This document shows positions 1 through 64,000 of a DNA stretch of 64,000 nt, piece after piece (the first letter of the stretch is position 1; each line of letters begins with the position of its first letter). The translations under genes and the position numbers were made by a program. The DNA lies in NCBI RefSeq assembly GCF_014529625.1, contig NZ_CP076039.1, positions 2,542,001 through 2,606,000 of the forward strand. The letters are read 5' to 3'. The notes below the pieces were generated by a model that was given only the letters and a program-made list of their open reading frames with translations, was not told the DNA's origin and did not search any database. Source of the stretch: Candidatus Pelagisphaera phototrophica (GTDB taxonomy: Bacteria; Verrucomicrobiota; Verrucomicrobiia; Opitutales; Opitutaceae).

Positions 1-389
1 TGAACGAGCTAAAGGACGAAGGTCGTCATGTCGCCATGGCAGGCGATGGGATCAACGACGCCCCGGCCCTGGCTGCGGCTGACGTGGGAATCGCCATGGG
101 CACGGGCACCGACGTGGCGATCGAGAGTGCCGGGCTAACCTTGGTTAAAGGTGACCTGCGTGGCATCGCGGGCGGTTTGCATCTCAGTCGGGCGACGATG
201 CGCAATATCCGGCAAAATCTGTTTTTCGCCTTTGTCTATAACGCTATCGGTATTCCGATAGCGGCGGGTATACTGTATCCATTCATCGGAGTTCTATTGA
301 GTCCCATGATCGCAGGCGCTGCCATGTCCTTCAGCTCAGTTTCCGTCATCACCAACGCCCTACGACTTAAAGGGCTGAACCTGAAGTAA
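1..389 (+). CDS. copA: Heavy-metal (copper-type) P1B ATPase, C-terminal end (5' end outside window)
   Basis: Partial gene: the reading frame is open from the left edge and ends in TAA at 387-389. The visible part starts in the ATP-binding/hinge region, with the [12 protein letters not shown] motif shared by all P-type ATPases. It then shows [15 protein letters not shown], two closing membrane helices, and the MSxSSVxVxxNALRL terminus typical of CopA/CopB copper exporters. The protein would pump Cu(I) or Ag(I) out of the cytoplasm. The metal-selecting CPC motif and the N-terminal metal domains lie outside the window, so the substrate is inferred from the C-terminal [15 protein letters not shown] type. 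It heads a metal-resistance block. Confidence 0.9.
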
Positions 390-473
390 AGGTCCGTCGT
401 GTATGCTTCGAGGCAGCACAAGCTCAATATTCCCTCAGGCATCTTGCCTGTGACAACCGGCTAGAACCCTCTC

Positions 474-1463
474 CTACTTTTTCAATAAATCAGGTCCCAT
501 TGCAGGTCCGCTATCCTTGTCACCTCTCTCCACTTCGATTTCAATCGAACTGTAGGTGATCCAAGGGACCTGCTGCAGTCTGGATCGAATCCCTTTTAGC
601 TGATCTAGAGAACCTGATGCATGAATCGTGGCTGCAAAGTGTTGCGGGGCGATTTTCCACAGGCGAATGCTTGGCGTTACCGCTTGACCCGACGACGCTA
701 CCAATTCCCGAATCTCCGCCTCCTTCTTTCCGTATTCGCCACCGTCGAGCAGGATTGACGAGGTTTCCCTTAACAGGCCCCAAGCCCACTTCGTGATAAC
801 GACGGCACCGACTATTCCCATCAACGCATCAAGCCAAAGCAGTCCGTAGAACTTTCCAGCCGTAAGTGCCACGATGGCGAAAACAGATGTCAGGGCATCT
901 GCCAATACGTGAAGGTAGGCGGCCTTCAAATTATGGTCGTGGTGATGATGATCCTCGTGTCCCTGATGACTGTGGGGGTGGTCATCCGTTTCGTCGTGAA
1001 TATGGCTATGAGAATGGCCGTGGCCGCTGTCATGCAGAATCTTGGCGCAGCCTAAATTTACGATGAGACCGATGATCGCTACGATGATGGCTTCGTCAAA
1101 AAGGATTTGCTCTGGCGAAAAAAAACGACCGACCGACTCAAGCCCCATCACAAATGCGACCACAACAAGAGCGACGGCACTGGCGAACCCGCCTAGGACG
1201 CTTACCTTGCCGGTACCGAACTTGTAGAAAGGGTTGTCCGCGTGTCTTCGAGCATACCAATAGGCAAACAACGTGATACTGAAAGCAGCCACATGAGTTG
1301 ACATGTGCCAACCATCTGCAAGCAAAGCCATCGAACCGAATAGAATTCCCGATACAATCTCCCCCACCATCATGATGGCGGTGATAGCGATCACAATCTT
1401 GGTTGAGCGCTCGCCCCGTTTATGCCCTATGAGCATCTCGTGATTATCGCCGTGAGCCCTCAT
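474..1463 (-). CDS. dmeF: CDF-family Co/Ni (divalent metal) efflux transporter, DmeF type
   Basis: Inner-membrane cation diffusion facilitator exchanging divalent metal for protons. The 329-residue protein has six predicted membrane helices. It carries the first metal-site motif ADGWHMSTH (D50, H53) and a second HxxxD site (H185, D189). Between helices 4 and 5, at about residues 144-177, lies a very His-rich cytoplasmic loop, the hallmark of DmeF/CzcD-like exporters. The ATG overlaps the stop of the upstream regulator by 4 nt, so the two are translationally coupled. The adjacent RcnR-type sensor points to Co/Ni rather than Zn, although specificity cannot be read from the sequence alone. Confidence 0.88.
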   Translation of the reverse strand: MRAHGDNHEMLIGHKRGERSTKIVIAITAIMMVGEIVSGILFGSMALLADGWHMSTHVAAFSITLFAYWYARRHADNPFYKFGTGKVSVLGGFASAVALVVVAFVMGLESVGRFFSPEQILFDEAIIVAIIGLIVNLGCAKILHDSGHGHSHSHIHDETDDHPHSHQGHEDHHHHDHNLKAAYLHVLADALTSVFAIVALTAGKFYGLLWLDALMGIVGAVVITKWAWGLLRETSSILLDGGEYGKKEAEIRELVASSGQAVTPSIRLWKIAPQHFAATIHASGSLDQLKGIRSRLQQVPWITYSSIEIEVERGDKDSGPAMGPDLLKK

Positions 1464-1735
1464 TTCAAATAGCTCCTTACAATACTCTGAATCTCTTTTC
1501 CAGTATCGCGAACCCCTTCGCTAGCATCGTCGCTTTCGACCAAATGATGTTCGATATGACTCAAAATCAATTCTTTTGTCAGGGCGTTGAGGGCACCTCG
1601 GCAGACAGCTGTATTTTGGAGGATAGCGAAGCAATCCTCACCCTCAGTTAACGTGCGTTCAACGCCTTCAAGTTGCCCCTTTAAACGTTTCACGCGAGCG
1701 ATGAGCTTTGTGTTTTCTGTAACTAGATGTACCAA
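1460..1735 (-). CDS. dmeR: CsoR/RcnR-family metal-sensing repressor (DmeR-like)
   Basis: All-helical repressor of 91 residues, the normal length for the family. It retains the four ligand positions known for RcnR, namely H3, C35, H60 and H64, which indicates Ni/Co sensing rather than the Cu(I) sensing of CsoR. The start is TTG at 1735; it is chosen because it places His at position 3 and Cys at 35, exactly as in RcnR. It precedes dmeF with an ATGA-type overlap. In this family the metal-free protein binds a G/C-tract operator in its own promoter and lets go when metal binds. The extra Cys at residue 45 is not a known ligand. Confidence 0.87.
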   Translation of the reverse strand: MVHLVTENTKLIARVKRLKGQLEGVERTLTEGEDCFAILQNTAVCRGALNALTKELILSHIEHHLVESDDASEGVRDTGKEIQSIVRSYLK

Positions 1736-1743
1736 CTTTATGC

Positions 1744-1763
1744 GATAGAGGGGTATTGTATAT
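1744..1763. promoter_or_regulatory. Candidate DmeR operator
   Basis: Just upstream of dmeR, the stretch atagaggggtattg has the layout of RcnR/DmeR operators: a G tract flanked by ATA/TAT half-sites. The tract is only four G's long and the dyad is imperfect, so this is a suggestion based on position and the known operator style. Confidence 0.35.
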
Positions 1764-2065
1764 TTCAGTCAAGTTGAACTCTCATAATCCAAGAAGAAAT
1801 AAAGCATCTCCGGGGAAAGTCCCGAGGTATTTTAAGGTAGCGACGAACCCACCGACACCTCGAGTTCAGCGACAACAGTCTTCGCCTTTCAGGCTACGCC
1901 CGTCATGAGCTTAGAGGTATTTACCCAAAGGGTATAGAACGACTACTAGAAATGCAATAGCACGTTAAACGTATTCCATGCAATAAAGACCAGAATGGGA
2001 TTGTTTCGAATGGCTGATTTGGCTCAAATGCCCAATATGCTCCAAATGGCGAAATGAATTAGTTG
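1764..2065. other. Intergenic, no gene seen
   Basis: This spacer separates the divergently transcribed dmeRF and idi genes and should hold both promoters. I see no long open frame, tRNA, strong hairpin or repeat in it. Confidence 0.5.
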
Positions 2066-2644
2066 ATGTCTCTAGAATCTAATACGATAGAACAAGTTGT
2101 CCTACTGGATGACGAAGGGTGCTCCATTGGCGCCATGCCGAAGTCTCGCGTTCATACTGCGGATACACCTCTCCATAGCGCGTTTTCCATATTCCTGTTT
2201 GATGGGAATGGAAAAATGCTGGCCCAACAACGAGCCCATTCTAAAAAGACTTGGCCTGGGATTTGGTCGAATGCGTGTTGTGGCCACCCCGCCCCAGGCG
2301 AATCGCACCAGGCCGCCGCTCGCCGACGCCTTCGTCAGGAACTTGGCATCGACAATATCGAACTCGAACTCGCATTGCCCGACTTTCGATATAGGGCGGA
2401 GTTTCAGGGAATTGTCGAAAACGAGATCTGCCCCGTATTCATTGGTCTTTGCCATCAACAACCAGTCCCCAATTCTACCGAGATTGCCGCCATCGACTGG
2501 GTTGACTGGAATGACTTCGCGGAAGCCTGCAACAGAGAAACCAATACTCGATTCGACTCGTTCTCTCCTTGGTCACTAATCGAAGGCAAAGAGCTTCAGC
2601 AACAGGTAGTCATCGAGTCTTATACCTCCGGGTTGAAATCCTAA
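2066..2644 (+). CDS. idi: Isopentenyl-diphosphate delta-isomerase, type I (Nudix fold)
   Basis: Cytoplasmic enzyme interconverting IPP and DMAPP for isoprenoid synthesis. With the ATG at 2066, residues match the E. coli enzyme: metal ligands H30, H37, H74, E118 and E120, and catalytic Cys72 in NACCGHP. The ENEICPVF block and the closing SPW motif are present. The length of 192 aa is close to the usual 180-190. A TTG lies directly before the ATG, so the true start could be one codon earlier. It is a lone gene between two metal-resistance clusters with no obvious functional link to either. Confidence 0.93.
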   Translation: MSLESNTIEQVVLLDDEGCSIGAMPKSRVHTADTPLHSAFSIFLFDGNGKMLAQQRAHSKKTWPGIWSNACCGHPAPGESHQAAARRRLRQELGIDNIELELALPDFRYRAEFQGIVENEICPVFIGLCHQQPVPNSTEIAAIDWVDWNDFAEACNRETNTRFDSFSPWSLIEGKELQQQVVIESYTSGLKS

Positions 2645-2822
2645 GTTTTGTTGGCGAACCGTTAGGTCACCGATTGACCTCTCACACGAGCACCTTGTAA
2701 GCTATTTCGGGGTAGAGCTCCGCATAGAAAAGAAAGCTTTGGCAAGAATTGCTGTAAAAATTAGTTAGGCAATCCCGGATACCTCCATTTAAAACTTGCA
2801 GCCTCTGTTCTGATTAATAATT

Positions 2823-3275
2823 ATGGATTTTAAGACATCTGTTGTGACACGTACCTCATCCATTATTGCACTCCTTTCCATGGTTTTCAGCCTCGCCGCT
2901 GCAAGCTCTGGAGCTAAGGTGTTTTGTTCACACCACGATGGATTCGGGCACGTCATTTCCTACGAATCACACGAAAAGGAAGTCCATGCTTCTTGCGTCC
3001 ACCAGCACGCGGATCAGGGGCACGCCACGCACGATCATTCTCACAATGAGGCCGACTGCGAAGACGTCGAATTGGTAGATTCAGAACTTGAAGACCTGTC
3101 CTCAAATAGCGACCGCTCGAAGGGCAAGGCCCCTACCATCCAGCTAGTTGCCAATATTTTCTCAAGCTGCGAAATAGAGATGTCGCTCGAAGTCGCTTCC
3201 CGGCCTCCGGTTTATCGCATCTTAAAAGAAAACGAAAGTCGTCGGTTCGCCAAGATCGTCCAGATTCGCTGCTGA
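2823..3275 (+). CDS. Small exported His/Cys-rich protein of the metal-efflux operon
   Basis: I do not recognise a named family. The 150-residue protein has an N-terminal hydrophobic segment (about residues 13-29) consistent with a signal peptide. A His-rich stretch follows (HQHADQGHATHDHSH, about residues 60-75), with scattered Cys, then an acidic segment. It is followed after about 100 nt by the TolC-adaptor-RND genes on the same strand. The His/Cys content and position suggest a periplasmic metal-binding or sensing accessory; this is inference. A comparable His-rich protein closes the operon at 9015. Confidence 0.7.
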   Translation: MDFKTSVVTRTSSIIALLSMVFSLAAASSGAKVFCSHHDGFGHVISYESHEKEVHASCVHQHADQGHATHDHSHNEADCEDVELVDSELEDLSSNSDRSKGKAPTIQLVANIFSSCEIEMSLEVASRPPVYRILKENESRRFAKIVQIRC

Positions 3276-3290
3276 TTTCCTAATCAAGAA

Positions 3291-3346
3291 GGGTGCACCC
3301 ACATTGTCTGGTGCACACAGAACGACAGAGACCGTCTTCAGTCTCT
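3291..3346 (+). other. Two tandem intercistronic hairpins
   Basis: Between the His-rich gene and the TolC-like gene are two inverted repeats in series. The first is GGTGCACC/GGTGCAC at 3292-3299 and 3310-3316, and the second is AGAGAC/GTCTCT at 3327-3332 and 3341-3346. No T tract follows, so they fit an mRNA-stabilising or processing element, or an operator, better than a terminator. Confidence 0.45.
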
Positions 3347-3377
3347 GGGTTACCTTTCAATTGAATTAGGAAATTCT

Positions 3378-4649
3378 ATGTACAAACGAATTGCAGCGAT
3401 CGCTGCTACAATATTCTCCATCGCGACTTCTATTGGCCAAACGGACCCTTCCCCAAATCGCGAATGGGACCAAGCCAAAGCGATCGCATTCGCCTTGGAA
3501 AACAACGCAGATCTGCGAGCGGCCCGACTTTCGATCGAGCTGGCAGAGTCCAGGTTGGCCAGAACTGGCATTCGGTCCAATCCGACTATGATTATCGAAT
3601 ACTCGAGCGACTTCCTGTTCAACGACGAAGGCGAACACACCCTTGGCGTGGGTTTTATGCAAAAGTTTCCGCTAGCGAATCGCTTGAAATTAGCCAAAGC
3701 GGTTTCTCGAGTCGATATTGCGAAAGCCAAAGCCGAGGTTCGAATTCAGGAAATAGCCATTGCCCATTCGATAAACGAGGTCGCTCTGGAACTTCAAGTC
3801 AATGATACCCGCCGGGCCTCTTTGGGCAGGCTCCTATCAAAGTCAGAGGAAATCGCCTTCTTTATTCAATCAAGGGTTTCATTCGGAGAGTACTCGCAGC
3901 TGGAAGCGAATCAAGCGACTCTGGAAGCCCGTTCTCTGGCACAGGAAATCAATCAGCTTTCCGACGAACGAAACCACCTTCTCCACGCCCTTGAGCCTCT
4001 ACTGGGTCTCAAGGCGGAAAAGGAAATGTCCTTTATTGAGATTAAGGAGATCGACCTGAGCGATGATTCGCTCCTGTACGAGGACTCGATCTTCGATCGT
4101 CATCCGGAATTTCAATTGGCTACCCTTGAGGCTTATTCAGCCGAGGCCGAGATCGCTCTCGCCGAGTCAGAAAACTGGGAGGACGTAACCGCCCGGCTCT
4201 TTTGGGAAAACGAACGTAGTGTAGATGAGCCCAATGGCTTGGGAACAGATCGGTTTATTGGAGTGGGATTGTCGATTCCCCTACCGTTGCGAAAGAAAGG
4301 AGAGCTTCGGGCTCGCGAGCAGCGAATCGCCCGCGACCAGTCACATATGAAGGCCGCAGCAATAAGGCTGAGAGTTCAACATGAGATCGAGCACGCGCGT
4401 CACGAGATGGACGATCTCAGGAAAAGCATCCATAGCTACCGAAAGGAAGTCATCGAACTCGCGGAACAGCAGCTAGAGGAGACGCAGGCTGCCCACCAGA
4501 AGGGACAGGTGAGTTTCGTAACTCTCATGGACGTCCAGCGCCAACTTCTCGAAATCGAGCACAATCATTTGGATACATTGGAGTTCTTTGCCCGAGCGAG
4601 ACAAAAACTGGAAATCGCCCTACTGAAGTCGCCGGGGCTCTCTCAATAA
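3378..4649 (+). CDS. TolC/CzcC-family outer-membrane efflux protein
   Basis: Outer-membrane channel subunit of a tripartite heavy-metal efflux pump. The protein has 423 residues, the usual CzcC/CusC size. It has a signal peptide (residues 1-20, ending near SIGQ) and two OEP repeats rich in long amphipathic helices (for example residues 110-200 and 290-400). The ATG has a Shine-Dalgarno AGGA 6 nt upstream. The next gene begins about 10 nt after its stop, so it is co-transcribed with the adaptor and RND pump. The metal cannot be deduced from this subunit. Confidence 0.88.
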   Translation: MYKRIAAIAATIFSIATSIGQTDPSPNREWDQAKAIAFALENNADLRAARLSIELAESRLARTGIRSNPTMIIEYSSDFLFNDEGEHTLGVGFMQKFPLANRLKLAKAVSRVDIAKAKAEVRIQEIAIAHSINEVALELQVNDTRRASLGRLLSKSEEIAFFIQSRVSFGEYSQLEANQATLEARSLAQEINQLSDERNHLLHALEPLLGLKAEKEMSFIEIKEIDLSDDSLLYEDSIFDRHPEFQLATLEAYSAEAEIALAESENWEDVTARLFWENERSVDEPNGLGTDRFIGVGLSIPLPLRKKGELRAREQRIARDQSHMKAAAIRLRVQHEIEHARHEMDDLRKSIHSYRKEVIELAEQQLEETQAAHQKGQVSFVTLMDVQRQLLEIEHNHLDTLEFFARARQKLEIALLKSPGLSQ

Positions 4650-4660
4650 TTTTGGTAACC

Positions 4661-5809
4661 ATGAAATTTCTTAGACCTATCAGATTCTGCTCGATCCCCA
4701 TCATCTGCCTGTTGGCAAGCCAGGCCATGCTAGGACAAGACAAGCCCGAAAACATTGTCATCCTAGACGATGTGGCAGTCGTCAATCTAGGGATTGAGAC
4801 CGTTGAAGTCGACTACCAGGACTTCGCCGAGACTCTCTTTGTGATCGGGCGCATCGAACCCATTCCTTCTCGAAAAAGCGTACTTAGCAGCAGAATACCG
4901 GGACGTGTTGTCAAGATTCATGCCTTTGAGGGCGACATCGTATCGCAAAATGCGCCTATCATAGAGATCGAAAGCCTGCAACCCGGCGACCCTCCTCCCC
5001 GAGTCAGTCTTGGCGCCCCATTGCCCGGAATGGTTATGAAAAACCACACCCATATCGGGAAGCCGGTGGTATCCGATCTGGAGCTATTTGAGATCGTCGA
5101 CTTGTCGCAGGTTTATGCCGTCGCTAGAATACCCGAGGACCAGGCTGGAAAGCTTTCCATAGGGACTAAAGCGGAGATTCGCGTCGCCGCATTGCCCGAT
5201 GACGTTTTTGAAGGAGAACTCGAGCGATTCGGAACGGAAGCCAATACCGAGAACGGTACGATCGACGCCCTTTTCATTATCGAAAACCCTCACTACAAGG
5301 CTCGCCCCAACATGCGGGTGGAATTCTCGATCCTTCTGAGCACAAAGAAAAAAACCCTCTCTATTCCTCGATCTGCCCTCCAGGCTGACGGCATCAACCG
5401 TATCGTATTCGTCAAAGACTTCGAACTACCCAACGCCTTTTTGAAATCCCCCGTGAGGATTGGGGCGCAGAACGAGTCGTCGGCAGAGGTGCTTAACGGC
5501 CTCTTTCCTGGGGACGAAGTCGTTACCAAAGGTGCCTACTCGCTCCTCTTCGCAGGCGGCGGCATCTCCCTCAAGGAAGCTCTCGATGCCGCGCACGGAC
5601 ATGAGCACAACGAAGACGGATCCGAAATGACCGCGGAACAGCAGTCGGGTCGCGGATCCCGCGACGGGATGAGCCAAAACGAGTTTTCTGCCAATTCAAA
5701 GTTGGGCCAACTGATCGTCTTTCTCGCCATACTCAGCGGACTACTCGTGATCCTACTTGTATTGAGCATCGCCTTCCCTCGCCACCCAAAAGAACGGGCC
5801 GAAAGATAG
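4661..5809 (+). CDS. Periplasmic adaptor (HlyD/CusB-like) of RND metal efflux pump, with C-terminal membrane anchor
   Basis: Membrane-fusion subunit linking the RND pump to the outer-membrane channel. After a signal peptide (ATG at 4661; a TTG nine bases upstream is less likely) come a short barrel-sandwich/lipoyl domain with RIPGRVVKIHAFEGDIV, and beta-barrel and membrane-proximal domains. Two features are odd for the family. One is a His-containing acidic patch near the C terminus (AAHGHEHNEDGSE). The other is a final hydrophobic helix (LIVFLAILSGLLVILLVL) with a basic tail that should anchor the C terminus in the inner membrane. The gene sits between the TolC-like and RND genes. Confidence 0.86.
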   Translation: MKFLRPIRFCSIPIICLLASQAMLGQDKPENIVILDDVAVVNLGIETVEVDYQDFAETLFVIGRIEPIPSRKSVLSSRIPGRVVKIHAFEGDIVSQNAPIIEIESLQPGDPPPRVSLGAPLPGMVMKNHTHIGKPVVSDLELFEIVDLSQVYAVARIPEDQAGKLSIGTKAEIRVAALPDDVFEGELERFGTEANTENGTIDALFIIENPHYKARPNMRVEFSILLSTKKKTLSIPRSALQADGINRIVFVKDFELPNAFLKSPVRIGAQNESSAEVLNGLFPGDEVVTKGAYSLLFAGGGISLKEALDAAHGHEHNEDGSEMTAEQQSGRGSRDGMSQNEFSANSKLGQLIVFLAILSGLLVILLVLSIAFPRHPKERAER

Positions 5810-5818
5810 AATCAAGGT

Positions 5819-8800
5819 ATGCTAAACGCTCTCATTAGATTCTCCTTAGCCAATCGGGGCCTGATTATCGCAGGAGCCATCGTTGTCATATTATTCGGGA
5901 TACAGACTGCTCGTAAGCTTCCTGTGGAAGTTCTCCCCGACCTCACTAAACCTACCGTGACGCTTCTCACAGAAGCGCCGGGTCTCGCGCCGGAAGAAGT
6001 GGAAACACTGGTTACCCTGCCCCTTGAAAGCGCTCTCATGGGCGTGGCTAGCGTAACCCGACTACGGTCCACCTCTGACGTTTCCCATTCACTCGTATTC
6101 GTCGAATTCGAATGGGGAACCGATATCTACAAAGCGCGCCAGTTTGTACAAGAGAGACTCCAGTCAGCTCGCGAGAACCTGCCAGAAGACGTCTCCCCCT
6201 ACATGACACCGGTTGCTTCCTTGATGGGTGAAATCATGCTAGTGGGACTTCGCAGCACCGACGGGAGCGTAGAACCCAGAGAATTGAGAACGCTTGCCGA
6301 TTGGACCGTTAAACAAAGGCTCCAAAGCATTCCCGGCGTCGCCGAGGTACTTTCGATGGGAGGCGGTATAACGCAAGTCCATATACAGCCAGATCCATAT
6401 CGAATGCGTTCGCTGAATATAGGATTCGACGAATTGAGAGAAGCTGCCACCCAGGCCACAAGCAATACGACCGGCGGTTTCATGTCCGCCAATTCCCAGG
6501 AAACCATGGTCCGCAATCTGGCGATGACGACGGACTTAGAAGCGATCGGATCCACTTTGATCAAACACGTCAATGATCGGCCTATCAAAATTTCGGACGT
6601 AGCTAATGTCGTTTGGGACGTAGCGCCCATGAGAGGCGATGGCGCGGTCAACGGATCCTCCGGCGTCATCATGAGCGTCACCAAAACACCAGGGTTCGAC
6701 ACGCTCACTTTAACGCGAAAAGTTGAGGACGCACTCAAGGCGCTTCAAGCGTCTGCGCCGCAAAGTGTGGAACTCATCCCGCTTTTTCGGCAGGCCGACT
6801 TTATTGAGAACGCGATTGGAAATCTGGAGGAAGCCATTCGTGACGGAGCCATCATGGTTTCGCTGGTGCTTCTACTCTTTCTGCTGAATGTGAGAACCAC
6901 GCTGATAACACTGACCGCGATTCCCCTTTCCTTCGCCATCACCTTGATAGTATTTCGCTTTTTTGACATCAGCGTCAACGCAATGACGCTCGGCGGTCTG
7001 GCCGTCGCCATCGGAATGGTTGTGGACGACGCTATCGTGGATGTAGAGAACGTGTTCCGACGGCTTCGGGAAAATGCCACGGCCCCGTCCCCAAAGCCTG
7101 CCCTTGAAGTCATTGCCAGCGCGTCGGCTGAAGTGAGAAACTCGATCCTGTACGCAACCTTGTTCATCATTCTCGTTTTTCTGCCCCTCCTGGGACTAAC
7201 CGGCGTAGAGGGACGGCTTTTCACTCCCATCGCAATTGCGACAATTACGAGCATGAGCGCTTCTTTTCTGGTTTCGCTAACGGTCATTCCCGTTCTCTGC
7301 TCATTGCTCCTCAAGCCGAAACCCGGTCGCGTCCACAAAGACGGAATCATTATCAGGTCCTTGAAATGGGCACTGAAAAACACATGGCTACGCCTTTCCT
7401 TGAGCTACCCGATCGCGGTTATGGCCATTGGGGCGGTATTTCTTTCCGGCGCCCTCAGCCTTTATCCCACAATGGGCAAGGACTTCCTACCCTCCTTCAA
7501 TGAAGAAACCGCGTTGGTGGCGCTGACAGCGGCTCCCGGCACGTCGCTTGAACAGATGAACGAAATATCGGATGTCGCGGACCGGCTTCTCCTCGCCATC
7601 CCAGAAATTCGGAACGTAGGAAGACGCATTGGCCGTGCCGAAAGGGGCGATCATGTGGTCCCTGTTTCCACGGTCGAGTTCGATATCGACTTCCGGGCAA
7701 GCGACCGATCGCGAGCTGAAATCCTGGAAGATATCCGAGCGACGATGCGCACGATTCCCGGAACGTTCAGCGCCCTGAGCGGACCGCTAGCGGATCGGAT
7801 TGGACACATGCTAAGCGGTGTATCCGCAAAATTAGCGATAAAGGTTTTCGGTCCGGACTTGAACGAGATTCGGCGTATCGGAGAGCAAATCCAAAAGATC
7901 GCCCAAGGCATACCAGGATTCGAAAATGCCCGCACGGAACAACAAGCGCCCATTCCCCAGCTCCGCATTGAGATCGATAGAGAAAAGGCGCTTTCCTATG
8001 GGGTGACCCCCGGTTCGCTAAACGAACAGCTCAGCAGCCTCATTGGCGGCGAGCACTTAACGGATCTTTACGAGGAGCAAAGATCGATCGACCTAGTCCT
8101 GCGACTCCCTCCCGAATGGCGCGGGTCACCCGTGCGCTTGGAGACCCTTTATATTGATACGAAGAGCGGTCTCAAGATACCTCTCTCGTTCGTCGCGGAC
8201 ATAAAAGAAGCACGCGGACCCAATGTGATTCACCGAGAGAACATGATGCGACGGTTTGTCGTTAGCATAAATCCGAACGAAAGGGACCTCGCTTCTCTAG
8301 TTACCCGTCTGCAATCAGAAACCACTTCCAACGTGTCACTGCCAAGTGGATACTTCATAAGCTTCGAGGGCGAGTTTCAAGCCCAACAGGAGGCTTCCAA
8401 GCGAATTGCTCTCCTAAGCATCGTCGTGCTGCTGATAATCTCGTTTCTTCTCTACAACTATTTCTCCTCTCCTGTTTTTGCAATCCAGATTCTATGCGAC
8501 ATCCCGCTGGCTTTGATCGGCGGTATCGCTTTCACCTGGATAATGATCAACAACATCAGCATTGCCACCCTGGTTGGCTTTATAGCAGTGGCAGGCATCG
8601 CGGCCCGAAATAGCGTCATGCTGATATCCCATTACCTGCATTTAATGAGACACGAAGGGGAACGTTTCTCCCGAGCTATGGTAGTTCGAGGAACCTTAGA
8701 GCGTCTGGCACCGGTTCTTATGACTGCGTTGTCAGCGGGTATTGCCTTGATTCCGCTCGTCCTCTCTGCCGATGCTCCTGGCAAGGAAATCCTTCATCCG

Positions 8801-8935
8801 GTGGCAGTTGTCATCGTCGGCGGTCTAGTCACCTCGACCATTCTTGGCCTTGGGATCACGCCGGCTGTCTTCTACGCCTTCGGTAGAAAGGCGGCAGAAA
8901 AAGCCGTCAGAAACAAAGCGGCCGCCTCGAACTAG
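5819..8935 (+). CDS. CusA/CzcA-family heavy-metal efflux RND transporter
   Basis: Proton-driven inner-membrane pump of the HME-RND family. It has 1038 residues and 12 membrane helices in the classic 1+5+1+5 arrangement, with two large periplasmic loops. TM4 carries GMVVDDAIVDVENVFRRL. The VD and EN acidic residues are kept, but the first Asp of the CzcA-type AIDFG motif is Gly, which is closer to CusA-like pumps. I therefore leave Cu/Ag versus Zn/Co/Cd open. The ATG follows the adaptor stop by 9 nt. The gene forms an operon with the channel and adaptor genes and the His-rich lipoprotein downstream. Confidence 0.92.
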   Translation: MLNALIRFSLANRGLIIAGAIVVILFGIQTARKLPVEVLPDLTKPTVTLLTEAPGLAPEEVETLVTLPLESALMGVASVTRLRSTSDVSHSLVFVEFEWGTDIYKARQFVQERLQSARENLPEDVSPYMTPVASLMGEIMLVGLRSTDGSVEPRELRTLADWTVKQRLQSIPGVAEVLSMGGGITQVHIQPDPYRMRSLNIGFDELREAATQATSNTTGGFMSANSQETMVRNLAMTTDLEAIGSTLIKHVNDRPIKISDVANVVWDVAPMRGDGAVNGSSGVIMSVTKTPGFDTLTLTRKVEDALKALQASAPQSVELIPLFRQADFIENAIGNLEEAIRDGAIMVSLVLLLFLLNVRTTLITLTAIPLSFAITLIVFRFFDISVNAMTLGGLAVAIGMVVDDAIVDVENVFRRLRENATAPSPKPALEVIASASAEVRNSILYATLFIILVFLPLLGLTGVEGRLFTPIAIATITSMSASFLVSLTVIPVLCSLLLKPKPGRVHKDGIIIRSLKWALKNTWLRLSLSYPIAVMAIGAVFLSGALSLYPTMGKDFLPSFNEETALVALTAAPGTSLEQMNEISDVADRLLLAIPEIRNVGRRIGRAERGDHVVPVSTVEFDIDFRASDRSRAEILEDIRATMRTIPGTFSALSGPLADRIGHMLSGVSAKLAIKVFGPDLNEIRRIGEQIQKIAQGIPGFENARTEQQAPIPQLRIEIDREKALSYGVTPGSLNEQLSSLIGGEHLTDLYEEQRSIDLVLRLPPEWRGSPVRLETLYIDTKSGLKIPLSFVADIKEARGPNVIHRENMMRRFVVSINPNERDLASLVTRLQSETTSNVSLPSGYFISFEGEFQAQQEASKRIALLSIVVLLIISFLLYNYFSSPVFAIQILCDIPLALIGGIAFTWIMINNISIATLVGFIAVAGIAARNSVMLISHYLHLMRHEGERFSRAMVVRGTLERLAPVLMTALSAGIALIPLVLSADAPGKEILHPVAVVIVGGLVTSTILGLGITPAVFYAFGRKAAEKAVRNKAAASN

Positions 8936-9014
8936 CGTATCCATTAGGAAAATAGTCAGTCATAGTCATAACGCACCCCTTTTTCAATCACTCACCACCC
9001 AGTCAATCTCAATA

Positions 9015-9593
9015 ATGTCTAATCCTTTCAAAATGATCAAAAAAACGTCCAAAACTCCACTACGCTTCTTATCCGCAGCTATGTCGATCGCTGCGCTTTT
9101 CACACTAGGCTGCTCCCAAGATACGTCCGAAACGCGCACGGCTCACGTTCATAGCCATGATGAGGATCATGATTCCACGTATCACGACGAAGTCGCCCAT
9201 CAAGATGACGGCGAAAAATCGGAAGGAGGACCCAATGGAGGACGCCTGATAACAAGTGTGGAGCCCGCCGTAGAGTTCATCGTGCAGGAGGACAGAACTG
9301 TCGTAATCCAGCTGCTCGATGAAAACCGGAACCCAGTAACTCCAACGAACCAGGTGATAACTCTCATTGGCGGAGAACGGACCAGTCCGACCTCGCTCGC
9401 ATTTGCCAAGAAGGGTAATCGACTCGTATCAGACCAGCCGATTCTAGAAGGCGCCAGCATTCCGGTCGTACTGCAGATCATGGCCTCAGCCAACGCCGCC
9501 GTCGTTCGGGAAAAGTTCAACATAAACCTGAGCGAATGCCCCACCTGCGACTACCAGGAGTACGCTTGCGTCTGCGGTCACGATAACCATTGA
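9015..9593 (+). CDS. His-rich putative lipoprotein of the metal-efflux operon
   Basis: Not a family I can name. I start it at the ATG at 9015 because a longer in-frame start would lie inside the RND gene. The 192-residue product has a basic N terminus, a hydrophobic core and a lipobox-like FTLGC near residue 33, so it is probably a lipoprotein. A His/Asp-rich segment follows (HVHSHDEDHDSTYHDE), then a beta-rich domain of about 100 residues, and a Cys/His-rich C terminus (ECPTC...CVCGHDNH). The composition and the position directly after the RND pump suggest periplasmic metal capture or delivery. Confidence 0.72.
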   Translation: MSNPFKMIKKTSKTPLRFLSAAMSIAALFTLGCSQDTSETRTAHVHSHDEDHDSTYHDEVAHQDDGEKSEGGPNGGRLITSVEPAVEFIVQEDRTVVIQLLDENRNPVTPTNQVITLIGGERTSPTSLAFAKKGNRLVSDQPILEGASIPVVLQIMASANAAVVREKFNINLSECPTCDYQEYACVCGHDNH

Positions 9594-9827
9594 GCGCATT
9601 CCAAAGAAGTCGAACTCTTGAAGAGTGTCCAGAGACAGGATCCAGCAGCTCGAGGGTACCGGGCAATCGCCGAGCACCCGCAGATCGTAATACAAGCTTC
9701 GAAATCGCCTACTACCCATTTTGACTAAGAGGTAAACAGATCGCCTGGTAGCGATCTATTGGAGCTGAACGATTCCGCTCAAACGAAACTTGCTTGTCCC
9801 TTATCCTAGATCTAGGCTGAAGGGCAA

Positions 9828-10235
9828 ATGAGTCGAAGCATTCTTCCGATCCTATTGGCACTGGCCGCCATCTTGTCATTTGACCTCTGCACCGAGGCGA
9901 AAGAGCCGGAAACTTGCGGCCCCTACACAGCTTTGGAGCGCAACACGGAGATCGTTAAGGACGTCAAGGTTTCCGCGACGGGAAGGGTCTACCTCCTTAT
10001 CAATCCGACGCACAAGGAGAAGGAGATCGTCCTCAAGAACTCTCAGCAGTTCAAAGCAGGCTACCGCAACTGGTACAATGGCGAGAAAGAGCTCGTTTCA
10101 GCATCCAACCAGGGCAAAGCCCCCAGCGAGTATAACGAATGGGTAGAAACCTCAGCCAACTACATCGAGTATTACATGGATGGAGACATCATTCTTCATC
10201 TAGTAAAATCCGAAGTACACACTTTCCAGAAATAG
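9828..10235 (+). CDS. Hypothetical exported protein
   Basis: Unrecognised 135-residue protein with a clear signal peptide (residues 1-24, ending TEAKEP). It has an AAGGG ribosome-binding site four to five bases before the ATG. The mature part is mixed alpha/beta with many charged residues and no Cys pair or known motif. It lies 37 nt before the antiporter gene on the same strand and may be co-transcribed with it. No function can be assigned. Confidence 0.68.
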   Translation: MSRSILPILLALAAILSFDLCTEAKEPETCGPYTALERNTEIVKDVKVSATGRVYLLINPTHKEKEIVLKNSQQFKAGYRNWYNGEKELVSASNQGKAPSEYNEWVETSANYIEYYMDGDIILHLVKSEVHTFQK

Positions 10236-10272
10236 AGGCTCTTAAACCTAGTTTTCTACAAAGTCGCGATCC

Positions 10273-12612
10273 ATGCACGAACACTCGATTCTCACCGATC
10301 TCGCTTGGATTCTCCTTTCTGCCGCCGCCGCAGCCCTTATACTACAACGCTTTAGGATTCCGCTCCTGATCGGCTACCTCGTAGCGGGGTTTCTCGTCGG
10401 GCCCCACCTCGGCTTGTGGCCTACTCTGGTAGTACTGGAGAACGTACAGGAGCTCAGCGAGCTCGGCGTCATTTTTCTCCTTTTCTATCTAGGGCTCGAA
10501 TTCGATTTCAGCCGGTTGAAGCGGGTTTTCGGTCCCGCATCGGCCGCACTGATCCTGCAAACGCTCACGATGCTTTCGCTGGGCATGGAGGCAAGCCGCT
10601 GGCTTGGACTCTCCAGCGTGGACGGATGGTTTCTCGGAGGGCTTCTCTCGATCAGCTCGTCCATGGTATCCGTCAAACTGATTCGCGAGCGAGGGCTCTT
10701 CAACAAGCCGCACACGAACCTCACCATAGGCGTTCTAATCCTCGAGGACGTTCTGGCGATACTCCTTCTCGTCCTCTTAAGTGGAATGGCTACGGAGGGC
10801 ACCATGAACGTCGTAGCGGTCGGCCGCTCTATCTTGTTCATAGGGATTTTTACGGTGCTTATTTTCCTGATCGGCAAGCTGGGCGCTCGCCGGCTCGCCC
10901 GATTCCTAGCTGTTCATGGCACGACGGAGCTGATCACCATGGCCTCGCTAGGGCTCATCTTCCTGATCGGGTTACTCGCCCACAAATTCAACTTTTCATG
11001 GGCCCTGGGTGGCTTTCTGGCGGGAGCGATCTTCTCCCGTTCCCATCTCGCACAGAAGATCGAGCTTCTAACCGAGCCCCTTCGGGACATGTTCAGCGCC
11101 ATGTTTTTCGTAACAGTGGGCATGCTCATCGACCCCAAGGCTCTCATATCAAATGCCCCCATTATTCTCGGACTGTCGGTAGTCGTTATCTTGTGCAAAT
11201 TCTCCTCCTGCTGGCTCGGCTTTTTCCTCGTAGGTCGGTCTCCAAGGGACGCTTCGCGAGCTGCTCTCATTAAGTCTCAAATCGGCGAGTTCAGCTTTGT
11301 CATCGTGGCAATCGGCACCGCGCATGGAGCCACCAGCACCGACCTACAGTCAGTCGTTTCCGGTGTGGCGTTCATAACGATTCTAGCAACTCCTACCCTC
11401 GTCCAGAACGAAGGCCGCATTCTCCGCCTCACCAGTCGGCTATCGCCAAAGGCCCTTGTCAATTTCTGCACGCTCTATTCGCAGTGGATCGACACGGTCC
11501 GTCTTTCATTGAGTCGCAGCGTATTTCTCAAGCTCGCCAAAAAACCCTTTACCCTAATCAGTATCCATTTTTTAATTATAATGGCGATTATCATCGCGGC
11601 AGCTCTTGTATCCGCCCGATTGCCGGTACCCAACTTCCTCCCTTTGTCGCAAGACCTCTTCCAGCAGTCCGTCTTTCTGCTATCGGTTCTCTTCTCGCTA
11701 CCCTTTTTGGTCGACACCATGAGAAACCTGAACGTCCTCGTTTGGCTCTTCTCTGACACAGCCCTAAGTAGGCCCGCCTTTCAGCAGTTCTCCAAGGGGA
11801 TCTACCGCTCCGCTTTCAACGGGCTGATCCTGCTTATTCTGCTAATGTTCTACGGTAGCGTATTCCTGCTCGTAGCCGCCAAGTACTTCCCTACAGGATA
11901 CGCCTTCGTCGCCTTCCTTATGATAACCGGAGTGGTCGGTTGGGTATTCTGGAAGAAGCTCGTGCACATGCACCACAATTGGGAGACCGCCGTCGTTAAG
12001 TCTATGGCGAGCGAAGTGCAGGATCGCATTTCGCAAAAGATTTCGACTAACTTGGAGGCTCTCGAGTCACGCGAGCCCTGGGATGTAAGCGTGGAACCCG
12101 TCATATTGAGCCCCGATTCCAAATGGGTAGGCATGGAGGTACGGGAAATCGATCTGCTGGCCAATACCGGTGCCCTGATTGCGGGTATTGAACGAAACGG
12201 TTTCGAACTCGTGAGCATTGACCCGGTCACCCATCTCTACCCCAATGACCAGATATTCCTTTTAGGCGAGAGTGATCAACTAAAGCAGGCCAACAATTAC
12301 CTAAACCAGAGGAGCGAGGACGGGTCGTCAAAAACCGAACCGTTCGTTTTTAAGCGGGAAATCATTCCACCTCTTTGCAGCTGGATCGGTATGCGCATAC
12401 AGGATACTGAAATTCGAACCCGATTCCAGATTACCATTGTCGGCATCCAGAAGGGTGAAAATCGCATCATAGGTCCTTCGCCCGAGCAAATTCTCGATGA
12501 GGGAGACCTCATCCTCCTCATGGGATCAAGTGATAAACTGAAAAACTTCAAGCGCGAGCTTAGCCAGAAAACCAATCCCGACGACATCAACTCTGACTTT
12601 TCTGAGGATTAG
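10273..12612 (+). CDS. CPA2-family monovalent cation:proton antiporter with two C-terminal RCK_C (TrkA-C) domains
   Basis: Inner-membrane K+ or Na+/H+ antiporter of 779 residues. Residues 1-380 form the CPA2 exchanger core, with typical LIGYLVAGFLVGPHLGLW and FLLFYLGLEFD stretches. Residues about 420-560 add four or five further helices in place of the TrkA-N Rossmann domain found in KefB/KefC. Two RCK_C ligand-binding modules follow at about 600-680 and 690-765, each ending in a DxIxLLG-type strand. Ligand-gated cation efflux is inferred from these modules. The ion cannot be read from the sequence. Confidence 0.87.
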   Translation: MHEHSILTDLAWILLSAAAAALILQRFRIPLLIGYLVAGFLVGPHLGLWPTLVVLENVQELSELGVIFLLFYLGLEFDFSRLKRVFGPASAALILQTLTMLSLGMEASRWLGLSSVDGWFLGGLLSISSSMVSVKLIRERGLFNKPHTNLTIGVLILEDVLAILLLVLLSGMATEGTMNVVAVGRSILFIGIFTVLIFLIGKLGARRLARFLAVHGTTELITMASLGLIFLIGLLAHKFNFSWALGGFLAGAIFSRSHLAQKIELLTEPLRDMFSAMFFVTVGMLIDPKALISNAPIILGLSVVVILCKFSSCWLGFFLVGRSPRDASRAALIKSQIGEFSFVIVAIGTAHGATSTDLQSVVSGVAFITILATPTLVQNEGRILRLTSRLSPKALVNFCTLYSQWIDTVRLSLSRSVFLKLAKKPFTLISIHFLIIMAIIIAAALVSARLPVPNFLPLSQDLFQQSVFLLSVLFSLPFLVDTMRNLNVLVWLFSDTALSRPAFQQFSKGIYRSAFNGLILLILLMFYGSVFLLVAAKYFPTGYAFVAFLMITGVVGWVFWKKLVHMHHNWETAVVKSMASEVQDRISQKISTNLEALESREPWDVSVEPVILSPDSKWVGMEVREIDLLANTGALIAGIERNGFELVSIDPVTHLYPNDQIFLLGESDQLKQANNYLNQRSEDGSSKTEPFVFKREIIPPLCSWIGMRIQDTEIRTRFQITIVGIQKGENRIIGPSPEQILDEGDLILLMGSSDKLKNFKRELSQKTNPDDINSDFSED

Positions 12613-12694
12613 GCTCGAACCCGTGGTTAGCGCTCGTCGCCCCAACACTATTTCCTAGCTTGCCACGTCTATTGCTAAACCCTTCAATGGATCC

Positions 12695-13483
12695 GTGAAA
12701 TCAATTCTCGACGGCATCGGAAAAGTTCTGGCTAGGCACCTATCCCAACCCACCCAGCGGGAACCCCGCGGAGCCACCGCCCCGCCCGAGAAACTGAGAT
12801 CCACCCTAAGGAAGGGAGATGTCCTACTAGTAGAGGGCGCAAGCCGCTTTAGCGTAGCCATCAAGTACCTAACTCAGTCCACCTGGTCCCACGCAGCGCT
12901 CTACATTGGCGATGCCGTAGACCCTCCCGAAGAAGGCGAAGACGCTCGGGTAATTGTGGAAGCCGACATACGCGAAGGCATTCGGCTGATGCCACTGTCG
13001 ATTTATTACGAGCGCCATACCCGCATTTGCCGTCCGGTCGGACTAAGCACTGAGGAAATCGACAGCCTCGTCGACTACGCCGTATCCAGAATTGGCGGCC
13101 GGTACGACCTGAAGAACATCTTTGACCTCGCACGCTACCTCATCCAACGCCCCCCTGTACCCGGGCATTGGAGACGGCGACTCCTTTCCATTGGCAGTGG
13201 CGACCCAACTCGTGCGATCTGCTCATCACTTATCGCTCAGGCGTTCCACTCAGTCAGCTACCCCATCCTACCTGAATTTGTTCGCTATGAGTCGGCGGAC
13301 CCTAGACGCCCCGGAATCGAAAAAGAGTACGCTCATATCAGGCACCATAGCCTCTTCGCTCCCAGCGACTTTGATCTGTCACCCTACTTCGACGTAATCA
13401 AGCCCACCGTCGAATACGGATTCAACCCCAAAGACATCAACTGGAGACACCCCTACGAGGCCATCGCCGACGCCCACGAATAA
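12695..13483 (+). CDS. YiiX/YebB-like (NlpC/P60 superfamily) cysteine hydrolase
   Basis: Circularly permuted papain-fold hydrolase of 262 residues. The expected triad parts are visible: His66 in STWSHAALYIGD, an acidic residue E89, and Cys176 in AICSSLIAQAF. Relatives cleave peptide, amide or lipid bonds; the substrate here is unknown. There is no signal peptide. The start is GTG at 12695, because the nearby ATG is out of frame. It lies 82 nt after the antiporter and converges on the sulfatase gene with a gap of only 17 nt. Confidence 0.75.
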   Translation: MKSILDGIGKVLARHLSQPTQREPRGATAPPEKLRSTLRKGDVLLVEGASRFSVAIKYLTQSTWSHAALYIGDAVDPPEEGEDARVIVEADIREGIRLMPLSIYYERHTRICRPVGLSTEEIDSLVDYAVSRIGGRYDLKNIFDLARYLIQRPPVPGHWRRRLLSIGSGDPTRAICSSLIAQAFHSVSYPILPEFVRYESADPRRPGIEKEYAHIRHHSLFAPSDFDLSPYFDVIKPTVEYGFNPKDINWRHPYEAIADAHE

Positions 13484-13500
13484 CTTTTTGAATTCATAAT

Positions 13501-14847
13501 TCAATTACGGTAAGAACTCGAAAGATTGTCCCTCAATGCCCTCAGGTCTTTAAAACGATCGGGTTCGATGCGCATGAGGTTTCGCTTCTCGTAAGGATCC
13601 TTGGCGACATTGAAAAGGAACTCGCCGTCGTCCGGAGTCTGCAAGTACTTCCAGTCGCCAGACCTTACCGCGCTCCAGGGATTTCGCCCAAGCTCAGCGT
13701 GCACTCCTAACTCCCAGAAAAGCATACGTTCGCTCCACCCAATTCCTTCAATCATCACTGAAGACAAATTTCTTCCATCCAGCCTCGATTCATCTGAGGC
13801 AATCCCTGCCAAACTGCAAAAAGTGGGGAACAGATCCAGAGAACTGCAAACAACGTCGCTTGCGTTCCCCGCCTCAATTTTGCCCGGCCAACGCATGATA
13901 CAAGGAACCCGCAAACCACCTTCAAACAAAGTAGCTTTATCTCCGCGATAAGGTAGATTGTTTCCCCCATACACCGGATCTCCTCCATGGTCTGTGAGAA
14001 AGATGACGAGCGTGTCTTCAGAAAGACCATTCGCATCCAGTGCCTCGATGACCTTTCCCACTCCGTCGTCAAGCGAAACGGTCATCGCTGCGAATTCCCG
14101 ACGAACCTTGTCCTCAATTCCAGATACTCGCCTCAAGTCCTCAGCCTGCGGCTGCATGATGTTGATTGGCGTCCGAGTGCTGGGACTCCACCCTTTTCCA
14201 AAATGAGGCGCATTGTAAGCCAGGTACAGGAAGAACGGATCTTCCTCGTCCTCTCGATCTTCAAGATATGAAATTGCCTCGTCAGTTATCAGTTCAGTCG
14301 CGTAGCCATTCTCACTCACATGAACCTCCTGGTGATACCAGTCTGGTATATTGCCATACGTCATCGTGAAAAAGTCGATACAACCGCCTGTATGACCGAT
14401 GAAGGAATTAAATCCGTGGCGGGTTGGGAGCAGATCTTTCCCGCCGTGACCCAAATGCCACTTTCCAATCAAGGCAGTGTCGTACCCCGATTCTCTAAGT
14501 TTCTCCGCAATAGTCGTTTCACTTTGCTGGATACCGGTTTCCTTATGCTCATCCGCCATGAACATCAATGCGCTCAGCAACTGGTCTTTGGACCGACTTG
14601 GATTCTGACCTGTCAGCAAACCGAATCGTGAAGGCGTGCAAATCGACGAGGCGGAATACCATTGCTCGAATTTCAACCCCTCGCTCGCCAGTCGATCAAT
14701 ATTAGGGGTTGGAATTTCACTCCCATAGCACCCGACATCGTTGATCCCCTGATCATCGGTAAAAATGAGAAGGATATTGGGCCGGTCCGCTGCGAGCGAT
14801 GTCGAGGCGAGGCATAGCGAGACAATAAGGGCTCGAAGAAAACGCAT
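13501..14847 (-). CDS. Secreted type I (FGly) sulfatase
   Basis: Exported sulfate-ester hydrolase of 448 residues. A signal peptide (residues 1-19) precedes the alkaline-phosphatase-fold sulfatase domain. The metal-binding DD pair is at 31-32, and the C70-T-P-S-R74 motif contains the Cys that is converted to formylglycine. A second signature, GKWHLG, is also present. It probably removes sulfate from algal or animal polysaccharides, as such enzymes do in marine Verrucomicrobiota. No anaerobic sulfatase-maturating enzyme or FGE lies in the window. A second, distant sulfatase is at 46.3 kb. Confidence 0.92.
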   Translation of the reverse strand: MRFLRALIVSLCLASTSLAADRPNILLIFTDDQGINDVGCYGSEIPTPNIDRLASEGLKFEQWYSASSICTPSRFGLLTGQNPSRSKDQLLSALMFMADEHKETGIQQSETTIAEKLRESGYDTALIGKWHLGHGGKDLLPTRHGFNSFIGHTGGCIDFFTMTYGNIPDWYHQEVHVSENGYATELITDEAISYLEDREDEEDPFFLYLAYNAPHFGKGWSPSTRTPINIMQPQAEDLRRVSGIEDKVRREFAAMTVSLDDGVGKVIEALDANGLSEDTLVIFLTDHGGDPVYGGNNLPYRGDKATLFEGGLRVPCIMRWPGKIEAGNASDVVCSSLDLFPTFCSLAGIASDESRLDGRNLSSVMIEGIGWSERMLFWELGVHAELGRNPWSAVRSGDWKYLQTPDDGEFLFNVAKDPYEKRNLMRIEPDRFKDLRALRDNLSSSYRN

Positions 14848-15046
14848 GGAAAAGTTTCACTCAAAAAGCATCCGATAATCAAGACAGGAGATTTTTACAG
14901 GGATTCTCCGGGCAGCCAAATCGTCGCGCCAGCACTAGCACTATTCCGCGTTTCTGGAGCACCTGATACGGAACATCGCAAGCGCTGGAACAACAGAGAA
15001 GACGAATCGAACTTACCGAGCGGATAATATATTTTTAGAACCCAAT

Positions 15047-15110
15047 GTAGGAGCGGCTTTACGCCGCTATCATGCCAACCGAGGATAGCGGTGTAAAACC
15101 GCTCTATCCG
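15047..15110. repeat. BIME-like pair of inverted REP-type hairpins
   Basis: Two hairpins face each other. The left arm contains AGCGGC-tttac-GCCGCT and the right arm AGCGGT-gtaaa-ACCGCT. The arms are also roughly inverted copies of each other around the spacer. The unit opens with GTAGGAGCGGCTTTACGCCG, much like classic REP sequences. It lies in the 390-bp gap between the sulfatase and the aldo/keto reductase, which otherwise shows no gene. A related GCTTTACGCCGCGATC fragment occurs near 51953. Confidence 0.7.
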
Positions 15111-15238
15111 TTCGCAAACTCTGTAATTAACCTAATCAATCCAGAAACCTTTAACCAAAGCAGGCAAGATGTTAAATTTATCTATGTACTCCGCGGAATC
15201 TGTCGCTAAAACAGCCCTTTGTCTCAAATACACTCTTT

Positions 15239-16294
15239 ATGAAAAACCGATACTTAGGAAATTCCGGATTAGCCGTTTCACGCGTGTGCTTAGGCACCAT
15301 GACTTTTGGAAAATCTGATTGGGGGTGCGACCAGCAAGCCTCCCAAGAGATGGTAGATGCTTACATCGATGCCGGAGGCAATTTCATCGACACTGCAGAT
15401 CTTTACGCAGAAACCGCGTCGGAGACAATCCTAGGAAAAACGCTAAAAGGAAAGAACCGCGACAATCTTGTAATCGCATCCAAGTGCTGGTTCCCTTTGA
15501 ATGCCACCCCGAATGCTAGAGGCCTCTCTCGCAAGCACATCGTGGAAGCCTGCGAGGCTTCTCTCAAGCGCATGGATCTCGACTACATTGACCTCTACCA
15601 GATCCATGGTCCCGACCCCTATACCCCAATCGAAGAGACCATGAGCGCCCTCAACGATCTGGTAACGTCCGGAAAGGTAAGATACATCGGCTGCTCCAAT
15701 CTCTATGCCTGGCAGCTCGTCAAGGCAAACGCCGTGGCTCAGAAAAACGGATACGCCCCTTTCATTTCAGGTCAGTACCTTTACAATCTAATCCGACGCG
15801 ACATTGAAACGGAAATCATCCCCGCGTGTGCAGACCAGGGAATGGGCGTCCTGTGCTGGAGTCCCCTAGCGAGTGGACTTCTAACAGGAAAATACCGCGG
15901 GGTCGATATACCCGAACCGGGTTCAAGATTTAAAGAAATGGGGGAAATCCTAAATGAACGATTCATCTGGAACGAGGCTCTCGAACTGGTCGATCTGGTC
16001 TGTGAAATCGCCGAGGAGCTTGGTAAAAATCCCGTATCTGTGTCCTTGTCTTGGCTACTAAAAGACTACGCTATTACATCTGTGTTGGCAGGAGCCCGCT
16101 CGGTTGAGCAACTCGCGCCGTCACTCGAATCCGGTGATTGGGATCTCCCGCGAGAGCATTACGACCGTCTCACCCAAAAACTTCCGCGAGAGCATGGCTA
16201 CCCTTGCGACTGGATGAAGATAACCCTTCTTTCGAATTTCACAAAAACGGAACTCGAACCCAATCGAGCCCAGCGCTTTCCGCCTTTGGCCTAA
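15239..16294 (+). CDS. Aldo/keto reductase
   Basis: NADPH-dependent oxidoreductase of the YajO/Tas-like subgroup, 351 residues, cytoplasmic TIM barrel. The family signature is present: catalytic Asp and Tyr in DTADLYAE, Lys in IASK, and His in DLYQIHGPD. The cofactor-binding C terminus includes SVLAGARSVEQL. The substrate is unknown. It is a single gene: BIME-like DNA precedes it and an inverted repeat follows, separating it from the converging PhoD-like gene. Confidence 0.88.
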   Translation: MKNRYLGNSGLAVSRVCLGTMTFGKSDWGCDQQASQEMVDAYIDAGGNFIDTADLYAETASETILGKTLKGKNRDNLVIASKCWFPLNATPNARGLSRKHIVEACEASLKRMDLDYIDLYQIHGPDPYTPIEETMSALNDLVTSGKVRYIGCSNLYAWQLVKANAVAQKNGYAPFISGQYLYNLIRRDIETEIIPACADQGMGVLCWSPLASGLLTGKYRGVDIPEPGSRFKEMGEILNERFIWNEALELVDLVCEIAEELGKNPVSVSLSWLLKDYAITSVLAGARSVEQLAPSLESGDWDLPREHYDRLTQKLPREHGYPCDWMKITLLSNFTKTELEPNRAQRFPPLA

Positions 16295-16306
16295 ATCTAA
16301 GTAACG

Positions 16307-16375
16307 GTAGTGGGCGATCTCCGAGCGCCCACCAACTATAAAATTCCTGAGGGCGCTCGAAGATCGCCCGCTAAC
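16307..16375. repeat. Inverted repeat of the GGGCGATCTCCGAGCGCCC family
   Basis: Left arm GTAGTGGGCGATCTCCGAGC (from 16307) pairs with right arm GCTCGAAGATCGCCCGCTAA (ending about 16374). The loop is about 20 nt. It lies between two convergent genes, so its RNA hairpin could end both transcripts. Related copies are at 27853-27926 and, more decayed, at 22514-22583. Confidence 0.7.
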
Positions 16376-16453
16376 TTAAAAAAAAACCTCGGGACTTGAC
16401 CCAGGGATACTCTATTGGCCACGCATAACCGATATTCGGTCAAGTACGCAGTC

Positions 16454-19192
16454 CTAAAGACGCTTCGAGGTCAAAACGGTAGACCCTACGCGACTCCCAT
16501 CCCACGCGGTCGCTATCACGATGGCGCCAGGATCCATATCCGCTAAACCGATCGACCCAACCTCTCCCTTTTTACCGCTACGTGTCGCGCGAATGGCCTG
16601 ACCTTCTTGAGTCGAAAACCGGACATCTGCGTTGGGAAGGGTTCTAAACGCTTCAAGTCGTGAACGAGCGATACGACCCGTCGACGATGCGAACGTTTCC
16701 AAACTCGATCCTCCACGGGGTTTCTCGCTTGGGGAGTCTATCAGATTTCTGACCCGCAACCCAATCGCCGGATCCTCCCCTCGGGGGTCGAATTCCATTT
16801 CCAGAAAATTCCAATAGAAAGGGTCTCCGGATTTCTGCGGCTCCAGTTCGGGGCTCGCGTGTGTTTTGTGATAGAGGGCGTGGATTTCCAGGTCACGACC
16901 ATCCACGTCCTTCATGCGAGGTCCAAAACCCGGGATCACAGCCCTACCTCCACTTCGTCCAATGGGACCGAAGCTACACTCGATCACGTTGTGCTCTCGG
17001 TTCTTCATAATACAGCCATTGTGGACATCACCGTAAACCGTCACGACTCCGTCCCGCGAACCGAGGAGCTCCAGGACCCTATCGGCTCCTGCCTTGACCC
17101 AGCCTGCGTAGTCTGCGGTTACCCGATCGCGCTGCTCGAATCTTTGCGGATGGTTCGCGCTCGCGGTCCCACCGGTCCAAATAGTATGCATTCCATTGAT
17201 ACCAGTTAAGCAGATGAGCTTGGAGGAATCGGTCGTGATCAAATCATTCAACCAGGAAAACTGATCCTCTCCCAATAAGCTCCTAGTCGGGTCCGTTCGA
17301 TCGTAGAGGCTTTTGAAGGCATCCCATCCGCTGTCATCCCAGATATCCACGTTCTGCGAGCTTCGCCACAATCTCGAGTCGAGAATCGCCAAGGTAAAGT
17401 CGCGATTGGGCATTTTCCAAGCCCGCCATTTCTTCGGGTTCTCCAACGGATCCACTTCTTCCGCTCCCGTAATGAGGTGATGCACAATCTGGAAATTGCG
17501 CTTCATATATTCTGTATCTTGCCCTAGTCCCTTTATCTTTCGGATCACTATCTGCTCGGGACCTTTCACATCGTCCATCCCATAGTCATGGTCACCCGGA
17601 TTGATGATGTTCCAGTGCCGCATACACTGCCATCGACTGGTCGGACCACATATTGAATTCTTCACAACCTTATAGGCATCGTCGGTACTCGGCGGATACA
17701 ATACCAGCTCCATGTACCAAACATCATCCTCCCAAACCATAATCTGGAAGTTGTAGTTCTCCAGGTACTTATACGATCCCTCCGAAGGCTGGTCCCGAAA
17801 TTGCCATTCACCTCCCCCACCTAGAATTTGGTAGCCACCGCCTGTCTTCCTTTGAAGCCCACTGGTTAGCGCATGGCAACTAAGGCCGCACAGCTTGTAG
17901 GGAGCCGCTAAGCGTGGAAGCCTCCCGACATAGTTACCCGTCCTTGGCACATCGCCCACAAGCCCCGTTCCCGGCCCCACAGCTGACGTTCCGATCCGGG
18001 GATCAGAGGTCACATTCACACCATCTTTCCATACCGTGTAGTACATCGTCTTCTCAGCAGGAGAATGCGGCAAGGAAACTTCAATTACCGCCGTGTTGCG
18101 TCGAAAGTCGTTGCTGACAATATTGGCAGAACCCGCTAAATGAACTGACGCCCATCCATCTTTGGGATTTTCCGTATCCGAAATTCGAATTTCCGCCTTA
18201 GTTCCATCCGTATCGAAAATCCCGATAAAACGAACCTTCCAAACACCGTCATCCTGTGCCAACGAGTCACCGAGCGGATAGCAACTCAGACAATCCGCAT
18301 GGCCCGGTGCTAATTGATTCGACGCATCTGCGATCACCTCAAACGAATCGACCGAATAATCCACTAGCCCTCGACCGGATACTCCGACATAGCCTTGGGT
18401 CGCCACTTCCGGTAATTCCGAGGCAATTTTCACAGTCTTGTCGTGAACCTTTAGTGACAATTCCACAAGGCATATCCCGTTCCCCAATGGAGCCATGGTA
18501 AGCCCCATTTCAACCGAATCCCCCGGACTCAGCTCGGGAAACCCCTCTTTTAGAACTTTACCCGGGGCAGCGTTTCTCCCGCTGCTTTTTCGCCCGTGCA
18601 TCAATGCGAACTCACCCTTGTCCGTCCAGACCGCGTGATTCACTTTTTCCGCTTTGTCGTAGCTTTCGAATACGGATGTCGCTCCGAAAGCGATTCCAAA
18701 AAGGCCGTATCCATCCTGATACATTTTCCATTCTTCCTTGTCGCCGGGCTTCGGTTCGGAGCGCGGTGCCAAATAGGTGAAACGGGCTTTCACCTCATAG
18801 TCACCCTTGAGCTTCCAGTCATTCCGATAAAGAATCCCGAGCGGCAACGAGGGATCGTAGTCCGTTTCCATGGACCTCCCAGCCGTTTGAGAATGAAACG
18901 GGAACCCCGTTCGCCGGGCCCGATCGCCCACGTTGACCAGACGCCTCCGCAATGCCCTGTCCTTGATTTGCCAGTAGCCCGGATTGAGCGACTCCCAGCC
19001 GGGACCCACCACCAGACTGTCCGGCTTCGCGAAGGCGTAGCGAGTCGCAGATATCCCGCTCGCCGTTTGAGCTCTAAATGGAACCGATCCCGCTAGGGCC
19101 ATCGCTCCAACAGCGCCTGCACTGGACGCGATAAAATCACGGCGGTTAATACCATTCGAGAAATTTGGTTCGTTGGGTGATATCGAATTCAT
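16454..19192 (-). CDS. Large Tat-exported PhoD-like metallophosphatase-family protein
   Basis: Protein of 912 residues with a twin-arginine signal (INRRDFIASSAGAVGAMALA). Residues about 40-400 form beta-rich, concanavalin/fibronectin-like regions. Residues 420-800 resemble PhoD phosphodiesterases/phosphatases, with metal-ligand-like motifs INPGDHDYG and TVYGDVHNG and a conserved LGEDQFSWL. PhoD enzymes are usually about 500-600 aa, so the N-terminal extension is unusual. It is probably a periplasmic or secreted phosphoesterase, but the substrate is unknown and some ligand positions are divergent. Confidence 0.78.
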   Translation of the reverse strand: MNSISPNEPNFSNGINRRDFIASSAGAVGAMALAGSVPFRAQTASGISATRYAFAKPDSLVVGPGWESLNPGYWQIKDRALRRRLVNVGDRARRTGFPFHSQTAGRSMETDYDPSLPLGILYRNDWKLKGDYEVKARFTYLAPRSEPKPGDKEEWKMYQDGYGLFGIAFGATSVFESYDKAEKVNHAVWTDKGEFALMHGRKSSGRNAAPGKVLKEGFPELSPGDSVEMGLTMAPLGNGICLVELSLKVHDKTVKIASELPEVATQGYVGVSGRGLVDYSVDSFEVIADASNQLAPGHADCLSCYPLGDSLAQDDGVWKVRFIGIFDTDGTKAEIRISDTENPKDGWASVHLAGSANIVSNDFRRNTAVIEVSLPHSPAEKTMYYTVWKDGVNVTSDPRIGTSAVGPGTGLVGDVPRTGNYVGRLPRLAAPYKLCGLSCHALTSGLQRKTGGGYQILGGGGEWQFRDQPSEGSYKYLENYNFQIMVWEDDVWYMELVLYPPSTDDAYKVVKNSICGPTSRWQCMRHWNIINPGDHDYGMDDVKGPEQIVIRKIKGLGQDTEYMKRNFQIVHHLITGAEEVDPLENPKKWRAWKMPNRDFTLAILDSRLWRSSQNVDIWDDSGWDAFKSLYDRTDPTRSLLGEDQFSWLNDLITTDSSKLICLTGINGMHTIWTGGTASANHPQRFEQRDRVTADYAGWVKAGADRVLELLGSRDGVVTVYGDVHNGCIMKNREHNVIECSFGPIGRSGGRAVIPGFGPRMKDVDGRDLEIHALYHKTHASPELEPQKSGDPFYWNFLEMEFDPRGEDPAIGLRVRNLIDSPSEKPRGGSSLETFASSTGRIARSRLEAFRTLPNADVRFSTQEGQAIRATRSGKKGEVGSIGLADMDPGAIVIATAWDGSRVGSTVLTSKRL

Positions 19193-19838
19193 AGAGAATA
19201 ATGTTGAACGAGATACATCCTAAGAATTCAAACCGGAGCCTCAAGGATTTTACCTAAACATTTTGATCGACGAAATTATCACCAACGAAGATCCGTCTCT
19301 AGTTGAGATAGTTTTTGTGACGCTTAGTATCCTTCGTGGGATAAAAATTGATACGCTTTACAACAAGCTTAGAGGCCCCAAACTAACGTCCTGGTTGCAG
19401 GACACTCATTAAAAGCGAAGATGTGATTTTCGAAGTAGGGCTGTACCTCAAAAAAGAATCTATCCTTAGTCATTGTATTCAAGGGCCTTGAAAACTCTAG
19501 CGAATCGCCATGCACGGAGGCTATCAAATCGAATTCCCTCGTCGCCTTTTGTTTCAAAAGGGGTGGTGAAGATAGAATCGACCCTCAGAAAGTTACGTCT
19601 CCCACAATCGGTCGCTTATCAATTGCGTCTGCTCCTCAGTGAAATCTAGAACACACTCGCTTTACCTTCTTCAAAGATTGAGGCGCTCTTCAAGTTTAAC
19701 ATCGAAAGTGGATCGCATGAAAATGCCGTTTCGGTTATCGACACTCGATTCCAAAAAGATGCGCGTCTTTGCGTTAATGACAGCCTCATCTCCACAGACC
19801 GTATCAATCCCCAGATTCCAATTTTCGATAGGAATCGA
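19193..19838. other. Gene-poor gap of about 650 bp
   Basis: No supported gene. A start-less open stretch on the + strand (about 19665-19870, with SSKIEALFKFNIESG) reads like protein but matches nothing I know. It could be the remnant of a lost gene. Confidence 0.4.
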
Positions 19839-20666
19839 CTACTTCAGCAATTTTTCCACCCGCCGCACTTCTTTGAGAATCAAGGGAGCGGCCGCGTCTC
19901 TCGGCGAATGCCCGTAACCATCGAGCTCCATGATGCGGGCATCCTTGTGACCCGCGACGCGCATCATGCGCATCATGTAGGCATTTTCTTCGTAGCGGCC
20001 GAGCATTTCGAGCTCGCGATCGCCCGTGATCATGAGAAAAGGCGGCGCGTCCGCACGAACGTGATACAGAGGCGCGAGATCGTCGATGATCGGCTGCGTG
20101 CCTTCGATCCCTCGCTCCGCCCGAACCGTGAAGTGGGTGATCGTATGTCCGGCGAGTGGAATCAGTCCCGCAATCCGATTGGCGTCGATTCCGTGGGCTC
20201 CGAGCCAACGCTTGTCCAAACCCACCATGCTCGTCAAGTAGCCGCCGGCCGAGCTTCCGGAGACGAAAATCCGCGAGGCGTCACCTCCGTATTTTTCGAT
20301 GTTTTCAAAGACCCAGGCCACCGAAGCGGCGGCATCCTGAATGTAGACGGGAGCTTTCACCTTGGGATGAAGCCGGTAGTTGACCGCGACCACCGCAATA
20401 CCCTTCTCCTTAAATCCCTCCGGTACCGATTTATTCCCGTTCTTCAAACCACCCCCATGAAACCACACGATGGTTGAAAACCCTTTACGATTCTCGGGAG
20501 CATACAGATCCAACACGCAGCGTTCCGCGATGTATGGATCCGTTTTTCTCGGGTCATCCTTCTGATAGGGGATATCTTTTTGCAGGGAATAAGAAAGGTC
20601 CTGCCCAAGAAGCGAAAGGCCACCTACCAGAGACAGAATTGAGGCGACTAGAATCGCCGGTTTCAT
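19839..20666 (-). CDS. Secreted alpha/beta-hydrolase (BD-FAE-like esterase)
   Basis: Exported esterase of 275 residues with a signal peptide when started at ATG 20666 (MKPAILVASILSLVGG). An ATG three codons upstream (20675) is an alternative, and longer in-frame starts would bury the signal. Oxyanion motif WFHGGG, nucleophile GSSAGG, acid Asp in MITGDRE and catalytic His in GYGHSP are all visible. The family removes acyl groups from carbohydrates. The divergent gene starts 143 nt away. Confidence 0.85.
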   Translation of the reverse strand: MKPAILVASILSLVGGLSLLGQDLSYSLQKDIPYQKDDPRKTDPYIAERCVLDLYAPENRKGFSTIVWFHGGGLKNGNKSVPEGFKEKGIAVVAVNYRLHPKVKAPVYIQDAAASVAWVFENIEKYGGDASRIFVSGSSAGGYLTSMVGLDKRWLGAHGIDANRIAGLIPLAGHTITHFTVRAERGIEGTQPIIDDLAPLYHVRADAPPFLMITGDRELEMLGRYEENAYMMRMMRVAGHKDARIMELDGYGHSPRDAAAPLILKEVRRVEKLLK

Positions 20667-20808
20667 ATCTAACATAGTGCCGTTTCTAACTGGAAGTGCC
20701 GAAAAGGCAAATACTTCCCGCTCGAGAGCAAAAGCGGGCTTGGTTTTCGTATTGAAGAAATTTCTGTTGAAAACCGACGCCCTTCCTATCATCACCATAT
20801 TTTAGATT

Positions 20809-22422
20809 ATGTCGCGCCCATACTCCAAGAGATTTCCGCCCCGCCGCCGTGAACCTGCCAACCTTAAAATGGCCATCATCGTTGCCTCGATCGTGACGGT
20901 CATCATGCTCTGCCTAGCAATGTTCACAGACGGGATTGAGAATGCTCCTGAATGGACGCTGTTCCTAGGCCACTTCCACCCTGCCCTCCTCCACCTTCCT
21001 ATTGGCTTCTATACGATCCTTGCAGTCCTTGAGTACCTCGATAGCTCCAAAAGCGGTCCCCGGATCGGGAAGGCCTGCGAAATCGTTCTTAACTACACGG
21101 CAATCGTGGCAGTCATCGCCGCGGTTCTCGGCATCCTGCTCGCCCTACCCGGGGGCTACAACGAAACCCTACTCGATCGCCACCGCTGGCTAGGCTCCCT
21201 CTCGGCCATATTTGCCTTCTGGCTCATAGTCCTTCGCAACTGGGCAAGATCCAAAAGCCGAAACGGCTTCTCAATTCCCTACCATAGCGCACTCGCCGCA
21301 ACCCTAGTTCTTCTGGTTGTGGTCGGTCACGACGGTGGCACGCTGACTCACGGCTCTGGCTACCTAACCAAACACATCCCAAGTCCTCTGAAATCGTTAT
21401 TCGGGATGGAAAGCGACAGCGACGAAACCGGTCCCATCGCAGTCGCTGAAGCGGATGTATACCAAGACTTAATCCACCCAATTTTCGAAGAGACCTGCAT
21501 TCAATGCCACGGACCCGACAAATCCAAAGGGGACCTCCGAATGGACTCCTTTGAATTGGTAATGCTTGGGGGTGAGCTCGGTGACACCATCGTGCCTGGT
21601 GACATCGATGCGAGCGAGCTGATCTACCGGCTCCATCTCGAAATAGACGACGATGAGCATATGCCGCCTGAAGGCAAACCACAACCTACGGAAGGGCAAA
21701 TCGCCATCCTGGAATGGTGGATACAAGTGGGGGCTATGGAAAGCGGTCTGGTTGGCGAACTCGAGATTCCTGAAACGGTAAAATCCGCGATGGTTGCCCA
21801 GTTAGAAGGTTCCGCGGAAGTTGAAGAAAAAGAAAAGGTCCCTGAGATACTAATTCCTATGCTCACCTGGGAAGAGGCCGAAGCAGAGATTGCTACGATA
21901 GAGGAAGAACCCAATATCGACATCCTTCGGGTGGCACTCAATTCTCCCGCGGTTCGGGTAAAGGGACCTTTTGGCGACAGCAAATTCAATGATGACGCAC
22001 TCTCCAAGCTCGAACCAATCGCTAACAATATTGTGGAGCTTGAGATTGGTTTTAGCGATATTACCGACAGAGGACTGGCTGCCGTCGCCAACATGCCTAA
22101 TTTGGAAAAGCTCTATCTCCAGAAAACGTCGATCACCGACGAGGGCATCCAACACCTGGAAAGTCTGATACGCCTTAGGTACTTGAATCTCTACGGGACC
22201 CAGGTTACGGATGACGCCCTCGATGCCTTAGTTGATTTGCCTCGCTTAAAGAGCCTTTTCGTCTGGGAAACTCAAATCAGCAAGTCTGCAGCGGACGACT
22301 TCCAGGAACAGAAACTGGAAGCCACCGGAGTACAAGCATGGCAGGATGAAATCGCTGCCCTGAAAGCGAAGATCAGCGACGCAAAAATCCTCGTAGACAC
22401 TGGGATCGAAACGGGAAATTAG
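20809..22422 (+). CDS. Membrane DUF2231 - PSCyt1 cytochrome c - leucine-rich repeat protein
   Basis: Protein of 537 residues. Residues 20-190 hold about five membrane helices of the DUF2231 type, with HFHPALLHLPIGF. Residues 220-310 form a planctomycete-type PSCyt1 domain with one heme motif C230-IQ-C233-H234 and the GDLRMDSF and DEHMPPEGKPQPTEGQ blocks. Residues 390-500 contain LRRs (LEKLYLQKTSITDEG). It is predicted to be anchored in the inner membrane with the heme domain outside. This architecture is typical of Planctomycetes/Verrucomicrobia and its role is unknown. A possible electron-transfer function is inference. Confidence 0.85.
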   Translation: MSRPYSKRFPPRRREPANLKMAIIVASIVTVIMLCLAMFTDGIENAPEWTLFLGHFHPALLHLPIGFYTILAVLEYLDSSKSGPRIGKACEIVLNYTAIVAVIAAVLGILLALPGGYNETLLDRHRWLGSLSAIFAFWLIVLRNWARSKSRNGFSIPYHSALAATLVLLVVVGHDGGTLTHGSGYLTKHIPSPLKSLFGMESDSDETGPIAVAEADVYQDLIHPIFEETCIQCHGPDKSKGDLRMDSFELVMLGGELGDTIVPGDIDASELIYRLHLEIDDDEHMPPEGKPQPTEGQIAILEWWIQVGAMESGLVGELEIPETVKSAMVAQLEGSAEVEEKEKVPEILIPMLTWEEAEAEIATIEEEPNIDILRVALNSPAVRVKGPFGDSKFNDDALSKLEPIANNIVELEIGFSDITDRGLAAVANMPNLEKLYLQKTSITDEGIQHLESLIRLRYLNLYGTQVTDDALDALVDLPRLKSLFVWETQISKSAADDFQEQKLEATGVQAWQDEIAALKAKISDAKILVDTGIETGN

Positions 22423-22513
22423 AGAATACTCCATATTTTGCCGACCGGTTCTAATTCTATTTGTAAAATCGCTTCTACATTTCACTTTGCTAGAACTTGG
22501 CAGGACACATCAA

Positions 22514-22583
22514 TGGTAGAGGGCGATCTCGCACCTCCTCTCGAGAGGTACGGCGTCACAATTTTAAACTTAGGCGATCTTCC
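22514..22583. repeat. Decayed copy of the GGGCGATCTC palindromic repeat
   Basis: GGTAGAGGGCGATCTCG at 22514 and TAGGCGATCTTCC near 22571 flank an internal CCTCTCGAGAGG palindrome. The start resembles the repeats at 16307 and 27853, but the arms no longer pair fully. It sits in the 410-bp gap before the TRAP genes, which shows no other feature. Confidence 0.45.
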
Positions 22584-22835
22584 AAATGAGAACTAGTGAC
22601 GGAAGACTCATCCACTACCTTTTAATTGAAAACGAGATTGGTTAAATAATTCCTCGTCTAAGAATACCCCTCTAGTTTCCCAGAAAACATTCGCGATCAA
22701 TTCTCTTGAGCCAGGAACAAGATCCTCCCTAAATGCCACACTTGCGAACGCTTGGCTACCCTCGAAACCTGGCGTACCTCGTACCTGAACGCAAATGGAC
22801 CTCAAGCCATAAAGTTACCCGGCACCCCCATCAAA

Positions 22836-23333
22836 ATGAAGTCGCTGCTGGACGGATACTATCGCGTTTTAAAAGTCACCCTGACTTGCCTAATGGGACT
22901 TATGATCGTCCCCGTGTTTATGCAGGTGGTATCCCGTTTTACCGACCTTTTGCCGCGATACATCTGGACTGAGGAGGTCGCTCGGTTCTGCTTTGTCTGG
23001 ATTATAATGATCGGTTCCATGATCGCCGTTAGAGATGGTACGCACTTTGATGTGGATCTACTCCCAAAGCCAAAACGATTTAGTAATCGTGGTATTCTAA
23101 AGCTGGTACGCCACGCCTCAATGTTCGCTCTCGCGATCGTATTTCTCGTCTACGGCATTGATTTTGCCAAATTCGGAATGGCTCAGAGCTCGGAAATGAG
23201 TGGCATCAACATGCTGAGCATCTACATCACCTTTCCCCTCGCCGGCCTCACCTGGATCCTTTTTCTCCTAGAAAAGCTAGCCCTGGATTTCAAGCAGATC
23301 AGAAGTAACCGCGAACCGGAGCTGGAGGCATGA
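22836..23333 (+). CDS. TRAP transporter small permease (DctQ)
   Basis: Membrane subunit of a tripartite ATP-independent periplasmic transporter. The protein has 165 residues and four helices, with the family blocks RYIWTEEVARFCFVWIIMIG and GTHFDVDLLP. I start it at ATG 22836; an in-frame TTG 84 nt upstream would add a non-hydrophobic leader. It overlaps the DctM start by 4 nt. No DctP substrate-binding protein is adjacent, so the solute is unknown. Confidence 0.9.
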   Translation: MKSLLDGYYRVLKVTLTCLMGLMIVPVFMQVVSRFTDLLPRYIWTEEVARFCFVWIIMIGSMIAVRDGTHFDVDLLPKPKRFSNRGILKLVRHASMFALAIVFLVYGIDFAKFGMAQSSEMSGINMLSIYITFPLAGLTWILFLLEKLALDFKQIRSNREPELEA

Positions 23334-24631
23334 GCACAGGAGAAGCAGCCGCAATCATGTTTGGCGTCTTCGCTGCCCTCGTGCTCCTGAGAGTACCCGT
23401 TTCGTTCGCATTGGGTCTAGCCTGCCTTCCAATACTTTTTATCGATGAGCGACTCACACCATTTCTTCTGATCAATGAAATGTGGAAGTCCTACAACGCA
23501 TTCATATTGCTCGCTGTGCCCTTCTTCTTGCTAGCGGCTAATCTCATGAATGCCGCCGGAATTACCGAGCGCCTTATCAACCTGGCACGTGCTTCTGTAG
23601 GGCACCTTCCCGGCGGGCTCGGGCATATCAACGTCATGGTCAGCATGCTCTTCGCCGGAATCTCCGGTTCTTCCACCGCAGACGCAGCGGGTATCGGATC
23701 ACTGCTGATTCCTGCCATGAAGAAACAAGGCTACGACACCTCATTTTCAGTAGCGATCACGGCTTGTTCTTCCGTGATGGGCGTTATCATACCCCCGAGC
23801 ATCATAATGATCGTCTGGGGAGGCCTCATGTCTGTATCCATCGGCGGACTTTTCCTCGCCGGGATGGTCCCTGGAATCCTCATTGCCTTGTTTATGATGT
23901 GTACCGTGCTCGTCTACGCGAAAACTCGAAACTACCCCATTTACAAGAGAGCTTCTCTCATGGAGTTTTTCCAAGCATTCGGGAAGTCCATTCTCGCGCT
24001 GGTCACTCCCACGATCATCGTCGGAGGAATTATAGGCGGGCTCTTCACTCCGACCGAAGCATCCGTCGTCGCGGTCTTGTATTCCGCTTTTCTCGGTGGA
24101 TTGATTTATCGAGCAATCGGACCGAAACAATTCCCGAGAGTTCTCTACGATTCCGCTCGGCTATCCGCTATTTCACTCTTCTGCATAGGGACTGCATCCG
24201 CTTTTGGCTGGCTACTCGCCTACTACAGGGTCCCTCAAGCCCTGGTGGATATGGTCGCCGCTTACGGTACTGGAATTATAACGACAGGATTTATCATCGC
24301 CCTCTCCTTTTTGGTTATCGGCATGTTCATAGATGCGATTCCGGCCATAATTATTCTGGGTACGATACTCTTACCTCTAGCTGAAAAAGCCGGAATGCAC
24401 CCCATACATTTCGCCATCATTGGAGTCATCTCACTCGCCTTTGGTCTCGTCACACCGCCCTACGGCTTGTGCCTTCTTATTTCCTGCTCCGTTGGCGAGG
24501 TCGCGGTTTCGAAGGTCCTAAAAGATGTCGCCATATTGTTGCTTCCCCTGCTCCTCCTTTTGGGGCTAACTATCGTATTCCCAGAAATCGTCCTATTCCT
24601 CCCGCGCTGGCTGGCTCCTGAGTTTCTGTGA
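23330..24631 (+). CDS. TRAP transporter large permease (DctM)
   Basis: Sodium-dependent solute permease of 433 residues with about 12 membrane helices. Typical stretches include FAGISGSSTADAAGIGSLLI, MKKQGYDTSFSVAI and ACSSVMGVIIPPSI. The ATG lies inside the last codons of DctQ (ATGA overlap), so the two are translationally coupled. Organic acids or sugar acids are usual substrates. The downstream GalM, SDR and cupin genes hint at sugar-acid or aromatic catabolism, but an 800-bp gap separates them. Confidence 0.93.
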   Translation: MSTGEAAAIMFGVFAALVLLRVPVSFALGLACLPILFIDERLTPFLLINEMWKSYNAFILLAVPFFLLAANLMNAAGITERLINLARASVGHLPGGLGHINVMVSMLFAGISGSSTADAAGIGSLLIPAMKKQGYDTSFSVAITACSSVMGVIIPPSIIMIVWGGLMSVSIGGLFLAGMVPGILIALFMMCTVLVYAKTRNYPIYKRASLMEFFQAFGKSILALVTPTIIVGGIIGGLFTPTEASVVAVLYSAFLGGLIYRAIGPKQFPRVLYDSARLSAISLFCIGTASAFGWLLAYYRVPQALVDMVAAYGTGIITTGFIIALSFLVIGMFIDAIPAIIILGTILLPLAEKAGMHPIHFAIIGVISLAFGLVTPPYGLCLLISCSVGEVAVSKVLKDVAILLLPLLLLLGLTIVFPEIVLFLPRWLAPEFL

Positions 24632-24965
24632 TCTTAAAACGCTTCGTGAGTCACGGGCTTTATTAACCTAAATTCTGCCTAAAAATTTAACCAAAAAAAG
24701 AGCAAGAAACACAGATTGAGAAAATCGCGTCTCGTGTACAGGATGTTGTTTCTATCGTGCTGGGAAATTAAAAACTATTGTTGAGGTATATACTCCGTCA
24801 AATAAAATGAACAAGACTGCGCTCTTGGCAAAGCTAAAACTGAACCCTCGCCTTGCTGTCCGATTTCATAAAAATCACCTCCTAACCAACCATTTTAGAC
24901 ACATTTGGACGGAAAGTTTCATCAAGTAGCCCCACCCAGTCGATTCCCAAGTCAGCCAAAATTAG

Positions 24966-24987
24966 GCTCCCCCTAAACACGGGGAGC
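24966..24987 (-). terminator. Candidate hairpin terminator
   Basis: The perfect 7-bp stem GCTCCCC/GGGGAGC encloses an 8-nt loop. Read on the minus strand it is followed by CTAATTTTGG, a weak T-rich tail, so it may end the minus-strand transcript of the small reading frame at 25170-25262. It could also terminate the TRAP operon from the other side. Confidence 0.45.
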
Positions 24988-25169
24988 AAACACCAGCTAT
25001 CAGCGACCCACTACTAGACGGCACCAAAACAAAACAGGAAACCCTAACTGGCGCCCCTTGAAATGAACATTTCCTAACATTAAAATTTGAATACAAAACT
25101 TAAATCTCCAGTGCCCGAAGGCACCGAAGCCTGAAGTTATTTTCTTCCTTTAACGCGATTGAAGCGTAG

Positions 25170-25262
25170 CTACAATCCCGCCTCGGGTCTTTTGATTTCC
25201 ATATAGACCATGGCACCAAAGGCCAACACAGCCATAATTTCGAATACTATTAATGCAGTCGT
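25170..25262 (-). CDS. Possible 30-residue membrane protein with non-AUG (ACG) start
   Basis: A strong Shine-Dalgarno TAAAGGAGGAG (25270-25280, minus strand) stands 8 nt before an ACG codon. The ACG opens a 30-codon frame ending in TAG. The product has one hydrophobic helix (ALIVFEIMAVLAFGAMVYME) and a basic end (IKRPEAGL). Directly after it comes another purine-rich site (AAGGAAG) followed by ATA and a short frame beginning TSGFGAFGHW. Both first codons are one transition from ATG. This is either a small-protein operon using rare starts or a mutated remnant of one. I do not recognise a family. Confidence 0.4.
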   Translation of the reverse strand, partial: TTALIVFEIMAVLAFGAMVYMEIKRPEAGL

Positions 25263-25419
25263 TTAGTTTCTCCTCCTTTAACTTTTTCTACGTCGAGAGA
25301 ACGGCGAAACTAGAGATCCAGTTGTGCCATTTGACCGAAAATCCGATTTTCGATTTACTCGCTTGTCGCTCGTCCCGCTTACGTGATATCTGAGTATTTA
25401 CACTCCGCTAAAGTCCTCT

Positions 25420-26490
25420 ATGAAAATATTCTCAGCCACACTTTTCTTCCTTTTACTTCTTATCCAACCTTTCGCGGCCCCGTCGACACTCATTCGACTG
25501 GAGGAACGCGACTTCGGAGAGCTCGATGATGGGTCAACCGTCCGGCAGTTTCTTCTTCGCAATGCAAATGGGATGACAGTGGGGGTTATATCTTACGGAG
25601 CGATCATAACCGAAATACAAGCACCTGACCGGACGGGAAGCGTTCGCAATGTCGTAGCCGGTTCCCAGTCTTTAGATGACTATCTCGGCCCGTTTCCCGC
25701 CGCAGCTGTCATTGGACGTTTTGCCAATCGAATCAAAGACGGACGGTTTAAAATTGATGGCCAAGACTACCAAGTCACCCAAAACGCTCGAGCCAACCAT
25801 ATTCACGGTGGTGCAAAGGGTTTCGCCAAAGTCAATTGGAACGCAGAAGCCTTGCCGGTCTCGAAAACGGAAGCCGGCGTGGTCTTCTCATATTTCAGCA
25901 AAGATGGTGAGGAAGGTTACCCGGGCAACCTCACCGCGACCGTGACCTACACGCTCAACGACCAAAACGAGCTATCGCTCGCTTACACCGCTAAAACGGA
26001 CAAACCGACGATTGTAAATTTGACCAATCACGCCTACTTCAATCTGTCCAACGGAGGGGGCTTTGAAGATCACATCCTTTGGCTCAATGCCCATCAATAC
26101 ACCCTCGCCGATTCCGATCTGCTTCCGACCGGCGAACTAGCTACAGTGTCTGGATCTCCCTTTGACTTTACCGTTCCACAAACGATTGGCTGGCGGCTCG
26201 ATCAGATTGGAGAACCTCACCCCTACAAGTACGACGACAACTTCGTCATCAAAGCCGGCAGAAACCAATTAGTCGTGGCCGCCCGTGTTCACGAGCCGGA
26301 GAGCGGACGACTCATGGAAGTGAGAACCGACCAGCCTGGCGTTCAGCTCTACACGGGAAACAAGCATGGCTTTTGCCTCGAGACCCAGCATTATCCGGAT
26401 TCAATCAATCACCCGCAGTTCCCCTCTCCTATAGTCAGACCCAGCAAACCGTTTAAGAGCACCACCCAGTTCGTATTCTCAATTCAATAG
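25420..26490 (+). CDS. galM: Exported aldose 1-epimerase (galactose mutarotase)
   Basis: Interconverts alpha and beta anomers of hexoses. The 356-residue protein has a signal peptide (residues 1-19) before the galactose mutarotase-like beta-sandwich. Key residues are visible: an N-H-I-H-G-G motif, the catalytic His in NLTNHAYFNL, and the catalytic Glu in FCLETQHYPD. The substrate-binding ANRIKDGRF block is present too. Export means it acts on sugars in the periplasm. It begins a same-strand group with the SDR and cupin genes. Confidence 0.9.
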   Translation: MKIFSATLFFLLLLIQPFAAPSTLIRLEERDFGELDDGSTVRQFLLRNANGMTVGVISYGAIITEIQAPDRTGSVRNVVAGSQSLDDYLGPFPAAAVIGRFANRIKDGRFKIDGQDYQVTQNARANHIHGGAKGFAKVNWNAEALPVSKTEAGVVFSYFSKDGEEGYPGNLTATVTYTLNDQNELSLAYTAKTDKPTIVNLTNHAYFNLSNGGGFEDHILWLNAHQYTLADSDLLPTGELATVSGSPFDFTVPQTIGWRLDQIGEPHPYKYDDNFVIKAGRNQLVVAARVHEPESGRLMEVRTDQPGVQLYTGNKHGFCLETQHYPDSINHPQFPSPIVRPSKPFKSTTQFVFSIQ

Positions 26491-26546
26491 TCTGATCTCA
26501 GCCGCTTTTCTCCCGATCAATTTTCCACCCTTTGAATCCTAAATTT

Positions 26547-27257
26547 ATGAACTCCTCTTCCCGCCAAACAAAACGTGCGTTTGTCACAGGTGGAACCAGC
26601 GGCATCGGCCTTGCAATCGCTCATGGGTTTTCAGAATCTGGATACGAAGTAGTCGCGGCAGGGATCGGTGACCTTCCTGAGCCGACAGACGGAATCGATT
26701 TTAGAGCCTTGGATGTCCGGGACGAGACATCTGTCACCAAGGCCTTTGCGGGCCTGGATCGACTCGACGTTCTGGTGAATGCCGCTGGGGTAATCCGCCG
26801 CCAAGAGGAGCTTCAGCCGAAGATTTTCGACTCAGTCGTCGATATCAATCTAAACGGCACTATGCGTGCGTGCATCGCTGCTCGCTCTCTCCTCGCGCAA
26901 TCAGGTGGATCCATCATCAACACCGCTTCGATGCTGAGCTACTTCGGCGGGGGTATAGTACCCGCTTATTCCACATCCAAGGGGGGCGTGGTGCAGCTCA
27001 CCAAGTCCCTCGCGATCGCCTTTGCGGGCGACGGGATTCGCGTCAATGCAATTGCTCCTGGCTGGATCGAATCTCCGATGACCCAATCGCTCCGCGACGA
27101 CCCAAACCGAAACCAGGCAATCATTGACCGCACACCCCTCAAACGCTGGGGCGATCCCTCTGAACTGGTCGGGCCCGCTCTTTTCCTTGCTAGCGCATCG
27201 GCTTCCTTTATCACCGGAACTGTTCTCAACGTCGACGGCGGATATGCCGCGATGTAA
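26547..27257 (+). CDS. Short-chain dehydrogenase/reductase
   Basis: Classical NAD(P)-dependent SDR of 236 residues. It shows the Rossmann glycine motif TGGTSGIG, the NAAG stretch, the Ser of NTASML and the Tyr-x3-Lys pair in YSTSKGG. The C terminus ends in FITGTVLNVDGGY. It is close to 3-oxoacyl- or sugar-alcohol-type dehydrogenases; the substrate is not identifiable. ATG 26547 is preferred over a TTG 15 nt upstream. The gap to the cupin gene is 38 nt, so the pair is probably co-transcribed. Confidence 0.88.
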   Translation: MNSSSRQTKRAFVTGGTSGIGLAIAHGFSESGYEVVAAGIGDLPEPTDGIDFRALDVRDETSVTKAFAGLDRLDVLVNAAGVIRRQEELQPKIFDSVVDINLNGTMRACIAARSLLAQSGGSIINTASMLSYFGGGIVPAYSTSKGGVVQLTKSLAIAFAGDGIRVNAIAPGWIESPMTQSLRDDPNRNQAIIDRTPLKRWGDPSELVGPALFLASASASFITGTVLNVDGGYAAM

Positions 27258-27295
27258 TTTATATTGAATTACCGAAACAGCAAATCCATCGCAAA

Positions 27296-27823
27296 ATGCC
27301 GCTTTCCGAATCTGATCCAAACCCATGTGTCCCGTACCAGCACCCCATGCCGCCTGATGCTCAATCTGACATCGTTGTTCCCAACGCCATTCCGGATGAC
27401 GAGGGAGCCTGGGTACCACAAGCCGAGGGTGTCTTTTTCCGGCCCCTTTGTCTCAACATATCCCAAGGGTATTGGATGAACATGCTCAGAGTGACGAGAG
27501 CCGGAATCCTGTCCCGCCACCGGCATCCCAATGCCGTGCACGGCTATGTGATCAAAGGACGCTGGCACTACCTTGAACATGACTGGGTAGCCACTGAGGG
27601 CAGCTACGTTTACGAACCACCGGGTGAAACGCACACCCTCGTGGTACCCGACGATGTGGAGGAAATGATCACCTACTTTCAAGTAAATGGAGTCATGTAC
27701 TACGTCGACCCCTACGGCAAACACCTTGGATACGAAGACGTTTTTACCAAGATCGACATGTGTCGCAAACACTATACCAAAGTCGGCCTAGGATCAGACT
27801 ACGTAAACCAGTTTATCCGGTAA
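27296..27823 (+). CDS. Cupin of the 2,4'-dihydroxyacetophenone dioxygenase family
   Basis: Single-domain cupin of 175 residues. The metal-binding motifs are clear: SRHRHPNAVHGYVIKG supplies two His and a third downstream, and EPPGETHTLVV supplies the second-motif His. The EHDWVATEGSYVYEPPGETH block is characteristic of 2,4'-dihydroxyacetophenone dioxygenases, Fe(II) enzymes that cleave a C-C bond of aryl ketones. Many family members are uncharacterised, so the precise substrate is open. Its 3' end overlaps the convergent gene by about 11 nt. Confidence 0.78.
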   Translation: MPLSESDPNPCVPYQHPMPPDAQSDIVVPNAIPDDEGAWVPQAEGVFFRPLCLNISQGYWMNMLRVTRAGILSRHRHPNAVHGYVIKGRWHYLEHDWVATEGSYVYEPPGETHTLVVPDDVEEMITYFQVNGVMYYVDPYGKHLGYEDVFTKIDMCRKHYTKVGLGSDYVNQFIR

Positions 27824-28442
27824 GGGAATCTTTTAACACGATTCGGCGAAATAAGGTAGCGGGCGATCTCCGAGAGCCCACAAAATATACCAATCTATGG
27901 GTGCTCGGAGATCGCCAGCTACCTTTCAACAATCCCAAATCACTTTTCCCCAACATACTGTCACTTACGAAAGGTAGATCCTTGAGCATCTTTTTGCCGG
28001 CTTCGTTTTCCATGAGATCCACATCGGTAACGATGCGTCCTATGTAGGTCAGGAAGCCTACTTTCACTTCGAATTCGTATCGGTATTGAGACCCGTGACT
28101 ATTCAAGCCTGACAAGGAAAAATCGTAAATCTCGTAGACACCCGGTATCAGAGAAAAGGAGAAAAGACCCTTCTTGGGCACAAGTTTCTCGGGTTTTCCC
28201 AACCCGTCCTTCCAGCGAATGTCATTCGTAACTTTGGGTTTCGATTTCCCCAGATCACACGCCAACAAAGCCGTTATTGCAAACAGTATGCCATTCGACC
28301 TCAGATCCAGCCAAGCCACTTTATTGGGGACCATCTTTTTCGCCAGACCGTTCCTGCAGGAAAATGCAAAAGCCAGAATGAAAATGAGGCACAATGAGCG
28401 TTTGTCTCTCAGTGATCCTTGAGAGCACACAAGCCTATACAC
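27813..28442 (-). CDS. Putative lipoprotein with repeat-derived C-terminal tail
   Basis: Unrecognised protein. The central part (GLFSFSLIPGVYEIYDF and FLTYIGRI) resembles small bacterial lipoproteins of the DUF2846 kind. The N terminus is uncertain: from GTG 28442 there are two hydrophobic stretches, each ending in a lipobox-like site (AFAFSC and TALLAC), and ATG 28334 would keep only the second. The last 40 codons run through the palindromic repeat at 27853-27926. The native C terminus has therefore probably been replaced by repeat DNA, or the gene has lost its stop. It overlaps the cupin gene tail to tail. Confidence 0.55.
   Translation of the reverse strand: MYRLVCSQGSLRDKRSLCLIFILAFAFSCRNGLAKKMVPNKVAWLDLRSNGILFAITALLACDLGKSKPKVTNDIRWKDGLGKPEKLVPKKGLFSFSLIPGVYEIYDFSLSGLNSHGSQYRYEFEVKVGFLTYIGRIVTDVDLMENEAGKKMLKDLPFVSDSMLGKSDLGLLKGSWRSPSTHRLVYFVGSRRSPATLFRRIVLKDSLTG
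27853..27926. repeat. Inverted repeat of the GGGCGATCTCCGAGCGCCC family
   Basis: Arms AAGGTAGCGGGCGATCTCCG and CGGAGATCGCCAGCTACCTT pair almost perfectly around a central AT-rich loop of about 35 nt. It is the best-preserved copy of the family also seen at 16307-16375. It sits inside the 3' end of the lipoprotein-like reading frame. Confidence 0.75.
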
Positions 28443-28531
28443 GGGGATGTAATTGATCCATCCTTACTTATTGAAAGCGCCCCCTCATGAGGTTTTTCAC
28501 GGGTATTTAAATCTTCCAGGAACACAACAAA

Positions 28532-28562
28532 CCCCAGTGCAGCACTAGGACTGCAACTGGGG
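28532..28562 (-). terminator. Rho-independent terminator of the fur-katG operon
   Basis: Arms CCCCAGTGCAG and CTGCAACTGGGG form a GC-rich stem with one bulge. Read in the direction of katG it is followed by TTTGTTGTGTT. It lies 56 nt beyond the katG stop. Confidence 0.75.
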
Positions 28563-28617
28563 TGCTGAAAAAGCTACTTGGTAGTTTAGACTATCACGCT
28601 AGAGCCTAGCGACGCAG

Positions 28618-30840
<2,223 letters not shown>

Positions 30841-30872
30841 TTACTTCAATTAATACAGGTTTACAGATTGGG

Positions 30873-31307
30873 TTAGGATTTCGCCTTCGACTGGCAATCG
30901 GGGCACAAACCCCAGTAGATGACTTCTGCTTCGTCGATCCGGTAGCCGTGGTTGTCCTCGGCATCTAGGCAAGGAGCTCGGCCGTTTTCGCAATCGGTAT
31001 CCACCAATGAGCCACACTCTCGGCACACTAGATGATAATGATTGTCGACTCGGTCCTCGTATCGAGCGGCCAATCCGGCCGGCTGAATCCGACGGATTAG
31101 CCCGTGCTCGGACATAACATTCAAAGTGTCGTATACTGCTTGACGGGAAATCGCACCGATTTCGGACCGCACATGATCGCAGATCTCATCGGCCATCGTA
31201 TGGGGGTGATCGCTCACCGCTTTGTGTACCGCCAAACGCTGAGCGGTGACCTGTAGGCCCGCTCCCTTCAACGCAGCAGATACATCTAGGGGTTCGGATG
31301 AAGACAT
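30873..31307 (-). CDS. Fur-family peroxide/metal regulator (PerR/FurA-like) upstream of katG
   Basis: Winged-helix regulator of 144 residues. The N-terminal DNA-binding domain has QAVYDTLNVM as recognition helix. The sensing region has HYH (H90, H92) and two CxxC zinc motifs (C95/C98 and C135/C138). The fur-katG gene order is the classic arrangement for PerR- or FurA-type control of catalase-peroxidase, so it most likely represses its own operon until peroxide or iron status changes. Which metal it senses cannot be told from the sequence. Confidence 0.88.
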   Translation of the reverse strand: MSSSEPLDVSAALKGAGLQVTAQRLAVHKAVSDHPHTMADEICDHVRSEIGAISRQAVYDTLNVMSEHGLIRRIQPAGLAARYEDRVDNHYHLVCRECGSLVDTDCENGRAPCLDAEDNHGYRIDEAEVIYWGLCPDCQSKAKS

Positions 31308-31327
31308 TAACTTCCAGAGATAACCTA

Positions 31328-31350
31328 ATTTTGGACTAGATCAAGAATTC
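31328..31350. promoter_or_regulatory. Possible Fur/PerR operator
   Basis: About 20 nt upstream of the regulator start, TTTTGGACTAGATCAAGAA forms an imperfect dyad centred on CTAG. The position suits autoregulation, but the match to known boxes is weak. Confidence 0.25.
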
Positions 31351-31737
31351 GTTTCAGAAATCTTTCCCGCGACCTACCGATAGGAAGACTCCTACGCTTT
31401 CTTTTAAGTGGACTCCAAATCCTCAAATCCAGCTTTAATGGCAGCATCCCGACCTGAAGATTGAAGATAAATCTTTCTTTATCCTGTGAAATGGGCAATG
31501 ACACTTCCCGAAGTTTATCTTGGTGGGGACCTCTCGCTAACTTTCGAACATTCTGATCGGTCCAATCCTGACGCCTCCTCTGAGTCTAACTCGGATAAGG
31601 AGTTCCCATGGAAAGAAATCACCACTATCAGTGCTGGCGAAGCAATCAATTGCTGTCTCAGCCCTACGACCGTTTGCTACATTTCGGAAGCATCGCCTGA
31701 CAATGCCGTTCTCTCTAAAAGAGCGATCGCTATTGAA

Positions 31738-32038
31738 AAGCGAATTTTGGCGAGCTCGGTGGGAAAACAGCTAACGGCCTGTAAGGCATTCTGATAAATA
31801 CAAAATCCTATCTATCATCGATAGCTAAAAAGCGGGACTGGACACGGACTTCGTTCTCGACGGCGAACCAAACGGCATTCCCATCTTTCGCAACCTAGCC
31901 GATGCCTTGAACCAGGCCGAACTGCTCCTAGACTACTTCGTTTTTGGAATTGCACCTGCGGGCGGTATGTTGCAGTCGACAGAACGCAAGCTTGTACGGG
32001 AAGCCATCCCGTCTATTCGACCTCGAGCTTTATCCTGA
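31738..32038 (+). pseudogene. DUF1611 (DgcN-like) N-terminal domain, decayed
   Basis: Three pieces of one protein can be read across frames: KRILASSVGK, then KTANGL in another frame, then RHSDKYKILSIIDS. The last runs through an in-frame TAA into KAGLDTDFVLDGEPNGIPIF and FVFGIAPAGG. This is the N-terminal layout of DUF1611 proteins (SKTANGLLRY...VAVIDS..AGKD...LDG.P.GIPI). The C-terminal two thirds are missing. There is at least one frameshift, one stop and a truncation, so it is not functional. Confidence 0.6.
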
Positions 32039-32469
32039 GCGAAAGTTGTCCGGCCGGTGTAATCTTGCAACGCACGCCAAATCGGCAGCATCGGTATGGC
32101 TTCGACCAGATGGAAATGGCAACGCTCGGAGAGCTTTGTGGAAATGATGCTCTCAGCTTTCCCTCAAATTGGGGAAGGTTATCAGACAGGCCAGCCTAAC
32201 CATTACGGGTTTGGAGCAATTACGCGGGAGGGCTAGCCGTTGGAAACTAAGACCCCTCCCAGCTCAATTACAGCGCCTTGCTCTGCGCCATGGCTTCCCC
32301 CTTTTTTTGAAAAACAGCGCAATCGCAGTCGGAACACAGCTGATTTTGAGTGAAGAAGTCCCCAAATGTTCTAAATCCCTTTTCCTGACTGCCGAACACT
32401 TCTTTCTACTTTCACCATTGGTTTTTCATTCCGCTCCAGTACGTCATTCCAACCGATTCCCATAAAACC
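32039..32469. other. Non-coding or decayed stretch
   Basis: No intact gene. It continues the DUF1611 remnant, and short open pieces on the + strand do not join into a recognisable protein. Confidence 0.4.
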
Positions 32470-33345
32470 CTACCTTATACTCAGCAGGAACTGATTCATA
32501 ATTTCAATACGCTTAGCGTCAAAGAAGGCTTTCCCACCATGCTTGGCTCCGTGAATTGGGATGAAGGTAACATCTAGATTGAGCTCATTGTATTTACCCA
32601 GCAATTCAATAGATTGATTGATCGGCATTTGAGGGTCCTGGTCGCCGTGGATCATCAGTAAGGGGGGATCCGTTTCGTCGACATGAAACACCGGACTGGC
32701 GAGTTGGGTCTCCTTGACGAGATCTTCCGGTTGTCCCCCTATGAAGGCTTCCAATGCCGGAACTCGGACACTCAGACCATGAGGCGTTGATTGATTCAGA
32801 ATAGTGGTCAAGTTACTCGCTCCATACAGGGAAACGATTCCTTGAATGTCGGAAGAGACGTTTCCGTTTCCTCCCACCGATCCTTCCAATTGAAACTGAC
32901 CATTAGTTACGCCGACTTGGGCTGCCAGGTGACCGCCAGCAGACGAGCCAATTACAAATATCTTATTTGCTCGTAAACGGTATTCCTGCTGATTGGCCCG
33001 GAGGAATCGAATAGCGCCCTTTATGTCGTGTGATTGGGCTGGAAAGTGCGCTTGACCACTCAAACGATAGTTCACGCTGGCTAAAGTCCAGCCCTTGTCC
33101 ACGAGCCCGAGTATCGGCACTTTATCCTTCGAGCCAGATCGCCATGCACCTCCATGTACCCAAACGATCAATCCATTTTTCGCTTTCCCTTTTGGCTGAT
33201 AAAGGTCCAGAGCCAGAGAGGTGTCCCCAACCGTTGCGAATACTATGTCTTTGGTGATATTTCGTTCCATAGCCATTGAATTCAACGGCATAGAGCTACC
33301 TACCAAGATCAACGCTGCCGCATATCTCAAAACTCGAACAGTCAT
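32470..33345 (-). CDS. Secreted alpha/beta-hydrolase (carbohydrate-esterase-like)
   Basis: Exported esterase of 291 residues with a signal peptide (from ATG 33345; a TTG two codons upstream is the alternative). It has the oxyanion motif WVHGGAWRSG, nucleophile elbow GSSAGGHLA, Asp in MIHGDQDPQMP and His in GAKHGG. It belongs to the BD-FAE/Est-like group acting on acetylated or feruloylated sugars. It is one of four such secreted hydrolases in the window, which fits a polysaccharide-degrading lifestyle. Confidence 0.86.
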   Translation of the reverse strand: MTVRVLRYAAALILVGSSMPLNSMAMERNITKDIVFATVGDTSLALDLYQPKGKAKNGLIVWVHGGAWRSGSKDKVPILGLVDKGWTLASVNYRLSGQAHFPAQSHDIKGAIRFLRANQQEYRLRANKIFVIGSSAGGHLAAQVGVTNGQFQLEGSVGGNGNVSSDIQGIVSLYGASNLTTILNQSTPHGLSVRVPALEAFIGGQPEDLVKETQLASPVFHVDETDPPLLMIHGDQDPQMPINQSIELLGKYNELNLDVTFIPIHGAKHGGKAFFDAKRIEIMNQFLLSIR

Positions 33346-33443
33346 ACCCAAATTTCATTGCTGGCACCAAAAAAGACAACGCTTTTCACGTATAGAATCC
33401 CGTGGGGAGAAGTGGGCCGGTCTTCCCAGCCACAAAAGGACCC

Positions 33444-34472
33444 TCAAACCTCCACGAGGAGGTCATTGGCATAGAGTAGTTTAACGAGTTCAACGTCCGC
33501 AAAATGGTTGCCCTTGAAGTCGGTGATGTTTCCCACAAAGCGACCTTCCTCTATTAGGGCCAGGGCAGCGACGAGATCCAGGATGGCACGATGCCAAGCC
33601 GCCTCAAGCGACTTGCCTTCGAATTGATGAGTGGGCTCGTTCACGTAGCCCCACTTCCCTGCAACGAGAATATTCCTCTTGTTGTATCCAATATTTCGTA
33701 CATCGGCAAAGATCTTCCCAAAGGTTCGAATGAGCATCATTTGCCTCCAGGTCGCGTTGGTACGGGCCGTTGAACCATGATCGAACGAGCGGTCATTTAG
33801 CACGAAACAGATACGCTGCTGCCCGATCGCGTTGGGAAAATCGCGAGCACAGTCGACTCTCAAAGTCCGGTCACCCGACTGACAGGGCGAAATCGTCGTA
33901 AATCCCTCGTGGGGAGTGCCAATCGTAACCGTTTCTTTAACCGTTAGGTACTTAACTTCTCCGGGACACTCCGCGCGTCCCACTTTTTTCAACGCAGTAA
34001 CTAAGTCTTCACTTCCCGCATTAAACAGGGGCGGATCTCCGGACTTCATGCGGATCATCAAGTTGTCCACGTCCATCCCTGCCTTCAAAGCGATGATGTG
34101 CTCCACCAGCCTGGCGTAATTATGCGCCGACCCCGAACGGAGGACAATATTACTCACGACCTTGCCCGTCGTCCAAACGTTTCGGACCGAAACCTTGATG
34201 GGACCCGAATCCGGAAGATCTTCTCGGTCAAACCACCATCCGGGTTTATCGGTAGGCTCAAGTTTCAGGGTCCGTATCTCATCTTTCGCAAAGGTTCCCG
34301 GCGCGCTTACCGCAACAGGGTTTGCAATCGTCAAGGGATGGTCATGTGACGGTCCGGCAGAATCGTTACTCCAGTCTTGGTCGACCGGCAGCCCACTGAA
34401 TCTTTGGTACGACCGTTCCAAGGCATCATTGTTGCCATCCAAAATTCTTCCAAAATCGAAGTCTCGGGCCAT
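33444..34472 (-). CDS. Divergent LpxC-like deacetylase homologue
   Basis: Protein of 342 residues resembling UDP-3-O-acyl-N-acetylglucosamine deacetylase. The first half has RLVEHIIALKAGMDVDNL, where E124-H125 match the LpxC base and zinc His. The second half has AWHRAILDLVAAL and DFKGNHFADVELV, where LpxC has its other ligands. The His-to-Asp spacing is one residue longer than in LpxC (HxxxxD rather than HxxxD). It stands alone, without other lipid A genes. It may be a paralogue with a changed substrate. Confidence 0.62.
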   Translation of the reverse strand: MARDFDFGRILDGNNDALERSYQRFSGLPVDQDWSNDSAGPSHDHPLTIANPVAVSAPGTFAKDEIRTLKLEPTDKPGWWFDREDLPDSGPIKVSVRNVWTTGKVVSNIVLRSGSAHNYARLVEHIIALKAGMDVDNLMIRMKSGDPPLFNAGSEDLVTALKKVGRAECPGEVKYLTVKETVTIGTPHEGFTTISPCQSGDRTLRVDCARDFPNAIGQQRICFVLNDRSFDHGSTARTNATWRQMMLIRTFGKIFADVRNIGYNKRNILVAGKWGYVNEPTHQFEGKSLEAAWHRAILDLVAALALIEEGRFVGNITDFKGNHFADVELVKLLYANDLLVEV

Positions 34473-34787
34473 CGAGGAATCGTCATCGCTTAATTGGAAC
34501 GCTTTGCAAGCTTTTCGAAGGCAAATTTGATGAGAGCCTTACCGTTTCCCGGTGAGCTCCCAATGCCGTCTGGAACAACCCGGATGAGGCAATACCATTA
34601 GAACCCCAATATAATTGTCGGCATAGCACAAAAAAACCATTGTACCTTTTACTCTCCTTTCTCAAACCGAATCTCTCCTTTCTTAATGGGATAGCATCTT
34701 TTACAACTCCGTAAGCAAACTACCGATTTAATTGGTTAAGCATCTAACTATCTGGCTCTTATACTAGTTCTAAACAACATTTCGAAT
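34473..34787. other. Intergenic, nothing recognised
   Basis: This 315-bp spacer precedes the decayed oxidoreductase and should contain its old promoter. No hairpin, repeat or open frame of note is visible. Confidence 0.4.
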
Positions 34788-35704
34788 ATGATAGCCTCCA
34801 AACCAAAGTATCCCGGAATTCTAATCACTACGAAAGGGAATCAACTTGTAGCCCTTTACACCGAAGTGCATATCACCGAAGCAGGCGTCTTCTACCCCTT
34901 AACCCCTTCCACCGAGATGGGCGAGTTTGCTCGAGCCGAGGGCCAACTCAATGTTTTCGATCGCTCCACCATATCCATCGAGTGCAAGGGAGAGCACGCT
35001 GCTGAGGGGGGCATCGCTCAATCGGTTACAGGGGAGCGTACAGTCAATTTTACCTATGACCAAGGAATCGTCTACGGAATCGAGCAATACTACCACGCTC
35101 CATCCAAATTGAGTACGATGTTTCTCGAAGTGGCCGCCACTATTCCTTCGTCACTGAGTGCAACACGGACAATGCTGACACGGTATTCGTGTCATTGGTA
35201 TCGTCAGCGGAAAATATCGAAGCGGACATCGACCATATCAAGGAAAACCGTAGCGTAGAAGTCGGAGCCATCCATCTCAACATCATACGACGCTTACCCG
35301 AGGCCGCAGTCGTGGAAGTGCTGGCTGGCAAGAAAAACATCAAAATCATTGAGCGTACGGACGAGCCCATGGCGGGCGACAATCCGCTGGCTCGAGACGT
35401 GCGCACCGCACTCACCAAGGCGCTCACCAATCATGCGGGCAACCCCTCGAACATCCCTGCCATATCCCCCGAAGAGATGCCTCGTATATATTCAGGTATC
35501 TATGGACTGGGTCCGCACGAATTCCGGCCAGAGGACATCCTCGGGGCCTACGAGTACACGCAAGGCAAGATCAGGCGCCAAGACGGCAAACACAAGGACG
35601 ACGGCGAATCCTACTTCACCCTGGGAATCAACCACCCTTACAATGTTCGCTCAACGGAAACACCTTCCATTCTGCCCAAAAATGCGATTACGGTCAGCCC
35701 TTAG
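34788..35704 (+). pseudogene. Pyruvate:ferredoxin (2-oxoacid:acceptor) oxidoreductase, deleted and truncated
   Basis: The first frame (34788 to about 35130) reads as the N-terminal domain of PFOR: YPLTPSTEMGEFA, EHAAEGGIAQS and YYHAPSKLSTMFLEVAA. The text then jumps to another frame (from about 35135) and to a much later part of the same family: HYSFVTECNTDNADTVFVSL, SSAENIEADIDHIK and GAIHLNIIRRLPEAAVVE, then RTDEPMAGDNPLARDVRTAL. About 150-200 residues are missing at the junction and the frame changes. The remaining roughly 700 residues normally found after this point are absent. It is clearly non-functional. Confidence 0.85.
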
Positions 35705-35785
35705 ACGCTCCCTTTTCAAATAAATGCAACCACTCTTGTCAAGAATGCGTCTTTTAAGCGTTACAACCAACCATCCTTGTTAATT

Positions 35786-36349
35786 ATGAAAATCTTACGT
35801 TTCGCACTCGGATCAATCATCCTTTCACTATTTACTTCAATGGCCATAGCAGGAATAGACGTCGGCAGTACCGTTAACGGAGTTGTCGCCAATGACGACA
35901 AGGGCAACCTTTGGAGCTTGGATGAGCACATCGGCAAGAAAAACGTCATCGTCTACTTCTACCCAGCTGCGATGACTGGCGGCTGCACGAAGCAAGCCTG
36001 CGCCTACCGCGATCAGTCGGTTGCCCTGAACGATGCGGACGCAATCGTCGTCGGCGTCAGTGGAGACTCGGTCAACAACCTAAAGCTGTTCAGAGAGACT
36101 AACGGTCTCAACTTCACCCTAATTTCGGACATTGACGGAGCGATTGCCAAAAAGTTTGGCGTAGCGACTCGCGATGGGTCCTCAATTGAACGAGAAGTAG
36201 ATGGCGTCATGCACACACTCACCCGCGGAATTACCACGGGACGCTGGACATTCGTCATCGATAAGGCGGGTAAAGTTATTTACAAGGATGACGCGGTCAA
36301 AGCGACCGAAGACACCGCAAACGTTCTAGGCCTGCTCAAAAAGGCGTAG
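35786..36349 (+). CDS. Exported peroxiredoxin (BCP/AhpC-TSA type)
   Basis: Thiol peroxidase of 187 residues with a signal peptide (residues 1-22), so it acts in the periplasm. The peroxidatic Cys67 lies in PAAMTGGC, and a candidate resolving Cys72 is five residues on, as in BCP-type atypical 2-Cys enzymes. ATG 35786 is used; a TTG three codons upstream is also in frame. Peroxiredoxins in the periplasm are less common than cytoplasmic ones. It complements the cytoplasmic KatG of this window. Confidence 0.9.
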   Translation: MKILRFALGSIILSLFTSMAIAGIDVGSTVNGVVANDDKGNLWSLDEHIGKKNVIVYFYPAAMTGGCTKQACAYRDQSVALNDADAIVVGVSGDSVNNLKLFRETNGLNFTLISDIDGAIAKKFGVATRDGSSIEREVDGVMHTLTRGITTGRWTFVIDKAGKVIYKDDAVKATEDTANVLGLLKKA

Positions 36350-36409
36350 GGAACCGTCCCCTGCTTAACTTTCCCAATCCCGTTTGTTTCCGGAGAGGGT
36401 TTTTTATGA

Positions 36410-36814
36410 CTACATTCTTCGGTAGACGTAGCTGAACAGCTGAGCTGACTTGCTTTGATTTCCCATGATCCCTATGCGGATACTTATTTTTGTGAAGATG
36501 CCAAAAGTCCTCAGTTTTATCACGACCTTTGTATCGCCCTGACCACGAAAAATGAGCGTGTTGCGACCAGCATCCCGCATTTTCTCATCCACGAGAACGT
36601 AATCTAGGCCTGGCAGGAAATTCTTGAAGCCGGCCTCAAGTGGACGAATCTCCTCGTTCAAGCGAATTTCCCAAATCCCAGTAAACGCTTTGTACTTTGC
36701 TTGCTGGACTCGCTTGAGAGTATCCTCCTCGCTGTTGGTCGCGACCGAGCTTGTCGCCGACAGGAACACAAGACCCATGCCTGCAAACACTCGCTTGAAA
36801 ATACTCGATTTCAT
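36410..36814 (-). CDS. Small exported protein, DUF3568-like
   Basis: Protein of 134 residues with a signal peptide (MKSSIFKRVFAGMGLVFLSA). The mature part is a beta-rich domain ending IRIGIMGNQSKSAQLFSYV, which resembles DUF3568 proteins of unknown role. ATG 36814 has an AGGA site about 8 nt upstream. An ATG two codons earlier is too close to that site, and longer starts would hide the signal peptide. Confidence 0.65.
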   Translation of the reverse strand: MKSSIFKRVFAGMGLVFLSATSSVATNSEEDTLKRVQQAKYKAFTGIWEIRLNEEIRPLEAGFKNFLPGLDYVLVDEKMRDAGRNTLIFRGQGDTKVVIKLRTFGIFTKISIRIGIMGNQSKSAQLFSYVYRRM

Positions 36815-36897
36815 CAACATGATCCTAACCCTATGCCAGAGGATTTTTTTGTCAACCAGCGAGCCTGGCAAAACCCTTTCCCGAAGCTCTAGGCTTT

Positions 36898-37335
36898 CTA
36901 GCCGAGAGCCTCTTTCACGGCGGCAGAAGCAAGTCGCATATCCAAAGCGGAGCCATGTTTCTTTTTTAACGCAGCCATGACCAAACCCATCTCCTTCATC
37001 GACGTCGCACCCGTTAAGGCAATTGCTTGGGAAACCAGTTTCGGATAAACCTCCTCCGCTAGCTTGGAAGGCAACAACGCAGACAGCAAATCAGCGCATT
37101 CCTGTAGCTCTTTCGCCTGCTCATACCTTCCCGCCTTGGCAAACGCTTCCGCCGATTCCTTGAACTTGCCCGCCTCCTTTTCGACTACCGCGACCATCTT
37201 CGCTTCATCGAAATCCTGATTTGCACGGACTTCTCCCTCTTGAATTGCCGCCAACGCTGCCCCGTACGCCTGGGTGCTGTTTGCATCGCGAGCCAATCGC
37301 GCCTTCTGGTGAAGTTCTTTGAGCCTAAATTTCAT
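36898..37335 (-). CDS. GatB/YqeY-domain protein
   Basis: Cytoplasmic all-helical protein of 145 residues, the normal YqeY size. It has the C-terminal block GATSMKEMGLVMAALKKKHG and final helix SAAVKEALG shared with the tail domain of GatB, which binds tRNA. The function of free-standing YqeY is unknown, and a tRNA-related role is assumed from the fold. ATG 37335 (MKFRLKELHQKARLARD) is the natural start. Confidence 0.85.
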   Translation of the reverse strand: MKFRLKELHQKARLARDANSTQAYGAALAAIQEGEVRANQDFDEAKMVAVVEKEAGKFKESAEAFAKAGRYEQAKELQECADLLSALLPSKLAEEVYPKLVSQAIALTGATSMKEMGLVMAALKKKHGSALDMRLASAAVKEALG

Positions 37336-37442
37336 AAAACTCGATAGAGGACATACCCGAGTCGCTTTGGCAATAAGCAAAAAATGGCCCCCTCAAACCC
37401 AAGGACTGATTTCCGGGGCAGTTTCCAATCACCAGTTCCGGA

Positions 37443-38384
37443 TCATTGCTCTCGAATCGATACCGCTTCTACCGCTGGAAAATCATAGGGAACAGCCTGC
37501 GTCACTTTTCCCGTTGCTGCCCACTCGGTCCCTCTCAGCAAGGTTGTAATAAATCCAACGCAATTGAGGGAGGGAACCCGCTCATCGTCCTTCGTATTAC
37601 AGTGCCCTAAGGTGGTATGGAAGATGCGACCTTCACCATAACGAATGTCCATAAGCATCGGTTCGTGGTTGTCCGTTCCCTTGTCCACCTTTCCCTTGTC
37701 GGCTTTCGCGGTAGCCAAAATCGTCACGTTCTTTGCCGGACCCCGTAGACGACTATAGATCTCGTCGTTAGGATGCAACCATCGCACGGGAAGCCCCTTC
37801 ATAATTGGATGCTCAGGGGCCCGTGTCACAATTTCGAAGTCATGTTTCGGCGGATGCATCGCCGACCCTGGAGTATTGAGCAACTGCGCCTTTCCATCAA
37901 ACCAATGGATCTTGCGACCGAAATCGTCGCCTCGACCTCCCCAACCTCCGACGCCAATCATTTCGTTAAAAGCGGGCCAATCGGCAAAGGAGTTATCCGT
38001 CGCATGAACCGAGACCAAACCCCCTCCACCTCCGACAAAGGCCTCTAATCCCTTTCGAGCTGACTCGGGCCAACTATCACCCTCGTAGTCCAAGACGACC
38101 ACATCATAGGACGCGAACTCGGGGTTAAAACCAGAAAAGTCTTCACCTTGAGCCGGTGAGACGACTTTGGTCACCTCGAACAAGTCCAACGCAGAAAGGC
38201 GCTTTTCTAACAGCAAGCTGCTCAGCTCCCAATTGTGGTACTTGCTACTCTGTCCCGTCAGCAGCATCACCTTGATTTTTGAAGCAGGCGACTCCTTCGA
38301 ACAAGAACATAGGACTATCCCAGCGAGCAAAGCTAGGAAGAGCCGTTTAAAAAAATTAGAAATACGAAAATTGATTGGGTACAT
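37443..38384 (-). CDS. ThuA-like domain lipoprotein
   Basis: Protein of 313 residues with a signal peptide ending in a lipobox (AGIVLCSC), so it is probably membrane-tethered. It has a ThuA/glutamine-amidotransferase-like fold: KVMLLTGQSSKYHNW at the start, VSVHATDNSFADW in the middle and GRIFHTTLGHCNT near the end. ThuA-like proteins are linked to trehalose/disaccharide metabolism and are very numerous in Verrucomicrobia and Planctomycetes. ATG 38384 is chosen over an in-frame TTG three codons upstream. A second ThuA protein is at 54714. Confidence 0.83.
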   Translation of the reverse strand: MYPINFRISNFFKRLFLALLAGIVLCSCSKESPASKIKVMLLTGQSSKYHNWELSSLLLEKRLSALDLFEVTKVVSPAQGEDFSGFNPEFASYDVVVLDYEGDSWPESARKGLEAFVGGGGGLVSVHATDNSFADWPAFNEMIGVGGWGGRGDDFGRKIHWFDGKAQLLNTPGSAMHPPKHDFEIVTRAPEHPIMKGLPVRWLHPNDEIYSRLRGPAKNVTILATAKADKGKVDKGTDNHEPMLMDIRYGEGRIFHTTLGHCNTKDDERVPSLNCVGFITTLLRGTEWAATGKVTQAVPYDFPAVEAVSIREQ

Positions 38385-38448
38385 AAACTTCAAAAACGAT
38401 CGAGAGTCTCCAGTAGCTTACTCAAAAAGCAATCCGAGAATACTTGCG

Positions 38449-39231
38449 ATGGCAGACTCGATTGCTCGGAGACATAATTCCATAACCAAACGAAAAGAGA
38501 ACGACTCATTTCTCCCCCACCTAATGAATCGAAAAGAATCGGCGTGGAGTTCGGGGAGTTTCATAAGCCAACTCCCTGACACAGCCCGTTTTGCATCGAC
38601 AAAGCCTGGGAACTCAGGGACAGATTCGTGCCACATACCGACTACATTGGCAACGCCTAATCCTAACCGATTGTCGCCAACTCCTTGGATTACATAGTCG
38701 CTTCTCACGTCGTCGAACACTGAGCGACCCCCGTGAAAGCCTTTGTTGAATTCTACAGAGTCATCAAACCCGGGGGCATGATCTACATCGTAGTGCCAGA
38801 TAAGATCAAAACATTAGATCGCAACCGACCGACGACATCCGTGGACCACATGCTCGAAGAATTTTCGAACGATGTCGAAGACAGTAACCCCAACCATATC
38901 CACGGTTTCACCCTCGGCATCGATTAGTAAACGATATACCCAGAATTACCCCAATCAGACTATGATCGTGAAAACTGGACCACCATGAATGCTATACTAA
39001 GGTAAACAGCGAGGGAGAGGGAACAACAACCACCTCCATGTATTCGATAAATTTAATACAATAGATCCCGCCAACAACCTATCGTCAAACGGGACTTTGG
39101 GTATCAATTGGGAAGTGCTGGACTATCGAGACGACTTTCCCTCCGAAGATCCCCAAAGTTTTCTTCTCGTACTGAAAAAGAGCCCAAAGAAGAAAATACT
39201 CAACCAGACATCCATTGCCTTCCAGAAATAG
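38449..39231 (+). pseudogene. SAM-dependent methyltransferase, multiply frameshifted
   Basis: Fragments of one methyltransferase follow each other in different frames. First is NESKRIGVEFGEFHKPTP (about 38520-38577), the motif I region. Then LDYIVASHVVEH (38685-38720), an in-frame TGA, and KAFVEFYRVIKPGGMIYIVV with PDKIKTLDRNRPTT (to 38927). The C-terminal part HLHVFDKFNTIDPANN and WEVLDYRDDFPSEDPQSFLL ends at 39231. Motifs and order match Methyltransf_11-type enzymes of polysaccharide clusters. At least two frameshifts and one stop make it a pseudogene. Confidence 0.7.
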
Positions 39232-39327
39232 TTCCACCGAAACTTCCCCATGACCACTTCCCGGTTCGAATACCAGGGCCGTTACCCAGCGATAATTGGC
39301 GCGCATTCTAAAGGATGGAACACGCTC

Positions 39328-40071
39328 TTAAAAGGGCCGTTTCGATATCGCCCTCAAGTGAAACTTTTTTCCTCTCAACACGTATTCTACCGACGTCTCG
39401 GTACAGTGGAGACAAAGCCGCTTCAATCCTTTGGAGCGAGCGACTTGTTTGTTTTTGGCAAAATTTCCATAGGTTCGGTCTCCTACGATCGGCAGCCCTC
39501 GTTTTGAGGCCTGGATCCGCAATTGGTGAGTTCGTCCCGTTTGAGGACTGAGAGTAAGCAGACTCATAACAGGAATTCCCGGAATGGGCTGGGAACTCAA
39601 TAGTTTCGTTTCAGCGGTAACGCCACTTCCCACGGAAGCTCGAAGCCCGCCCTGGCTCTTAGACACGGACAAACGATCTTTCCATAGATTGGAGCCCTCT
39701 CTACGTGATGTCCCAAACACCAGCGCCTCGTAGACTTTGCGAATCCTCCTTTTTTCAAAAGCGTCTCGAATCAGATCCCTCAATTTCTTGTTCACCGTCA
39801 TTAGCAGCAAACCAGACGTCGCCGAATCGAGCCGATTGAGTAGGTAGAGGGGTTTATCTGCATCAGGACCCCTTCCCAATTGGAACGCCTGCACCTCCTC
39901 ATCGTAAGGCACGTTCAGAAGGCAACCGCTTGCCTCTCCCTTGCGGTTGGGATGTGACAAAATTCCCGCCGGCTTATCAACCGCTATCAGGCCATTCCCA
40001 TCGAGGGCCGCTATCTGGACCCCTTCCCCCCAGGGATAGGCATTTGCATCCACCAATTCTTTCAACCTCAC
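39328..40071 (-). CDS. RluA-family pseudouridine synthase
   Basis: Converts uridine to pseudouridine in rRNA or tRNA. It has 247 residues without an S4 domain. The catalytic Asp lies in NRLDSATSGLLL, with KPAGILSHPN before it and SPQTGRTHQLRIQ after it, all family hallmarks. The start is GTG at 40071 (MRLKELVDANAYPWG). The target nucleotide cannot be deduced. It is divergent from the PAS-phosphatase gene, and the intergenic region contains a strong hairpin. Confidence 0.9.
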   Translation of the reverse strand: MRLKELVDANAYPWGEGVQIAALDGNGLIAVDKPAGILSHPNRKGEASGCLLNVPYDEEVQAFQLGRGPDADKPLYLLNRLDSATSGLLLMTVNKKLRDLIRDAFEKRRIRKVYEALVFGTSRREGSNLWKDRLSVSKSQGGLRASVGSGVTAETKLLSSQPIPGIPVMSLLTLSPQTGRTHQLRIQASKRGLPIVGDRTYGNFAKNKQVARSKGLKRLCLHCTETSVEYVLRGKKFHLRAISKRPF

Positions 40072-40158
40072 GAACCCAAAAGAATTGGCCCCCTACTTTC
40101 AACCTTAACTCCAACTAATTTCATTTCGATCGATCTGCCTACCGACAAGGAGTAACAA

Positions 40159-40194
40159 ACTTGCGCACACAGCAACTTGCGTGTGCAAGTTTTT
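40159..40194 (+). terminator. Hairpin plus T tract in the leader of the PAS-phosphatase gene
   Basis: Arms ACTTGCGCAC (40159-40168) and GTGTGCAAGT (40181-40190) form a 10-bp stem with one G-U pair, followed by TTTTT. It has the form of an intrinsic terminator on the + strand. No + strand gene lies upstream, only the divergent RluA gene. It could therefore be an attenuator in the 5' leader of the gene starting at 40267. Confidence 0.5.
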
Positions 40195-40266
40195 CTGAGT
40201 ATCATTTAGGTTGATTTTTGCAAATGCTAGCTTGGCTAATGCCTTTCGATCAGTACTTTTTCACCA

Positions 40267-42024
40267 ATGGCATCTTCTCAAGAATTCCCTGAGTTGTTAC
40301 GGGAAATCGGTCTCGAAACCTTTAAAATCGACCTTAACGACGAAAACGCATCGCTCGAAAACCTCACTGTGAGCGATCTTCGCAAGGCCCTCAACGCCGC
40401 ATGCGATTCCGGGCAAGCCTTAAAAATGAAGGAGGGTATGGAATCGAGTCTTCTTTTTTGGCAACTGATGGAGTCATTACCGGACCATGTTTTCTTCAAG
40501 GACAGCAAAAGCCGATTTATTTGCATCAACCATTCCCTCGCCCATTTCTTCGGACTGGAACACCCCGACGACGCCATCGGGCGGAGCGACTTCGATTTCT
40601 TCCAAGCGGAGTATGCTAGAGCAAAGTTCGATACGGAACAGGAAATCATTAGCTCAGACGAGGGCTGGTGCTTTAGGGAAGAACGCGACCTGCAAAGCGA
40701 TGGAAGCGAGAAGTGGGTGCTAACTACCAAACTGCCGCTCCACGATCTTAACGGTGATGTTTGTGGGACCTTCGGGATCTCCAGCGATATCAGCCAACGC
40801 AAAAAGGCGGAACTGGAGCTTGACCAACAACGCCACCTCCTGGAAACCATCGTCGAGATTTTGCCCTGCCGCATCTTTGTTCGCGACAGCGGAGACCGCT
40901 TCGTTATGATCAATGAGGAGTACCGCAGGGCCTTCGACCTCGAGACCAAAGAAGAGGTTATCGGGAGGAAACTTACCGAGATCCGCGACAACGAGCAGGC
41001 CCATCGTATTGAGGCAATGGATGCTGAAATCATCAAGACGGGTATCGCCGTACTGGATGAGCTCGAGTTCAATAAGAGTCTTCTGGGCAAGGAACGTTGG
41101 GTTCTTAATTCGAAGGTTCCCCTTATGGGTCGTGATGGTAAGCCGGAAGGAATCGTGGGTATGACTCACGACATTACCGAGCAGAAAAACGCCGAGGAAA
41201 GCGCTCGAGCGGCAGGCAAGGCGCTGGCGGTAAAGAACAAGCAATTCGAGGCGGAGCTATTTGTCGCTCGCCAGTTGCAAGAGCAGCTCATGTCGATGGG
41301 TTTTAACGACCAATCCACCTATAATAGAATCGGCAAGGCTTGGGAACTGGAAGCATCCTACTTATATTCGCCAAGCCACCACTTGGCCGGAGATTTCTTT
41401 TACCTCATTCCTATTCCAGACAACAAATTAGGCATACTGATTTGCGATGTCATGGGTCACGGTATCAAAGCAGCTCTGGTAACGATGCTGATTCGCGGAC
41501 TGATGCTAGAGGCTCCTGTTCTCCTGACCGATCCGGGAAAAGTTCTCAAGCACTTGAACGATAAGCTCGTTGTACTTGCAGAGGACCCGGAATTCCCCCG
41601 TTTCGTAACGGCTCTTTATACCGTGATCGATTTGAACTCCGGCAATGTAATTCTCGCTAACGCGGGGCACCCTGCTCCCATTTGGCGAGTTGAAGACCAA
41701 TCCGGCACCCACTTTGAGCTTTGCCCGACCGAAAACATGGGGCCGGCTCTTGGCCTGATCCCTGAAGACACCTTCACGAACAATGACTTCACATTAACTC
41801 AGAAGACCGAACTTCTCTTTTTCACTGATGGTATCATCGAGCAAAAGACTAAAAATGGCGAGGAATGGGGTGTTGAAAATCTTGAGGAAACCGTTCTTGA
41901 CCACGAGAGCGACGAATTGCCCGTACAACTCAAAGCGATTTCTCAAGAACTAAAAGACTTGGCAGGCGCTGAAGAGCTTTCGGACGATGTTTGTGTCATC
42001 GCCGTCAGGCTTTTTCCGCGCTGA
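40267..42024 (+). CDS. PAS-PAS-PP2C (SpoIIE-type) serine phosphatase
   Basis: Cytoplasmic signalling protein of 585 residues. Residues about 65-180 and 185-305 are two PAS domains (VFFKDSKSRFICINHS and IFVRDSGDRFVMINEEY), and a short coiled stretch follows. Residues 345-585 form the SpoIIE/RsbU-like PP2C domain, with metal-binding Asp in LAGDFFYL, CDVMGHGIKAAL, FFTDGI and LSDDVCVIAV. Such enzymes usually dephosphorylate anti-anti-sigma (STAS) proteins. No partner switch genes are nearby. Confidence 0.9.
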   Translation: MASSQEFPELLREIGLETFKIDLNDENASLENLTVSDLRKALNAACDSGQALKMKEGMESSLLFWQLMESLPDHVFFKDSKSRFICINHSLAHFFGLEHPDDAIGRSDFDFFQAEYARAKFDTEQEIISSDEGWCFREERDLQSDGSEKWVLTTKLPLHDLNGDVCGTFGISSDISQRKKAELELDQQRHLLETIVEILPCRIFVRDSGDRFVMINEEYRRAFDLETKEEVIGRKLTEIRDNEQAHRIEAMDAEIIKTGIAVLDELEFNKSLLGKERWVLNSKVPLMGRDGKPEGIVGMTHDITEQKNAEESARAAGKALAVKNKQFEAELFVARQLQEQLMSMGFNDQSTYNRIGKAWELEASYLYSPSHHLAGDFFYLIPIPDNKLGILICDVMGHGIKAALVTMLIRGLMLEAPVLLTDPGKVLKHLNDKLVVLAEDPEFPRFVTALYTVIDLNSGNVILANAGHPAPIWRVEDQSGTHFELCPTENMGPALGLIPEDTFTNNDFTLTQKTELLFFTDGIIEQKTKNGEEWGVENLEETVLDHESDELPVQLKAISQELKDLAGAEELSDDVCVIAVRLFPR

Positions 42025-42093
42025 AAGGTTGCAACGGGGGTCGCACCTCTCAACCTCTGACGACTCAAACTTTCTGCTGTATTCAAATAAGTT

Positions 42094-42873
42094 ATGCTTA
42101 CTATAATTTCACCTGCCAAAACGCTCGACTTTGATTCCCCCTGCACGTGCAGCGACTTCACCCGTCCCAATTTCCTGTCACAATCCCGTGAGTTGGTCTC
42201 CATGCTGAAAGCAAAACCGGCCTCTGAAATTAAGAGTTTGATGTCTCTAAGCGACCCCCTCGCCACCTTGAATACGAAGCGATACAAGCAGTGGAAGGCT
42301 CCGTTAAAACTGAGCAAAACCGCCCGCCAAGCGGCCTACGCCTTCATGGGCGACGTCTACCAAGGCTTGAGTTTCGCGTCCTTAAGTTCTGGAGAGCAGG
42401 ACTACGCCCAGCAGCATCTACGCATCCTGTCAGGTCTTTACGGCATCCTACGACCCCTCGATTTGATCGCCCCTCATCGCCTCGAAATGGGCACTTCCCT
42501 CACGAATCGGAAGGGTCGCTCTCTCTATGCGTTCTGGGGTGATACGCAGACTCGATTCATTAATCGGGAGGCTAGCCAAACCCACTCCAAGGTACTTCTC
42601 AATTTAGCATCCGACGAGTACTTTAAGTCAATAAAGCCTAAGGATCTCAAACTGTCGGTAGTCACCCCACGGTTTCTGGATTCAAACGACGGAGCGTCCT
42701 ATAAAGTTATTAGTTTCTACGCAAAACGCGCCCGAGGTCTCATGACTCGTTGGGCCATTCAGAATCGCGTTCAGGATTCGGAATCCCTGCAGGATTTCAA
42801 CGAAGTTGGCTACCGCTTCGACAAGGCCCGTTCCGAGGAAAACCGACCCACTTTCATTCGGTCACACAACTAG
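42094..42873 (+). CDS. yaaA: Peroxide stress protein YaaA (DUF328)
   Basis: Protein of 259 residues matching YaaA along its length: SPAKTLDFDSP at the start, GDVYQGLSF, LRILSGLYGILRPLD and IAPHRLEMG in the middle, and FYAKRARGLMTRW and FNEVGYRFD at the end. In E. coli YaaA lowers free iron and limits Fenton damage during peroxide stress. It lies 70 nt after the PAS-phosphatase gene. It is a third peroxide-related gene here after katG and the peroxiredoxin. Confidence 0.95.
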   Translation: MLTIISPAKTLDFDSPCTCSDFTRPNFLSQSRELVSMLKAKPASEIKSLMSLSDPLATLNTKRYKQWKAPLKLSKTARQAAYAFMGDVYQGLSFASLSSGEQDYAQQHLRILSGLYGILRPLDLIAPHRLEMGTSLTNRKGRSLYAFWGDTQTRFINREASQTHSKVLLNLASDEYFKSIKPKDLKLSVVTPRFLDSNDGASYKVISFYAKRARGLMTRWAIQNRVQDSESLQDFNEVGYRFDKARSEENRPTFIRSHN

Positions 42874-42880
42874 CCAAAGC

Positions 42881-44491
42881 TCACCCTAAGGCGGGCGACA
42901 CCCACTGCTCCTTGCTCGCGATCGCCTCCGCGCACCGGATTCCGTCGAGGGCTGCCGATACTATACCGCCTGCAAAACCGGCTCCCTCACCACAAGGATA
43001 AAGACCTTCAACTTCTGGATGTTCCAGTAATTGAGGATCGCGAGGAATTCTAACCGGCGAGCTCGTACGCGTCTCGAAACCGATCAAGTTCGCATCCTGA
43101 GTTACATACCCATTCATCGACTTGCCAAACTGACGCAGGCCTTCTTGTATCAGGTCGCCCACCCCCTTGGGGAGCAAGGCATGAATGGGTGCTGGAGTGA
43201 GACCCGGAAAGTAGCTCGAATCGGGCAAGTCAGCGGAGTCCCGCTTTTTCAAAAAGTCACGCATTCTCTGGGACGGCGCCTTTTGCTTGCCCCCTCCGGC
43301 TCGTGAGGCCACCCGCTCCATTTCTTTTTGGAAAGCAACCCCTGCAAGCACGCCATGCTCCCTTCGTAAATCCTCAGTGTCCTCGGGCTCAATGCTGACC
43401 ACAAACCCGCTATTCGCAAAGGGTGAGTCCCGACGGGCGAGTGACATTCCATTGACCACAACCTCGTCGCTCTCTGTGGCTGACGGCACTACAAATCCGC
43501 CTGGGCACATGCAAAACGAATGCACACCACGATCGCGAATCTTGGTAGCTAAGCTGTAGCTGGCTGCGGGTAGCATCGGATGCCGACTAGCCGTTCTCTT
43601 CTATGAGTACTGGATGCTATCGATAAGTGGCTGCGGATGCTCAATGCGAACGCCTACCGCAAACGGCTTCTGTTCCATCCGTACCCTCTCCCGCTCAAGG
43701 AGATGGTAAATATCGCGGGCGCTGTGGCCGGTTGCCAACAAAACTGCATCCCCAAGAAATTCCTGACCCTCCTTTGTGGATACGCCGCGTATTTTTTCCC
43801 CATTTGAACTCCGGATAAATCCCGTCACACGCATCTCAAAATGGACTTCTGCACCACTCGCCAGAATTGTTTCACGCATTGCTCGAACGACGTTGGGCAG
43901 CAAATTGGACCCGATGTGGGGATGTGAATCTATCAGGATACGGGACGGCGCTCCATGTTCGACAAACGTTTCGTAGACTTTTCGAACCGGTCCTCGTTTC
44001 GTCGCTCGAGTATAGAGTTTACCGTCGGAATAGGTACCCGCACCCCCCTCCCCAAAACAGTAATTCGAATCCTCGATAACGCGGCCCTCCCTCAATATCG
44101 GGGCCAGGTCAAAGCGGCGGGCAATCGCATCTTTTCCGCGTTCCAGAATAATTGGCTTCCAGCCAAGCTCAATCGCCCTCAAGGCGGCGAACATTCCAGC
44201 CGGGCCCATCCCAACAATCACCAGCCGCTTGGCACCACTTGGAATTCTCGGGTAACTCGGGTTGCATTCAGGTTCTGGGGGAAGCTTCCCATTGACCGCT
44301 ACATCCAGGCGTAACTGCACTTTTATCTGAGCCCTCCGGGCATCGATCGAGTGTTTCTTCAATCTAATCTCGGTAATCAGTGACGGTTCAACACCAATCT
44401 TTTCTGCCGCCGCCTGGCGCCAAACAGATTCGTCATCCGACTGTTCCAGCAGAAGCGTTATGGTTACTGTATGGCAAGTAGGCTCTGTCAT
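42881..44491 (-). pseudogene. COG2509-type FAD-dependent dehydrogenase with in-frame amber stop
   Basis: Both halves of one flavoprotein are present in the same reading frame. The N-terminal part (44491-43604) has the FAD motif VGMGPAGMFAALRA, FGEGGAGTYSDGKL and PFAVGVRIEHPQ. A single TAG at 43601-43603 interrupts it (IQYS-stop-KRTASRHP). The text continues without frameshift through AASYSLATKIRDRG, SFCMCPGGFVV and GYVTQDANLIGFETRTSSPV to CGEGAGFAGGIVSAALDG. The total of about 536 codons is normal. It is either a fresh nonsense mutation or a sequencing error. The remaining frame looks well preserved. Confidence 0.85.
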
Positions 44492-44640
44492 GACTGGGAC
44501 GCAAACAGATGATCCACGCTATCCCTGCCGTCCAGCCCAAAGATCAAGGAATAGAGGAGTCTTCGTAAAGATGGGTTGATCAATCGATCGCACCAAACGG
44601 GATTTTGGCTTTGCAAGCTATTGAATGAAACGCTTTCCCT

Positions 44641-45642
44641 GTGCGAGTCGAGAATACCGCCTTTGTCTCTTCTTCTCTCGTGAACGATCTCCTCAACCAG
44701 TTTCTTGTCGTATTCCAAGCTGTGGCCCAAATCGGGCTCGTAGTCCTATTCGCGGGCTGGCTGGTTCGTCGCCAAATCTTACCCGCCTCCGGAGTTAAAC
44801 TGATTTCGGACACTGTTATTACCGTCTTTTTGCCCTGTCTCATATTCTCCCATATTGTCGGTGGATTCTATCCTGCGGAATTTAAGGGCTGGTGGATTCT
44901 TCCTCTTTCTTCCGCCGTCCTAATTTCAATCGGATGGGCGATCTCCTTCCCTCTTTTTTCTAGAACTGGCGAGGCGAGGCGCGAACTCATGCCCGCCGCC
45001 TTTCTCCAAAACGCGGCCTACTTCATTCTGCCGCTCGGAAAGATTATTCTACCGGAGCAGTTCGATGAATTTGCCCGCTATGTCTTCCTTTTCATACTAG
45101 CTCACAACCCCCTTTTATGGCTGATCGGAAAACACTATTTTCTGAAAAGAGGGAGCGGTGAGCCATTCCACTGGAAACAACTACTCAGTCCTCCCATCTA
45201 CGCGAACATCATTGCCCTCACATTAGTGGCCACCGGTGCTCGGCCCTACGTGCCCACCTTTGTGGTCGATACGGCGACTTTTCTCGGAGAAGGAGCAGTC
45301 CCGCTAGGAACCTTCGCCTTGGGAGCCACCCTGGGCACGATTCATATCAATTTTCGTCGCTACCTAAAGGTCGCAGGCCTGGTTGCTTTCCAGAAATTGT
45401 TCATCATGCCTCTTATCGTACTGGGAGCGATGGCCCTTGTCCCATGGCTTCGATCCAGCCCAGTACTAATCCTCCTTTTTATCCTTCAAGGAGCCTCGCC
45501 TTGTGCAACTTCCCTCATACTTCAGAGCAAAAGCTACAGCGAAGATTCCGAACGCATCGGTACCATCATTGTAATCTGCTACATTGTATGCACTTTTTCT
45601 ATACCTTTGTGGGTCGCGATCTCGAGTACTCTATACCCGTAG
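44641..45642 (+). CDS. Auxin efflux carrier (AEC) family permease
   Basis: Inner-membrane carrier of up to 333 residues with about ten helices in two halves. Typical features are GWLVRRQILPASGVKLIS after the first helix, the NPLLW and GEGAVPLGTFALGATLG stretches, and the final half with LQGASPCATSLILQSKSY. Bacterial relatives export or import malate, malonate and other organic acids. The start could be GTG 44641 or GTG 44680. The second puts the first helix at the usual place, and neither has a good ribosome-binding site. Confidence 0.85.
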   Translation: MRVENTAFVSSSLVNDLLNQFLVVFQAVAQIGLVVLFAGWLVRRQILPASGVKLISDTVITVFLPCLIFSHIVGGFYPAEFKGWWILPLSSAVLISIGWAISFPLFSRTGEARRELMPAAFLQNAAYFILPLGKIILPEQFDEFARYVFLFILAHNPLLWLIGKHYFLKRGSGEPFHWKQLLSPPIYANIIALTLVATGARPYVPTFVVDTATFLGEGAVPLGTFALGATLGTIHINFRRYLKVAGLVAFQKLFIMPLIVLGAMALVPWLRSSPVLILLFILQGASPCATSLILQSKSYSEDSERIGTIIVICYIVCTFSIPLWVAISSTLYP

Positions 45643-45814
45643 ACCATACTTCCAGATTTCAATTACCCCGTTTCGATCTAAAACGACCGATTCCAGCAAA
45701 GTGTTGGGAAATTAGCATGTCCCTACGCCATTTCCCTTAAAATAACTAAGTAAGTAATTAACTTCCACAGTCGGCCATCCCATTACCTCACACCTATTTC
45801 ACAGGAGAGGATTA

Positions 45815-46158
45815 GTGGAGTTTCTTTTCGCAGTATCGACCTTATTCACATTACCAATTATTCTGCACGGTCTTTACGAATCCGACCGGATCATGCGGAT
45901 CTTCAAACAGCGTCTCCCCTCAAAGTGGTGCGAATCCGGGTTTCCATGCGGCTACTTCAAAATTCCCAGCGAGTTAGGCAACAACTAGTGGGTCCGAGAC
46001 AAGTTTGTCGTGAAGCTTTCTTTTTGTGGATCAAGATCGATTGGATTGGGAAGGATGCCGAAGCCATGAAGCGAGGCAAACGCATCGCCTTCATGTCTCC
46101 TCTGGTCATCGTCTGTGCCGTTTCCTGGTGGTTAGAAATTCGACCTCTGTTCGCTTAA
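45815..46158 (+). pseudogene. Small membrane protein gene, interrupted
   Basis: A good ribosome-binding site (CAGGAGAGG) precedes GTG 45815. The frame reads one hydrophobic helix (LFAVSTLFTLPIILHGLY) and ends after 57 codons at a TAG (45986). Beyond it the same frame continues WVRDKFVVKLSF. A neighbouring frame then reads LWIKIDWIGKDAEAMKRGKR and a second hydrophobic helix (FMSPLVIVCAVSWWL) to a stop at 46158. It looks like one roughly 110-residue protein with two helices, broken by a stop and a frameshift. The family is not recognised. Confidence 0.5.
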
Positions 46159-46310
46159 ACAATTAAACCAGGTCCAGATTCAATCGATTGATTTGGGACT
46201 CAACGATACTCAAGACCGCTCAGCAATCAAATCGATTTACTTGAAGCTTGGCTGAGCCCACATATTCACGCAGCCTAACTGTTTATCAATCTCGGCCCCC
46301 AAGAAAAGCA

Positions 46311-47771
46311 ATGACCTCGAAATATCTGTTTCCTCCCGCCAAATTCATTTTCAGCTTTTTAACGGCCTCGATGCTGACTACTGACGAATCCTGGGCGGAC
46401 CAACACCAATCGGATCAAAAGCTAAACATAATTCTCGTTTTCATCGACGACATGGGCTGGGGAGACTTTTCTTGCTTTGGCAATACAGATGCCGAAACAC
46501 CAAATATTGACCGGCTCGCCCAAGAGGGCATCGCGTTCGAACAGTTTTACGTAAACTCACCCATATGCTCGCCGTCACGCGTAGCGATTTCGACCGGTCA
46601 GTACCCTCAGCGATGGGGAATTACGTCGTACCTTAACAACCGTAAGTCGAATGCTGTGCGTGGTGTTCGTGATTGGCTAGACCTCAACGCTCCCATGCTC
46701 GCCCGTTTTCTCCATGACGATGGTTACGCCACGGGACATTTTGGGAAATGGCACATGGGTGGACAACGCGATGTGCATGAGGCTCCCTTGATCACGGATT
46801 ACGGATTCGACGAATCCATCACGAACTTCGAAGGGCTGGGAGCCCGCGTCCTTCCCTTAAAGTACTCCCCAGGGACTCAGCCACCCGTACCGCACAATCT
46901 GGGATCCCACACCCTCGGGCACGGTCCAGTTATTTGGCACGATCGAGCTTTTGTGACCGAAACATTTACCGAAGCTGCGGTCGCCTTTGCCAAAGTTGCG
47001 GCTTCCAGAAACCAACCCTTCTACCTCAATCTCTGGCCCGACGACGTTCACACACCCATGCATCCCCCTCTCCATAAATGGGGTGATGGCAGCAAACGCC
47101 ATCTCTACCTCCAGGTTTTGGAAACGATGGACACGCAACTAGGCGTACTGTTTGATCTTGTACATAATGATAAAAACCTTCGACACAACACCCTCATTGC
47201 CGTTTGCTCGGACAATGGACCTGAGGTGGGCTTCGGATCCGCCGGTCACTTGCGGGGGCACAAAGCGACCTTATTTGAAGGGGGTATCCGTTCTTCGCTC
47301 ATTGTCTGGGCACCGGGACGGATGGATAAGGAAGTGCAGGGCACGCGGAACTCTAGCTCGATTTTTTCTGCGATAGACCTCGTCCCCTCGCTGCTCTCTG
47401 TAGCAGATGTCGATACCAGTGTAACTTTCGATGGAGAGAACCTCGAAGAGACCCTTTTAGGGAAAAGTAAGGCCTCCCGATCCCAGCCGCTCTACTTCCG
47501 ACGCCCGCCTGATCGCGAGAACTTCCGGCACTACAAGGGTCTTCCGGACCTAGCGGTTCGCGATGGAAAATGGAAACTTTTTTGCGACTACGATGGTGCG
47601 AATCCAGTACTCTATGATCTCTCAAAGGATCCTGCTGAAACCACCAACATCGCATCGAACAACGGCAACATCGTCAAACGCTTGGAAGCGCAACTACTCA
47701 AATGGAATGCGTCTATGCCCGCTGACAACGGTCCAGAGCTGGGTCGCTTGGCCCGAGCCGCCAAAAAGTAA
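46311..47771 (+). CDS. Secreted type I (FGly) sulfatase
   Basis: Exported sulfatase of 486 residues, distant from the one at 13.5 kb. From ATG 46311 there is a hydrophobic signal region (FIFSFLTASMLTT). The catalytic domain has metal Asp pair D46-D47 (FIDDMGWGD), the FGly motif C86-S-P-S-R90, GHFGKWHMGG and CSDNGPE. A longer in-frame TTG start would add an unlikely leader. It is followed by a Tat-exported DUF3500 protein and a sugar isomerase-like gene on the same strand, perhaps one catabolic set. Confidence 0.92.
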   Translation: MTSKYLFPPAKFIFSFLTASMLTTDESWADQHQSDQKLNIILVFIDDMGWGDFSCFGNTDAETPNIDRLAQEGIAFEQFYVNSPICSPSRVAISTGQYPQRWGITSYLNNRKSNAVRGVRDWLDLNAPMLARFLHDDGYATGHFGKWHMGGQRDVHEAPLITDYGFDESITNFEGLGARVLPLKYSPGTQPPVPHNLGSHTLGHGPVIWHDRAFVTETFTEAAVAFAKVAASRNQPFYLNLWPDDVHTPMHPPLHKWGDGSKRHLYLQVLETMDTQLGVLFDLVHNDKNLRHNTLIAVCSDNGPEVGFGSAGHLRGHKATLFEGGIRSSLIVWAPGRMDKEVQGTRNSSSIFSAIDLVPSLLSVADVDTSVTFDGENLEETLLGKSKASRSQPLYFRRPPDRENFRHYKGLPDLAVRDGKWKLFCDYDGANPVLYDLSKDPAETTNIASNNGNIVKRLEAQLLKWNASMPADNGPELGRLARAAKK

Positions 47772-47878
47772 AGCGATCCAAGCTGTGATACTTTTTTGGA
47801 ACCTTTCAGCATTGCCTAGCATTTGCCTCAGTATTAACCGGAAATTCCGAAAACGCGGCCCCCAAAAGAAAGATCCAC

Positions 47879-48895
47879 ATGGCTACCCAAAATCACCTTT
47901 CCCATTGCAGTCGCCTCCATCCAACAGATAGAAGGCAATTCCTAAAAACCTCCACCTTGGTAACCGCGGGTGCCGCGATATTGCCTGGAGGAATCGTTTC
48001 TCAATCGTTAGCCGCCTCCAAACCTAAGCAGTCCCAAGCAGAAACCCTCGTTAAAACCTTATACAATAGTCTCTCTGAAACACAGCGGAGCAATGTGTGC
48101 TTCGACTTCGATCATCGTCTCAAGCACGAGATCGACAACAATTGGTTTATCGTGAACGACCATCGAGTTCGCTCCTACACCCGAGAACAACAGGCCATGA
48201 TCCGCGAGATCTTCATGAAGATGCACAGCGAAGAATACGCGGACCAAGTGATGAAGCAAGTCCTTGAAGACAGCGGACGTGGCGGATTTGGAGAATGCTC
48301 AATCGCCCTATTCGGAAAACCGGATACCGGCAAGTTTCAATTCGTGCTAACCGGTCGCCATACCACCAGACGCTGCGATGGCGATTCCGTAGAAGGCACC
48401 GCGTTTGGCGGGCCTATCTTCTATGGCCACGCGGCACAGTCATTTAATGAAAGGCCCCAACATCCGGACAACGTCTACTGGTTCCAGGCTAAGAGAGCAA
48501 ATGAAGTTTTCCAAATGATGGATGGAAAACAAAGAAAACAGGCCTTAATGGTGAGATCGCGCGACGAGCAAGGAAAGAAAACCATCGCCTTAACCGGAGA
48601 GAATGAAGGTCTCGACGGCGTCCGAATGACCGAGCTAACATCGGACCAGAAAGACGAAGTTCGCAACCAGCTTAACGACCTCCTTCTGCCCTTTCGTGAG
48701 GGAGACCGTCAGGAGTCACTGAAGCTAATTGAGAAAAGCGGTTTCGACAATCTGCACCTCGCATTCTACAAGGGAGATGATGTCGGCGATGACGGCGTAT
48801 GGGATGTCTTTCAAATTGAAGGTCCCAATATGATCTGGTACTTCCGCGGCGATCCCCATGTCCATACCTGGGTGCACATCAAAGATCACGTCTAG
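47879..48895 (+). CDS. Tat-exported DUF3500 protein
   Basis: Protein of 338 residues with a twin-arginine signal (DRRQFLKTSTLVTAGAAILP). The body matches DUF3500: SLSETQRSNVCFDFDH, FGKPDTGKFQFVLTGRHTT, GPIFYGHAAQSFNE and a C terminus WYFRGDPHVHTWVHI. The HxHxW residues could bind metal. The biochemical role is unknown. It lies 15 nt before the TIM-barrel gene and about 110 nt after the sulfatase. Confidence 0.86.
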   Translation: MATQNHLSHCSRLHPTDRRQFLKTSTLVTAGAAILPGGIVSQSLAASKPKQSQAETLVKTLYNSLSETQRSNVCFDFDHRLKHEIDNNWFIVNDHRVRSYTREQQAMIREIFMKMHSEEYADQVMKQVLEDSGRGGFGECSIALFGKPDTGKFQFVLTGRHTTRRCDGDSVEGTAFGGPIFYGHAAQSFNERPQHPDNVYWFQAKRANEVFQMMDGKQRKQALMVRSRDEQGKKTIALTGENEGLDGVRMTELTSDQKDEVRNQLNDLLLPFREGDRQESLKLIEKSGFDNLHLAFYKGDDVGDDGVWDVFQIEGPNMIWYFRGDPHVHTWVHIKDHV

Positions 48896-48909
48896 AACAT
48901 CTGAATACG

Positions 48910-49731
48910 ATGAAGTTGTCTTGCTGCATCTGGGCACTGGAAGAAGGTAGGGGTCCTTTGCGGTACTGGAGACGATTTCAAAAACGCCGCGTCTCCGAAA
49001 CTCAATGCCTCAATCAACTCGCTGAACTCGGTTTCCATTCGTTCGATGTGTGCCCCACCATGCAGCGAACACCGGAAGCCCTGTTGACTCGGGAACAACG
49101 CGGTCTATCGGTCACCTGCCTAAGCATTTGCCATGACGCCCCGTCAAAAACCAGCTTCCATAGTGACGATCCTTCCGTCTGGAAACCGCTTTTCGCGCAC
49201 GCGAACGATGCCATCATACACGCCTCCCGTCTGGGGGCTCATTGTGCTTACGTGGTACCCAGTCCTCCTACCGAAAACCTTTCGAGCTACGCTCACCGAT
49301 ACACCGAATTAGCCGAGCTAGGACAACAAAACGATATCAAGATCGGCATTGAACATTTTCCGGGAACCGCTTTTCCCACGGTTCAGTCTACGCTCGATTT
49401 CATCAAATCGGTTGATCACCCCAATCTCTATTTGCTCTTCGACATTGGTCACGCCCAGATGTCCAACGAAGATCCCACCGCGGCCCTTCACCTCGCGGGC
49501 GAACGCCTAGCCTACGTTCACTTAGACGACAATAACGGAAAAGACGATCTCCACCTGGCCCTAACCGATGGCGTGCAAACAAAGCAAAGCCTGAAATCTT
49601 TTTTTTCCGCTTTAGGAGATATTGGATACGAAGGGACGATCAGCCTAGAAATACATCCAACCCTCCCCAACCCTCTCGATGCGATTCGCCGCAGCAAACG
49701 CATCGTTGAGGATCTCATCGAGATTCGCTGA
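48910..49731 (+). CDS. Sugar phosphate isomerase/epimerase-family TIM barrel (xylose isomerase-like)
   Basis: Protein of 273 residues in the AP-endonuclease-2/xylose-isomerase-like family. Metal-binding positions are visible: Glu in IGIEHFPG, Asp-x-x-His in FDIGHAQM, His in AYVHLDDN and the final Glu in ISLEIHPT. The family covers hydroxypyruvate isomerase, tagatose epimerase and inosose dehydratase-like enzymes, and the exact substrate is open. The 15-nt gap to DUF3500 suggests one transcript. Confidence 0.85.
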   Translation: MKLSCCIWALEEGRGPLRYWRRFQKRRVSETQCLNQLAELGFHSFDVCPTMQRTPEALLTREQRGLSVTCLSICHDAPSKTSFHSDDPSVWKPLFAHANDAIIHASRLGAHCAYVVPSPPTENLSSYAHRYTELAELGQQNDIKIGIEHFPGTAFPTVQSTLDFIKSVDHPNLYLLFDIGHAQMSNEDPTAALHLAGERLAYVHLDDNNGKDDLHLALTDGVQTKQSLKSFFSALGDIGYEGTISLEIHPTLPNPLDAIRRSKRIVEDLIEIR

Positions 49732-50119
49732 GCCCGACCTTTAGCAATAAAAAGCGTCGAGGTACTCCACGGTAACAAGCGTGGATCTCCCAGCACCCAA
49801 AATAAAACGCAGCACCCTCTCGCAGCGCCCCTAGCCCGCTAAGGCCAACCCCGACTCCGGGTCATCAACCACCTCAAAAAAGTTGATAATCATCTCGTCC
49901 CAAGACTGCTGCCCAAATAGAACCCGTATTCTATTCAGACTAGCTCACCGGATCCAGGATACCAGCAGGACAGTAGTGTAGCGAGCGATCCTAGAAATTC
50001 TTCAGCAAATAGGCTGAAACAGCAGGTCATTTTCGCGAAATCGACGAGTGCCAGCCGTTTAACTCGACCAACGTTACCATTAAAGCCTTGCGGTCCCAAT
50101 AATCCACGGAGTTTCTAAC
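49732..50119. other. Intergenic stretch of 390 bp
   Basis: No gene seen. GTAGCGAGCGATCCTAGAA near 49978 resembles one arm of the palindromic repeat family (GTAGCGGGCGATCTCCGAG) without a partner arm. Confidence 0.4.
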
Positions 50120-51049
50120 TTGATAGAGCCAAAACAACCTTCAACCTCTCCCAAACCAGCTCAGAATTCCCCCGTGACTCTTTCCCAACGCTATCGCTTC
50201 GAAGACTTCACCCCGCGCGTTCACGCGGTCGTACTATCGTGCCTCGCTCTAGGCATCCTCGTCCTAGCGATGCTGTTCATCCACTACCGCGAAGTCAATG
50301 TGTGGGAGAGCATGGTGGCGGGCAAAGCGCTGCTCAACCCCTCCTACGCCGAGCGCATCTACGAAAGTAGCGTCTTCCGCACGCGTGCAAATACCTGGTC
50401 AAACTACGGATTTGTCGCTGTCGGTGCCTACGCCCTTGCCCTAGCCTGGCTAGACTCAAAACGAAAGCACGACGCTAGAGCGGGGTATATTGTGCAGAAT
50501 CCAATATATGGGGCCCTGTTCGGCATTGGCTGTATCTATCTTGGCATAGGCAGCGGCTTCTTTCACGCCAGTCTGACGCGTTGGGGACAACAGTTGGATG
50601 TGGCATCGATGTATGCCTCACTAACTGCGCTGATAGTGATGAATCTGGAGCGGAACCTGCCAAAGTTGCCTGGCCCAAAGTGGTGCACCCAAGTGTTCTG
50701 GGTAGCTTGCATACTCGCCGCAAGCGTGTATTTCTACATCTTCAAGTGGGAGATGTCGTCAAAAACGATATTAACAACGTTGCATTTCACGATGGTCTTT
50801 TTTTGCGTCGCCGATCTCTTCCGACGCAAATCGCACTTTCATAAAATCTGGGCGCCCCTGTCCTTGGCAGTGATTGTGTTCGCTGTCTACATTCGGCAGT
50901 TGGGCGTTGATGGCAAATTCTCCGGCCCCGACACCGTATTCCAGGCGCACGCTATATGGCATCTCATGTGTGCGGCGTCCCTCGCATGTATCTTTCTGTA
51001 CTACCGCTCCGAGCACATCGTGCTCGACCGTACGAATGCAGCAAGGTGA
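50120..51049 (+). CDS. Alkaline ceramidase (CREST superfamily) homologue
   Basis: Membrane protein of 309 residues with seven predicted helices. The catalytic pattern of alkaline ceramidases is present: Ser145, then His149 four residues on (GSGFFHAS), Asp160 eleven residues after that His (GQQLDVASM), and a late His-x3-His (QAHAIWH). These spacings equal those of human ACER3 (S77, H81, D92, H217, H221). It would hydrolyse an amide bond of a sphingolipid-like substrate. The N-terminal calcium site is not evident. The start is TTG 50120 or GTG 50174; the first ATG is inside helix 1. Confidence 0.75.
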   Translation: MIEPKQPSTSPKPAQNSPVTLSQRYRFEDFTPRVHAVVLSCLALGILVLAMLFIHYREVNVWESMVAGKALLNPSYAERIYESSVFRTRANTWSNYGFVAVGAYALALAWLDSKRKHDARAGYIVQNPIYGALFGIGCIYLGIGSGFFHASLTRWGQQLDVASMYASLTALIVMNLERNLPKLPGPKWCTQVFWVACILAASVYFYIFKWEMSSKTILTTLHFTMVFFCVADLFRRKSHFHKIWAPLSLAVIVFAVYIRQLGVDGKFSGPDTVFQAHAIWHLMCAASLACIFLYYRSEHIVLDRTNAAR

Positions 51050-51176
51050 CCGTTCTGAAAGCGTATCCAAAGGCTATTCCCTCAATGCTTTATTTATCAC
51101 TATGAAAGATGTGTTTGCTCCAAGCAACAGCACCGAAATCCATGGCTCAGTTTGGGTAACTCGACTAGAAGGGTCT

Positions 51177-51873
51177 GGTTCGTCGCATTTTCAAAGTTTG
51201 GGATAAGCAAGAAGGTCGCGAATTCAGCGAAGTCTGGTTTAAGCACTCCAAAGCCAAAGCCATCATTTTCAAAGAACTCGTCCGAATCATATTCCGTATG
51301 CCTTGGTATTCACGTTATAAGTAGACATTGTCGCATACACTTTGGCGAAATTTGCCTATATGGTGCACGCAACAGGCGTCCATATCGACATTTTCTCTAA
51401 TTGGGAAAAACAGCGACTGACCAACCCTATCCCAAAACAGCTTGGCGAAATTGCTGAAGAAGTGAATGAAAGGCTGAATAACCCTCCCAAGGCATTACGT
51501 CTAATGTTAGTGAATGGCCTAAGAAATAACTCTGCTGGGATAAGATTAAAGAACAATCCATTGCTCTGAACCCCGATCTCAAAGGTATCCTCATGAACCA
51601 CGAGCAGAATAGAGAAAAGGTTAAGGAAGGCTTCCGCAAACAAGCGATACAGGACTCAATACATGGGCAAACTCATGTAGTAGAGAAAGATGCTTCCTTT
51701 TGGAGCAACTGCACGAATGGAACCATACCAATCGCAAATTAAGTCCAAAAGAACTCGGTATTCTCAATACTGCTTACTCAATCCCACGTAAGATACCGTC
51801 TGACAAGCAGGCCACGACTCTAGTCAAAGCAAAGGAGCGGGCTAAAATCGAGGAGTTCTTCGCAGATGGGTGA
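51177..51873 (+). pseudogene. Decayed, unrecognised coding region
   Basis: Four protein-like, Lys/Glu-rich pieces follow each other in different frames: KVWDKQEGREFSEVWFKHSK (to a stop at 51321), FAYMVHATGVHIDIF with EIAEEVNERLNNPP, LNPDLKGILMNHEQNREKVK, and LSPKELGILNTAYSIPRKIP ending at 51873. Their composition is more AT-rich than the neighbouring genes. I cannot name the family. The series of stops and frameshifts indicates a pseudogene, perhaps of foreign origin. Confidence 0.45.
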
Positions 51874-51900
51874 GTAGAGCTCAGGTTACTGATAGTTTTG

Positions 51901-51940
51901 ATTGTTGATAGGAAATTCAATTGAATTTCCTATCAACAAT
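51901..51940. repeat. Perfect 40-bp palindrome
   Basis: The 20-base arm ATTGTTGATAGGAAATTCAA is followed immediately by its exact reverse complement, with no spacer and no mismatch. It lies between the decayed region and the esterase gene. No T tract follows, so it is not a standard terminator, though it would fold into a very stable hairpin. Confidence 0.9.
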
Positions 51941-52046
51941 AACTGTAAGATTAGCTTTACGCCGCGATCCTCAACAATGTAGATTCTCGTAGTTTAAAAA
52001 CGGTACTGCGAGGACGCAGTTGACCTACCAGAAGCTCGTTTACCCT

Positions 52047-52961
52047 ATGAAAAAAATATCCGTATTAATCAGCCTCATAATCCTGAGTTCATCTATACTA
52101 TCAGCACAAAATCAAAAACGAAACAAAGGAGCCGGCATCCCTCCTGAAATATTGAACGCTTACCAGGCTCTCAACTTCGAGGGTATGCCCTATCGCTTTC
52201 TTCTGCCTGATAATTACGACTCAAAAAAGAGCTATCCGCTGATACTCAACTTGCACGGACGTGGTGGTATCGGAGACGACAATGAAACGCAGATGCGGAA
52301 CTGGACCGAAGTATTTGTCGACAAGGTCTGGCGCAAGAAATACCCCTGCATCGTGGTTGCTCCCCAGTCCTGGGATTCCTGGTCCGTTTTCAATGAACAA
52401 ATTCCAAAATTGACCGCTGAAGAAATAGCGAGATTCAGTCCGGCTTGGAAACAACGTTTTGATTCAGGCCGTTACCCAACGACCACTGTATCCACAGGAA
52501 GCCTATCCATGGCCTTTCTTCTGATGGATAAAATCTCCCAGGATTACAGCGTGGATACCAAGCGTATCTACGTCATGGGACACTCGATGGGAGGAGCAGG
52601 ATCTTGGAATGCTGTATGGGCTGCCCCTGAGCGTTTTGCAGCGGCCATTCCTTCTGCCGGAGGGATTCCTCCATGGAAAGACAAGGCCCGTTTCAAAAAT
52701 GTCCCCATCTGGACCTTCCATGGAGATGCCGATCCTACAGTACCTTTTAGTTTCTCCAGCGAAATTTTCGATGCGATGAAAGAAATGGCTGGAAACATGA
52801 AGTTCACGGTTCTCAAAGACGTTAAACACGGTTCAAGCATCTACAGCTTTTATTATAAAGGAGACGACCAGGAAAAGGGCTTCATCACTCGCTCCAGCAG
52901 TGATCATTGTGACCCAACACCCGACGTTTGGGACTGGTTATTTAGACAGAAGTTAAAGTAG
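52047..52961 (+). CDS. Secreted esterase/PHB-depolymerase-like alpha/beta-hydrolase
   Basis: Exported hydrolase of 304 residues with a signal peptide (MKKISVLISLIILSSSILSA; ATG 52047 preferred over a TTG nine codons earlier). It shows LILNLHGRGGIGDD as oxyanion region, the nucleophile elbow GHSMGGAGSW, Asp in FHGDADPTVP and His in VKHGSS. It is similar to the feruloyl-esterase/LpqC-type family acting on plant or algal polymer side chains. It is a single gene, followed after 160 bp by the first tRNA-fragment repeat. Confidence 0.87.
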   Translation: MKKISVLISLIILSSSILSAQNQKRNKGAGIPPEILNAYQALNFEGMPYRFLLPDNYDSKKSYPLILNLHGRGGIGDDNETQMRNWTEVFVDKVWRKKYPCIVVAPQSWDSWSVFNEQIPKLTAEEIARFSPAWKQRFDSGRYPTTTVSTGSLSMAFLLMDKISQDYSVDTKRIYVMGHSMGGAGSWNAVWAAPERFAAAIPSAGGIPPWKDKARFKNVPIWTFHGDADPTVPFSFSSEIFDAMKEMAGNMKFTVLKDVKHGSSIYSFYYKGDDQEKGFITRSSSDHCDPTPDVWDWLFRQKLK

Positions 52962-53121
52962 GGCACGGCTTCCAAGCTGTTTTATTTGTGCAGCCTTAGT
53001 CGTAAGACCGAGAACGGCAACCTTCGACTTTCCCTTTTGAAGGAAACAGGTAAAATGCCAGAACCTCCAGTAAAAACTGTCTTATCTAATCCCAACTAGC
53101 TCCAACATCAGCGGGAGAGAA

Positions 53122-53355
53122 AGTGGAGCCGCCCATCGGAATCGAACCGACGACCTATTCATTACGAGTGAATGTAGTTGATTTTACAGCACGTTTTATT
53201 TGGTCCTAATTCGCTCTTTTCCAGGTGTTTAAAAAACCTAAGGAACCATTAACGAACCGCCAAAAACGTAGATAAACCCTAGTTCCTGCCCAATTTTTGA
53301 GATAACGATCAAACAACCATCCCCTACCCACCCATCAGCTTGGGGTTGGCCTCCA
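53122..53355. repeat. Direct repeat copy 1 (tRNA-Thr fragment - spacer - gene 3' end)
   Basis: Colinear with 58943-59173 over about 230 bp. In order it contains a tRNA 3' half on the minus strand, a spacer with CCGCCAAAAACGTAGATAAA, CCCAATTTTTGAGATAACG, an ACCATCCCC stretch and CCATCAGCTTGGGGTTGGCC. The last part, read on the minus strand, gives VEANPKLMGG and a stop, the 3' end of the gene at 63888. The inferred role is the edge of an inserted element. Confidence 0.75.
53124..53173 (-). pseudogene. tRNA-Thr(CGU) 3' fragment
   Basis: On the minus strand the sequence gives a 5-bp anticodon stem (ATTCA/TGAAT) with loop CTCGTAA (anticodon CGU) and a 5-nt variable loop. A T-arm with TTCGATT follows, then the acceptor 3' strand GGGCGGC, a discriminator base and CCA. 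The D arm and the 5' acceptor strand are missing, so it cannot be a working tRNA. Such anticodon-to-3' pieces are what integrases leave at the far end of an island. A decayed sister lies at 58945-58994. Confidence 0.75.
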
Positions 53356-53398
53356 CAATCTGGCAAGGGCGAGAGGTATGGGGCTTTTTGAGAAAACC

Positions 53399-53682
53399 TT
53401 AACCCAGCCTGCGTCTAGCAGCGGCTAGCACAACCACACCAACTCCGAGAAGAGCTGCTGTGGACCCGTGTCGGGGAAGGACCTGTACTCAACTATCAAA
53501 CTATTGGCGCCAGTATCGGGAACGGCTGTTTGAGCTGCGAACCGATAACACCAATGATGGGGAAGCTGAATCACCTCGATACCCGCTTCCGATATCACCT
53601 TTCTGGGCTCTTTGGAAAACCAGTATTGAAAACCTCGCATACATTCACCCGTTGGTTGATCAAAAAGGGGCCACGAATACAT
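53399..53682 (-). pseudogene. Remnant with VPDSG-type C-terminal sorting signal
   Basis: On the minus strand one frame gives AVPDTGANSLIVEYRSFPDTG. A one-base shift is then needed to continue STAALLGVGVVVLAAARRRLG and a stop at 53399. The joined text is a textbook VPDSG/PEP-CTERM-like tail: VPDTG motif, hydrophobic helix and Arg cluster. The rest of the protein is too short and degraded to identify. One deleted G in GACACGG(G)TCC explains the frameshift. Confidence 0.65.
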
Positions 53683-53754
53683 TGATTTACTTGGTGGCCA
53701 ACAAAAGCGTTCAACAGTGCAAAGCCTCTTTCACCAATTTACAGAATGTTATTA

Positions 53755-54390
53755 TCAGAGTTCTCGAATTCGAACTTTTCGGACCCAGAACTCCTGGCCG
53801 TGATCTTGGATGGCAATCCAGCCTTTTTTGGCTAGCGGCTTATCCAAGGGGCGAGCCTTATCTAGATTCAATTGCTGTACGATCTGACCATTGAGTCTTA
53901 CTGCGAGACGGGAACCCTTAAGTCGAACGATCATCTTGTTCCATTGTCCAGCTGGTTTGACTGCATTCATTTTCGGTCCTGAGGTTTTAATGACGCCCCC
54001 GACGTCATGGTGGCCGAGTTCCTTTTTTCCAAAATCATCCTTCAATTGAATCTCGAATCCATATAGAGTAGCGTCTGACTGGTCTGAAATACGAAAGTAG
54101 AATCCCGAATTTCCGCCGTCTCCGACTTTGAATTCTAACCGGCAAACAAAATCCTGATACTGTTTCGGAAACCAAAGGTAGGCATCGTAGCGCTTCCAGC
54201 CGGTTTCTCCCTCACGTGGTTCGAGATGGAGAACACCCTTACTCTCTTCCATCCAATTCCCATTAGTCTTAAAATTTGAAAGCTTATAGAGCTTAATTAG
54301 CGGGTTCGGATTCTTGGAGACCTTTTCTTTCTCTGCTGGGCAAAGATTCAAAGCAAAGAAAATAAAAATTGGGGCTATTAAGATTCTCAT
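53755..54390 (-). CDS. Exported DUF1080 (3-keto-disaccharide hydrolase-like) protein
   Basis: Protein of 211 residues with a signal peptide (residues 1-19). It is a concanavalin-like beta-sandwich of the DUF1080 family, with DFVCRLEFKVGDGGNSGFYF, a variant of the family's N-S-G-I-F-R core, then GQWNKMIVRLKGSRLAVRLNG and a final KKGWIAIQDHGQEFWVRKV. The family includes 3-keto-disaccharide hydrolases and is hugely expanded in Planctomycetes and Verrucomicrobia. It is divergent from the ThuA gene, with a marked inverted repeat between them. Confidence 0.87.
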   Translation of the reverse strand: MRILIAPIFIFFALNLCPAEKEKVSKNPNPLIKLYKLSNFKTNGNWMEESKGVLHLEPREGETGWKRYDAYLWFPKQYQDFVCRLEFKVGDGGNSGFYFRISDQSDATLYGFEIQLKDDFGKKELGHHDVGGVIKTSGPKMNAVKPAGQWNKMIVRLKGSRLAVRLNGQIVQQLNLDKARPLDKPLAKKGWIAIQDHGQEFWVRKVRIREL

Positions 54391-54456
54391 GGCGGGAATG
54401 AAGTGCGACTAGGCCAAGGATGTCACGACGAAACCAAAGCGCTGACTGAGTCCATA

Positions 54457-54495
54457 GAATATATCATGAACGCTTGTTCGGATCATGATATATTC
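54457..54495. promoter_or_regulatory. 13-bp perfect inverted repeat between divergent genes
   Basis: GAATATATCATGA (54457-54469) and its exact complement TCATGATATATTC (54483-54495) are separated by 13 nt. The 323-bp region lies between the divergent DUF1080 and ThuA genes and shows nothing else of note. The size, symmetry and place fit a regulator-binding site controlling both directions; a hairpin is the alternative. Confidence 0.5.
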
Positions 54496-54713
54496 GTAAA
54501 TCTATAAGCGAAAGGATGTTCGCGAATTTCAAAAGAAAATGCCCGTGATCCTGGGGCACATGAATTGCAGATTTTTTTAGGCACTAATCCCGTTGCTGGA
54601 TTATCCACGGTCGCGTCGATCCGCGGAGGGGATTTGGTATAAACTAGACGAAAACTCCGAATCTACTCGCTAGTGGATTGCAACGAACATTTTTTTAAGA
54701 TTTTCTGTCGAGC

Positions 54714-55703
54714 ATGTTGAGAGTATCTATTTTGTTTTTTGTTGCTAGTACTTTAGCCGTTTCAATGTTGGCTTCTGACCCGCCGAGGATTGTTTTTTTG
54801 ACAGGAGACGAGGAGTATCGGTCAGAGGAGTCAATGCCTATGCTGGCAAAAATTCTTCGTCGCGATTTTGGCTTTCATGTTTCGGTCGGGTTTTCACTGG
54901 ACGAAAATGGATCTATTGATCCTAACGCTGCGACCTCATTGACTAGGACGGAAGAGTTAAAGGACGCGGACTTGATGGTGCTGTTTTTGCGTTTCCGCCG
55001 TCCGGACCAGGCCTCGTTTCGGCACATTCTCGACTATCTCAAATCGGGCAAACCGGTGGTCGGCTTTCGTACTTCAACCCACGCATTTCGTTTTGCTAAG
55101 GAGTCCCAGTATTCCGATTGGGGTTATCAGGACGACCCCACTTTCATCCACAGCTTTGCTGGCGGCAATTTGACACGTGAACTTTTAGGGCAGAAGTGGA
55201 TCACGCACCATGGTCACTTTTCGGACGGCTACAAAACTCTGACCAGCGTGACGATTGATTCTGCGGCAGAGGACCACCCAATTCTTAGGGGTTTGGAAAG
55301 GTTTGAAGCGTATTCATGGCTATATCACGTTGAGGGCGGTGGTGATACAATTGCAGGGGATCCTCAATTTTTACTCAATGGAAAGTCCCTGCAGTCGAAC
55401 AAAGAAGATCGGGGACAATTGAATAGATATCCTATTTCTAATCCAGTCGCTTGGACAAAAACGCATAGCCATGGGTTTAGCTATGCTCGAGTATTCATGA
55501 CAACGTTGGGGCATCCCTATGACTTCAAAATACCGATGATGCGGCGTTTTGCCTTACAAGGGATTCTATGGGCCCTTTCTTGCGAGGAACTAATACCACC
55601 TAATGGGGTGGGTACGGAAATTGACGGAGTGTATAAACCAAACAATTCTGGTTTCGGAGATAAATACAAAAAGGGTCTGAAGCCGGATGACCTTTTTGAG
55701 TAG
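54714..55703 (+). CDS. Exported ThuA-like protein
   Basis: Protein of 329 residues with a signal peptide (residues 1-20, ending MLASDPP). It has the ThuA-like fold: RIVFLTGDEEYRSEESMPML, a central GFRTSTHAFRF, HHGHFSDGYKTL and a late ARVFMTTLGHPYDF. It is distinct from the lipoprotein ThuA at 37.4 kb. It lies 46 nt before the large SGNH-cytochrome gene on the same strand, so the two are probably co-expressed, and DUF1080 points the other way. These three families occur together in many Verrucomicrobia sugar-degradation loci. Confidence 0.87.
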   Translation: MLRVSILFFVASTLAVSMLASDPPRIVFLTGDEEYRSEESMPMLAKILRRDFGFHVSVGFSLDENGSIDPNAATSLTRTEELKDADLMVLFLRFRRPDQASFRHILDYLKSGKPVVGFRTSTHAFRFAKESQYSDWGYQDDPTFIHSFAGGNLTRELLGQKWITHHGHFSDGYKTLTSVTIDSAAEDHPILRGLERFEAYSWLYHVEGGGDTIAGDPQFLLNGKSLQSNKEDRGQLNRYPISNPVAWTKTHSHGFSYARVFMTTLGHPYDFKIPMMRRFALQGILWALSCEELIPPNGVGTEIDGVYKPNNSGFGDKYKKGLKPDDLFE

Positions 55704-55749
55704 CTATCGAACTGCCTTATATTTTAAAAATAACGGACATTAGCTTAGA

Positions 55750-58700
55750 GTGAAAATATCCATCTATTTAGAATTCATCATCGTAGTTATCCTCTTATCC
55801 CGTGAAGGTTTGGCTCAGCGGATCGAAATAAGCCAGGGAGAAAGGTTGGTTATCGTCGGATCAGGCATGGCTTCTCGAATGACGAAGTTTGGCCATTTTG
55901 AGACTGAACTGTATCTGAATTTTCCGGACAAAAATCTACATATTCGTAACATGGCCGATGAAGGAAATACGCCTGGTTTCCGGCCCCATCCAGGCCGTCA
56001 TTACGAGTATCACTTCGCATTTCCAGGAGCGAAAGAGCTCGTTCATGAGTCATACCACATCGATACGAAGAGTGAGGGACATTTCGAGTCACCGGACCAA
56101 TGGCTAACCCGACTCAGGGCGGATACGATCATAGCGTTCTTCGGCTACAACTCTTCGTTCGAAGGCGAGGACGGGCTAGAACGTTACGAGAAAGAATTCG
56201 AGGGTTTTGTGAAACATACCCTTACCCAGCGCTACAATGGATACGGTCCACCTAAGCTTGTGGTCGTCTCACCAACGGCTTTCGAGGAGAAGCCACGCAA
56301 TTTCGACGGTCCAGACGGAGAATCAATCAATCGGAATCTGGAACTTTATACCGATGCAATGGCTGTAATCGCATCTAATCATGGCGTACTCTTCGTGGAT
56401 GCTTTCAACGCCTCAAAGCAATGGTATACTGGAAACGATATTTTGACAAATGATGGCGTCTTGCTCAACGGCATGGGATACCTAAAACTGGCAGAGTTTC
56501 TGTCCGAATCGATTTTCGGGAGCCGATCGATACGGGAAGGTATTCGTGAAACGATTAACATGGCGGTTAATGAGAAAAACTGGGCATGGCTCAATAATTT
56601 CAAAATTCCCAATGGGGTTCATGTTTATGGGCAGCGTTTCGCTCCCTTCGGTCCGCAAAATTATCCAGACGAGTTGAGGAAGACCGAGGAGATGACGGCC
56701 GTTCGTGAGCGAGCTATATGGGCCGCTTTGAATGGGCAATTTTTTGACATTGAGGCAGAGGACAACAAAACGCATCCGTTACCTGATGTGCCGACAAACT
56801 ATACTTTAAGTGCCAAAAACGGGACTGTCGATTACCTGCCTGGGAGCGATTCAGTATCGAAAATTGAAACTGCGGAAGGCTACCGGATGGAATTGTTTGC
56901 CTCCGAAAAAGAGTTTCCTGATTTAGCCAATCCCAGCCAGATAGCCTTCGACAATCAGGGCCGGCTCTGGGTTGCTACGATGCCGAGCTACCCGCACTAC
57001 CAAATTGGAGACGAAAAACCGGCTGACAAGCTATTGATTTTCGAGGATGCTGATAGTGACGGCAAAGCGGATAGTCTACGCGTTTTCGCAGACGACTTGC
57101 ACATCCCTATTGGCTTTGAAATCGCACCGGAAGGTGTCTACGTATCCCAAAGCGATAGCCTCGTATTGCTGAAAGACGTTGATGGGGATGACAAGTACGA
57201 TGAAAGGGAATACATCTTAAGCGGATTTGACGATCATGACACGCACCATGCGATCAGTGCATTTTCTGTGGATCCATCTGGTGCTATTATTATGGGAGAG
57301 GGCTATTTTCTACATAGCAATATCGAGACAATCTATGGGCCTGTAAGAGGTTCTTGGGGTGGCTATTTTAGATATGATCCAAGTCGTCGGAAGTTAGACC
57401 GTATCGCCCAGCTAAATATGCCAAACCCATGGGGAGTTGCGTTCGAAGATTATGGACAGGGCTTTTTCCTCCACACATCGAATCCAACTGTTAGTTGGCT
57501 AACCCCTGCGTCTGTGAGACCAATTTACGGATATAATATGTTGGCTCCTCAAATTCTTACGGACAGTTTTGTTCGCCCCACATCGGGCTTAGAAATTGTA
57601 TCAAGCGGGCATTTTCCTGATGAGGTTCAAGGCGATCTACTTTTCAATAACACGATCGGATTTTTGGGAGCAAAACAACATGAGTTGGAGGAAGAAGGAT
57701 CAGGTTTCTCCGCAAAATGGCGCCAGAACCTATTTTCTTCTGACGACTTAAATTTTCGACCCGTCGATTTGGAGTTTGCTCCAGATGGTTCCCTATATGT
57801 CGCCGATTGGCATAACGCGTTGATTGGTCACATGCAGCACAACGCCCGAGATCCTTTGCGGGATCACGTTCATGGAAGAATTTACCGGGTCACCTACCCG
57901 ACGCGACCGTTAATCGAGCCAGCCAAGATTCATGGTGCATCGATTGCTGAGCTACTCGAATCTTTAAGGTCTCCACAGTTGCGAACGCGTTACCGAGTTC
58001 GGCGCGAATTGCGTGGCCGAGAGTCAGATGAGGTCTTGCCAGCATTAAAGTCGTGGGCTGCTCGGCAAAGCGATGAGCGGCTGAAGCTAGAGGCATTGTG
58101 GGTCTCTTGGGGTCATAACGCCGTGGACAAAGGGTTGATGGAAGAGCTCTTCGCCTCGAAGGATCACCGCATCCGCTGCGCGGTTATATCTGTGGCCCGA
58201 TACAACCTTGACCAGCTTCCTGCCGCTATTGGAATCGTAGACTCTGCGGCTAGGGATTCCCATGCTCGCGTTCGATTAGAAGCCCTTGTGGCTGCTTCTT
58301 GGCTGCCGTCTGATATAGGCTTACCTATTATTGAAGAAGTTAAGGGTATGGGGCTGGATAGCGACGTTGCCCGCTACAGCTACGAGTACGCACAAGCAGG
58401 ACTGTCTGGACGACCCGTGCACCCGAGTGCGACGGACAAAAATTACCAACATGAAGAAGCAGGAGCACAAGACGCGTTTACGAAGCTTGGTATGGAAGTT
58501 TATTCGCGCGAAGGATTCTGTGGAACCTGTCATCAGCCAGATGGGAAAGGTTTACCTGAGGCTGGATTTCCGCCCCTAGCAAATACTAAGTGGGTCACAG
58601 GGAATAAAGAAACGCTTATAAAAATTACCCTTAAAGGCCTTGCTGGACCAATTGAAGTGAATGGCATAATTTATCCGGGACAAGTGCCCATGACTGGTTA

Positions 58701-58866
58701 TGAAAGCCTCGTTAGCGACCGTGAATTGGCTGCTGTATTGAGCTATGTTCGCTCGTCATTCGGAAACAATGCCAGCCCCGTAAGCTCAGCCGATATCAAG
58801 TTTGTTCGTGAAAAGTACTTAGATATAAACGGCCCATTAGACGCATCGACGTTGAGTCCAGATTAG
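55750..58866 (+). CDS. SGNH-hydrolase - PVC-type heme-binding CxxCH protein (large secreted multidomain)
   Basis: Protein of 1038 residues starting at GTG 55750 with a signal peptide. Residues about 28-265 resemble an SGNH/GDSL esterase (block I degenerate, VIVGSGMASRM). Residues 370-690 form the PVC-type beta-propeller dehydrogenase module (GYRMELFASEKEFPDLANP and PDGSLYVADWHN). Residues 715-870 have HEAT-like repeats. Residues 905-1000 are cytochrome c with C924-GT-C927-H928 and a Met ligand candidate in GQVPMTGYE. It is predicted to be periplasmic, oxidising a sugar or alcohol and passing electrons to its own heme; this role is inferred from the family. Confidence 0.88.
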   Translation: MKISIYLEFIIVVILLSREGLAQRIEISQGERLVIVGSGMASRMTKFGHFETELYLNFPDKNLHIRNMADEGNTPGFRPHPGRHYEYHFAFPGAKELVHESYHIDTKSEGHFESPDQWLTRLRADTIIAFFGYNSSFEGEDGLERYEKEFEGFVKHTLTQRYNGYGPPKLVVVSPTAFEEKPRNFDGPDGESINRNLELYTDAMAVIASNHGVLFVDAFNASKQWYTGNDILTNDGVLLNGMGYLKLAEFLSESIFGSRSIREGIRETINMAVNEKNWAWLNNFKIPNGVHVYGQRFAPFGPQNYPDELRKTEEMTAVRERAIWAALNGQFFDIEAEDNKTHPLPDVPTNYTLSAKNGTVDYLPGSDSVSKIETAEGYRMELFASEKEFPDLANPSQIAFDNQGRLWVATMPSYPHYQIGDEKPADKLLIFEDADSDGKADSLRVFADDLHIPIGFEIAPEGVYVSQSDSLVLLKDVDGDDKYDEREYILSGFDDHDTHHAISAFSVDPSGAIIMGEGYFLHSNIETIYGPVRGSWGGYFRYDPSRRKLDRIAQLNMPNPWGVAFEDYGQGFFLHTSNPTVSWLTPASVRPIYGYNMLAPQILTDSFVRPTSGLEIVSSGHFPDEVQGDLLFNNTIGFLGAKQHELEEEGSGFSAKWRQNLFSSDDLNFRPVDLEFAPDGSLYVADWHNALIGHMQHNARDPLRDHVHGRIYRVTYPTRPLIEPAKIHGASIAELLESLRSPQLRTRYRVRRELRGRESDEVLPALKSWAARQSDERLKLEALWVSWGHNAVDKGLMEELFASKDHRIRCAVISVARYNLDQLPAAIGIVDSAARDSHARVRLEALVAASWLPSDIGLPIIEEVKGMGLDSDVARYSYEYAQAGLSGRPVHPSATDKNYQHEEAGAQDAFTKLGMEVYSREGFCGTCHQPDGKGLPEAGFPPLANTKWVTGNKETLIKITLKGLAGPIEVNGIIYPGQVPMTGYESLVSDRELAAVLSYVRSSFGNNASPVSSADIKFVREKYLDINGPLDASTLSPD

Positions 58867-58942
58867 CTGGCTCTAATGTTGGCTTCTCGTTTCTTCAAAA
58901 TGGTTTTTCTCCTCGACTAAAATGTAAAGGTCAGTCGTTTAA

Positions 58943-59173
58943 GTTGGAGACGCCCATCGGATTCGAACCGGCTAACTGTTATTTATGAGTAAACGTATAC
59001 GATTTTAAACTACATTTTATTGGTCTTGATTTTCTCTTTTCTAATTATTTACAGAACCATATGGCACCAGGAAGAAGCCGCCAAAACGTAGATAAACGTT
59101 AGTTTTTTCCCAATTTTGAGATGACGGATACGGAAACCATCCCCTTTTAACCCATCAGTTTGGGGAGGGGCCG
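58943..59173. repeat. Direct repeat copy 2 (decayed tRNA fragment - spacer - gene 3' end)
   Basis: Same order as copy 1. The tRNA-like piece at 58945-58994 keeps the 50-nt length and TTCGAAT T-loop but has mismatches in the T-stem and anticodon stem and loop CTCATAA. It is followed by CCGCCAAAACGTAGATAAAC, CCCAATTTTGAGATGACGG and CCATCAGTTTGGGG, which on the minus strand reads PLPKLMG and a stop. It lies directly downstream of the esterase gene that ends at 59175. Confidence 0.7.
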
Positions 59174-59174
59174 G

Positions 59175-60074
59175 CTACAGGTCTTGAAGGTGTTTGTCCA
59201 TCCATTGGACATAAGTTACGGCCAGATCAGGCAGGTTTGTTGCCCCGGCAAAATTATACCCATGACCGCCTTCCTTAATCCGTAATAGTTTGCTAATTAC
59301 GCCGGCTTCACTTAACATTTCGTGCATTTGCTCGGACTGGGAAAACAGCACAGTCTCGTCCGCGTCGCCGTGGGCTAGCAATATTGGTGCGTCGTCTGGG
59401 GTTACGTGGTATATGGGGGAAGCTTCAGTGGCGATGAGGTATTCGATCGAGCCTTCGATAAGGCGCTCTTTTTCACGGAAACCTAGGAAATAGTTGGCGT
59501 CCTGCCCATCGATGAAAGAGGCAGGGGCCGCTCGAGCGACAACGCATTGTACTTTTCCGCTCAGTTGGTTGATCGGGCCATCATCCTTCGTAAATTCATC
59601 TCCATCTAACACTCCGAGCATACTTACCAGATGGCCACCTGATGAACCACCTATGGCCCCGATTTTGTCAGGGTTAATTTTGTAACGTTTAGAGTGGAAT
59701 CGAATGAATCGTACAGCTCGCTGTGCATCTTCGACTTGATCCGGGTAGGTAAACCTCGGTGTTGCTCTGTGATTGAGTGCGAACAATGTATACCCTGCTG
59801 CTAGCATAGGTTCGCCATCGGCTTTAACATGTTCTTGATGGTTTAGGATGCGGGCGTCATATCCAAGAGGTCTTGTCCAGCCACTTCCCGATATTTGAAC
59901 AATGGCAAATCCATTGGGATTCTTCGGATGGTAGACATCCATCACTAGAGCCAGGCCGGAATACATGCCGTAGATGACGTTTCGCTCTACGTTGGCAGCG
60001 TTTTCCAATTTAGGCTGAGCATCGATATAAGTTGTTATTACAAAAACGGAGCACAAAAGAAGTTTTTTAAGCAT
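59175..60074 (-). CDS. Secreted alpha/beta-hydrolase (esterase)
   Basis: Exported hydrolase of 299 residues. ATG 60074 gives a good signal peptide (MLKKLLLCSVFVITTYIDAQ); longer in-frame starts would add 30 non-hydrophobic residues. It has the nucleophile GGSSGGHLV, Asp in AHGDADETV and His in GGHGYN. The usual HGGG oxyanion motif is replaced by SGSGW, so acyl specificity may differ from the other esterases here. Its stop abuts repeat copy 2. Confidence 0.85.
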   Translation of the reverse strand: MLKKLLLCSVFVITTYIDAQPKLENAANVERNVIYGMYSGLALVMDVYHPKNPNGFAIVQISGSGWTRPLGYDARILNHQEHVKADGEPMLAAGYTLFALNHRATPRFTYPDQVEDAQRAVRFIRFHSKRYKINPDKIGAIGGSSGGHLVSMLGVLDGDEFTKDDGPINQLSGKVQCVVARAAPASFIDGQDANYFLGFREKERLIEGSIEYLIATEASPIYHVTPDDAPILLAHGDADETVLFSQSEQMHEMLSEAGVISKLLRIKEGGHGYNFAGATNLPDLAVTYVQWMDKHLQDL

Positions 60075-60224
60075 ATTATTGTTTGATTTGCGGTTAATTT
60101 GATAATTGGAGCTTAGATTCAGCCGCGTTTTCCTACAGCTATAAGCAACCCGAAAGCAGACCAAACAGTAATAGAGACAACCGCTCGCGAAATATAGATT
60201 GACGCTACTTCAACCTCGCACCAT

Positions 60225-60243
60225 CTGGCAAGGGCGAACGGTG
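60225..60243. repeat. 19-bp repeat, copy A
   Basis: CTGGCAAGGGCGAACGGTG is repeated exactly at 61327-61345, with a partial form (CTGGCAAGGGCGAGAGGT) at 53360. All three sit in intergenic DNA. At 53360 it continues from the VEANPKLMG gene-end fragment, so the repeats may be further pieces of the same recurrent 3' end. The surrounding 280-bp gap (60075-60355) holds no gene. Confidence 0.6.
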
Positions 60244-60355
60244 AAGCAGGCTTATAAAGGAACCCCTTACATCAACCGTCGCCTAGCATAGTTGTAAAGC
60301 AAACCCGAATAAGCCTACGCTTGAATTACATCACATATAAGTGATCGTTTATTCA

Positions 60356-61297
60356 TTAATTCAAGCCGTAGACCTTAAGAGCATTCTCGTACATTACCTT
60401 CTTCAGCGTTTCTTGACCTTTCCTTGTAAAATAATGCGTCACTAATGCCTTGTGTTTAGCATACTCTCCCGAGCGTTTTGTAACCGGCCAATCACTTCCG
60501 TAAATCAAACGATCTTCACCAAAAATCTCGAGTAAGAAGTCTAAGACGCTGCGGTAATCAGTCGGCTCAAAGCTGTAAGGTCTTATAACACTTCTTTCTA
60601 ACAGAGCCGAAACCTTACAGAAAACATTCTCGTTTCTCGCGATTTCTTCGAAGCGTTTCGACCAATTCGGTTCGATATTCTCACTATCAATAGGGTACCC
60701 ACCAACGTGGTTCATCACAATCTTCAAATCTGGATACTTTTTCGCAATCGTCTCTACCTCGTAGAATCCAATATTAGCAGTGTGATTGTTCATGAGGAGA
60801 TCCAGGGTGAGACCGAGGTCATTCGTGAGTTGAAGATCTTCCCAAATGGAGCCAGAGAAAAGTTTCCGATTGTTTGGCCTTCCTGAAATCCGGAATCCTA
60901 GATAGCGCGGGTCTTGAGCAAGCCGAATCAGCATTGGCCTAAATTCTGGCGTGCCAATATTAGGCATATTTCCAACTATGCCAACAAAGAGTTCCTCGTG
61001 TTTCTTGGTAATATCAAGGTTCCATTGATTGTCGGTTAGTCGATCACCCGCCTGCACCACGATCACCTTGCTGACGCCATTAATCTTGGCTACAGGGATA
61101 AAGTTTTCAGGCATTGACTCTTGGAAGAGAGTCGAGTCATCTTTCGATGGCCAGGGAATACCATCCTCGCGGTGAATGTCGAAAACGTGAACGTGCGTAT
61201 CAACTACTTGTATACTGCTTTTTTTGAAAGAATTGCAGCCTATGCAGATTAATAGCACGGGAAGTATAGGCGTTAATAAAAAGATCTTTCGAAACAT
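60356..61297 (-). CDS. Amidohydrolase-family (PF04909-like) lipoprotein
   Basis: Metal-dependent TIM-barrel hydrolase of 313 residues. An N-terminal lipobox (LLICIGCN) suggests lipid anchoring. Active-site elements include HxH in DTHVHVFD, His in MNHVGGYP and Asp in YGSDWPVT. Relatives hydrolyse lactones such as L-fucono-lactone or 2-pyrone dicarboxylate. A sugar-lactonase role is plausible here but unproven. Confidence 0.83.
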   Translation of the reverse strand: MFRKIFLLTPILPVLLICIGCNSFKKSSIQVVDTHVHVFDIHREDGIPWPSKDDSTLFQESMPENFIPVAKINGVSKVIVVQAGDRLTDNQWNLDITKKHEELFVGIVGNMPNIGTPEFRPMLIRLAQDPRYLGFRISGRPNNRKLFSGSIWEDLQLTNDLGLTLDLLMNNHTANIGFYEVETIAKKYPDLKIVMNHVGGYPIDSENIEPNWSKRFEEIARNENVFCKVSALLERSVIRPYSFEPTDYRSVLDFLLEIFGEDRLIYGSDWPVTKRSGEYAKHKALVTHYFTRKGQETLKKVMYENALKVYGLN

Positions 61298-61326
61298 GAC
61301 CCGACCCTAGTTTAATCTCGTGCAAA

Positions 61327-61345
61327 CTGGCAAGGGCGAACGGTG
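61327..61345. repeat. 19-bp repeat, copy B
   Basis: Identical to 60225-60243. It lies in the gap between the amidohydrolase start and the acyltransferase stop. Confidence 0.6.
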
Positions 61346-61417
61346 TGTAAGATTATGACAAAGCACGCACCACAATAAGACCCGAGAAGTGTTTAGAGAT
61401 CAAGAGCTCTAATTATT

Positions 61418-63043
61418 TCAAAGGATAGGAACTCTCTTTTTCCTCGAGCCGTTGAGAAATTTACCCAGCCAACGGTAACGCACTAAGTGCTCGTAGCTTA
61501 ATAAAAGAAGTCCAGTGGAGACGATACAGATCGATCCGAACTTTAAAAAAGGAGAAACGGGCCAATCAGCGATGATAAACTGCATGCACATAACAAGCGG
61601 TAAATGCGAAAGGTATAGCCAGTAGGACGAATCCGAAAGGTAGCGAACCCAGGGAATAGGCCTGTCGAGCAGCTTTTTGAACAGACCAATGCATCCGAAT
61701 ATCGTTAACCAAGTATAGGACGTCGAAATAAGGAGACCGAGGCAGGCAATGAACTTTGGTTCCAAACCCGTTTCCACATTTTTAAATCCTAAGACAATAC
61801 CTAGCGGAAACATGAGGAACAAGGCGGTAGGCAGGCACACTTTCCAACATTCCCTCACCAACTTATCGGAGGAATCCTGATAGTTTAGTGCCCCAAACGC
61901 GAAGAATATACCGTAGTACAATAGGATGTGAGGCATGGGAAGCAGACTGCTTGAAGTATCAGGACCAAATGAACCCGGGGTCACCATCAGTACTTGGGGG
62001 ATAAGCGTCAAAGGGATCAAGCAGAGGCGGTATTTCTGCGAAAGTCGCTTCCAATTATGCAGTTGCTTGATCCTAAGTAGGCGTACTGCTAGAATAAATA
62101 CGGCGAACAATACAATAAGCCAACAAAGGTACCAAATGAACCACATATGGCTGAACAGAGGAAGATTGAATAGTACGGTTCCTGTTAGGCCGCGATAACG
62201 TTCTATGAAAGTTTTGGTTACATTAGGAGCTTCGCCCAGCATAGCGGCGATTCGTATGCGGCCATCTAGTACCTCACTTTTCTTTATATTGACTTTGGCC
62301 CAATTGGCTAGTCTTTGCGTCGCCTTCCAATTGTATTGAGTGAGGTCTAGAGGGGTAATGCCATCATCCCGTCGGATGTGCGGCTCGGCACCATTTTCAA
62401 TCAGCAGACGGGCAATCTCGCTTCGTCCGTATAGAGCAGCAAAATGCAATGGGCTGCTTTCGTCGTTGGCCTGCCCATCTACCTGAGCACCATTTTTCAG
62501 CAGATAACGAACAGCGTCACTTTGGCCTCTGGAAACAGCAAGGATCAATGGCGTAATCCCTGTCTTAGGTCTCTGTGCATCAATACTAACCCCATTGCTC
62601 AGAAGGTGTTCTAGTTGGTTGATATTACCTTTCGATGCTGCGTTCCAAATGGACGGTTTGACAGTGCGGGCCTTGTCGTTCGCAATCGATATTGCGATTA
62701 CAAGCGGCGTGATCGTAAAGACGGCGAGTAGGCAAGGTAGAAGCAAGCGTTTGCAGCGGTGGATCAGAAGCGCTTTCAATCCCCTTTTATGCAAAAGCAT
62801 CGCTGTAAAATAGCCACTTAGCAGAATGAAAAGAGGCATACGAAAGCCGTGGATCGCTGCTATGAAAAGTGCAAAAAAAACGCCTGATTGGTTAGGTTGG
62901 TTGTCAAAACTTAAGGGTAAATAGGGTATTGCTGCGTGCAGGCCGATACCAAGCAGCATGGCAAAACCTCGCAATGCGTCTAAATCGTGACGTCGAATAA
63001 CGGGTTGGCCGGGAGGTTCCTGGCTGCTCAGACCTATATTCAT
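61418..63043 (-). CDS. Membrane acyltransferase (acyltransferase-3/OpgC-like) with inserted ankyrin repeats
   Basis: Protein of 541 residues (ATG 63043; a TTG four codons upstream is less likely). Residues 15-125 are the first part of an acyltransferase-3 domain, with RRHDLDALRGFAMLLGIGLH containing the catalytic-type His36, and three helices. Residues 130-235 are three to four ankyrin repeats (GITPLILAVSRGQSDAVRYL and SPLHFAALYGRSEIARLLIE). Residues 285-530 supply the remaining membrane helices. The ankyrin block sits in an extramembrane loop and the frame is uninterrupted. It probably transfers acyl groups to a glycan; the ankyrin part may bind a partner. Confidence 0.82.
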   Translation of the reverse strand: MNIGLSSQEPPGQPVIRRHDLDALRGFAMLLGIGLHAAIPYLPLSFDNQPNQSGVFFALFIAAIHGFRMPLFILLSGYFTAMLLHKRGLKALLIHRCKRLLLPCLLAVFTITPLVIAISIANDKARTVKPSIWNAASKGNINQLEHLLSNGVSIDAQRPKTGITPLILAVSRGQSDAVRYLLKNGAQVDGQANDESSPLHFAALYGRSEIARLLIENGAEPHIRRDDGITPLDLTQYNWKATQRLANWAKVNIKKSEVLDGRIRIAAMLGEAPNVTKTFIERYRGLTGTVLFNLPLFSHMWFIWYLCWLIVLFAVFILAVRLLRIKQLHNWKRLSQKYRLCLIPLTLIPQVLMVTPGSFGPDTSSSLLPMPHILLYYGIFFAFGALNYQDSSDKLVRECWKVCLPTALFLMFPLGIVLGFKNVETGLEPKFIACLGLLISTSYTWLTIFGCIGLFKKLLDRPIPWVRYLSDSSYWLYLSHLPLVMCMQFIIADWPVSPFLKFGSICIVSTGLLLLSYEHLVRYRWLGKFLNGSRKKRVPIL

Positions 63044-63116
63044 TATTTTGACCAAACCTAGTAACCGGGACAGAAGATAACCGAGTGCTTTAAATATTTC
63101 CTCCTACGGGGCAGAT

Positions 63117-63527
63117 TTACTGACCCCTTCTATTCCAGATCCGTTTATTAAAACAAAAAAAGCCTATAATCGAAAGTAGTACCGCGATACGCCTCTTCCT
63201 CAAGTTATTATACTCACCATGCAGCAGTAAAAGAATCGGTGCACAAAACAAAAGTATAGCACCAACTATCTCGCGACTACCAACAATTTCGGGGGCCAAA
63301 AAGTAAGCAAACCAAGCAAAAATTAGCGTGGCATACGCCCGCAAAAGAATGATTGTTCTCGCATATTTATTCCCAGTCCAAAGCAAATAGGCACAAATGC
63401 CTTCGACGACGGCAGTTACTAATGACGACAACAGTAAGCTGAAAATCGAGAAACCCAACAAGTAGAAAACCACTATCTGATAGTCTGAATGCTTCGGGGG
63501 GTCCTCCTCTCTAAAGCTCTTCGACAT
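63117..63527 (-). CDS. Small multi-pass membrane protein, unknown
   Basis: Hypothetical protein of 136 residues with four hydrophobic helices (about 17-47, 54-78, 84-102 and 112-126) and basic ends. No motif I recognise, though the pattern recalls small DoxX-like or DUF-type proteins. It lies 74 nt upstream of the acyltransferase on the same strand and may share its transcript. Confidence 0.6.
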   Translation of the reverse strand: MSKSFREEDPPKHSDYQIVVFYLLGFSIFSLLLSSLVTAVVEGICAYLLWTGNKYARTIILLRAYATLIFAWFAYFLAPEIVGSREIVGAILLFCAPILLLLHGEYNNLRKRRIAVLLSIIGFFCFNKRIWNRRGQ

Positions 63528-63823
63528 CGCTCAGCATCTGGGTTGAGGAAGTCTACACCGAATAGCAAGGAGGAAAATACGATACCTTCTTCCCAACCGA
63601 TTTGGAGGCTTTTGCAGTAATCTCGCGAGGTGATTTACGGCTTTCAAAATCGTTAGTGCCAGAAGGAGCCTCAGGCACTATTTTCTCCCTAAGTCGGTCT
63701 GGAGTAGCTTCGCCGTTTCGTAATCAACATCGATCCTTTCAATTTGAGAATTTGCTTTTTCGAATCCCCTCCTCACAAGAATTGTATTCCTAGGTCGTAC
63801 CTCGCTACCAGATGCGTGTGCAT

Positions 63824-63920
63824 GAAAAACGTGATTAAAGGCTAGCTTTTACCCAATTTTTGAGATGACGGTTACGGAAACCATCCCCTACTCCCCCATC
63901 AGCTTGGGGTTGGCCTCGAC
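63824..63920. repeat. Direct repeat copy 3 (no tRNA part)
   Basis: GAAAAACGTGATTAAAGGC, CCCAATTTTTGAGATGACGG, AACCATCCCCTA and CCATCAGCTTGGGGTTGGCC align with the right halves of the copies at 53.1 and 58.9 kb. Here the last part is the genuine end of the gene that runs off the window. The gap from 63528 to here shows no other gene. Confidence 0.7.
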
Positions 63921-64000
63921 CATCTCGCGGGCCATTTTCTGTGCTTCGGCGATTTGATCGGAAGTCATTTCTTCGGCAACTATGTCTCTGTTTTTAGGAC
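63888..64000 (-). CDS. C-terminal end of a protein resembling Sel1/TPR-type tails (5' part outside window)
   Basis: Partial gene entering from the right edge. It reads RDIVAEEMTSDQIAEAQKMA, then REMVEANPKLMGE and a TAG stop at 63888-63890. The EMTxxQIAEAQxxAREM ending is common at the end of Sel1- or TPR-repeat proteins, so that is a guess. The same last codons recur as fragments at 53330 and 59155, which marks this gene end as the probable source of the repeats. Confidence 0.6.
   Translation of the reverse strand, partial: PKNRDIVAEEMTSDQIAEAQKMAREMVEANPKLMGE

Follow-up and report, generated by a model that had tools for sequence, protein, structure and literature searches.

The two direct repeats near the right end of the window most probably represent the distal part of a tandem array of genomic islands, accreted at a single tRNA-Thr(CGU) gene by an integrase since lost from that site (estimated probability about 0.86). 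The window, i.e. the whole stretch of 64,000 nucleotides analysed, corresponds to positions 2542001-2606000 of the single-contig, 4.09 Mb genome of Candidatus Pelagisphaera phototrophica (G000). The evidence consists of the repeats, the intact tRNA gene, an integrase remnant, a sister arrangement containing an intact integrase, motifs shared by the arms, and a short tRNA-to-backbone interval in two relatives. Against accretion, a model based on full elements places an integrase after each internal scar, and none was found there.

Repeats and genes of the window

A repeat search of the window confirmed the two repeats, which lie in the same orientation, at 53124-53345 (copy 1) and 58945-59165 (copy 2), with a spacing of 5820-5821 nt. 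The aligned blocks measure 77, 44, 31 and 32 nt and are 72-84% identical. Both are composed, in minus strand order, of the end of a Sel1-repeat gene, a noncoding arm of about 160 nt and the 3' half of tRNA-Thr(CGU), which starts at tRNA position 27/28, the 5' base of the anticodon stem, and runs through CCA. The 50-nt anticodon-to-CCA piece originally noticed in copy 1 (53124-53173, minus strand) is identical to the intact tRNA-Thr(CGU) of G000 at 50 of 50 positions, a match far beyond chance. The right arm of this copy, defined by alignment (53174-53326, minus strand), lies 10% away from a consensus built on 11 copies, and the 3' end remnant of its Sel1 gene was recognised at 53324-53356 (minus strand) by reading and alignment. 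Copy 2, already described as degenerate, carries a tRNA half at 58945-58995 (minus strand), 79.6% identical to the intact gene over 49 nt, and an aligned right arm plus Sel1 end at 58996-59165 (minus strand); its arm, 22% divergent from the consensus, and its tRNA part (20%) are decayed alike. Since neither ARAGORN nor Rfam reported any tRNA in the window, the tRNA pieces of the repeats are taken as fragments. A third scar, made of a Sel1 end and a partial arm, is located at 63825-63933 (minus strand), and no tRNA part was found for it; the 3' part of a Sel1-repeat ORF (63888-64000, minus strand; PF08238) continues past the window, for a total of 135 aa (genome 2605888-2606295).

The cargo between the two copies includes a gene of the DUF1080 / 3-keto-disaccharide hydrolase family (53755-54390, minus strand; PF06439, 3.6e-33), a ThuA family gene (54714-55703, plus strand; PF06283) and a gene for a 1038-aa SGNH / DUF7133 / cytochrome c protein (55750-58866, plus strand). 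In the latter, PF23500 and PF00034 score above their cut-offs, while the SGNH domain (PF13472) scores below its own. The next unit contains a BD-FAE-type esterase (59175-60164, minus strand; PF20434); further cargo genes encode an amidohydrolase (60356-61297, minus strand; PF04909), of which an 89% identical piece of 95 aa lies near the tRNA-Thr of the relative G001, and an acyltransferase with an ankyrin insert (61418-63055, minus strand; PF01757 and PF12796). To the left of copy 1, an alpha/beta hydrolase gene (52020-52961, plus strand; Pfam) probably still belongs to the variable region, and a ceramidase-family gene (50120-51049, plus strand; Pfam) is found near its left edge; neither has a match in the stretches of the relatives that were compared. 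The chromosomal backbone is represented by a sulfatase gene and by genes for proteins of 338 and 273 aa (46248-49731, plus strand), which neighbour tRNA-Thr in relatives devoid of the repeat. No phage structural or conjugation families, as would mark a prophage or an ICE, were detected by Pfam in 24 of the 35 ORFs of at least 80 aa.

The array at tRNA-Thr(CGU)

The intact tRNA-Thr(CGU) gene sharing this 3' half, which the original prediction suggested looking for, is present at 2629267-2629342 on the minus strand, to the right of the window and about 28 kb past the bracketed segment. When the repeat was searched against its own genome, 36 matches were obtained at E <= 1. Six minus-strand copies, at 2595100, 2600945, 2605825, 2611848, 2620566 and 2626841, are followed by the intact tRNA gene; copies 1 and 2 are thus the two distal of six scars within a variable region of about 37 kb. 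The tRNA-Thr 3' half was detected in four of the six scars, and the search found none at 2605825 and 2626841. Intact gene and fragments are on the same strand, the fragments on the expected side, as the Islander definition requires of a tRNA and its displaced piece. The units lie between scars, several of which are decayed. The accretion originally proposed is therefore retained, while the 53.1-59.2 kb segment turns out to be one of six units and not the whole island.

Two more long copies of the repeat, at 1863659 and 1873669, are located at the tRNA-Lys locus. The other matches are shorter or weaker, and many of them concern other tRNAs, the Sel1 end or the opening 20-60 bases of the query. 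When the 3' halves of 30 tRNAs of different sequence were searched against the whole genome, displaced fragments lying apart from intact tRNAs were obtained for three of them: Thr(CGU), Lys(UUU) and Arg(ACG). The AT-richness attributed to the cassette is real, if modest: the G+C content falls to 0.480 in 2591732-2629266, its flanks having 0.511 and 0.505.

Only the scar at 2611848 features a clear left arm, matching the leader of G009, a relative in the same genus taken to be Opitutales bacterium UBA7389, at 56 of 65 positions. An older scar to the left of copy 1 was not found: the Sel1-arm-core consensus scored 42.5 by local alignment against 49.7-50.15 kb, where the background had a median of 57.5 for intervals within 45-64 kb and reached at most 65 for those within 49.5-53 kb, short of copy 1. 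When the 30-nt 3' flank of copy 1 was compared to seven repeat-free tRNA-Thr flanks from six genomes, a p value of 0.058 was obtained, which is only suggestive of copy 1 marking the original chromosomal edge.

Integrase genes and remnants

A PF00589 profile search of G000 produced three matches, two of which we take, in part from their length, to be Xer-like proteins; the third contains a stop codon. None of the three falls within the window, as originally stated; a remnant does adjoin the intact tRNA-Thr when the whole genome is considered. It is an 84-aa ORF directly following the tRNA gene, similar to the N-terminus of an integrase and devoid of the catalytic domain, and, at about 22.9 kb past the right end of the window, it is the nearest integrase remnant. 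N-terminal remnants of the integrase directly follow tRNA-Thr in G000, G006 and G009; in G001, the 2.3 kb past tRNA-Thr showed no such sequence. Displaced Thr-type scars were also checked in three genomes by tblastn (E <= 1), and integrase sequences follow 0 of 11, copy 1 included.

The Thr site of G000 therefore has neither an integrase gene inside the island nor one for each tandem member, both of which the Islander definition demands; with only an 84-aa integrase remnant, it is better seen as a relic than as a complete Islander island. Nor is it an integron, which would have a functional IntI beside attI and attC-type ends, because no intact integrase is present at the site and the units end with tRNA 3' halves.

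An intact gene was found in UBA7389, where a 377-aa integrase is encoded about 100 nt after tRNA-Lys(UUU). Both the PF00589 match (2.2e-20) and the R-H-R-H-Y residues identify it as a tyrosine recombinase: R235, H323, R326, H349 and Y360 are each conserved in 22 of 23 aligned sequences. Homologues were detected at 22 loci in 19 of the 372 genomes of the order (E <= 1e-30), 21 of them within 181 nt of a tRNA, a proximity having a chance of about 0.004 for each locus. Besides UBA7389, the genome collection gave one weak match, limited to residues 338-374 (57%), in a Kiritimatiellia MAG, and no relative of the integrase was found in IMG/VR contigs. A viral origin was also considered, a single IMG/VR contig matching an 18-nt word of the arm, and rejected; since the 2150 bases of this contig that were examined match none of 30 tRNAs (E <= 0.01) and show no Sel1 end by eye, the hit is taken as due to chance.

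The tRNA-Lys locus

In UBA7389, tRNA-Lys is followed by the integrase, a PhoD gene, a Sel1 end with an arm of about 200 nt, further cargo, and a second Sel1 end with its arm. A tRNA half is not recognisable at the first arm, while the outer one runs into the first 24 nt of the tRNA-Lys 3' half at the contig edge. The corresponding tRNA-Lys(UUU) site of G000 (1850768) hosts a 26-kb island, ending at a tRNA-Lys 3' half conserved at 47 of 47 positions; the arm at this end is 88% identical to that of UBA7389. Within the island, another tRNA-Lys fragment is accompanied by an integrase remnant, and there are two Thr-type scars, which simple insertion at tRNA-Thr fails to account for.

Sequences shared by leaders and arms

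If both bind the same integrase, the leader preceding the integrase gene and the right arm of an element are expected to have sites in common. Leaders were therefore aligned locally, without gaps, to right arms, and the scores evaluated against 100 dinucleotide shuffles. For the Thr leaders of G000 and G009, compared to Thr arms, no shuffle out of 100 scored as well, and the motif TGACGGTTAC was found; the Thr leader of G006 gave a weaker result (8/100). When the G009 Lys leader was compared to Lys arms, one shuffle in 100 was as good, with the motif ATGTATCCCTAA. When the arms of the other system were used, the corresponding values rose to 60 (G000 Thr), 46 (G009 Thr), 13 (G006 Thr) and 34 (G009 Lys) out of 100. 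In the three clearest cases a leader thus has sequence in common with the far-end arm of its own system and not with that of the other, which is what an attP site should show. The tRNA-Lys leaders of G000 and G001 are closer to Thr-type arms (5 and 4 of 100, respectively) than to Lys-type ones (35 and 13), and for this reason two integrase lineages may have used tRNA-Lys.

Comparison with related genomes

The non-tRNA part of the repeat was detected in 4 of 76 genomes (G000, G001, G006 and G009; E <= 1e-5). In G004, G005, G008 and G010 no match outside the tRNA was obtained, and tRNA-Thr is followed by other genes, including an amidohydrolase pair or part of one. The distance from tRNA-Thr to the next gene shared with the window, belonging to the backbone, is 3.7 kb in G008, where homologues of the 338-aa protein and of the sulfatase are found, and 6.9 kb in G005, where the 273-aa protein is found; no such gene was reached downstream of tRNA-Thr in the stretches of G004 and G010 examined.

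These short intervals agree with the expectation that relatives should lack the segment, but G006, a member of the same genus, retains much of it, so that the synteny named at the outset as evidence against an island is partly there. In this genome sulfatase, ThuA (92% identical), SGNH-cytochrome (94%) and a decayed homologue of copy 2 are found at the same locus and in the same order, while 47.9-54.4 kb is absent and what separates copy 2 from tRNA-Thr is different. The unit formed by ThuA, SGNH-cytochrome and copy 2 therefore predates the split between the two species. The units to the right of copy 2 match the G006 stretch only by Sel1, the integrase remnant and family-level similarities of at most 30% identity; a shared, decayed copy 2, followed by differing units, fits accretion at the tRNA end.

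Relatives of the SGNH gene at 76% identity or more exist in G006, G009, G001 and, twice, in G008. Both G008 copies are elsewhere, about 1-2 Mb from tRNA-Thr, and the ThuA-SGNH pair occupies two other places there; the pair is present in G001 and G009 as well. DUF1080 and ThuA are also found 3.1 kb apart in contig C8 of G001. Neither arm nor tRNA was observed around the SGNH gene copies of G001, G008 and G009, the G009 contig being only 4.9 kb long.

The scars also differ in their tRNA parts. In G001, the T-loop variant of its own tRNA-Thr recurs in both scars. In G006, scar C7 differs at 1 of 49 positions from the G000-type tRNA half and at 3 of 49 from the present G006 tRNA, which would follow from replacement of the tRNA half by a later element; the other two G006 scars tie between the two halves (5 and 5, 14 and 14 differences). 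In three well-kept scars, 1 difference in 147 positions was counted in the tRNA part and 34 in 478 in the arm (Fisher p = 0.0015), and when the 11 Thr-type scars of the three genomes are taken together the counts are 44/539 and 219/1739 (p = 0.004). The larger divergence of the arm favours separate arrivals over duplication in place.

Model and alternative explanations

In the mechanism that we propose, a tyrosine integrase encoded about 75-105 nt downstream of a tRNA would recombine the attP of the element with the anticodon stem-loop of the tRNA. The target would be the palindrome formed by the stem around the 7-nt loop, with the crossover presumably within the anticodon loop. The element would supply a new tRNA 3' half, so that the tRNA stays whole, and the old half would be displaced to the far end, beside a right arm made of the Sel1 gene end plus about 160 nt. 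Repeated insertions would have left the six scars, copies 1 and 2 included. The Thr-site integrase of G000 would then have been lost except for its 84-aa N-terminal remnant; because of this loss the array can probably no longer move, or can do so only in trans.

As the outermost recognisable scar, copy 1 should be the oldest, yet its tRNA part shows no change, for which gene conversion or some later rearrangement may be responsible. Conversion by the intact tRNA, acting on top of an accreted array and compatible with accretion, would account for a perfect tRNA half next to an arm 10% away from the consensus, but copy 2 and several other scars were not homogenised, and we consider it a possibility of rather low probability. 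A somewhat less likely alternative, to which we give about one chance in five, is an integron-like or CIME-like array, where cassettes ending with Sel1, arm and tRNA half, and lacking an integrase, are moved in trans by one integrase sitting at the tRNA. It would explain why integrase remnants occur only beside a tRNA, or after the tRNA-Lys fragment closest to such a gene, and never after the 11 Thr-type scars; in addition, the unit nearest to tRNA-Lys in G000 (1850844-1854344) has no integrase by tblastn or PF00589. That unit, however, does not end with the known arm and may therefore belong to another integrase. Moreover, the left arm of the 2611848 scar is cut near the expected integrase start, so that its unit probably once had the gene, and the insertion of cassettes at the tRNA would push the integrase away, whereas it stays tRNA-adjacent.

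Copying of one Sel1-arm-tRNA segment in place by homologous recombination, followed by decay and with no integrase involved, appears improbable. The copies do form one repeat family, with pairwise arm identities of 0.53-0.94, and are present at the tRNA-Lys locus too; this process would nevertheless leave unexplained the excess of arm divergence, the T-loop variant in both G001 scars, the different cargo between copies and the integrase remnants adjoining tRNAs. An ordinary core region with a chance tRNA-like sequence, for which the synteny of ThuA, SGNH-cytochrome and copy 2 in G006 would speak, is refuted by the 50/50 match, by six scars ending at the cognate tRNA and by the short intervals of G008 and G005, and has a negligible probability.

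A wider scheme can be proposed as a speculation, slightly less credible than the cassette array at this one site: a tRNA-anchored, integron-like system of the Opitutales, in which an integrase fixed at the tRNA would capture integrase-less metabolic modules ending with Sel1, arm and tRNA half, and in which the integrase family would switch target (Thr, Lys, other tRNAs) and tRNA side (3' or 5' half), keeping the crossover at the anticodon stem-loop.

Relation to known systems

The array adds a clear case to a process already known: its kind is ordinary, its scars are numerous and its anatomy is well documented. The Dehalococcoides ssrA islands are similarly arranged in tandem downstream of one RNA gene and bounded by repeats of its 3' end; 16 of them have an integration module and 15 do not, they carry catabolic cargo, and they vary among strains (PMC3146451). 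They rely on a serine recombinase, DsiB, on the tmRNA gene and on 20-bp repeats, whereas a tyrosine integrase, tRNA-Thr, repeats of about 50 nt and a Sel1 gene end in the right arm are found here (PMC3146451). The units may also be comparable to cis-mobilizable elements (CIMEs), which are att-bounded and without an integrase (PMC3146451). With the tRNA and tmRNA islands of Islander they share an intact tDNA, a displaced 3' fragment in the same orientation and an anticodon-centred site (PMC4383910). Islander requires an integrase for each island, and out of 3919 islands its table gives 4 for tandems with at least three members (PMC4383910); the present site differs in lacking an intact integrase and in having six scars, in four of which a tRNA part can be recognised. 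An additive flexible island of Methylophilaceae, with recurring ends corresponding to the last 20 bp of tRNA-Lys, and the tycheposons, cargo islands starting at a tRNA and provided with a tyrosine recombinase, are comparable for the repeated tRNA ends within one flexible island and for the tRNA-anchored cargo, respectively (PMC10872708). Among the open-licence PMC papers listed for the subject, judged by titles and abstract openings, none describes such an array in Verrucomicrobiota or Opitutales, or islands with Sel1 ends.

Through such a site, a verrucomicrobial genome rich in sulfatases may acquire and retain metabolic modules at set positions of its chromosome. In G000, the sulfatase matches number at least 151. 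The two islands contain at least four sulfatases (three from the best 150 of 238 candidates, one more by Pfam) against at least 2.4 expected; an enrichment of the cargo in sulfatases was thus rejected as not significant (P = 0.21, based on the best 150 of 238 candidates). The Thr and Lys sites, with intact, truncated and lost integrases, also provide a natural series for following target switching.

Most of the homologous integrases found in the order are located on the 5' side of their tRNA, and a displaced tRNA 5' half is present at 4 of 12 such loci. A comparable situation is described in a review for pTN3-like archaeal integrases, whose att lies in the tRNA 5' half, the tRNA then being expressed from the integrase promoter; the review considers it seldom encountered in bacteria (PMC8371274). 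Those integrases are archaeal, and the likeness concerns only the 5'-side integrases of the order (PMC8371274). Integrases in this position would put the tRNA under the upstream sequence of the element itself, which could tie the element to its host.

Integrases located 5' of their tRNA

Twenty-two loci of the order Opitutales carrying homologues of the UBA7389 integrase (stretches L190-L211) were compared with respect to the position of the integrase relative to its neighboring tRNA gene. Among the 21 integrases adjacent to a tRNA, 17 lie on its 5' side, in divergent orientation. Longer flanks were scanned for 12 of the 5'-side loci, and in 4 of them a perfect displaced tRNA 5' half, 37-40 nt long, was found on the integrase side, on the same strand (L226:9439-9478; L227:15606-15644; L229:7959-7997; L230:9848-9884), the tRNAs involved being Met, Leu, Thr and Cys. 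No displaced 5' half was detected in the other 8 of these 12 flanks, some of which are near contig ends, nor was any displaced tRNA fragment found at two 3'-side integrase loci that were scanned. In the Islander database (PMC4383910), a 5' fragment is given for 159 of 3919 islands.

The Thr-site integrase of UBA7389 (L126:3411-3980) and the remnant at the Lys site of the window's own genome, G000 (L067:9517-9828), are, by eye, near-identical in the leader and the first ~60 residues, and divergent beyond, as if there had been an exchange of N-terminal domains.

Other tRNA-associated islands

The Lys-site remnant belongs to a 26-kb island at tRNA-Lys(UUU) (G000 1850768-1877160; L067, L068), which includes two scars of the tRNA-Thr type and whose cargo comprises two sulfatases, a TIR-TPR protein and a sulfotransferase. 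Sulfatase-domain matches number at least 151 in the 4.09 Mb of G000, according to a whole-genome search.

A smaller island, of 4.2 kb, is located at tRNA-Arg(ACG) (G000 3360733-3365037; L213). The tRNA is intact, and a 436-aa ORF, which lies 59 nt downstream, reads by eye like a divergent tyrosine recombinase; a Pfam scan of the ORF returned no match. The island also carries a tRNA-Arg 3' fragment (90%), and a AGGGCAGTT-type motif, identified by eye, is common to both its ends.

In the same-genus relative G006, a perfect 42-nt 3' fragment of tRNA-Cys(GCA) is found on contig C7 (L116:19741-19782), with no intact tRNA in stretch L116; tRNA-Cys(GCA) is perhaps one more target tRNA in this genus.

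Small features near copy 1

Directly past the Sel1 remnant of copy 1, the outermost scar recognized, the C-terminal end of a VPDTG-type sorting tail was identified by eye (window 53399-53480, minus strand), which we take to be VPDSG-CTERM-like. When G000 was searched with the copy 1/copy 2 repeat, the first ~20-60 bases of the query gave short matches at further sites. A second short repeat, with core CTGGCAAGGGCGA, occurs in three intergenic copies within the island (window 53356, 60221 and 61323).
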